Part shown: piece after piece, positions 1 through 30,008 of the stretch | How the letters are laid out: every line of letters begins with the position of its first letter | Numbering within the stretch: the stretch's first letter is position 1 | Virus record (IMG/VR): IMGVR_UViG_3300037488_001058 | Span: 1-30,008 of that record | DNA from: a virus | Length of the DNA: 30,008 nucleotides | Strand: one strand, 5' to 3' | Notes under the pieces: model-generated | The model's input: the letters and a program-made list of their open reading frames with translations, nothing else | What the model was told of the DNA's origin: nothing | The model's database searches: none | Translations under genes and position numbers: made by a program

Positions 1-165
1 CGCGGCTTCCCGCAGCAGCAGCTTCAGACGTTGCTCATGGGTTCGCAGGGTCTTCCGTCCCCAGTCACGCAAACGACAACTGCACCAGGCCAGTCAACAC
101 TCGGCCAAGTTGGGTCGGCTGCGTCCTCAATTGGCGCTCTTCTTGATCTCTTTGCAAAGGGCTAA
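1..165 (+). CDS. 3' end of a phage structural protein (partial)
   Basis: This is an open frame running in from the left edge and ending at a TAA (163-165), so only the last 54 codons are visible. The visible residues are rich in Gln, Ser, Thr and Gly, with a short hydrophobic end (IGALLDLFAKG). The next gene starts 4 bases after the stop in the same direction, and the following two genes look like internal-virion proteins, so I infer a virion gene. The 54 residues alone do not identify a family. Confidence 0.6.
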   Translation, partial: RGFPQQQLQTLLMGSQGLPSPVTQTTTAPGQSTLGQVGSAASSIGALLDLFAKG

Positions 166-169
166 TTAG

Positions 170-1147
170 ATGTCGGGAATCCAAGACTTAGCGCGTTTAC
201 TAATTCCTAACCGCACTCCTCCGGGTGGCGTGGTGCGTTCTTCTGGGGCTATGCCTTCTGTTGCCCCAGTTAGTGCCATGCCGCAGATCGCACCAGCCGC
301 AGCCCCGCTTACGCCAACAGCAAAGTATATCCAAGATATGCAGGCGCTGATGACGGGGGGCATTGGCCCACTATCAACCGGCCAGAAAATATCTGCGGTT
401 GGTCAAGTACTTCAGGCCGCAGGTAGCCGTGGCGCGACAGACCCTGGCGCAGTCATTCAGAATGTCCGCAAGCAGCAGATGGAGAAGCTGAACGCTCAGT
501 ATCAGATCGCCCAGTTGCAACAGGCTCAGCAGCAAGAAGCTGTGCAGCGTGCGTCCATTGAGAAGTATAAGATTGCGCTTGACGAGGATGAGATTAATGC
601 GCTGGGCGGTTTGTCTCTTGAAAAGCAAGCCGACAAGATTGCAGAGATTGCTTTCCGGCAGGATCAAGTTCAGCAGATTAAGCGCGCCGACGACGGCCAA
701 ACCTACATCTTGTTTGCAAGCGGTAAAGAAAAGAAAGCTGGGTTTAACCTTCCGAAAGATTACGAGAAGATTGACACCGGCAACGGATTTAAGTTTGTTA
801 ACAAGGATGATCCAACCGAGTTTCTTAAAGACGAATCTGGTAAAGATTTGTTTATCCCACAGCAGATGAACGCCTACCAGCGCGAGAGCCTTGGTATTCA
901 GCGCGCTCGTCTTGCAAACGATATTAGAACTGGTGGTAGCAGTGGTGGTAGCGGTGGAAAGTTGAATAAACCCGAACCAGTCATAGTAGATGGGATTGAA
1001 CAACTGCGGCAGTGGGACCCTAAACGCAATATGTATGTTCCGTTTACTCAGCCGGGTGTTACTAAACGATCTAAAGCCCCCGGCATTGTAGAGGCTTTTG
1101 GTCGGGTTCTTCCGAAAGCGACCGGCGTTCCACTTATCCGTCAATAG
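170..1147 (+). CDS. Putative internal virion/structural protein, 325 aa
   Basis: No named family is recognised. Residues 1-60 are rich in Pro and Ala. Residues about 95-135 form a Gln-rich, Ala-rich stretch with strong coiled-coil character (KLNAQYQIAQLQQAQQQ). A more globular part follows, and then a flexible Gly/Ser linker (GGSSGGSGGK) near residue 255-265 leads to a basic C-terminus. The ATG at 170 lies 4 bases after the upstream stop, and the next gene starts 8 bases after this one ends. This suggests one late operon. Position and composition fit a tail or DNA-ejection component. The role is inferred from context only. Confidence 0.6.
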   Translation: MSGIQDLARLLIPNRTPPGGVVRSSGAMPSVAPVSAMPQIAPAAAPLTPTAKYIQDMQALMTGGIGPLSTGQKISAVGQVLQAAGSRGATDPGAVIQNVRKQQMEKLNAQYQIAQLQQAQQQEAVQRASIEKYKIALDEDEINALGGLSLEKQADKIAEIAFRQDQVQQIKRADDGQTYILFASGKEKKAGFNLPKDYEKIDTGNGFKFVNKDDPTEFLKDESGKDLFIPQQMNAYQRESLGIQRARLANDIRTGGSSGGSGGKLNKPEPVIVDGIEQLRQWDPKRNMYVPFTQPGVTKRSKAPGIVEAFGRVLPKATGVPLIRQ

Positions 1148-1155
1148 GACTTTAG

Positions 1156-4100
1156 ATGGCCGAGACAAAGCCGAAAGGCGCACCAGTATTTCTGGAAATT
1201 CCTACCACTGGGGAGAAGATCACGCTTCCAGGGGTAACGTCGCTTAACAATCAAAACGAACTTAAAGCTGCGGCTGACGCTTGGATTGCAAAGAACTATA
1301 AAGGCCCAACACTTGCGGAGCCTATTATCATACGCCCGCCGATAGCAGGCAAGCTGCAAGACGTAACTATTGCGTTGCCGTTTGCCCCGCCAAAGACCGT
1401 TGCTTCGGTATCTACTATGGCTCCGGACAGAGTTGTCCCCGCTACGGCTGGTGCGATGCAGCTTACCGATGAAGACCGCTTGGCGCAGCGCGAAATGCAG
1501 GGGGTCTATGACGCGGGTATCCGCGACGGAAAAACTCCGGATCAAATCCTTCAAGAAGTTGCGGACATTGGGGTAAAGTACAAACGCCAAATTGACCCAA
1601 ATTATCTTGACTCCGTTCGTGCCGCCGCTGCCAAGCGCGGCCCCATGCAGTTCATCCCAACGCAGACTGGTGAAACGGGTGCGGCAGAGGGCCTGCTCGG
1701 AGATGTGTTGAAGACCGACCTTGGCCAGATGGCCGCTGGTTATTTCGGTGGTGCGGCTAACGCTATCACTGCGGGTTATGGCATGGACCCAGAAACCAAA
1801 GACTATCTGCGCGAGACGGCTCCCGTTTCGTCGTTTGTCGGCGAACTGACTGGTGGAGCATTGGCTACAGTCCCCGCCATTCGTGGTGCGCAGAGCGTCC
1901 TCGCTGGCACTCGACTCGCCGGAGCCGCGCCACTTATCGGCGAAGCCGCATACGGTGCACTGTACGGTAGCGGAGAAGCTGGCGAAGGTAATCGTCTTTT
2001 GGGCGCTACTGTCGGCGGGGTTGGCGGATTGGCCGGTGGTGCGCTATTGAATCGGTTTATACCCGGTGGTCCCGGTACATTTACTGGCGCTCCGAAAGCT
2101 ACACTTACCCCAGAGATGGCCGCAGTTGCCGCGCCTGTTCCGCCTGTTCCGCCTACTCGTATGCCCGAAGAACAGGGCATGGCGGGTATTAAAGCGTTAG
2201 GTGAGAAAGGCCAGACGCGGCCTATCGCTACGCAAGAAGTGACGGACAAAGTTCTGCGCTTTGAGGTAGACTACCTCAAGGAGACGGGCCTGTCTCGGCC
2301 AGAAAGACTTCCGCTTAAAGACTTCTTCTTCATGCACTTTGACGCAGGTACGCTCCCTATGGATCGTACCCTTGAACTTGCAAAGCAAGCCGGTATCGAC
2401 CCTTCAGATTTGACAGACTTTGTGGCTGGGTCGCAGCAAACGGCAACCGAAGCGGCGCGTATTCTTCGTGCCCGCATGGTGATGAGCAAGTACATCAAGA
2501 AGGAAGCGGCGGATGTCGCCGAAGCTGGCGTGAAAACGCCGGATGAACTTGGTCTGTGGAAGCGCACGACCGACGCAACGCGTGGCCTTATGGTGTCGCA
2601 GCTTGCAACGACCATGCGTAATACATGGGGTTCCGTTGTGCGTCTCCCAATCGACATGGCTACTTCACTTACATCGACCGCAATTAACGCAGCTATAAAC
2701 CCATTTCGGAACGACAAGGTTGGGACGAGCGCGCTCGACGCGTTTGCTGTTCTTACTGATCGATTCCAACCCGCACGCAATAAGCAATTCTACGAACAGC
2801 TTCGCACATACTACCCAAAGACTGTTAAAGACCTAAACGCTACATACGCGGCGGATGTTGCAGGTGGTGTGGCTAAAGACAAATTTGGTAAAGTGGAAAA
2901 AGTCGTTAACACCCTTAACTTGGTGAACCGAGTTACCGAAACGACAACACGCAACGTAATGTTTCCTGTTTATCTACGCCGAGAATTAACCCGTCGCGGC
3001 ATGAACATCGACGATATAGTAGACACACAACGTCTTGACGAAATTCCGCAAGACGCCATTGAAGCGGCGCTTCGGGAAACGATGGACTTTACCTACGGGG
3101 CCGCGCCAAAAACCGATCACATTATGGGTAAAGTTGCAGACAAATTTATAGGCTTGGTCGAAGCACTTGGCCCAGCAGGTGTGACCGTCGCGCCGTTTCC
3201 GCGCTTTATGGTTTCCGCCATACGTTTTCAGGCCGAGTATAACCCGTTGGGGGTAGCCCGTCTTCTATCACAAAAGAACCGCGATGCTATGATGGCCGGT
3301 GATCCTGAAGTTTTGTCCAAAGCTATCGTCGGCACTGGGTTGTTTGGGGCCGCGTATCTGTTCCGTAGCAGCGACGCAGCCGGTGAGAAGTGGAGCGAGG
3401 CCAAGTTGCCGGATGGTCGTGTTATCGACATGAAGGCATACTTCCCAGTTCCTCAGTACCTTCTCGTCGCGGATATTATTAAGCGGTACAACGACGGCAA
3501 GCTCAACGGCCAAACGCTCGATCAAGCAATCGACGCTAAAGAAATTTTTCAAGCGGTAACTGGCTCTCAGTTCCGAGCGGGTACTGGCCTGTATGTTGTC
3601 GATGAGTTCATCAAAGACTTTACCGACGCAGGCTCGGACCCTAAGAAATATCTGGATATTATCGGTAAGTTCGCCGCTGATTACGGCGCGGCTTTGTTCA
3701 CGCCAATGCAAGGGCTTAAAGATTTTTACGCCGCGTACGACCCAGAAGAAGCCATCTATCGAGATGCAAAGGGTGACATGCTTGGGACACTTACTCGGTC
3801 AATCCCCGGTGCGCAACGGGCGCTAGGTGTTCCTGAAGCGGAAAGCCCAACACGCGAAGGTCCGATGACCACAACTAACCCGGCGCTGCGTCAGCTTCTC
3901 GGCGTTACAATCCGCCCAGCTAAGAACCCTGTTGAAAGCGAGTTAGATCGTCTGGGTATTGCGCCCTATAAAATGGGATCAAATACCGGCGATGCCGACA
4001 CCGACCGCCTTGTTAACCGCGAGCTAGGTATTATCGCCGAGCGCGGGATCGCACCGATGTTGCAGTTGCCTGAGTATCAAAGCCTCGATAATGTCGGCAA

Positions 4101-4392
4101 GTCCGCCGCGATTAAAGAGCTTTATGCTAAGGCGCGTCAAGCAGCCAACGCTAAGTTTGACGAGGAAAATCCGGAACTCGGTTTGCTGAAAAAGGTTAAA
4201 GCGGCTAACCGCGAAGAAGAAATTATGATTAACCGCCAAGTCAAAGTTAGCACCGGCATGAGCGCGCCGGAACTTCTTCGTCAGTTAAGCAAGGCTCCAC
4301 TCATGAAGAGCCAAGAACAATTTGACGCGCTGCCCAACGGTGCACAATACACAGACCCAGGTGACTACAAGGTATACACGAAAGGCAAGTGA
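1156..4392 (+). CDS. Large internal virion / DNA-ejection-like protein, 1078 aa
   Basis: This is the largest gene in the window. After an N-terminal region of about 170 residues comes a Gly/Ala-rich, hydrophobic zone (about 175-300, including GGVGGLAGGALL) that could insert in or cross a membrane. A long, mostly helical and charged remainder follows to the C-terminus. Many podoviruses carry one very large protein with such a segment inside the capsid and eject it to help DNA cross the cell envelope. I assign this role by length, composition and position, not by a catalytic motif. I see no lysozyme or transglycosylase active-site signature. The TGA stop overlaps the next ATG by one base (TGATG). 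Confidence 0.6.
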   Translation: MAETKPKGAPVFLEIPTTGEKITLPGVTSLNNQNELKAAADAWIAKNYKGPTLAEPIIIRPPIAGKLQDVTIALPFAPPKTVASVSTMAPDRVVPATAGAMQLTDEDRLAQREMQGVYDAGIRDGKTPDQILQEVADIGVKYKRQIDPNYLDSVRAAAAKRGPMQFIPTQTGETGAAEGLLGDVLKTDLGQMAAGYFGGAANAITAGYGMDPETKDYLRETAPVSSFVGELTGGALATVPAIRGAQSVLAGTRLAGAAPLIGEAAYGALYGSGEAGEGNRLLGATVGGVGGLAGGALLNRFIPGGPGTFTGAPKATLTPEMAAVAAPVPPVPPTRMPEEQGMAGIKALGEKGQTRPIATQEVTDKVLRFEVDYLKETGLSRPERLPLKDFFFMHFDAGTLPMDRTLELAKQAGIDPSDLTDFVAGSQQTATEAARILRARMVMSKYIKKEAADVAEAGVKTPDELGLWKRTTDATRGLMVSQLATTMRNTWGSVVRLPIDMATSLTSTAINAAINPFRNDKVGTSALDAFAVLTDRFQPARNKQFYEQLRTYYPKTVKDLNATYAADVAGGVAKDKFGKVEKVVNTLNLVNRVTETTTRNVMFPVYLRRELTRRGMNIDDIVDTQRLDEIPQDAIEAALRETMDFTYGAAPKTDHIMGKVADKFIGLVEALGPAGVTVAPFPRFMVSAIRFQAEYNPLGVARLLSQKNRDAMMAGDPEVLSKAIVGTGLFGAAYLFRSSDAAGEKWSEAKLPDGRVIDMKAYFPVPQYLLVADIIKRYNDGKLNGQTLDQAIDAKEIFQAVTGSQFRAGTGLYVVDEFIKDFTDAGSDPKKYLDIIGKFAADYGAALFTPMQGLKDFYAAYDPEEAIYRDAKGDMLGTLTRSIPGAQRALGVPEAESPTREGPMTTTNPALRQLLGVTIRPAKNPVESELDRLGIAPYKMGSNTGDADTDRLVNRELGIIAERGIAPMLQLPEYQSLDNVGKSAAIKELYAKARQAANAKFDEENPELGLLKKVKAANREEEIMINRQVKVSTGMSAPELLRQLSKAPLMKSQEQFDALPNGAQYTDPGDYKVYTKGK

Positions 4393-4523
4393 TGGCCAAG
4401 AAGACTAGCGTTAAAGACTTAACATGGCGACCACAGCCAAAGTCGAAACGTCGCCACAAACCCGACGGGCTTCGCCATCGTAAGTCTTTGGGGCCACGCA
4501 GTAACTTGCGAACTAGCTTCTAA
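4392..4523 (+). CDS. Small, very basic 43-aa protein
   Basis: The ATG overlaps the preceding TGA by one base, which implies translational coupling to the large virion protein. The 43 residues are strongly Lys/Arg-rich (KPKSKRRHK-like patches) and contain no cysteine, so a nucleic-acid-binding or virion-packaged role is possible but unproven. No family is recognised. The frame is open from start to TAA at 4521-4523 and fills the gap between two clear genes, which favours it being real. Confidence 0.55.
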   Translation: MAKKTSVKDLTWRPQPKSKRRHKPDGLRHRKSLGPRSNLRTSF

Positions 4524-4540
4524 TACTATACATACCGCCC

Positions 4541-5062
4541 ATGAATATAGTTGGATGTGATCCCGGAGCCTTCGGAGCAATAGCTATATTGGATACCGAA
4601 ACTCGGCAGCTTACCCTCATAGATATGCCGATTATAAAAGTTAAGCGCGGGCCGCGAGTAGTTAACCAAGTAGACCCTGCTCTTTTAGCCCAAGCCCTCC
4701 TTCCACATATACATGAAAATGATCAGGCTTACGTTGAGAAAACGTGGGCCATGCCAGGGCAAGGCGTGTCCAGTTCTTTTGCGTTTGGCCGTGCGGGCGG
4801 TGTATTGGAAGGTGTCCTTGCCACTTTAGGCGCGACTGTAACGCTAGTTCCCCCTGCGACTTGGACAAAAACAATGCGGCTATTTAAGGGAAAAGACGCA
4901 AGTAGAGAACGTGCTATTGAATTATTTCCAGAACACGCTACTATGTTTTCTAGAAAGAAGGATGACGGGCGCGCCGATGCGGCGTTGCTTGCTGTTTGGG
5001 GACTAGAAAATGCCAACAAAGCGCGGAGTGAAACTCCAAGAAAACGAACGATACAGCGATAA
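4541..5062 (+). CDS. RuvC-like Holliday junction resolvase, 173 aa
   Basis: The protein has the RNase H fold pattern of RuvC-type endonucleases, which cut four-way DNA junctions and in phages resolve replication or recombination intermediates before packaging. Visible acidic catalytic candidates are D7 in GCDPGAFGA, E66 in YVEKT, and D142/D146 in the DDGRADAALLA segment. The MPGQGVSSSFAFGRAGGVLEG stretch is typical of phage RuvC proteins. There is no obvious Shine-Dalgarno before the ATG. The last 53 bases are shared with the HNH gene that starts at 5010, so the C-terminal tail after about residue 157 may differ from that of relatives without the insertion. Confidence 0.85.
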   Translation: MNIVGCDPGAFGAIAILDTETRQLTLIDMPIIKVKRGPRVVNQVDPALLAQALLPHIHENDQAYVEKTWAMPGQGVSSSFAFGRAGGVLEGVLATLGATVTLVPPATWTKTMRLFKGKDASRERAIELFPEHATMFSRKKDDGRADAALLAVWGLENANKARSETPRKRTIQR

Positions 5063-5591
5063 ATACGCTGGCTTAATAGAAAAAGGCGACGGCATATTTA
5101 GGAAGCCGTATTTATACCGAGGGAAATCGGCCAATAGATATTTTATAGAAACTAAGTGCGTCTGTGGTGCAGTAGTTTTGGCGCATTTAAGTAACTACAA
5201 AAGGTACGGCTCGGCGGTTTGTTCTGAGGAATGCCGTAAGGCAATTGTAAGTAAACCGGACGGGTCTGTTCGCAGACGCAGGGGAACTAACAAAGGCAGC
5301 ATTATAGAAAAATGCACGGGCCACCCATACGCTAAAAAAGGATACGTCCACCAACATCGCCTAGTTGTTGAGCGTGACATTGGCCGGTTCCTGACTCCGG
5401 AAGAAGTTGTTCATCATATAAATTGCGTAGACACAGACAACCGTTTGGGCAACTTGTTCGTGTGTTCTAAAAAAGAACATGCTGACGCACATAATTCTTT
5501 AATGGATTGTGTCCCTTTTTTATTAGAACATAATATCATAAAATTTGATACGGAAACGGGGAGCTACCGAATCAATGGATCATCTGTTTGA
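5010..5591 (+). CDS. HNH homing-type endonuclease, 193 aa
   Basis: A four-cysteine zinc-binding candidate (C50, C52, C71, C75) precedes an HNH core. The core has H114 and H116, then VVHHIN (H135/H136), N144 in the DTDNRLGNLF segment, and histidines at 157 and 161. This is the arrangement of HNH_3-type homing endonucleases, which make site-specific breaks and spread themselves. The gene overlaps the RuvC gene by 53 bases and the helicase gene by 17 bases, so it is wedged between them with no spare DNA. GGGGAC upstream of the ATG can serve as a ribosome site. I infer a free-standing mobile endonuclease. A general nicking role in replication is also possible. Confidence 0.85.
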   Translation: MPTKRGVKLQENERYSDKYAGLIEKGDGIFRKPYLYRGKSANRYFIETKCVCGAVVLAHLSNYKRYGSAVCSEECRKAIVSKPDGSVRRRRGTNKGSIIEKCTGHPYAKKGYVHQHRLVVERDIGRFLTPEEVVHHINCVDTDNRLGNLFVCSKKEHADAHNSLMDCVPFLLEHNIIKFDTETGSYRINGSSV

Positions 5592-6858
5592 TTACCAAAA
5601 AGTCGGCGCAGACTTTCTTTGTAAGAACCCCGCCGCATTTCTTGCGGATGAGCAGGGCCTTGGCAAAACACTTCAAGTTATCGCAGCGTGTGATACACTC
5701 GGCTTAACAAAGGTCGTCGTGATCTGCCCCGCCATCGCCAAGATTAACTGGCGTCGTGAGTTCGACAAGTGGGGTACGGTCGAGCGCGAAGTGAAGGTGT
5801 TCAGCTACGATAAGATCACGCAATCGAAGGAAGTTCGCAATGAAATCGCAAAGTTCGGGCCAGATGTCCTCGTCTTGGATGAAGTACATTATCTCAAAAA
5901 CCGTACTGCTAAGCGCACAAAGTATCTATATGGTCAGTACTGTCGTGGCGATGGGCTTGTTCGTTTCGCTGATCGTGTTTGGCTTCTTAGTGGTACTCCC
6001 ATTCCTAATAACGTCAGCGATTTCTGGACGCATCTCAAGGCTATATGGAAGTACCCTCTAAACTTTACCGAGTTTACGACCTACTTCTGCAAGACATGGT
6101 GTGGCTCATTTGGGCTACAAATTCTTGGCAACAAGACTGAACGCATGGATGAGTTCAAGACCGTGTTGAAGGCAATCATGCTCCGCCGCAAGGGCGAGGT
6201 GGTGCTGAAAGATTTACCTCCAATATGGTGGCAATCTGCACCAGTTGAGATTGATAACTGGAGCGACCGCAAGCACATCGACGATCCACGCCAAGCCGAA
6301 GCCGTAGATATGATCCTCGCGCATTCGCTTACCAATCAGGACTTGTCTTCAGAGATTGAGAGCCTTGCCCCTCACATCGCGTCACTGCGTCGCTTAACTG
6401 GTACGGCCAAGGCAGCGCCCATTGCCACACAGATAGCTGGCGAGTTGGCTGATGAGGCTTACGACAAGATTGTGATCTTCGCCTACCACACCGATGCAAT
6501 CCAGACGCTGTACGATAAGCTGAAAGACTTCAACCCAGTGGTAGTTGCAGGTGGTATGGCGACAGCCGACCGTCAAGCGGCGATTGATAACTTCCAAGAT
6601 GATCCGAAGGTGCGGGTATTCATCGGCCAGATCACCGCATGTTCTACGGCGATTACGCTGACAGCAGCCAATCAGGTGGCGTTTGTCGAGATGGATTGGG
6701 TTCCGGCGGTGAACGCGCAGGCAGCTAAGCGTTGCCACCGTATCGGCCAGACAAAGCCGGTCATCGTGCGGACGTTTGGCCTTGTTAATTCTGTAGATGA
6801 GATTGTGGCTAAGACCCTAGCCAAGAAAGCCCAGATGATTTCTGAGGCGTTAGATTAA
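5575..6858 (+). CDS. SNF2/SWI2-type superfamily 2 DNA helicase/translocase, 427 aa
   Basis: The motifs of SNF2 ATPases appear in order: Walker A DEQGLGKT (25-32), CPAIAKINW (51-59), DEVH (102-105), LSGTP (138-142), and near the C-terminus TAANQVAFVEMDW followed by HRIGQ (about 388-392). Related phage proteins remodel or anneal DNA around forks. I chose the ATG at 5575 (MDHLFDYQKVG) because the frame opens only at a weak TTG further upstream, and GGGGAG (5557-5562) lies at a suitable distance before this ATG. The start lies inside the end of the HNH gene. This is the last gene of its rightward block and is followed by a hairpin at 6861-6894. Confidence 0.9.
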   Translation: MDHLFDYQKVGADFLCKNPAAFLADEQGLGKTLQVIAACDTLGLTKVVVICPAIAKINWRREFDKWGTVEREVKVFSYDKITQSKEVRNEIAKFGPDVLVLDEVHYLKNRTAKRTKYLYGQYCRGDGLVRFADRVWLLSGTPIPNNVSDFWTHLKAIWKYPLNFTEFTTYFCKTWCGSFGLQILGNKTERMDEFKTVLKAIMLRRKGEVVLKDLPPIWWQSAPVEIDNWSDRKHIDDPRQAEAVDMILAHSLTNQDLSSEIESLAPHIASLRRLTGTAKAAPIATQIAGELADEAYDKIVIFAYHTDAIQTLYDKLKDFNPVVVAGGMATADRQAAIDNFQDDPKVRVFIGQITACSTAITLTAANQVAFVEMDWVPAVNAQAAKRCHRIGQTKPVIVRTFGLVNSVDEIVAKTLAKKAQMISEALD

Positions 6859-6860
6859 GA

Positions 6861-6894
6861 AGGGATCGGGGTGACTTCCAACTCCCCGATCCCT
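6861..6894. terminator. Hairpin between convergent genes
   Basis: An 11-bp perfect stem (AGGGATCGGGG at 6861-6871 with CCCCGATCCCT at 6884-6894) with a 12-base loop sits in the 44-base gap between the helicase stop and the stop of the leftward SSB gene. There is no clean T tract on either side, so it may work as a shared barrier or transcript-end stabiliser rather than a textbook intrinsic terminator. Confidence 0.7.
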
Positions 6895-6902
6895 CCCTTC
6901 AC

Positions 6903-7463
6903 TTAAAGCAAATCATCTAAGTCTGAGATGTCTGCGGACGGACGCTCCGAAGCAGTGAACTCATCTGAAGCTGACAGTCGGCCATCCATACGAGGGCCAT
7001 CACCGACCTTTTGGATATTGCCTAGTGAAAAGGAAACACCGCTGTTTCCATTGACGCTGTACGCATAGGCGCGCAGCGAGGCGCGAACCTTGGCCCCTGG
7101 ATAAATATCTTTGGGGTCGGTGATTGGAGCAGGCTTGCCGTTCTCACCAGCAAACTTGCTGACAACGCCTGGGGCTTGCTTGGATTTGACATTTATAAAG
7201 ACCGACCCTTCTGGGTAGCCCTTCTCTTCGCCATCGTTGCGGAAAGGCATACGGATTTTGCCGCCTTCCATTAGGCTCTTTGTCTTGTCTCCCCACTTCT
7301 CCTTAGCAACAGACGCCGCAACCGCTTTCAATTCCGACAGGTCAGTGCCGTCAGGGAATACAAGGCAGCAAGAGTACACTGGTTCAATTTGATTTGGCGG
7401 TATCTGTGGTTCAAAGACATGCGGATAAGAGATGATTGCTTCTGGCGTAATAACTTTACTCAT
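6903..7463 (-). CDS. DUF2815-type single-stranded DNA-binding protein, 186 aa
   Basis: Length, the N-terminal VITPEAIISYPHVFEP segment and an acidic, hydrophobic-tipped C-terminus (DISDLDDLL) match the DUF2815 family. These are phage single-strand-binding proteins comparable in role to T7 gp2.5, coating exposed template DNA, with the acidic tail contacting polymerase and other partners. A strong AAGGAGAG ribosome site lies ahead of the ATG at 7463. It is the last gene of the leftward replication operon with polymerase, DUF2800 nuclease and a small protein. The family assignment is from memory of the sequence pattern. Confidence 0.85.
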   Translation of the reverse strand: MSKVITPEAIISYPHVFEPQIPPNQIEPVYSCCLVFPDGTDLSELKAVAASVAKEKWGDKTKSLMEGGKIRMPFRNDGEEKGYPEGSVFINVKSKQAPGVVSKFAGENGKPAPITDPKDIYPGAKVRASLRAYAYSVNGNSGVSFSLGNIQKVGDGPRMDGRLSASDEFTASERPSADISDLDDLL

Positions 7464-7474
7464 TTTAACTCTCC

Positions 7475-7708
7475 TTACTTAGATGAAATACGGATTTCTG
7501 TGGCAAGAGTTTCCTTTGCCAAGTCCAGCATACGCTCAGTCCAACGAACGGTGGTTTCGGCGGTCTCTTCCGAATACATTTGAAGCCCGTCTTCATCGCA
7601 CCAGATCACAATCGAAGCGCCGGTAGGCGATACGGTGTCTATATGGTGGAGAATTTCGCGGCCATGTAGGTGTGTCTTACTCTTTTTTGTCGTATAAATC
7701 GTAGGCAT
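7475..7708 (-). CDS. Small hypothetical protein, 77 aa
   Basis: I place the start at the ATG at 7708 (MPTIYTTKKSK) because AAGGAA sits just upstream and the frame upstream of it runs back into the preceding gene. The protein has a predicted beta-rich first half and an amphipathic helical end (WTERMLDLAKETLATEI). No family is recognised. It lies 10 bases downstream of the DUF2800 nuclease gene and 11 bases upstream of the SSB start, so it belongs to the replication operon. Confidence 0.65.
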   Translation of the reverse strand: MPTIYTTKKSKTHLHGREILHHIDTVSPTGASIVIWCDEDGLQMYSEETAETTVRWTERMLDLAKETLATEIRISSK

Positions 7709-7718
7709 CGGTGTTTCC

Positions 7719-8864
7719 TTATTCAACGGTGAATTCGTCTGCTGCCAACAGGGCAACAGCCGGACGGTTATCTGTATCAGCGACCATAGATGTGCCGGAT
7801 GATACAGCTATTACGAGCGATGTCGGCAAGTTCTTCTTGCCCACAATGCGCTCGATCTGCGGTGGCGACTTCAACTTCTTTTCGTAGATGTCGTCGTCAT
7901 CGAGACCTTCTTCTGTGGCCCAAGCCACAACCTCTTCCTCAACACGCCAGCGGCGCGTCGGTCGTTTCTCAACCAGCTTGTAGCCGGGAAGTTCCGCGCC
8001 AGTATCAAGCAGGTTATTAGCGTGTCGGCGCAAGGACTTGATCCACTCTTCAATCAGCGGAACCCTTTGCAGGAAGTCCGCTATCTCTTGAGGGGATAGG
8101 TCATTGATGTTTCGTACTGTGCCGAACTCGTCTTGTGCGATCTCAAGGGCGTTGTTGCGCAGAGCCGAACATGTCCCCGCCGCCAAACAAAATGTGCAGT
8201 GCGCGCCAGAGATGCGCGGTGCGTCCGGCTTCATGGCTGCGTGCGCTGCGTCGATTAGGTCTGTGCCAAAGTCCATGATCTCGTCACGGGTGTAGCTGTA
8301 CTCGCGCACCGGCCCGTCGTGGTGCATGGCGCGTGGCTGCACAACAACCGTGATGACCTTATTGACCGGAGCCTTCTCGCCTATCTCAAGGATAGCGCCA
8401 AGCGCATAGTATTTAAGCTGCGCATTGTCCTCGACTTCAACGGCAATACCTTGGCCGTGCTTGTAGTCGATGACGTAAAGCGTCCCGCTCTCTTTGCCGT
8501 AGATGATACAGTCCGCCGTGCCGAACATCGGCATAGGCGGATCAAGTTTATCAAGGCTAAATCTTTTTTCGTATCTACAAATATTCGGTTCGGTCGCGGC
8601 TACATCTCGGATGTAGTCAATGTAAACCTGCACCGCACGGGCCATATTGTCGTCAACCTTGTGGCCGTTATGCTCTTCGCCAATGAAGGCGAAGGCATCT
8701 TCATGTCCATTGACTAAGCAGAACTCACCCAGTTCATGCGCTGCCGTACCAAGTTCGGCGTATGGCGAACTCTCGTTAGGAAAGGGAGCCTCGGCTTCAA
8801 GTGAACCAGGGCAACTCATGCGGCGCTTTGCATTCGACGCGCCAAACTTTGCGTGTGCTGTCAT
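7719..8864 (-). CDS. DUF2800 Cas4/AddB-like PD-(D/E)XK nuclease, 381 aa
   Basis: The nuclease core is visible as H43-E44 in GTAAHELGEF, D118 in GTADCII, D133-x-K135 in VIDYKHG, and Q149 in NAQLKYYALGA. Three cysteines near the end of the core (C223, C226, C232: C-x2-C-x5-C) plus a far-N-terminal cysteine (C18) recall the iron-sulfur arrangement of Cas4 and AddB. This family normally sits beside phage polymerase and DUF2815 SSB genes and is thought to process DNA ends. I chose the ATG at 8864, which overlaps the polymerase stop (ATGA) and has AAAGAGG upstream, rather than a start 66 bases earlier inside the polymerase gene. Confidence 0.85.
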   Translation of the reverse strand: MTAHAKFGASNAKRRMSCPGSLEAEAPFPNESSPYAELGTAAHELGEFCLVNGHEDAFAFIGEEHNGHKVDDNMARAVQVYIDYIRDVAATEPNICRYEKRFSLDKLDPPMPMFGTADCIIYGKESGTLYVIDYKHGQGIAVEVEDNAQLKYYALGAILEIGEKAPVNKVITVVVQPRAMHHDGPVREYSYTRDEIMDFGTDLIDAAHAAMKPDAPRISGAHCTFCLAAGTCSALRNNALEIAQDEFGTVRNINDLSPQEIADFLQRVPLIEEWIKSLRRHANNLLDTGAELPGYKLVEKRPTRRWRVEEEVVAWATEEGLDDDDIYEKKLKSPPQIERIVGKKNLPTSLVIAVSSGTSMVADTDNRPAVALLAADEFTVE

Positions 8865-10768
8865 TTCCGATACCTCTTTCCTTCTTTGCCTTCGGCGTTG
8901 ATCGGGCATCCGTCTGCCCATGATGGACAACGTGTCATGATATCAATCATCTCTTCAAGCGAACCAAAACCATCTGGCACTTCGCTAATGATTTCATCGT
9001 GTACGGACAGGATTACGTTGTAGCCTTTAAGTTCCAACGCCATCATGGCCGTGGCCATCAGGTCGCGGGCGGTTGCTTGCACCACATTCTCCGTCAGTAG
9101 ACCGCCCCAGATTATCTGGGACACCCACTGACGGGTTACACTATTCAACGTATCGACTTGCGCTGTGTCACGCATTGCCCCCCAAGGCGTCTCTCGCTGA
9201 ATGATGCGCGGATTGTGGTAAGTAAGCGACCGCCCGCTAGGTAAGGGAAGGCCGACCGACCCAACACGGCCAGCCCCCTTAACCATCTCTACAAATTCGT
9301 TCTCACTATTACGCCAGTATTGTGCAATCCTGTCGTTCTTCTCACGGTACACGGACACGATGCGCTTGGCTTCGTCCTCGTCTACATTGATACCCATCGT
9401 GGCGCACTGCTCGGCGAAGCGTTTGCCGCCCATGCCATAGCCGCAACCCAAGATAGCCATCTTGCCAACTTGGCGCTGCCCGTCTGTCACGCTCTCCACG
9501 TTTACATTATAGATGGCCGATGCCATTTCTTTGTACACATCGCCGCCCTTGCGGAACGTCTCAACGAGATCGGTCTGTCCAGCTATCCACGCCAAGACGC
9601 GGGCTTCAATCGCGGAGTAGTCGGCAAACATAAGCCGATGGCCATCCTCGGCAATCAGCATCGAACGTAACAGGTCGGACGCTAGGACCGTTCCGGCCCC
9701 ATATTCCGACACATCCTCGTCAGCCTTTAGCTTGGCGATGATCTCGTCTAACTCTGCTTGTTTCTTTTGTGGACGTGGGAAGTTCTGCGGCTGCACCAGC
9801 CGACCAGACCAGCGGCCTGTCGCCGCGCCATGATACATAAGAAGGCCGCGCATACGGTCATCCGCGTTAGCTGCGTTAACCATCGCCTCATACTTAGCTG
9901 TGCTAGACTTGGCTCCGTCTTGGCGTAGTCGCAGCACCTGCTTGATGATGGGGTGCAACTTCTCCATGCCCAGCATCCGCGTCACGGTCTGCTTGTCCAC
10001 GGACTTAACTGGTAGCCCATAGCTACGAAGCCACGCGGTTAAGTCCATTGCGTTCGTTGCTGCTTTGACCTGGCCGTTGGTAAGGCGCTTGATCTCTGCG
10101 TCGATATTCTCTGACGCGGAGTTAGCAAGTTTGCTAACCCGTTCAATAAGGTCGAGGTCAACCTTAACGCCACGGTCATTGATGCGCTGGTCAAGTTGAT
10201 ACAGACGACGCTCACTGTCGGGCATATCGTTCAGCGTCGCAGCTACGGACAGTTCTGTTTTAACATCTTGGATGCAGTACGCTACTAGCGTATCTATTTT
10301 GTCCTTCGTGTTCCACCAAGTGTAACTGCCGTCCGCGTTCACCTTACGGGGCCGTGCCATCCGGAGCATAAGGGCCGCGCCAGCTTTGTCCTTCTGCTCT
10401 TCAACACCGAGGACAGACGCTGCTTGGCCTAGTGCGCGAGGTAGTCCCATTGCGCTGGCTTGCGCCATCGTGCAGCGCCATTGTTTAATCTTAGTGGGGG
10501 GCCATTCATAACGCTCGGTCATGATCTCGTTCCAGATCGTGCGTTCAAAGTTGGCGTTCCATGCGGAGAGCAATCCGCCTGCGATGATCCAATCTTCGAG
10601 GTGAGCATCTAACTCATTACCAGGCAACCATACCTGCACGTCGTCAGACCACGGGGCCTTGTATGCCATGCACCAGATGTCGGTTGAGGGATCGGAGGCG
10701 TACTTGTAGACACCCGTCTTGCGGAGATCGACGGCGCTGCGCGTCTCGAAGTCTATGCTTACTACCAT
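8861..10768 (-). CDS. Phage family A DNA polymerase with 3'-5' exonuclease domain, 635 aa
   Basis: The N-terminal proofreading exonuclease has D6/E8 (IDFETRS), the Exo II segment NANFE (71-75) and Y164-x3-D168 (AYCIQDV). The polymerase domain has TGRWSG (317-322), motif A DYSAIEARVLAW with D383, motif B with R432 and K436 (RQVGKMAIL), and motif C HDE (590-592). These make it the replicative polymerase. Exo II carries Glu instead of the usual Asp, as I recall for other phage enzymes of this type. GGAGAG precedes the ATG. It is the first gene of a leftward operon, divergent from the regulator at 10913, and overlaps the DUF2800 gene by ATGA. Confidence 0.95.
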   Translation of the reverse strand: MVVSIDFETRSAVDLRKTGVYKYASDPSTDIWCMAYKAPWSDDVQVWLPGNELDAHLEDWIIAGGLLSAWNANFERTIWNEIMTERYEWPPTKIKQWRCTMAQASAMGLPRALGQAASVLGVEEQKDKAGAALMLRMARPRKVNADGSYTWWNTKDKIDTLVAYCIQDVKTELSVAATLNDMPDSERRLYQLDQRINDRGVKVDLDLIERVSKLANSASENIDAEIKRLTNGQVKAATNAMDLTAWLRSYGLPVKSVDKQTVTRMLGMEKLHPIIKQVLRLRQDGAKSSTAKYEAMVNAANADDRMRGLLMYHGAATGRWSGRLVQPQNFPRPQKKQAELDEIIAKLKADEDVSEYGAGTVLASDLLRSMLIAEDGHRLMFADYSAIEARVLAWIAGQTDLVETFRKGGDVYKEMASAIYNVNVESVTDGQRQVGKMAILGCGYGMGGKRFAEQCATMGINVDEDEAKRIVSVYREKNDRIAQYWRNSENEFVEMVKGAGRVGSVGLPLPSGRSLTYHNPRIIQRETPWGAMRDTAQVDTLNSVTRQWVSQIIWGGLLTENVVQATARDLMATAMMALELKGYNVILSVHDEIISEVPDGFGSLEEMIDIMTRCPSWADGCPINAEGKEGKRYRK

Positions 10769-10912
10769 ATTCTCTCCACTTTTTTGTCGGTGTCACGTTT
10801 GCTTTCCATATAGCTGGCACAGAACGCATAGTGCCGTCAACAAAAAAAAGTTCTTGCGTTCGATATTCAAACTGTGCCACCCAAGAGAGGCAACAAAAAA
10901 GCAGGGGAGATT
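10769..10912. promoter_or_regulatory. Divergent promoter region between polymerase and regulator
   Basis: These 144 bases separate two diverging operons, so both must be started here or nearby. The segment has an A-tract (about 10842-10849), a TTGACG box on the minus strand at 10835-10840, and an inverted GGCAC/GTGCC pair (10816-10820 and 10831-10835). I see no promoter with correct consensus spacing on either strand. Weak promoters needing an activator are one reading, and the regulator encoded next door is an obvious candidate. Confidence 0.5.
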
Positions 10913-11677
10913 ATGGTTAAGAAAATTAGCGCGTGGCATCCTGAAGAGGACGACCAACTCAAAGAACTTTACGAGAATAACGTACCGCTTGTGCGGATTG
11001 CGCAGGTTTTAGAACGTACTTACGAGTCCGTTGACAGTCGGCGTAGGAAGACAGGATTAAAACGGGAAGTTGTTTGCGAGAAAGTTCCACCGCCCGAAGA
11101 CTTTGTAGGAATGTTGAACACCATGAACGTATCTCAACTCATGAAACATTACGGACACGCTAGGTCTGTGATCTGTCGTTGGATATTTGAACTTGAACTT
11201 ACAACTATAGTGCGGGGCGGCAGGAAGAAGGTTATCCCTTCTAACTTTGACACAGTGGCCCCGACTATGACTTGCGCCGAACTAACGCGGCTATACAATG
11301 CTAACCGCGCAACTATTGTTGGCTGGCTTAGAGAGCGTGGGATTACTCCGCTGTCGATTTGGGATCGTCGTGCGTTAAACGCCAACCCCGTTCCAATTAC
11401 GACCGAGGAAAGTGTTCCCGTTACGCGGCGTGAGTTAAGCGGTCGGACAAAATTAGTTGCCGCTGAAGCTGCAAAGTTTCTGCGCCGCTACCACCCATCT
11501 GTCCATCGCGCAGATATAAAGATGTTTGAGCATTCATCCCACACATGGGGTGACGTTAACAATGTACCCTTTCGCGGCGTTAATCAGTATTATATCGCGG
11601 GTAAAGGCATCATGTGGAGCGATGACCTCATCGCCTACGCTGAATCAAGAGGCTTTAAGATAAAGGAATTAACATAA
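10913..11677 (+). CDS. Multi-HTH DNA-binding regulator with GcrA/Myb-like N-terminus, 254 aa
   Basis: Three successive helix-turn-helix-like units are visible. The first is residues 6-50 (WHPEEDDQLKELYENNVPL, then a recognition helix with SVDSRR), resembling GcrA or SANT/Myb domains. The second is residues 70-98 (MNVSQLMKHYGHARSVICRW). The third is residues 118-146 (TCAELTRLYNANRATIVGWL). A C-terminal segment (180-254) is separate and unrecognised. I chose the ATG at 10913 because AGGGGAG lies immediately upstream; a GTG at 10874 would add 13 residues. It heads the rightward operon with the primase-helicase and faces the polymerase operon. I infer an early transcription regulator. An origin-binding role is the main alternative. 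Confidence 0.7.
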   Translation: MVKKISAWHPEEDDQLKELYENNVPLVRIAQVLERTYESVDSRRRKTGLKREVVCEKVPPPEDFVGMLNTMNVSQLMKHYGHARSVICRWIFELELTTIVRGGRKKVIPSNFDTVAPTMTCAELTRLYNANRATIVGWLRERGITPLSIWDRRALNANPVPITTEESVPVTRRELSGRTKLVAAEAAKFLRRYHPSVHRADIKMFEHSSHTWGDVNNVPFRGVNQYYIAGKGIMWSDDLIAYAESRGFKIKELT

Positions 11678-11832
11678 TGACACGTCCTACTAAAACTAAG
11701 GAAGAAGAAACGCCAGTCGTGAACGAGAAGGAAGCTATCATTGCTTGGCTTCGCACTGGCAAGTTGAATATGTTTGAGCGCAGCACACGTTGGCTGGCTG
11801 ATCGGATTGAAGCAGGGGAGCATTTGAAATGA
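11677..11832 (+). CDS. Small hypothetical protein, 51 aa
   Basis: The ATG overlaps the regulator's TAA by one base, and the TGA overlaps the next start (ATGA), so it is tightly coupled on both sides. The N-terminal third is charged and Lys/Glu-rich. The rest looks helical (EAIIAWLRTGKLNMFERS). No family is recognised. The continuous overlaps argue that it is expressed. Confidence 0.6.
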   Translation: MTRPTKTKEEETPVVNEKEAIIAWLRTGKLNMFERSTRWLADRIEAGEHLK

Positions 11833-12047
11833 AACAGGTATTAGCAGCACAACTGGCCGAGTGGCTCGACAACAACATCCAGGGTTACGCCAAACGTAAC
11901 GGCAACATAATAAATATCGAAGGCAGTATTGATGCCTACGAACTTGCGCTATATGTTCAGTCGCTCGGCGCGGGGAAGAGTACAGAGCAAATCCTTAACG
12001 ACAACCGGACTTCATATACCGGACGGAGTTTTGCTAGGGGGGTCTAG
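11829..12047 (+). CDS. Small hypothetical protein, 72 aa
   Basis: This starts inside the ATGA overlap with the previous gene and has AGGGGAG 9 bases upstream. The protein has an amphipathic N-terminal helix (AAQLAEWLDNNI) and a mixed remainder. No family is recognised. It lies in the primase operon, two bases before the next ATG. Confidence 0.6.
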   Translation: MKQVLAAQLAEWLDNNIQGYAKRNGNIINIEGSIDAYELALYVQSLGAGKSTEQILNDNRTSYTGRSFARGV

Positions 12048-12049
12048 TA

Positions 12050-12271
12050 ATGAGCAAGATAAGATGGAAGGATGAAAAACAAACGGTAGAGTTTGTTCCA
12101 GTATTCATCATCGGTTTTGAAGAAGACTTTGAACGCGGCGTAGTATTAACAACACCCGCGTACAAAATACTAGACGAAGCTGAACCAGACTTCGCGCTCT
12201 ACGCCATAGACGCAGCGGTAGATATGCTGATGCAGAGGCGGGACGAAATTGAAAAGAGGGAATTGCACTGA
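12050..12271 (+). CDS. Small hypothetical acidic protein, 73 aa
   Basis: The ATG follows a GGGGG ribosome-site-like run at a normal distance. The protein is acidic and ends in a helical charged segment (DMLMQRRDEIEKRELH). No family is recognised. Its TGA overlaps the primase-helicase ATG by one base (TGATG), so the two are likely translated together. Confidence 0.6.
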   Translation: MSKIRWKDEKQTVEFVPVFIIGFEEDFERGVVLTTPAYKILDEAEPDFALYAIDAAVDMLMQRRDEIEKRELH

Positions 12272-14745
12272 TGAAGTTTCAAACATTGTACAAGATTGGG
12301 TTTACCGATCTCGTGTCCGTCATCCCACCGAACGCCGAGCTATCAGCCATGTCCAAAATCCAAGCGGATCAGGCGGGCAAAGCGCCGGGTCGGTTGAATG
12401 CACAAGGCACATGGGGCGGCTATGGCTGGCAGGACTACACGCCGACAGCTAATGACGTTGAGCGGTGGGACCGCAGCCATGCTAATATCGGCTTGAAGGC
12501 CAGCAAATACCCTGCGGTTGACATTGATGTTGTTAACGAGGGGCTGGCTAGGGTCATTGGTGATATGGCGGTGAAGGCATTGGGCAAAGCCCCTATGCGT
12601 ATCGGTCGTTTCCCCAAGCGGCTGTTCATGTATCGCACCGAAGAAAAGATTGGGCGTATGCAAGTGCGGTTCCGTGATGGTCGCGGGGTCGAGCAGCTTG
12701 TAGAGTTTCTGGGTGACGGGCAGCAGTATGTCATTGCAGGTATACACCCTATCACTAAGGAACCTTACAGTCTCGATGTGGACCTGACGCAACGGGGTCC
12801 GGCTGGCTTGAAGCTGGTCACGCGGGAGAAGATCGAGCGGTTCTTTGCCGACCTGACGGAGACGTTGGAGATGATGGGCTGTATCATTATCCATGCGGAT
12901 AAGACAGCGCACAAGGCAGTCGAGCGCCAGTCGGTAGACCAAGTGTCGCTTACCGCGCCAAGCATTACTCATGTAGCGGGGGCCGTGGCTGCTATCCCCA
13001 ACAAGACCGAGCATTTCCCTGACCGTGATGACTATATCCGCATGGGCTACGCCATCAAGGCGGCGTGTGGCCCTGACCATGAGCCAGATGCGTTCGAGAT
13101 ATTCGCATCTTGGGCCGAGCGTTGGGAAGACGGCGTTAACTCGCTCGATACTATCGAAGCAGACTTCGGTCGTATGCACCCGCCCTATGAGTTGGGTTGG
13201 GATTGGCTGGCGGGTAAGGCTGCGGCCTTTGGCTACAAGCGCGAGGTCGATGAGTTCGAAGTGTCGGACTTTGATGATGAAGACTTCGGCATGGTGGCGT
13301 CAGCAGGTGAGACGCCGATAGAGTACAGCGACATCGCATTGGCGCAGCGCGTTGCACGGCTGCACGTTTCGGATATTCGATTCGTTGTGGGCGGCATGGG
13401 CTGGGTGGCATGGGACGGCAACAAGTGGGCGAAGGACGTAGCAAACAAGCACCTGTCCATTGTGCGCAAGGTCTGCGCGAACGCATCGGCTGAAGCCTTG
13501 GACAAGATCGAAAGCATAGCGAAGGGCGAGCGGATCGCGCAACGTGTGGCATCATACAATGTGATTGCTAACGTGGCTAAGCTGGCTGCGGTCGAGCCGA
13601 CAATGCAGGCAACCACCGAGCAGCTAGACGCTGACATCTATATCCTCAACACCAAGTCGGGGATGGTGGACCTAAAGACGGGGGTCTTAGCAGCGCATGA
13701 CCGTTCGCGCATGTGTACTAAATGCACATCGGTTGAGGCAGACTTCAGCAAGCCAGCGCCGCAGTGGCAAGCGTTCCTGAATGAAGCTTGCAACGGTGAT
13801 AGCGAGATGATCTCTTACCTTCAAAGGTTGGCTGGCTATTCCGCAACGGGTAGTACCAAAGAGCATGTATTAGCCTTCGCACACGGCTCCGGCGGTAATG
13901 GCAAAGGGACGTTCCTTGGCGCGGTAGGAAACATCCTTGGTGATTATGCCACCGTGGCCAGTGCGGACGTGTTTCTTGCGTCGAACAACCAGAGGCATCC
14001 TACCGAGTTGGCGTCGTTGATGGGCGCTCGGCTTGTTCACGCGCAGGAGATTGACCCATCGCGCAAGTGGGACGAAGCCAAGGTGAAGTCGTTGACCGGC
14101 GGGGACAAGATCAGTGCGCGGTTCATGCGCCAGGACTTGTTTGAGTTCCAGCCGCAGTTCACGTTGGTCATCGCCGGTAACACTAAGCCAGAGATAACTA
14201 ATGTGGATGACGCCATGCGGCGGCGTATGCACCTCATACCCTTTGACACTAAGCCGGTTCGTAAGGACGTTGACTTGCCAGACAAGCTGAAAGAGGAATA
14301 CCCGGCAATTCTGGCGTGGGTTATCGAAGGCGCTAAGTCTTGGCTATTAGAGGGGTTGAACCCACCAAAGGCAGTAGTCGAAGCTACCAATGAATATCTC
14401 GCAGGAGAAGATGCATTGGCCCGCTGGGTGACTGAGCGTTGCGTGGCCTCCCCTGACCATGAGATGGGAACAACCGAAGCGTTCAATGATTTCCGCGATT
14501 GGTGCAAGGATAACAATGAGGCCAAGGGGCGTGACTGGTCGCAGCGTAAGTTCACAGCAGAGATGAAGACCCACGGCTATGACCACGCAAAGGATCGGTC
14601 GACACGAACGAAGCGTGTGTTCCGTGGTCTTGAGCTTCTCATTGGCGATGCGGACCACATGATCATCAACGCCATGATAGATGACCAAGCCGAGGATTTC
14701 TTTGGCGTGTCGATTAACTTCAACGCAGGTGAGGAGGAACTGTAA
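12271..14745 (+). CDS. Bifunctional primase-helicase (prim-pol plus D5/SF3 helicase), 824 aa
   Basis: The N-terminal third resembles a bifunctional primase/polymerase domain: VDIDV with D84 and D86, and a conserved H159 in VIAGIHP. A PriCT-like linker follows (about 250-320, with YIRMGYAIKAAC). The C-terminal half is a D5/P4-type superfamily 3 helicase: Walker A GSGGNGKGT (539-547), Walker B region GARLVHAQEID (585-595), an AGNTKP sensor (635-640) and an arginine-rich MRRRMH (649-654). It should unwind the fork and lay primers for the polymerase encoded at 8861-10768. Its stop overlaps the next start (TAATG). Confidence 0.9.
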   Translation: MKFQTLYKIGFTDLVSVIPPNAELSAMSKIQADQAGKAPGRLNAQGTWGGYGWQDYTPTANDVERWDRSHANIGLKASKYPAVDIDVVNEGLARVIGDMAVKALGKAPMRIGRFPKRLFMYRTEEKIGRMQVRFRDGRGVEQLVEFLGDGQQYVIAGIHPITKEPYSLDVDLTQRGPAGLKLVTREKIERFFADLTETLEMMGCIIIHADKTAHKAVERQSVDQVSLTAPSITHVAGAVAAIPNKTEHFPDRDDYIRMGYAIKAACGPDHEPDAFEIFASWAERWEDGVNSLDTIEADFGRMHPPYELGWDWLAGKAAAFGYKREVDEFEVSDFDDEDFGMVASAGETPIEYSDIALAQRVARLHVSDIRFVVGGMGWVAWDGNKWAKDVANKHLSIVRKVCANASAEALDKIESIAKGERIAQRVASYNVIANVAKLAAVEPTMQATTEQLDADIYILNTKSGMVDLKTGVLAAHDRSRMCTKCTSVEADFSKPAPQWQAFLNEACNGDSEMISYLQRLAGYSATGSTKEHVLAFAHGSGGNGKGTFLGAVGNILGDYATVASADVFLASNNQRHPTELASLMGARLVHAQEIDPSRKWDEAKVKSLTGGDKISARFMRQDLFEFQPQFTLVIAGNTKPEITNVDDAMRRRMHLIPFDTKPVRKDVDLPDKLKEEYPAILAWVIEGAKSWLLEGLNPPKAVVEATNEYLAGEDALARWVTERCVASPDHEMGTTEAFNDFRDWCKDNNEAKGRDWSQRKFTAEMKTHGYDHAKDRSTRTKRVFRGLELLIGDADHMIINAMIDDQAEDFFGVSINFNAGEEEL

Positions 14746-15038
14746 TGTATGGAAATGATTTTATGAGATACAAAGAGATTCGTGATGCGCTCAACGCCGA
14801 GGTAGTCAGTGACGAGGTAGTCGATGTGGTTAATAGCCCATCGCACTATAAGTCTGGTGGCATCGAGGCCATCGAAGGTATCGAAGCGTCGATGGGGCCA
14901 GAGGCATATGCGGGCTACCTCAAGGGCAACGTCATGAAATACATGTGGCGCTATGAGAGGAAGGGGAAGCCCGTTGAGGACTTGAAGAAAGCCAGGTGGT
15001 ATCTCGACCGGCTCATACAAAAAGTTGAGGGGGCATAA
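14745..15038 (+). CDS. DUF3310 family protein, 97 aa
   Basis: The core SPSHYKSGGIEAIEGIEAS, a central NVMKYMWRYERKGK and a C-terminal DLKKARWYLDRLI match the DUF3310 family. These are common in phage replication operons and often annotated as nucleotide kinase-like, though a biochemical role is not settled. A good GAGGAGG ribosome site inside the end of the primase gene supports the ATG at 14745 over the one 18 bases later. It is the last gene of the block, and its stop lies inside the loop of the terminator at 15027-15053. Confidence 0.85.
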   Translation: MYGNDFMRYKEIRDALNAEVVSDEVVDVVNSPSHYKSGGIEAIEGIEASMGPEAYAGYLKGNVMKYMWRYERKGKPVEDLKKARWYLDRLIQKVEGA

Positions 15039-15053
15039 CGCCCCCTCTTTTTT
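15027..15053. terminator. Strong bidirectional intrinsic terminator
   Basis: An 8-bp GC-rich stem (GAGGGGGC at 15027-15034, GCCCCCTC at 15040-15047) with a 5-base loop is followed by six Ts (15048-15053) on the plus strand. Read leftward, the same stem is followed by AACTTTTTG, so it can also end the leftward transcript of the 51-aa gene. It serves the convergent ends of both units. Confidence 0.9.
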
Positions 15054-15207
15054 ATAGTACGTTGAAACCGACAGGGAAAGCGTTGGCGGGTTGGTCACTC
15101 TTCACTATCTTATATTGTGAACCGCCATACCGAATACGGGCAGTGCGTTCGCTCTCGTATCTTACAACGGGCTTACCTGTCTTCAGGTTGATGACTTCGT
15201 AACTCAT
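15052..15207 (-). CDS. Small hypothetical protein, 51 aa
   Basis: I chose the ATG at 15207 because AAGGAG lies 7 bases ahead of it; an ATG two codons earlier overlaps that site too closely. The protein is beta-rich and basic (YEVINLKTGKPVVRYESE). It has its own strong promoter (15269-15298) and ends at the bidirectional terminator, so it is a single-gene transcript. No family is recognised. A strong private promoter suggests a regulatory or host-directed early protein, which is an inference. Confidence 0.7.
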   Translation of the reverse strand: MSYEVINLKTGKPVVRYESERTARIRYGGSQYKIVKSDQPANAFPVGFNVL

Positions 15208-15268
15208 ACTCATTCTCCTTCTTTTAAGAGCGGTCGGGGGCATGTTGGCCCTCTCGATCCGCGTTTGC

Positions 15269-15298
15269 ATTATAGGCACGCTGTTCCTGTTCTGTCAA
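15269..15298 (-). promoter_or_regulatory. Consensus sigma-70 promoter, leftward
   Basis: On the minus strand there is a perfect TTGACA (15298-15293) and a perfect TATAAT (15274-15269) separated by 18 bases. Transcription would start near 15262 and read the 51-aa gene. The twin AACC-N5-GGTT boxes at 15310-15345 lie directly upstream of the -35 box, where an activator or repressor could act. Confidence 0.85.
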
Positions 15299-15309
15299 TA
15301 TGGAGATAG

Positions 15310-15345
15310 AACCATAGTGGTTGTAATATTAGAACCAAAATGGTG
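15310..15345 (+). promoter_or_regulatory. Twin AACC-N5-GGTT operator-like boxes (left copy)
   Basis: Two 13-bp boxes are 23 bp apart: AACCATAGTGGTT at 15310-15322 and AACCAAAATGGTG at 15333-15345. Each is a small palindrome of AACC and GGTT. The same pair, with the same 23-bp period and much of the same linker, occurs on the opposite strand at 18865-18900. A dimeric HTH protein such as the XRE-type regulator encoded at 16274-16453 could bind here. Confidence 0.6.
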
Positions 15346-15476
15346 GCAATGTAGTTTGGGGACGCATAGGAGAAAGTTGGGGACGCTTTGGGGACGCTTC
15401 GGGGACGGATAAATATGAGGACTTCTGCGGTCGGGGACGGAAGGGACACTTAAATCTGACATGATTGGCCCTAATA

Positions 15477-15518
15477 TAAGTAACAGTGTTACCCCTGTAC
15501 ATTTTACACTGTTACTTA
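15477..15518. repeat. Central inverted repeat of the array
   Basis: A 13-bp perfect inverted repeat (TAAGTAACAGTGT at 15477-15489, complement at 15506-15518) with a 16-base spacer shares its centre, 15497.5, with the outer GGGGAC array. The left half also contains the smaller palindrome GTAAC-AGT-GTTAC (15480-15492). The half-site GTAACAGTGT recurs near the serine recombinase gene at 19044-19053 and, with one change, at 19269-19278. Confidence 0.85.
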
Positions 15519-15559
15519 CTTACGCCAACAAACGGGCGTTCAAACCCGTCCCTTCCGTC

Positions 15560-15584
15560 CCCAGCCGCCTAGAAGCTGGGTTTT
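15560..15584 (+). terminator. Weak terminator-like hairpin inside the right arm
   Basis: A 6-bp stem (CCCAGC 15560-15565, GCTGGG 15575-15580) with a 9-base loop is followed by TTTT on the plus strand. It could stop rightward readthrough into the terminase small-subunit gene. It overlaps the mirrored array, so the hairpin may be incidental. Confidence 0.35.
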
Positions 15585-15651
15585 ATGTGTCCCCGATTTG
15601 TCCCCGAAGCGTCCCCGATTTTCCGTAAGCGTCCCCGATGGCAGTTTTCCG

Positions 15652-16185
15652 TTAATCGTCGTCAAAAACACCTGGCAAGTCGTCCGCATCGAGATTATGA
15701 GAGCCGACTTGCTTGGGTGGTGTGATGTCGATGATGGTGTCATCGTCGATGATGTCATGAGCATCATGAGGATTTGATGACGCCAAGTTTAGCTGCTTCA
15801 GTGCCTCAAGGTGTAGTTGGTTCACGTTCACTTGAATTGCTGTGGCTGGCTTGGCTTGGAACCTGTCAGGGTTCGCAACGCCAGCCATCCATTTGCGCGT
15901 CTCGATCTTGAGCCGGTCAGCGTTGGCGGAGTTGTTGTCTGAGGCATCGGCAATGTCCAAGCACTCATCCGCCCATTGCTCCGCCGCGATTGACCTGGCT
16001 TGCTTGAACCGCTCCTCTCGGTTCGGGTCTTTGCGTATCCAGTGGTAGAGCGATAGGTTGCTGATGTTCAGTTCACGGGCAAGGCCAGCCATTGTCAGGC
16101 CGGATGCAATCTTCTCCAACAGAACAGTCTCGCCAACCTTGTCTAAGTTGGATGCAATCGTGCGGCGTTTAATATGTCCAGCCAT
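15652..16185 (-). CDS. Terminase small subunit, Sf6 gp1-like, 177 aa
   Basis: An N-terminal helix-turn-helix (about residues 20-52, TMAGLARELNISNLSLYHWI) is followed by a helical oligomerisation region. The sequence through 66-108 (ADECLDIADASDN, then KIETRKWMAGVANPDRF) closely resembles the Sf6 gp1 family. Such proteins form rings that recognise viral DNA and start packaging by the large subunit. The acidic C-terminus (DDDTIIDI and DDLPGVFDDD) may contact the large subunit. AAAGGA precedes the ATG. It is unusual in pointing opposite to the large subunit and lying 3.8 kb from it. Its 3' end abuts the mirrored box array. Confidence 0.8.
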   Translation of the reverse strand: MAGHIKRRTIASNLDKVGETVLLEKIASGLTMAGLARELNISNLSLYHWIRKDPNREERFKQARSIAAEQWADECLDIADASDNNSANADRLKIETRKWMAGVANPDRFQAKPATAIQVNVNQLHLEALKQLNLASSNPHDAHDIIDDDTIIDITPPKQVGSHNLDADDLPGVFDDD

Positions 16186-16273
16186 GTCTTATCCTTTGAA
16201 TACTGTTATAAGCCCGTATAAAGCCCATAGGGAGGCATACATGGCGATTGCTAGGTTACGGTCCCGATTATAG

Positions 16274-16453
16274 CTAGGCATGCTCCAGCCCCCTTAGAAA
16301 CGTCTCTAAGAGGATAGAGACTGTAGCTGGCACTGGCCGACCACCTTGTTCATAATATCTTATCGACCTTTCGCACAGCCCTATCTTATCCGCAAGCTGG
16401 CCTTGCGTCAGGTTCAGCCTGTCGCGTATCGCTTTGAACTCTTCGTTTGTCAT
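16274..16453 (-). CDS. XRE-type helix-turn-helix regulator, 59 aa
   Basis: The whole protein is one HTH domain: FKAIRDRLNLTQGQLADKIG, then CERSIRYYEQGGRPVP and a final helix. This is the pattern of small Cro/CI-like repressors. There is no dimerisation or cleavage domain, so it is closer to Cro than to a full CI repressor. The start overlaps the preceding stop (ATGA) and GAAGGATG is a suitable ribosome site. It is a plausible ligand for the AACC-N5-GGTT or GTAACAGTGT boxes in this window, but nothing in the sequence proves the pairing. Confidence 0.8.
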   Translation of the reverse strand: MTNEEFKAIRDRLNLTQGQLADKIGLCERSIRYYEQGGRPVPATVSILLETFLRGLEHA

Positions 16454-16677
16454 GTCTCATCCTTCAATGCTGCTTCGGCATCTTCAATCAATTCTATCGG
16501 GGGCCAGCGCAGATAGGCCACATGGTCTGCGGTTATCACGCCAAGGGATTCCAGATATTCCATCAAGCGATAGGCCAAGGTTGCCTCTGCCCGTTCGGTG
16601 TATCGGTCAGGCAATGCGTCATCATCATCTAGCAGTTCGCTGATGCGGGCGATGTGTTGTTGTGCAGTCTCGCTCAT
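16450..16677 (-). CDS. Small hypothetical acidic protein, 75 aa
   Basis: I chose the ATG at 16677 (MSETAQQHIARISELL) because AGGAG lies 8 bases upstream and the start overlaps the previous stop. The protein is acidic (LLDDDDALPDRY) and mostly helical. No family is recognised. It is joined by ATGA-type overlaps to genes on both sides, in a chain of tiny leftward genes. Confidence 0.65.
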   Translation of the reverse strand: MSETAQQHIARISELLDDDDALPDRYTERAEATLAYRLMEYLESLGVITADHVAYLRWPPIELIEDAEAALKDET

Positions 16678-16805
16678 TTGCGTTGCTCCTGTTCTTTGCG
16701 CCTTTCGGCAAAGGTTTTCCCATCGAGACCGCGCAGGGGCCATGCGCTTTCGGATGATACGCGATACTTGCGCCCTAAGGGTGCGGCTTGCGGTGTCTTA
16801 ATCAT
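16674..16805 (-). CDS. Small hypothetical protein, 43 aa
   Basis: This frame fills the space exactly between two better supported genes. Its ATG overlaps the upstream stop as ATGA, and its TGA overlaps the downstream ATG. The product is basic, with a charged C-terminus (KTFAERRKEQEQRK). No family is recognised. The double overlap is the main evidence. Confidence 0.55.
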   Translation of the reverse strand: MIKTPQAAPLGRKYRVSSESAWPLRGLDGKTFAERRKEQEQRK

Positions 16806-17014
16806 GCGGCCTGTCCCTCTGCTTTAACGACTGCGGCCCATGCGGCATCTAATGCGCTTCTGAAACTGTCGGTTCTATACTCTGAGGGCATATCCTCGTC
16901 GGCTTCACACGCCAGCCATGTTAGCGCCTGCAATAGGTCAGGCGCGGCATCGTGCAGCAGTTTGGTATGGCGGTTGCGCTCTTGCGCGGCGGTTTGATAA
17001 TCAAAACTAGTCAT
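16802..17014 (-). CDS. Small hypothetical protein, 70 aa
   Basis: A largely helical protein (TKLLHDAAPDLLQALTWLAC, then an acidic turn and FRSALDAAWAAVVKAEG). Short proteins with this 'LLxAAPDLLxAL' pattern are common in phage early operons, and none has a firm function that I know. The start is the ATG at 17014, a few bases after the stop of the 78-aa gene. Confidence 0.65.
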   Translation of the reverse strand: MTSFDYQTAAQERNRHTKLLHDAAPDLLQALTWLACEADEDMPSEYRTDSFRSALDAAWAAVVKAEGQAA

Positions 17015-17017
17015 AGT

Positions 17018-17254
17018 TTATTGTCCCTTCAGCATTGATTTTAATTCGGCCTTAATTGCGCGGGCGGTATCGCCTTTCCATGATGTCGCGTTCGATAAGA
17101 AGTAACGCACAATGCTTGATGCATCGTCGTAATAGTACTTATCGCGGATAGTTTGTAAGCTATGCATAGCCTCTAGATATGGAACCGCGCCAAAGTTTGG
17201 CTTAGTCCAGTCGTTGCTGATATCGCGGGCTATAGTGTTTAGTGTACGGTGCAT
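17018..17254 (-). CDS. Small hypothetical protein, 78 aa
   Basis: I place the start at the ATG at 17254 (MHRTLNTIARDISNDW), which has GGGAAGAG just upstream; a longer frame begins 87 bases earlier without support and overlaps the next gene. The protein is helical with an aromatic segment (DKYYYDDASSIVRYFLSN) and a basic end. No family is recognised beyond a general likeness to small phage proteins. Confidence 0.65.
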   Translation of the reverse strand: MHRTLNTIARDISNDWTKPNFGAVPYLEAMHSLQTIRDKYYYDDASSIVRYFLSNATSWKGDTARAIKAELKSMLKGQ

Positions 17255-17324
17255 AATATCTCTTCCCTTTATTGGCACTAGCGCCAGCCTCGGCGCGGAT
17301 TGCTCCGCGCTCTGGTGGTGGTAG

Positions 17325-17501
17325 TTAACGCCCGTGCTCAAGCCCTATGTGATAGCCGCATTTTTTAACGTCTATGCCGCGATACAACATGCCGCGCTTG
17401 ATAAAGTCAAAGCGCCACTTGGCTTGCCCTTGCCTAAGCTTAGGCCAAGCTATCTTTTGACCGTTGGCTAATATGGCCCATGCCGTCCAATTCTTTTCCA
17501 T
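17325..17501 (-). CDS. Small hypothetical basic protein, 58 aa
   Basis: The start overlaps the TAA of the 90-aa gene (TAATG). The product has four tryptophans (ENW/TAWAIL/AWPKLR/AKWRFD) and ends CGYHIGLEHGR. No family is recognised. It fills what would otherwise be an unexplained 246-base gap. Confidence 0.55.
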   Translation of the reverse strand: MEKNWTAWAILANGQKIAWPKLRQGQAKWRFDFIKRGMLYRGIDVKKCGYHIGLEHGR

Positions 17502-17773
17502 TAGTAAAGGTATCCCGTATTAAAAGTTTCATTACTTCCCCAAGGTTCCGCGCACAAAACGCGAGCGAAACAATTCACGACGGAATAGCCGGGGACAAGA
17601 TAAAGCTTCCCGTCGCAATCAAGCGCCGTCCAGATATATCTTGCGTTAGTGTCCGGCGGTATATCTTGCCAGTCGCGCAACATCTCTCCACTAGCCGTTT
17701 CGATAGGTTTATAACGGCGCTCAAAAACACTATAGGTTCCGGCGCGGACTCTCTGATTGATACGTTTTGTCAT
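17501..17773 (-). CDS. Hypothetical protein, 90 aa
   Basis: This starts at the ATG at 17773 with GGGAG upstream, one base from the stop of the larger CPxxC-family gene. The product is mixed beta with a SVFERRYKPI segment and ends in a hydrophobic aromatic tail. It contains two isolated cysteines. No family is recognised. Confidence 0.6.
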   Translation of the reverse strand: MTKRINQRVRAGTYSVFERRYKPIETASGEMLRDWQDIPPDTNARYIWTALDCDGKLYLVPGYSVVNCFARVLCAEPWGSNETFNTGYLY

Positions 17774-17774
17774 T

Positions 17775-18473
17775 TTAATTTACTCCCATTGCAACGGCAC
17801 TGGCCTTGCGCTTGCTTGTCCCATGCGCAGGGAATCCGATTATAGATAGGCGGTCAATCTTGGCGCATAAGCCGCATGTTGTGCAATTGACGTTGTCAGA
17901 TAGTACCGCCGGACATATTGCTACCTTGCGGCCACTAGGCGTTACTGTTGCCGTCAATTGCTCGCTAGGCAACACAACAACAACCGGGCCTATCTCTAAA
18001 TCCGCCAGCGTATCGGCCTCTGCTAAGTTATCCGCCGATAGGTTAACGGCAAAGCCCTTAGAATTGGCATAAGCGACACTATGCGCGTTGGCCTCATGTT
18101 GTGCGTCAAGATTAACAGACACCGGCTTGTGCGTATAAGTGAAGCCGCGCTTGCCTCTGTTAGCGGCTATCAATTGGTGCAATGCCGTTGCGTCTATTGC
18201 ATCGCCAGTCCCTGGCAAGTCACCCGCTTGATTGTGCCGCCACAATATGCCCTTAGGTAGCTTGGCAATCTCTGCCATTGCGCTGTCCCATGCAATGCCA
18301 GCCTTGCGTTCGGTTACCTTGCGCCATAGCAAAGCAAGCGGCCCGCTATCGGCAAAGCAACCGTTGTGTTTAAGCGGGCAAGATTCCGCGCAAGATTCCT
18401 CTGACGTTGTTGTGACTGGCATAGGGCCAGTCTTTGAATTGCGGCTAGTGCGCGTGAATTGTATCTGGTGCAT
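17775..18473 (-). CDS. Conserved phage protein with CPxxC-type cysteine clusters (DUF7227-like), 232 aa
   Basis: The N-terminus has the pattern C-x3-CPLK-x3-GC followed by FADSGPLALLWRKV, and the C-terminus has CPA and CTTCGLC before IIGFPAHG. In between are LPKGILWRHNQAGDLPGTGD and GFTYTHKP. I recall this arrangement in a widespread uncharacterised phage family, DUF7227; the label should be checked. Six or more conserved-looking cysteines suggest a metal or iron-sulfur site. A TTG 18 bases upstream opens the frame, but the ATG at 18473 has AAAGGGAAAGAG before it, so I use that. The function is unknown. Confidence 0.75.
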   Translation of the reverse strand: MHQIQFTRTSRNSKTGPMPVTTTSEESCAESCPLKHNGCFADSGPLALLWRKVTERKAGIAWDSAMAEIAKLPKGILWRHNQAGDLPGTGDAIDATALHQLIAANRGKRGFTYTHKPVSVNLDAQHEANAHSVAYANSKGFAVNLSADNLAEADTLADLEIGPVVVVLPSEQLTATVTPSGRKVAICPAVLSDNVNCTTCGLCAKIDRLSIIGFPAHGTSKRKASAVAMGVN

Positions 18474-18495
18474 TGTCTCTTTCCCTTTCAATCAA

Positions 18496-18669
18496 TCAAA
18501 GTGCATTAAGGCGAGCTTGTGCCGCCTCTTCTCTTTCCGCCCAAGTCTTAAGACGAAGCAATTTGGCTATCAATCTATCGCGCTCATAATGGGCGGTAGT
18601 GTCGGCATATGATTCGCCGGACAATATGCCAGCAAGATAGACCGCTTCTGTTTGTGTTAGATATTCCAT
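18496..18669 (-). CDS. Small hypothetical protein, 57 aa
   Basis: I chose the ATG at 18669 (MEYLTQTEAVYLAGILSG) because GAGGGGAAG precedes it. The product is helical and charged (YERDRLIAKLLRLKTWAERE). No family is recognised. It lies between a membrane microprotein and the CPxxC-family gene in the same leftward operon. Confidence 0.65.
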   Translation of the reverse strand: MEYLTQTEAVYLAGILSGESYADTTAHYERDRLIAKLLRLKTWAEREEAAQARLNAL

Positions 18670-18670
18670 G

Positions 18671-18784
18671 TTACTTCCCCTCTTTATCGTTACGGTTGAA
18701 CAATGTTGCACCGGCTAGCATGCCTAATATCCATAAAAGAACAAACATGTTGAACGGTATATAATGCGATAAATCAAAAGCCAT
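18671..18784 (-). CDS. Single-pass membrane microprotein, 37 aa
   Basis: A short polar N-terminus (MAFDLSHYIPFN) leads to one hydrophobic segment of about 17 residues (MFVLLWILGMLAGATLF) and a charged C-terminus (NRNDKEGK), so it should span the inner membrane once. AAAGGGA lies ahead of the ATG at 18784. It is the first gene of the leftward block. Phages use such microproteins for membrane modification, superinfection control or lysis; which applies here cannot be told from the sequence. Confidence 0.6.
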   Translation of the reverse strand: MAFDLSHYIPFNMFVLLWILGMLAGATLFNRNDKEGK

Positions 18785-18864
18785 TTGGCCAGTCCCTTTC
18801 GTTGTTACCGTTTCGCCAATAGGCATAGCGTGCCGGTTAGTAAAGAGACTATGTGAAGAGATGC

Positions 18865-18900
18865 AACCGATATGGTTCTAATAATACAACCGTTATGGTT
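18865..18900 (-). promoter_or_regulatory. Twin AACC-N5-GGTT operator-like boxes (right copy)
   Basis: AACCGATATGGTT (18865-18877) and AACCGTTATGGTT (18888-18900) are 23 bp apart. Read on the minus strand, this element and its flanks align with 15310-15348 over 39 positions with 7 mismatches by my count, including the shared linker TATTAGAACCA. The two copies are therefore in inverted orientation around the leftward block. Confidence 0.65.
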
Positions 18901-19120
18901 CCTTTATCTAATCACATTATAATGTGCGAGCCTTGCCCCTATATATAATAATGCCGGAACAACATGCCGCTTTATAGTGGTGGATAGATACCGCCGCGCT
19001 TCGCTTTTCGCGTGCCTCTGAAGCCATTTGTCCGCTTACTAATACACTGTTACAGTCTGTAAACCGCAGCATTGCATGCCTTTTCACCTATAGGGGGGCG
19101 TATGGCACTTTAATTAGACC

Positions 19121-19147
19121 CCCCCCGCCCCTGCCTTGCGCGGGGGG
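19121..19147. other. G/C-tract hairpin
   Basis: An 8-bp all-GC stem (CCCCCCGC 19121-19128, GCGGGGGG 19140-19147) with an 11-base loop. No T tract follows, so it is not a standard terminator. A GGGGGG run at 19093-19098 could pair with the same C run instead. A C-rich run at 19182-19200 (three G tracts on the minus strand) lies next to it. Confidence 0.55.
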
Positions 19148-19305
19148 CGTGTGCGTAGTACTAAACAGACATCGAAGTGTGGCCCCACCCCCCGTACCCC
19201 TTGTATTTAACATAATCCCTTCCAAAAAATTCCTAACTTTTTTGCTTGCTAAGTTGTAACATTAGAGTGTAACAGTGATTCACCATCAAAAACGGGAGAA
19301 ATACG

Positions 19306-19986
19306 TTGGCTGTTTATGGATACACTCGCGTCTCAACTGAAGACCAGATTGAGAACACATCGCTCGATGACCAAGCCCGCCAAATCCAAGGCATCGTGCT
19401 TACGCATAACTTGGAACTGGACCATATCTACGAAGAGCGCGGCGTCTCTGGCGGTGTTCCGCTGCTACGCCGAGAAGAAGGCTGCAAGCTGGCGTTCCTT
19501 CGCCCAGGCGATACGGTTATCGTATCGAAGCTAGACCGTATGTTCAGGGACGCACGGGACGCACTAAACGTGATTGCCGACTGGGAGACCGCGAACATCA
19601 ATCTCATCATCAATGGCTATGGCAATGTCATGGACAAGGCCAACCCGAACGGACGGTTCATGCTAGAGATCATGGCCGTCTTTTCAGGGGGAGAGCGCCG
19701 CCGTATCAGAGAACGTGTCACCGCCGGTAAGAGAGCGAAGAGTTCGCAGGGCGGATATGTCGGTGGCAAAGTGCCATTTGGCTTTAAGAAGACAGGCGTA
19801 GGCCGCAAGGCCAAGCTGCACCCAGAACCAAACGCGCAGGACGCACTAATAACGATGAAAGCCGCTCGCGTTAAAGGCCATAGCTACCGCGATATTGCTA
19901 TTATCGTAGCAAAGCGTCATGGTATCACGGTTAGTCATCAGACAATCGCACGGGTAATCAGGGGAGATAAAAATGCAGAAGTCTGA
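19306..19986 (+). CDS. Serine site-specific recombinase (resolvase/invertase type), 226 aa
   Basis: The catalytic serine is S10 in YTRVST, followed by DQARQI and the active-site arginine region SKLDRMFRDARDAL. A long helix (FMLEIMAVFSGGERRRIRER) and a C-terminal HTH (SYRDIAIIVAKRHGITVSHQ) complete the fold. These enzymes cut both strands at paired sites and invert, delete or integrate DNA. There is no large C-terminal domain, so it is not a large serine integrase. The start is TTG at 19306, justified by GGGAG at normal spacing and because the catalytic strand begins at residue 3. The end overlaps the large terminase gene by 14 bases. Confidence 0.9.
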   Translation: MAVYGYTRVSTEDQIENTSLDDQARQIQGIVLTHNLELDHIYEERGVSGGVPLLRREEGCKLAFLRPGDTVIVSKLDRMFRDARDALNVIADWETANINLIINGYGNVMDKANPNGRFMLEIMAVFSGGERRRIRERVTAGKRAKSSQGGYVGGKVPFGFKKTGVGRKAKLHPEPNAQDALITMKAARVKGHSYRDIAIIVAKRHGITVSHQTIARVIRGDKNAEV

Positions 19987-21382
19987 GCCAAACTTCTTTC
20001 TGGAGTTTTTGAAGAAGTACCGCGATGATCCCGTTGGGTTCGTGCGGGACATTCTGCGAACCAAACCGGATCCCTGGCAAATCGAGTTCTTAAAAGCGAT
20101 TAGTTCTGGGAACCGTCGTATCTCTGTGAGGTCAGGCCACGGTGTAGGTAAGTCTACAGCCGCAAGCTGGGCCATGCTGCATTACTTCCTGACGCGGTAT
20201 CCCGTGAAGGTTGTCGTCACTGCGCCGACATCTGCACAGTTGTTCGATGCGATGTTCGCGGAACTGAAGCGATGGGTGAATGAACTACCTGAAGTGCTGA
20301 AGGTTCTGATCGAGGTCAAGGCCGACCGTATCGAACTGAAGGCCGCGTCGAGTGAAGCCTTTATCTCCGCCAGAACGAGCCGCGCAGAAACGCCGGAAGC
20401 GTTGCAGGGTATCCACGCCGACAACGTGCTTCTCGTCGCCGACGAAGCGTCGGGTATTCCAGAGAGTGTGTACGAAGCTGCGTCCGGTTCTATGTCGGGC
20501 CACAATGCGACAACGCTTCTTCTGGGCAACCCTACCCGAAACAGCGGGTTGTTTTACGATACGCACAACCGATTGAAGGGCGAATGGAAAACCTTCCACG
20601 TTAGTTGCCTTGATAGTCCGCGTGTGTCCGATGCGTTTGTTCGGGAGATGCAGCTACGGTACGGTGAGGATAGCCCCGCCTATCATGTGCGTGTCCTTGG
20701 TAACTTCCCGCCGCGTGAAGAAGATACGGTTATTCCTGTCGATTTGATTGAGGGAGCCATGAACCGCGAGATCAAGATCGCCAAGCAAACGCGAAGTGTG
20801 TGGGGCTTGGACGTTGCGCGTATGGGTTCCGACGCAAGCGCCCTCGCCAAGCGGAGAGGCCCAGTTGTCGAAGAGATACAGACTTGGAAAGGTCTGGACC
20901 TTATGCAACTAACCGGCGCGGTCGTGGCGGAGTTTGAGGCGTTGCCGCCATCGGAGCAGCCAGTAGAGATATTGGTCGATAGTATTGGGCTGGGAGCAGG
21001 TGTGCTTGACCGTCTGCGCGAACTGGGCCTACCAGCGCGTGGGATCAACGTGGCGGAAAGCCCCGCGATGAAAGGGACTTACGCCAACCTACGCGCCGAA
21101 TTGTGGTTCAAGTGCAAAGGATGGCTGGCGAACCGTGACGTTAAGATACCAAAGGATGAACAGTTGTTTGCCGAGTTGGCGTCACCGCGCTATACCTTTA
21201 CCTCTTCTGGCAAGATGCAAGTAGAGAGTAAGGAAAGCATGAAGAAGCGTGGCCTTCCATCGCCAGATAAGGCGGATGCGCTGTGTCTATGCTTGGCCAC
21301 CGATATATCTACTATTATGCACGGCTATTCAATGGCCAACAAGAGTGGAGCTTTGCGTAGAAATATACGGGGCATTGTTTGA
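19973..21382 (+). CDS. Terminase large subunit, 469 aa
   Basis: The packaging ATPase has Walker A SGHGVGKS (54-61) and Walker B LLVADEAS (153-160) with D157/E158. The C-terminal RNase H-type nuclease has D280 (GLDVARMGSD), D336 (LVDSIGLGAG) and D432/D435 (SPDKADAL). This is the Sf6 gp2-like group, matching the Sf6-like small subunit at 15652. It pumps DNA into the prohead and cuts it. AGGGGAG precedes the ATG, inside the recombinase gene. A consensus-like promoter begins at its stop codon. Confidence 0.95.
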   Translation: MQKSEPNFFLEFLKKYRDDPVGFVRDILRTKPDPWQIEFLKAISSGNRRISVRSGHGVGKSTAASWAMLHYFLTRYPVKVVVTAPTSAQLFDAMFAELKRWVNELPEVLKVLIEVKADRIELKAASSEAFISARTSRAETPEALQGIHADNVLLVADEASGIPESVYEAASGSMSGHNATTLLLGNPTRNSGLFYDTHNRLKGEWKTFHVSCLDSPRVSDAFVREMQLRYGEDSPAYHVRVLGNFPPREEDTVIPVDLIEGAMNREIKIAKQTRSVWGLDVARMGSDASALAKRRGPVVEEIQTWKGLDLMQLTGAVVAEFEALPPSEQPVEILVDSIGLGAGVLDRLRELGLPARGINVAESPAMKGTYANLRAELWFKCKGWLANRDVKIPKDEQLFAELASPRYTFTSSGKMQVESKESMKKRGLPSPDKADALCLCLATDISTIMHGYSMANKSGALRRNIRGIV

Positions 21383-21406
21383 CATAGAATAAAGATGTGA
21401 TATATT
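21379..21406 (+). promoter_or_regulatory. Sigma-70-like promoter overlapping the terminase stop
   Basis: A perfect TTGACA (21379-21384) overlaps the terminase TGA, and TATATT (21401-21406) lies 16 bases on. The transcript would begin near 21413, the first base of the hairpin below, and read endonuclease VII, portal, scaffold and capsid genes. Confidence 0.7.
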
Positions 21407-21412
21407 TGTTTT

Positions 21413-21451
21413 GCTCGGTAGGTTTTTCTCTCTCTCCCTCTCCTACCGGGC
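21413..21451 (+). other. Stem-loop at the predicted 5' end of the head-gene transcript
   Basis: A 10-bp stem (GCTCGGTAGG 21413-21422, CCTACCGGGC 21442-21451, one G-U pair) with a pyrimidine-rich 19-base loop. No T tract follows the stem, so termination is unlikely. A hairpin at the very 5' end usually stabilises mRNA. The rest of 21452-21595 has no gene that I can support. Confidence 0.6.
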
Positions 21452-21595
21452 ATCATAGGCAGCTATGGGTGTGCGCGGTTTAGCCGGTAATAGCGACAGA
21501 ACGACAGGATGCTGCCCCGTTTGTTCGTCCCGCCGCCACCCTCTTTTTGCTTTTCTGTTAATGTTATGCTATAGTTATCCGCAGGGAGCGTACCT

Positions 21596-22021
21596 GTGGA
21601 TACTAAAACTTGTCCAACATGCGGCGAAGAGAAGCCAACTGAGAACTTCTACCGCGACAAACGCCAATGTAAATCGTGCTTACGCGACCACCAACGCCGC
21701 TACAGAGCGGAACGCCCAGACTATCACCACGGTCGAAACCTTAAACAGCGATACGGTATTACTGTCGATGAGTATGAAACCATCATTGCTAATCAGAATT
21801 CTACTTGCCCCATTTGTGAGGTAGAAATACCTGATACAATAGGGTATAAGGGAAAACGACCAAGTGTCGTTGATCATAACCATGAGACTGGTGAGGTTCG
21901 CGGTATACTTTGTTCAATGTGTAATTTGGTTCTAGGGTACGCACGAGAAAATACGCATACTCTTTACAAGGCTATTGTATACTTGAGTGAGCGTGGCGCG
22001 TATATGCCGAAAGGTAAATGA
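21596..22021 (+). CDS. Recombination endonuclease VII-like nuclease, 141 aa
   Basis: Two pairs of CxxC (C6/C9 and C25/C28) form an N-terminal zinc finger. Then comes the His-Me finger core of the T4 endonuclease VII family: C71/C74, VVDHNHETGEVRGILC with D93, H94 and H96, C106/C109 and N110. The family cuts branched DNA, and free-standing copies are often mobile. The start is GTG at 21596, supported by AGGGAG 8 bases upstream. It is placed between the terminase and portal genes, a common spot for intruding endonucleases. Confidence 0.85.
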   Translation: MDTKTCPTCGEEKPTENFYRDKRQCKSCLRDHQRRYRAERPDYHHGRNLKQRYGITVDEYETIIANQNSTCPICEVEIPDTIGYKGKRPSVVDHNHETGEVRGILCSMCNLVLGYARENTHTLYKAIVYLSERGAYMPKGK

Positions 22022-22022
22022 T

Positions 22023-22205
22023 ATGAAAAAGATGGACGCAGCCAAGAAGATTGGCAAAGTAATGGGCGAATATAAAAAGGGTACGTTGCACGCTGGTGTA
22101 AACCCTAAAGGCCCAGCAAAGGCTCCCTTGGCTAAATCGCGCAAACAAGCTATTGCTATCGCCATGTCTGAAGCGGGCATGAGCAAGAAGATGAAAAAGA
22201 AATAA
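22023..22205 (+). CDS. DUF6496-like small basic protein, 60 aa
   Basis: The product is Lys-rich (KKMDAAKKIGKVMGEYKKGT) with the segment AKSRKQAIAIAMSEAGMSKK, which I recall as the core of DUF6496, a short family found in phages and bacteria with no known function. I use the ATG at 22023, with AAAGG ahead of it; the frame stays open 36 bases upstream within the nuclease gene. Its stop overlaps the next ATG by one base. Confidence 0.7.
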   Translation: MKKMDAAKKIGKVMGEYKKGTLHAGVNPKGPAKAPLAKSRKQAIAIAMSEAGMSKKMKKK

Positions 22206-22567
22206 TGCCCGGTATTCTTGATATGATTGGCACTCAAGCATCGCCCGCAACAGCGGAGTTGTTTGTAGTTGGCAAGCCAAAGGGTTTGCTTGAGTCCGGT
22301 AATATAAACATACTTGACCGCCCAAAGGTTAAACTTCCTGACGGTAGCGTGGCAACTGTTCACTCAATGTCATTTGAGGACAATAACGGGAATGAGGTTC
22401 TTGTTCCAATGATTAGCCCTGATGGTAAAATGTTGTCACAGGCCGAAGCCAAACAGCTTTACAAAGATACAGGGCAGCATCTTGGAAAGTTTAAAAATCC
22501 AGATTTGGCAACTGATTATGCTATGAAGCTACATGATCAGCAAGCCAAGTATTACGGGATTAAATAA
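22205..22567 (+). CDS. Conserved phage protein of unknown function, 120 aa
   Basis: Residues about 27-120 follow a pattern I recall from many phage virion-associated proteins: GLLESGNINILDRPKVKLPDG, then SMSFED, LVPMISPDGK, GQHLGKF and a closing AMKLHDQQAKYYG. Such a segment is also seen as a C-terminal domain in larger structural proteins. No activity is known to me. Stops and starts overlap by one base on both sides. Confidence 0.65.
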   Translation: MPGILDMIGTQASPATAELFVVGKPKGLLESGNINILDRPKVKLPDGSVATVHSMSFEDNNGNEVLVPMISPDGKMLSQAEAKQLYKDTGQHLGKFKNPDLATDYAMKLHDQQAKYYGIK

Positions 22568-22830
22568 TGGAAACCCAAAAGTTTCTAGGACGTAATCAAT
22601 TGGTAGACAGACTTGCTGCGCAAGTTGGCGACCGAGATATGGCCGTAGGGCTTTTGATTAAAAACGGGCTTATGACAGCCGATGGCAAGCTAACTGCCAA
22701 AGGCCATGCCCGTGATGCTATGACCGCTGAAGAGCGTGCAGTTGATCGTGCGGTGAAACGTAGTGGTAAAAGTCACGGGGATTATGTATACAGCCCCAGT
22801 ACTAACCGCGCCACATTACGGAAGAGATAG
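22567..22830 (+). CDS. Conserved small phage protein, 87 aa
   Basis: A helical protein with LVDRLAAQVGDRDMAVGLLI, then KLTAKGHARDAMTAEERAVD and a basic C-terminus (SPSTNRATLRKR). It looks like a small protein found next to portal genes in other podoviruses, a recollection that I cannot test here. It starts in a TAATG overlap and ends 3 bases before the portal ATG. Confidence 0.6.
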   Translation: METQKFLGRNQLVDRLAAQVGDRDMAVGLLIKNGLMTADGKLTAKGHARDAMTAEERAVDRAVKRSGKSHGDYVYSPSTNRATLRKR

Positions 22831-22833
22831 TAA

Positions 22834-25185
22834 ATGGCATATCGTAGTAATCGTAAACCGACCAAGGCTGAAACAGCTAACAATAACCGTATGTATCAGG
22901 ATACGGGTGTTCCTAATGTCAATTCGGAAAACGACGACAGCGAAGAGTCTGAAACGGAAGACGAGCAGGTAGAAGACCCTGTATCTGAAGAAGAACTTCA
23001 GAATATCGTCATCGCCGAAATTGATGATGCGCAAGAATATATTGACGACATCATCTCGCCGCAGCGTGCGCTTGCTGGCCAGTATTATAAAGGCGAACCT
23101 TTCGGCAACGAAGAAGAAGGCCGTTCGCAGGCAATCTCTATGGATGTACGGGATACTGTACAGGCCATGATGCCGTCGATCATGCGCGTATTTTTTGCAG
23201 CGAACAATGTTGTTGAGTTCGCGCCCAACGGCCCAGAGGATGTTGAGAACGCCGCGCAGGCAACTGAGTATGTGAACTACTGCCTGACACGCGATAACAA
23301 TCTATTCAACGAATGCCATTCGACGTTTAAGGACGCGCTGATCCGTAAGAACGGGATCATGAAAGTCTGGTGGAATAACGACAAAGACATCACGACCCAT
23401 TACTTCACGGGTCTTGATGAAGCTACGTTCTCCGTCCTTCAGGCCGATGCTACCGTCGAAGTTAAGGACGTAGAGATTACTTACGGCGAAGTGCCAATGA
23501 TGCCGCCGGAGATGGAAGGTATGGTGGACCCGATGGGTATGCCACTCCCACCGCCCCCACCACCGCCCGCGATGTACGACTGCACCGTTGTTCGTACAGT
23601 TGAGAAGGGCCGTCTGTGCGTTCAGTCCGTACCGCCAGAAGAGTTTCTGATTGACCGCCGTGCGCGTTCAATTGAGACAGCCGAATTTGTAGCCCACCGT
23701 CGTTACGTTACGGTATCCGATCTTGTGAAGATGGGCTATGATTTTGATGAGGTTCAAGACCTTGGCTACGAAACGCAAGATGACTTCGGCGGTAACGAAG
23801 AAGCATTCGACCGTAACCCGCAAGCGACTGTTCAGGTAACAGGCCGCACCGATACGTCATCGCGTAAAGTCCTCTACATTGAAGGCTATGTGTACGTTGA
23901 CATGGACGGCGACGGGATTGCGGAACTTTGCCGCGTCTGCGTTGCTGGCTCGGCTAACAAGGTTCTGCATTACGAACCCTGCGACTTTATCCCGTTTGTA
24001 GACTTCTGCCCCGACCCTGAGCCACATACCTTCTTCGGTATGTCGATGGCCGACGTGACGATGGACATTCAGCTTATCAAGTCAAACATCCTGCGTAACA
24101 CGCTCGACAGTTTGGCCCAGTCGATCCATCCGCGTACTGGCGTTGTTGAAGGCCAAGTCAACATTGAAGACGTGATGAACACCGAAGTCGGTGGCATCAT
24201 CCGTATGCGTGCGCCTGGTATGGTGCAGCCGTTTACGATTCCGTTTGTCGGCCAGCAAGCCTTTCCGATGTTGCAGTATATGGATGAACTGCGCGAAAAC
24301 CGTACAGGTATCTCAAAGGCTGCGGCTGGATTGGATGCAAACGCGCTTCAGTCTTCAACCCGCGCTGCGGTTGCGGCTACGATCTCTGCTGCGGCGCAGC
24401 ATATCGAACTGATCTGCCGTATCTTTGCCGAGACAGGTATGAAGAACCTGTTCCGTAAATCAATGCAGCTTATCGCCAAGAACCAAGATGCGCCACGCAT
24501 GGTCCGTCTGCGTAATAAGTTTGTCCCGATTGACCCGCGTGCATGGGACGCGAACATGGATGTTATTGTTAACGTCGCTATCGGCGTTGGCAGCAATGAA
24601 GAGAAGATGGCGTTCTTAGGCCAAGTCGCGCAGAAGCAAGAGATGCTTATGCAGATGGGCGGACCGCTGGCCGACATGCAGGGCTACTACAATACCCTAG
24701 CCCAGATGATGGCGTTGGCTGGGTACAAAGACCCGACCGTATTCTTCAACGACCCAGCCACGATGCCGCCTCCGCCTCCGCCTGCACCACCGCAGCCGAC
24801 ACCGGAAGAGATGCTGTCGCAGGTTCAGATGGAAGCAATCCGCGCTGACATCCAGAAGAAGGCAGCAGAACTTGAATTGCAGCGCGAAGACATGCTGCGC
24901 AAGGACGACCGTGAGCGCGACAAACTTGACGCAGACCTTATGATTAAGGCCGCTGAGATTGAAGCCAAGTACGGCACGCCTGTTAACACGGCCAGCATCG
25001 AAGCGTTGATCCAGCGTGATCGTGAGATGGTACGCCAGCAAGAAGAAATGCAGCGCGCCGCTATGCAGGCCCAACAGGAGGCGCAGATGGCGCAAGCCCA
25101 GCAGATGGCGCAGGCAGTTCAGCAAGCACAGATGCAACCTGAAATGCCGATGCAACCTGAACTCCCCCCAGAAGGTATGGTGTAA
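22834..25185 (+). CDS. Portal protein, podovirus type, 783 aa
   Basis: Position after the terminase and before scaffold and capsid, together with the length, marks it as the portal, the dodecameric DNA gate of the head. An acidic N-terminal stretch (28-55) precedes the core (YYKGEPFGNEEEGRSQAI at about 84-101). An unusual proline run lies at 238-245, with a second at about 645-655. The last 130 residues are a long charged, Gln/Met-rich coiled region that could form a barrel into the capsid. The stop overlaps the next gene (TAATG). Confidence 0.85.
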   Translation: MAYRSNRKPTKAETANNNRMYQDTGVPNVNSENDDSEESETEDEQVEDPVSEEELQNIVIAEIDDAQEYIDDIISPQRALAGQYYKGEPFGNEEEGRSQAISMDVRDTVQAMMPSIMRVFFAANNVVEFAPNGPEDVENAAQATEYVNYCLTRDNNLFNECHSTFKDALIRKNGIMKVWWNNDKDITTHYFTGLDEATFSVLQADATVEVKDVEITYGEVPMMPPEMEGMVDPMGMPLPPPPPPPAMYDCTVVRTVEKGRLCVQSVPPEEFLIDRRARSIETAEFVAHRRYVTVSDLVKMGYDFDEVQDLGYETQDDFGGNEEAFDRNPQATVQVTGRTDTSSRKVLYIEGYVYVDMDGDGIAELCRVCVAGSANKVLHYEPCDFIPFVDFCPDPEPHTFFGMSMADVTMDIQLIKSNILRNTLDSLAQSIHPRTGVVEGQVNIEDVMNTEVGGIIRMRAPGMVQPFTIPFVGQQAFPMLQYMDELRENRTGISKAAAGLDANALQSSTRAAVAATISAAAQHIELICRIFAETGMKNLFRKSMQLIAKNQDAPRMVRLRNKFVPIDPRAWDANMDVIVNVAIGVGSNEEKMAFLGQVAQKQEMLMQMGGPLADMQGYYNTLAQMMALAGYKDPTVFFNDPATMPPPPPPAPPQPTPEEMLSQVQMEAIRADIQKKAAELELQREDMLRKDDRERDKLDADLMIKAAEIEAKYGTPVNTASIEALIQRDREMVRQQEEMQRAAMQAQQEAQMAQAQQMAQAVQQAQMQPEMPMQPELPPEGMV

Positions 25186-26903
25186 TGGCTATAGACTATA
25201 ACTTTAACGACCCCGCCCTACAGGGAATTTTGGCTGCTGCGGGGCCTATCATGGATACGCCCCGTCAGGCGGCGGTTATGCCAATGACGCAACAGGCTGT
25301 TGCTCCGGATTACCTAAGCATGTTGGCAGGCTTAGACCTAAGCGGTCTAGGCGGACTGAACTTCTCAGGCTTTGGTGGCGGTCGGATGGGCGGTGTAATC
25401 CAAGACCCAAACATACAGTATATCAAAGCGCCAATATCTAACAAAGGCAACCCTACAGGAAAGATGGGCGGCAATGTTTTTGCGATAACGCCTAACCAGC
25501 CGGTGCGCCTCGTTGACCTTAACACCAAAACGATTGTGTTCGAGGGTACAGGACCCGAAGCTGCACGCAAAGCGACTGAATTAGGTCAGAGCATAACCGA
25601 CGCGAGGGGGCGCAAGGCGTCATACGACATTCAAACGGCGGACACAGCGGGTAAGTATGTGACCGTAGCTAACGAGAAAAGAAACAAAAGTTTTCTGGGT
25701 GAGGTCGCCAACGTAGTTGGTACGGTGGCACCATTGGCGTTAAGTTTTGTGCCGGGCTTCGGCCAACTTAGTCTTCTTGCGAAAGTCGCAGCCGCCGCTG
25801 GAGCGGGTGGCTTAGGCGCGGCGCTCAAGGGCGACGACATTCTAAAAGGCGCGCTACTTGGTGGCGCTACCGCCGGTATAGCAAGCGGCACTGGGCTTGA
25901 TAAAGCCCTTGGTGGTGTCTTAGGCAACGTGGGTCAAAGCGCGGCGCAAGCTGGCGGTCAAGCCGCCGCTGACGCTACGGGCGATATTGTTGTAAAGGGC
26001 CTTACTAAACTTGCGCAAAGCGCAGGCGGTGCAGCCGCCAACACCTTGCTGTCTCAAGGCCTAAAAGGCGGACTGAGCGAAGTCACTGGCTACAAGACGC
26101 CAGCCGAGAAGTTTGCGCAGCAGCAAACGCCAGCAGTGCAACCGCCCGTCGATATGTACGCCGGTCTCGACCCTATCGACGTACTCGCAAGTAGGTCATA
26201 TCTGTCACCTGAAGCATTGGCTGCTGTAATGGGTGTGGGCGGCCTTACCGCCGCCACGGCAGGCAATGTTGGCGCAGGCTCAAATGTTGTCGATGGTGTC
26301 GACCAAGACACAGGTGACATCGTTGTTAGCAAATACCGACCCATAAATCCTCCGGGCGGCCTTGCTCCTATATCTATTTTGGGAGCAGGATTAGGTACTG
26401 GCTCTATACTTAACAGTTTAGGCCCGCTTAATACCCTTCCGTCGGACCCCGCGTTGATGCAACCTGAAGTTACCACGCCGCAAGCAGTAACGACTATTCC
26501 TCCTGAAGGCGCTATAGTTCCTACTCTAGGCCCACTAGTCGCCCCGCCATCAACACCGCCAACGGCTCCAGGTAATGGTGGCGTTCTCGGCACTGGCTTA
26601 ACTGTACCTCAACTTCTGTCTATTGGTGGTGTCGGGGCCGATCTTCTACAAAGCCTGTTAGCTGGTGGCGGCGGCGGTACAGGAACCGGATCGCCGTATG
26701 TCTCGCCATTTGGAACAGGCGGAGGCTTCGCCCCTGGCCGTGATATGCGCGCCAATCCAAACATCCTAGATTATGAGCGGTATGGTTTTGGCCCAGAAGC
26801 TATGTTCTTCCGGCCAGAGTATAGCGGCCTTCTTCCCGCAAATGCTCCGGCCCAAGCACCGCCAGCAATGACCATCAACCCTGCGTACATGCCGCTAATC
26901 TGA
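25185..26903 (+). CDS. Gly/Ala-rich putative internal virion protein, 572 aa
   Basis: After a Gly-rich start (LSGLGGLNFSGFGGGRMGG) comes a compact domain. Residues about 170-240 are hydrophobic and Gly/Ala-rich (APLALSFVPGFGQ, then AAAAGAGGLGAAL), which could interact with membrane. The second half is low-complexity, rich in Pro, Gly and Thr. No enzymatic motif is seen. Its position between portal and scaffold and its composition suggest a capsid-internal or ejected protein, as for the 1078-aa protein. This is an inference. Confidence 0.6.
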   Translation: MAIDYNFNDPALQGILAAAGPIMDTPRQAAVMPMTQQAVAPDYLSMLAGLDLSGLGGLNFSGFGGGRMGGVIQDPNIQYIKAPISNKGNPTGKMGGNVFAITPNQPVRLVDLNTKTIVFEGTGPEAARKATELGQSITDARGRKASYDIQTADTAGKYVTVANEKRNKSFLGEVANVVGTVAPLALSFVPGFGQLSLLAKVAAAAGAGGLGAALKGDDILKGALLGGATAGIASGTGLDKALGGVLGNVGQSAAQAGGQAAADATGDIVVKGLTKLAQSAGGAAANTLLSQGLKGGLSEVTGYKTPAEKFAQQQTPAVQPPVDMYAGLDPIDVLASRSYLSPEALAAVMGVGGLTAATAGNVGAGSNVVDGVDQDTGDIVVSKYRPINPPGGLAPISILGAGLGTGSILNSLGPLNTLPSDPALMQPEVTTPQAVTTIPPEGAIVPTLGPLVAPPSTPPTAPGNGGVLGTGLTVPQLLSIGGVGADLLQSLLAGGGGGTGTGSPYVSPFGTGGGFAPGRDMRANPNILDYERYGFGPEAMFFRPEYSGLLPANAPAQAPPAMTINPAYMPLI

Positions 26904-27133
26904 TGGACCCTATAACAAAAGCTAACCACGCAAGGCGACTTCTTGAGGATGACATTCTCAAGGAGGCATTTGCCCAAGTGGAAAAAGATATTTTTGAAGA
27001 GTGGCGCATGTCTGGCTACGCCGACAACGACGCCCGCTCTGACATGTTTCACACGCTCAAAGGACTTGATCGTTTGAAAGCCCGCCTACAGGCAATCCTT
27101 GACGATGGCTTAGTCGCCAAATCGAGGAGTTAA
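26903..27133 (+). CDS. Small helical protein, 76 aa
   Basis: The start overlaps the previous TGA (TGATG). The product is nearly all helix with alternating charge (LLEDDILKEAFAQVEKDIFE) and a segment LKGLDRLKARLQAILDDG. It resembles small phage proteins beside scaffold genes, but no function is known to me. Confidence 0.65.
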   Translation: MDPITKANHARRLLEDDILKEAFAQVEKDIFEEWRMSGYADNDARSDMFHTLKGLDRLKARLQAILDDGLVAKSRS

Positions 27134-27155
27134 CATTTATTAAAGAAGGTGCTAT

Positions 27156-28160
27156 ATGACGGAACAAGTCGGCAACCCCGGTGGGATCGGCCTCCACGAA
27201 GCAACACTAGCCATCGACCAACTACTTGGCCCGAATGAGGACAACCAAGACACGGCTGAGGCGCAAGAGCCTGAAGAGGCTCTGGACGAAGCGGAAGAAA
27301 CTGAAGCTAATTATGAAGCTGATGATGACACCGAACAGTCCGACCCGGATGAAGAGGACGACAACGAAGAGGTTATCGAACAGGAACTTCCTGACGATCT
27401 AACTATCAGGGTTAAACTTGATGGTGAAGAAACGGAAGTCACCCTTGACGAACTTCGGAAAGGTTATTCTCGTTACTCGGATTACACACGGAAAACTCAG
27501 GCATTAGCGGAAGAACGCAAGTCGTTCCATGGCGAAGCCGAAGCGATCCGTGTGGAACGCGCTCAATACGCGGAACTGCTCCCAGTGCTTAAATCGCAAC
27601 TTGAGATGCAGTCCCAAGCTGAGCCTGATTGGGACAATCTTTATGAAGAAGACCCCATTGAGGCAGCGCGGTTAGAACGGCATTGGAATAAGTCTCGCCA
27701 AGAGCAAGCCGCTAAACTTCAGGCTATTAATACTGAACAGCAGCGTATTGCCCAAGAGATGAGCAAAGAGCAACAGCGGGCATTGGCTGACATTGTACAG
27801 TCAGAGCGCGCCAAACTCACCGACGTAATTCCTGAATGGAAAGACGAAGGTACAATGCAAAGCGAAGCTAAGGAACTTCGTGAATGGGCTATAAACAATG
27901 GGTTTAGCGAACGCGACCTAAGTGCACTTGTTCAAGCTACTCACGTCTCAATCCTACGCAAAGCGATGATGTTTGATAAGGGTTCGAAGAAAGTGGAAAA
28001 AGCGAAGGCACAGCCAAGGAAGGTTGCGCGGATCGTTCGTCCTGGTTCTTCTGGTACTCAGATCAATTCACGTTCTACCGATGTAAAGAATGCGTCCCAG
28101 CGTCTTGTACGCAGTGGCCGTATCGCAGATGCAGCGGCCCTGTTGGATAAACTCATTTAA
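27156..28160 (+). CDS. Capsid scaffolding protein, 334 aa
   Basis: A very acidic N-terminal 75 residues (runs of E and D) leads to LPDDLTIRVKLDGEETEVTL and LRKGYSRYSDYTRKTQAL, a segment typical of podovirus scaffolds. Long coiled-coil helices fill the middle (about 120-235), and a basic C-terminus (KKVEKAKAQPRKVARIVRPG) would bind the capsid protein. Scaffolds guide shell assembly and leave before packaging. It sits immediately before the major capsid gene. AGAAGG precedes the ATG. Confidence 0.85.
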   Translation: MTEQVGNPGGIGLHEATLAIDQLLGPNEDNQDTAEAQEPEEALDEAEETEANYEADDDTEQSDPDEEDDNEEVIEQELPDDLTIRVKLDGEETEVTLDELRKGYSRYSDYTRKTQALAEERKSFHGEAEAIRVERAQYAELLPVLKSQLEMQSQAEPDWDNLYEEDPIEAARLERHWNKSRQEQAAKLQAINTEQQRIAQEMSKEQQRALADIVQSERAKLTDVIPEWKDEGTMQSEAKELREWAINNGFSERDLSALVQATHVSILRKAMMFDKGSKKVEKAKAQPRKVARIVRPGSSGTQINSRSTDVKNASQRLVRSGRIADAAALLDKLI

Positions 28161-28175
28161 CAAGGAAATGAACTA

Positions 28176-29138
28176 ATGGCTATTGTAGCAAATACTTTTA
28201 CCCGGTACTCCGCTATCGGTATTCGTGAAGACCTGTCGAATGTTATCTATAACATCTCACCAGAAGAAACTCCGTTCATCTCGAACATTGGCCGCGAAAG
28301 CGTCAAGAACACATACTTCGAGTGGCAGACGGACGCTTTGGCTAGTGCTTCAGCTTCTAACGCCGCGCTTGAAGGCGACGACGTTTCTTCGTTCACTGCT
28401 GTTGTCCCAACCTCTCGCGTTGGTAACTACACGCAGATCAGCACGAAGAATGTTGTCATCTCCGGCACGCTCGAAGCTGTTGACAAGGCCGGTCGTCGTT
28501 CGGAACTGACCTATCAGCTTGCTAAGCTTGGTTCGGAACTGAAGCGTGACATGGAAGCCGCTCTGCTTGCTAACCAAATTTCGGTTGCAGGTAACACCAC
28601 GACTGCTCGTCGTACCGCTGGTCTGCCTGCTTGGTTGACCTCCAGCACTTCGTTCGGCACTGGCGGGGCTAACCCAACAGTTGGCTCAACCCCGACTGCT
28701 GCTCGTACTGATGGTACGCAGCGTGCATTCACGGAAGGCTTTCTGAAGACTGTTATCCAAGGCGTCTGGACGCAGGGTGGCACTCCTAAGATGCTGATGG
28801 TTGGTCCTTTCAACAAGGTCGCCGCGTCTGCATTCACGGGTATCGCTACTCGTTTCCGTGATGTTCCTGCGGGTCAACAGGCACAGATCGTCGGCGCAGC
28901 CGACATCTATGTGTCTGACTTTGGTACGGTTAACATCGTTCCTAACCGCTTCCAGCGTGACCGTGATGCGTTCGTAGTCGATCCTGATTACGCCTCGTTG
29001 GCAGTTCTTCGTCCGATCCAGCAGGAACTTCTTGCTAAGACCGGCGATGCTGAGAAGCGTTTGATGCTCGTTGAGTACGGCCTGAAGGTTAACACCCAGG
29101 CGGCTCATGGTATCGTGGCCGATTTGACCACTTCGTAA
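28176..29138 (+). CDS. Major capsid protein, SU10/DUF5309 type, 320 aa
   Basis: An N-terminal segment (TRYSAIGIREDLSNVIYNIS, then PEETPFISNIGR) and the central KRDMEAALLANQISVAG match the SU10-type HK97-fold capsid proteins. Near the C-terminus RFQRDRDAFVVDPDYASLAV and RLMLVEYGLKVNTQAAHGIV also fit. Several hundred copies form the shell. AAGGAAA ahead of the ATG is a good ribosome site. A hairpin follows the stop. Confidence 0.92.
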   Translation: MAIVANTFTRYSAIGIREDLSNVIYNISPEETPFISNIGRESVKNTYFEWQTDALASASASNAALEGDDVSSFTAVVPTSRVGNYTQISTKNVVISGTLEAVDKAGRRSELTYQLAKLGSELKRDMEAALLANQISVAGNTTTARRTAGLPAWLTSSTSFGTGGANPTVGSTPTAARTDGTQRAFTEGFLKTVIQGVWTQGGTPKMLMVGPFNKVAASAFTGIATRFRDVPAGQQAQIVGAADIYVSDFGTVNIVPNRFQRDRDAFVVDPDYASLAVLRPIQQELLAKTGDAEKRLMLVEYGLKVNTQAAHGIVADLTTS

Positions 29139-29150
29139 GCACTAACTGGG

Positions 29151-29173
29151 TGAGGGGGCCAAGTGCCCCCTCA
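29151..29173 (+). terminator. Hairpin after the major capsid gene
   Basis: A 9-bp perfect stem (TGAGGGGGC 29151-29159, GCCCCCTCA 29165-29173) with a 5-base loop. No T tract follows, so partial termination or mRNA end protection is likelier than a full stop. It would let capsid mRNA exceed that of the genes behind it. Confidence 0.7.
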
Positions 29174-29192
29174 TCTAACTATAGAGGGTTTT

Positions 29193-29498
29193 ATGGCAAA
29201 ACGTCTTATTAGCGACGATAAGTTTACCGGCATTAAAACATTTTATGACTACGATGCCGGTACTGATGAAGCGGTGATTTCCAAAGAACAGGACTTCGCC
29301 CCTATTATCGAACAGAACAAGCGTGAGTTTAATGAAGCACCTGAACGCTGGGGTGAATGGTCTAAGGTTGGCAGCATCCCACTTTCGCTGTATTATGAAC
29401 TTGAACGTAAGGGCATTCTGAAAGATCAGAAGGCGCTCGCTAAATGGCTGAACGATCCTGACAACAGAGCGTTCCGCACAAGGTCGGGAACTATCTAA
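29193..29498 (+). CDS. Conserved podovirus protein downstream of the capsid gene, 101 aa
   Basis: I use the ATG at 29193 (MAKRLISDDKFTGIKTFYDY) because GAGGG lies just ahead; an upstream start would fall in the hairpin. The C-terminal WLNDPDNRAFRTRSGTI is a pattern I recall in many small proteins located right after phage capsid genes. The role is unknown, perhaps in head completion or regulation. Its stop overlaps the next ATG (TAATG). Confidence 0.75.
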   Translation: MAKRLISDDKFTGIKTFYDYDAGTDEAVISKEQDFAPIIEQNKREFNEAPERWGEWSKVGSIPLSLYYELERKGILKDQKALAKWLNDPDNRAFRTRSGTI

Positions 29499-30008
29499 TG
29501 GCAATTACAACGTACTCTGAATTAAAGACCGCCGTTGCTGATTTCCTTAACAGGGATGATCTTACGACGGCTATTCCAAATTTCGTTGCATTAGCGGAAG
29601 CGTCTTTAAACCGCCGTATGCGCGCTCCCGAAATGGTGACGCGGGCAACGGTAACGGTTGACGCAGAGTACGAGAACCGTCCGGCTGATTGGCTTGAGAC
29701 GATTCGGTATCAGATCAATACAAACCCAATCGGTGTTCTTCAGTTTGTTACGCCGGAAGAAGCCAGCATACAGAAGACCAAGTTTTCTGTGCAAGGCGCG
29801 CCGCTATTCTTCTCAACTGTTGGTACTCAGTTCCAACATGTTCCAACGCCGGACACAGCTTACACGGCAGAGTTGATGTACTACGCCCGCGTTGCTGGCT
29901 TGTCGGACGCGAACACTTCTAACTGGCTTTTAACTGCTAATCCTGATATATACCTATACGCAACGCTTGTTCAAAGCGCGCCATATTTGAAAGAAGATGA
30001 GCGCATTG
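29498..30008 (+). CDS. Head-tail adaptor protein, 5' part (partial)
   Basis: The frame is open from the ATG at 29498 to the window edge (170 codons). The N-terminus TTYSELKTAVADFLNRDDL followed by IPNFVALAEASLNRRMRAPEM is typical of phage adaptor/head-completion proteins that dock under the portal. Order portal, scaffold, capsid, adaptor fits. The C-terminal end lies outside the window. Confidence 0.75.
   Translation, partial: MAITTYSELKTAVADFLNRDDLTTAIPNFVALAEASLNRRMRAPEMVTRATVTVDAEYENRPADWLETIRYQINTNPIGVLQFVTPEEASIQKTKFSVQGAPLFFSTVGTQFQHVPTPDTAYTAELMYYARVAGLSDANTSNWLLTANPDIYLYATLVQSAPYLKEDERI

What the first reader, a model, noticed from the sequence alone, without database searches (positions are those of the whole stretch)
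15358..15636. Mirror-symmetric, helically phased ten-box DNA element beside the terminase small-subunit gene
Five GGGGAC boxes face five GTCCCC boxes. Four pairs are exact reflections about 15497.5 (15379 with 15616, 15390 with 15605, 15401 with 15594, 15433 with 15562) and the outer pair is off by one base. The intervals (21, 11, 11, 32 and 32, 11, 11, 20) are close to whole helical turns, so all boxes face one side of the DNA. This precision implies a specific protein assembly. An origin of replication is one option. A pac/cos-like site bound by a terminase small-subunit ring is another, because the gene for that subunit ends 16 bases away. A partition site, or a recombination site for the serine recombinase, are others. 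I know of no described phage element with this exact layout.
Basis: partly seen in the sequence, partly recalled or inferred. Interest (0 to 1): 0.92.

Follow-up and report, generated by a model that had tools for sequence, protein, structure and literature searches.

The report
Mirror-symmetric phage replication origin with coevolving initiator
The element is most likely the phage's replication origin: two mirrored sets of six short DNA boxes read by the tail of the phage's own primase-helicase; related phages change the box sequence and the reading residues together, so the recognition rule can be tested directly.

Summary
There are 12 boxes with core GGGAC (six facing six), not ten. Five pairs mirror exactly about 15497.5, the outer pair is off by one base, and a 13-bp inverted repeat shares the same centre. 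In 74 related phage contigs the two-arm layout is kept, but the box sequence switches as a set (GGGAC, or GTGCA/GTGCC/GGGCC) with no mixing. Scanning protein columns for association with box type picks out one protein: the D5/P4-family primase-helicase (12271-14745). Its hits lie in a C-terminal winged helix: Lys774/Arg774 is a perfect discriminator, followed by 762, 763, 772, 733 and 735. TerS, the XRE protein, the recombinase and the multi-HTH protein show little association. Residue 774 predicted box type in 14 of 14 contigs not used to find the rule. A second primase family (AcaML1-like) shows the same kind of switch. P4 crr, phage phiadh rep_origin, Sfi21 ori and SaPI/PICI origins share the plan. 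Best reading: a replication origin, two mirrored iteron arms around an AT-rich centre, bound by the primase-helicase tail; a new variant of a known kind. The pac/cos and recombination readings are not supported. Binding and origin firing are inferred, not shown.

The parts
15359..15447 (+). Left arm: six GGGAC boxes at 15359, 15380, 15391, 15402, 15434, 15443 (five preceded by G, innermost by A)
   Evidence: positions kept in relatives
15548..15635 (-). Right arm: six GGGAC boxes on the - strand, first G at 15552, 15561, 15593, 15604, 15615, 15635; mirror image of the left arm
15450..15545 (.). Centre, 61% AT (64% in 15470-15530) against 48% for the window and about 40% for the arms; candidate unwinding region
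15477..15518 (.). Central inverted repeat TAAGTAACAGTGT...ACACTGTTACTTA sharing the mirror centre 15497.5; this kind of centre is present in 49 of 74 relatives, replaced in the other 25 by a different AT-rich centre
12271..14745 (+). Primase-helicase, 824 aa, TIGR01613 'phage/plasmid primase, P4 family', D5_N; proposed initiator
14443..14640 (+). C-terminal winged-helix domain of the primase (residues about 725-790); covarying residues 733, 735 (start of second helix), 762, 763 (recognition helix), 772, 774 (wing strand)
14590..14592 (+). Codon of Lys774, the residue that perfectly separates GGGAC from GTGCA/GTGCC/GGGCC origins
14745..15038 (+). DUF3310 gene between the primase and the element; carries little box-type signal, so it serves as a linkage control
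15652..16185 (-). Terminase small subunit (Sf6 family); abuts the element but does not covary with it

Best explanation
The element is the phage's replication origin. Each arm carries six iterons. The C-terminal winged-helix domain of the P4/D5-family primase-helicase reads them, with the boxes lying on one face of the DNA. Two groups of subunits, most simply two helicase hexamers in opposite orientation, assemble on the two arms, open the AT-rich centre between them, load and prime bidirectional replication. Shown here: the boxes, their mirror layout and phasing, the conservation of the layout, the concerted switching of box sequence, and its tight association with the winged-helix residues of this one protein. 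Inferred: physical binding, two opposed hexamers, melting of the centre and origin activity.
For: (1) In 74 relatives the arms keep their spacing; the left arm has six boxes in 68 of them, right arms mostly six, and the modal spacings mirror each other in both centre architectures. (2) Box type is all-or-none in every genome: 20 GGGAC, 54 GTGCA/GTGCC/GGGCC. (3) Of 12 protein families aligned, the well-sampled signal is in the primase: residue 774 mutual information 1.00 (K 18/18, R 45/45), then 762, 763, 772, 733, 735, against a mean of 0.016 per primase column. (4) At least 5 switches are forced by supported branches, 12 on the best tree, and K774 follows in all supported pairs. (5) Linkage does not explain it: DUF3310, which lies between, has the same nearest-neighbour agreement as TerS (0.75 and 0.74; 0.95 for primase 725-780). 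L003 and L005 share TerS 96%, centre 98%, DUF3310 92%, primase 92-94%, but arms only 57 and 61%. (6) Test on contigs not used to find the rule: residue 774 gave the right box type in 14 of 14. (7) Second family: 72 AcaML1-like primases, with 9-bp-spaced mirrored boxes directly downstream; a recognition-helix K/R follows TGACGGA/TGACGCA (K 38/38, R 32/32 plus two K exceptions), the best column of the protein; 6 independent pairs on supported branches, none opposite, p about 0.03. (8) All covarying residues map to the DNA-reading parts of the predicted winged helix. (9) Annotated origins of the same plan next to the same kind of primase: phiadh rep_origin, Sfi21, P4 crr. PMC6092414 reports PICI origins as two iteron sets around an AT-rich region; PMC7581432 cites SaPI Rep C-terminal recognition of downstream iterons and shows Cch2 C-terminal binding.
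Against: No binding or replication data. DUF3310 and, in this window, a small ORF separate the element from the primase gene, whereas in the AcaML1, phiadh and Sfi21 cases the origin abuts the primase. K-to-R is conservative and unlikely to set specificity alone; natural exceptions at 762, 763, 772, 733 and 735 suggest a combined effect. GC skew changes near the element, but so does gene strand, so skew is uninformative. The residues were found by scanning many columns; the 14-contig test and the second family answer this, but both rest on related sequences. The structure model has only moderate confidence (core pLDDT 81-88).
Confidence: 0.88

Rival explanations
1. Packaging (pac/cos-like) site bound by the TerS ring, whose gene ends 16 bases away.
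For: Adjacent to terS in the relatives examined; the TerS protein also gives a weak helix-turn-helix match.
Against: No TerS residue follows the box type (maximum 0.15) although TerS genomes carry both types; terS is 96% identical at DNA level between L003 and L005, which have opposite box types.
Confidence: 0.04
2. The primase binds the boxes mainly as a cis-acting control region (copy-number control, handcuffing or an operator) rather than as the start site itself, as P4 crr is a cis-required region apart from ori.
For: P4 crr, the closest layout next to an alpha-type gene, is annotated apart from P4's main ori. In relatives with an HNH gene 3' of the element, boxes lie in its upstream region.
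Against: In many relatives the element lies between convergent genes (terS and DUF3310), with no obvious promoter to control. An AT-rich centre between facing arms is the plan of annotated origins in phiadh and Sfi21.
Confidence: 0.1
3. Recombination site for the small serine recombinase (19306-19986), or a partition site.
For: Recombinase gene found in 46 loci; an inverted repeat sits at the centre.
Against: Recombinase columns do not follow box type (0.15) or centre type (0.14). No partition gene was seen among the families identified, though this was not searched systematically.
Confidence: 0.02
4. A mobile palindromic insert (MITE-like) or a chance inverted repeat.
For: The arms form a long imperfect inverted repeat.
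Against: Same position and layout in all relatives with enough sequence; box switches tied to a protein residue.
Confidence: 0.01

Closest known systems
SaPI / PICI replicons (Rep plus ori); Cch2 of SCCmec
   Same: Self-loading initiator helicase whose C-terminal domain reads short iterons in a nearby origin; two iteron sets flank an AT-rich region (PMC6092414, PMC7581432). SaPI5 Rep and Cch2 carry the same Primase_Cterm/D5_N type of domain (PMC7581432); the window protein passes TIGR01613.
   Different: Here a phage contig with six plus six strictly mirrored boxes, helically phased, a central inverted repeat, and a gene between initiator and element.
Phage P4 alpha protein and crr
   Same: P4-family primase-helicase; short repeats read by a winged helix (PMC4234260 citing Yeo 2002); crr lies just 3' of alpha with facing pairs of repeats, one pair 9 bp apart.
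   Different: P4 crr has five type 1 repeats per 120-bp unit in a ++--+ order and a separate ori; box sequence differs (GGTGAACA type). P4 alpha's solved domain was not among the listed PDB matches of the model.
Lactobacillus phage phiadh rep_origin and Streptococcus phage Sfi21 ori
   Same: Annotated origin directly downstream of a P4/D5-type primase, facing repeats around an AT-rich core.
   Different: Different box sequences; repeats not in equal, strictly mirrored sets of six.
PLE RepA/ori modules of Vibrio cholerae (PMC8263062)
   Same: Origin and initiator specificity exchanged together; cognate pairs required for replication.
   Different: RepA_N-type initiator, not a primase-helicase; only a few variants described.

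Membership tests
P4/D5-family primase-helicase replicon with cognate iteron origin | Initiator belongs to the P4-family primase (TIGR01613) | tested here: met
   301 bits against cut-off 108.7; D5_N 87 bits against 22.4
P4/D5-family primase-helicase replicon with cognate iteron origin | C-terminal winged-helix DNA-binding domain | tested here: met
   AlphaFold model of residues 690-824: helix 734-747, recognition helix 758-767, wing strands 772-774 and 782-789, core pLDDT 81-88; best PDB matches are ASFV PrimPol C-terminus and RFX DNA-binding domain, E above 0.001
P4/D5-family primase-helicase replicon with cognate iteron origin | Two facing sets of short iterons around an AT-rich region | tested here: met
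   Six plus six boxes, centre 61-64% AT
P4/D5-family primase-helicase replicon with cognate iteron origin | Origin immediately 3' of the initiator gene | tested here: inconclusive
   First box 0.61 kb after the primase stop, but DUF3310 and a small ORF lie between; abutting in the AcaML1-like family
P4/D5-family primase-helicase replicon with cognate iteron origin | Initiator binds the iterons through its C-terminal domain | not testable with these tools
   Supported only by covariation
P4/D5-family primase-helicase replicon with cognate iteron origin | Replication starts at the element | not testable with these tools
   No read-depth or nascent-strand data; GC skew uninformative
pac/cos site of an Sf6-type TerS | Site sequence tracks TerS DNA-binding residues | tested here: not met
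   Best TerS column 0.15, at residue 146 in the C-terminal tail
pac/cos site of an Sf6-type TerS | Packaging series starts at the site | not testable with these tools
   Needs virion end mapping
Serine recombinase site | Site sequence tracks recombinase DNA-binding residues | tested here: not met
   Best recombinase column 0.15
ParB/parS-like partition site | Encoded ParA/ParB pair | not tested
   No systematic search for partition genes was made

The most novel reading that the evidence does not exclude
The six boxes per arm are a stoichiometric template: one box per subunit for each of two opposed hexamers, so the origin DNA itself counts out a twelve-subunit helicase assembly. Six per arm is the modal number in both centre architectures although spacings differ.
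Probability: 0.3. Interest if true: 0.78.

Novelty: new variant of a known kind. Interest (0 to 1): 0.62.

Why it matters
Natural phages have repeatedly switched origin sequence and initiator reading residues together, giving dozens of matched pairs in an almost constant background. That makes the recognition rule of P4/D5-family primase-helicase initiators testable by simple swaps, and gives a way to look for origins in the many phages that encode such primases (over 1,300 records matched). The matched exchange resembles the PLE RepA/ori exchange, for which an origin-cutting phage nuclease is a suggested selective force (PMC8263062); whether anything similar drives the switches here is speculation.

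Tried and rejected
Distant DNA search of the phage collection with the element and its flanks found nothing. A generic k-mer scan for mirrored arrays downstream of other primases was too weak to score most loci; reading the aligned positions instead revealed the 9-bp AcaML1 boxes. phmmer of the full primase found only D5-like helicase domains in the PDB. The single genome-contig hit, L279, is a MAG contig in which the match ends at a run of Ns, so it gives no host. Primases of Mycobacterium phage Milly, Arthrobacter Peas, Synechococcus Sc-Yong805-1 and Microbacterium Lynlen abut or overlap the next gene, so there is no downstream noncoding origin there: the plan is not universal. A small 97-aa protein (15 sequences) also gave a high column value, but with very few sequences and a poor alignment (mean 0.185); not pursued. 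Papers on the Sfi21 and P4 origins are mostly not held in the library.

Full report
What is there. The interval 15358-15636 holds 12 boxes with the core GGGAC, six on the + strand to the left and six on the - strand to the right. Five pairs mirror exactly about 15497.5 and the outermost pair is off by one base. A 13-bp inverted repeat has the same centre. The centre is AT-rich, 61-64% against 48% for the window and about 40% in the arms. Dinucleotide shuffles never gave more than 6 boxes or 1 mirrored pair (5000 shuffles). Boxes lie close to whole helical turns (vector length 0.94 in the window's left arm, p about 0.01).

Relatives. The TerS protein led to 80 IMG/VR contigs. With the window, 74 sequences hold enough DNA downstream of terS to class the element. 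The layout is kept but the boxes are not the same: 20 genomes, including the window, have GGGAC; 54 have a mix of GTGCA, GTGCC and GGGCC. In no genome are the two classes mixed (one stray GGGCC in L078 apart). Left arms have six boxes in 68 of 74; right arms mostly six. Two kinds of centre occur, the TAAGTAACA inverted repeat (49) and another AT-rich sequence (25). Each has its own spacing, and in each the two arms are close to mirror images: modal 20,11,11,32,9 with 9,32,11,11,21 (or 9,31,12,11,21), and 20,21,44,10,9 with 9,10,45,20,10. In many relatives the element lies between convergent genes, terS and DUF3310, so it is not a promoter region there.

Which protein reads the boxes. For 12 protein families near the element I aligned the relatives and scored every column for mutual information with box type. 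Primase residue 774 separates the classes perfectly (K in 18 GGGAC genomes, R in 45 others). The next five primase columns are 762, 763, 772, 733 and 735, against a mean of 0.016 for the whole protein. TerS (0.15), XRE (0.11) and recombinase (0.15) do not follow. Centre type follows none of the primase columns (maximum 0.18). Natural exceptions (L045, L011, L014, L081, L075) break every column except 774, so 774 is the only perfect discriminator, but the other five probably contribute.

Is it only linkage or descent? A tree of primase residues 1-700 needs 12 switches of box type; supported branches force at least 5, and residue 774 follows in all supported pairs. L020 and L026 are identical over the compared part of residues 1-700 and differ in box type and C-terminus. 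The DUF3310 gene lies between the element and the primase C-terminus, yet its nearest neighbours share box type no more often (0.75) than those of TerS (0.74); primase 725-780 stands out at 0.95, with about 0.59 expected. L003 and L005 differ in both arms (57 and 61% identity) while the centre between them is 98% identical and most flanks are 92-96%. The arms and the reading residues change as a matched set.

Test on unused data. A later scan with the primase brought contigs not used before. In the 12 where residue 774 was parsed automatically and the element was complete enough to class, the prediction was right in 12. Two more that the parser missed were read by eye and were also right (R774, GTGCA type). 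In total 14 of 14. Contigs that end before the element could not be scored.

A second family. AcaML1-like primases (80 IMG/VR loci; the sampled C-terminal domains are 25-39% identical to the window's) have 2+2 or 3+2 boxes at 9-bp spacing, mirrored about a centre, directly after the stop codon. The best column of the whole protein is a recognition-helix K/R (GSQ[K/R]RF), which by eye aligns with window residue 759: K goes with TGACGGA-type boxes (38 of 38) and R with TGACGCA-type boxes (32 of 32); two K proteins, L109 and L130, have TGACGCA. Six independent pairs on supported branches go the same way, none the other way (p about 0.03). Acinetobacter phage 4316 has AGTGACGTT twice facing AACGTCACT twice around an AT-rich centre after its primase.

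Structure. A model of residues 690-824, built from 72 sequences, is a winged helix. Residues 733 and 735 are at the start of the second helix, 762 and 763 in the recognition helix, 772 and 774 in the first wing strand. The closest solved folds are the ASFV PrimPol C-terminus, whose entries include hexamers and dodecamers, and the RFX DNA-binding domain; none reaches E 0.001.

Known relatives. The protein is a member of TIGR01613, the P4-family primase. Phage phiadh has an annotated rep_origin after its primase with GTGTAGGGTT-type boxes facing ACTATACAC-type boxes around an AT-rich core. Sfi21 has an annotated 302-bp origin in the same place. P4 crr sits just 3' of alpha with facing repeats. 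PMC6092414 describes PICI origins as two iteron sets around an AT-rich region, immediately 3' of the initiator gene, with plasmid replication depending on the initiator. [quoted passage not shown] The kind is therefore known. New here are the strict six-plus-six mirror layout and the natural record of many matched switches; I found no earlier report of such covariation for this family in the library searched, which lacks most subscription journals.

Mechanism. Most likely the primase-helicase binds both arms through its tail, two oppositely oriented assemblies form, the AT-rich centre opens, and forks leave in both directions. Covariation supports reading of the boxes by the tail. Assembly, opening and firing are inferred. 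Six boxes per arm and hexameric D5-type helicases suggest one box per subunit; this is a hypothesis only.

Limits. No biochemistry. The plan is not universal among P4-family primases: in Milly, Peas, Sc-Yong805-1 and Lynlen there is no gap after the primase. GC skew changes near the element but follows gene strand. Host unknown.

Noticed in passing
L019, L020, L022, L025, L075 and others, about 110-850 bases after terS: All 25 relatives with the AT-rich centre carry an ORF cluster with an HNH_3 endonuclease gene just 3' of the right arm; none of the 49 with the other centre do. The HNH gene may be tied to, or have spread with, that centre; it recalls origin-directed nucleases (PMC8263062).
   Followed up: partly
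L061, L078, L079, about 300-360 bases after terS: Extra GTCCCC/GGGGAC boxes lie beyond the right arm, upstream of another small gene.
   Followed up: no
window 15052-15279: A 75-aa - strand ORF sits between the element and DUF3310, with a 21-bp direct repeat upstream (15307 and 15330); many relatives lack it.
   Followed up: no
window 19306-19986: A small serine recombinase gene overlaps the start of the terminase large-subunit gene and is found in 46 of the loci; its role in this phage is unclear.
   Followed up: no
L279 around 6184-6284: In an Anaerolineales MAG chromosome (CP070811.1) the 73% primase match runs into a stretch of Ns followed by apparently unrelated sequence; the Ns may be a gap or operator masking, so no host should be read from it.
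   Followed up: partly
window 5010-5591, 21596-22021, 5545-6858: Two further endonuclease genes (HNH_3 and endonuclease VII) and an SNF2-type helicase.
   Followed up: no
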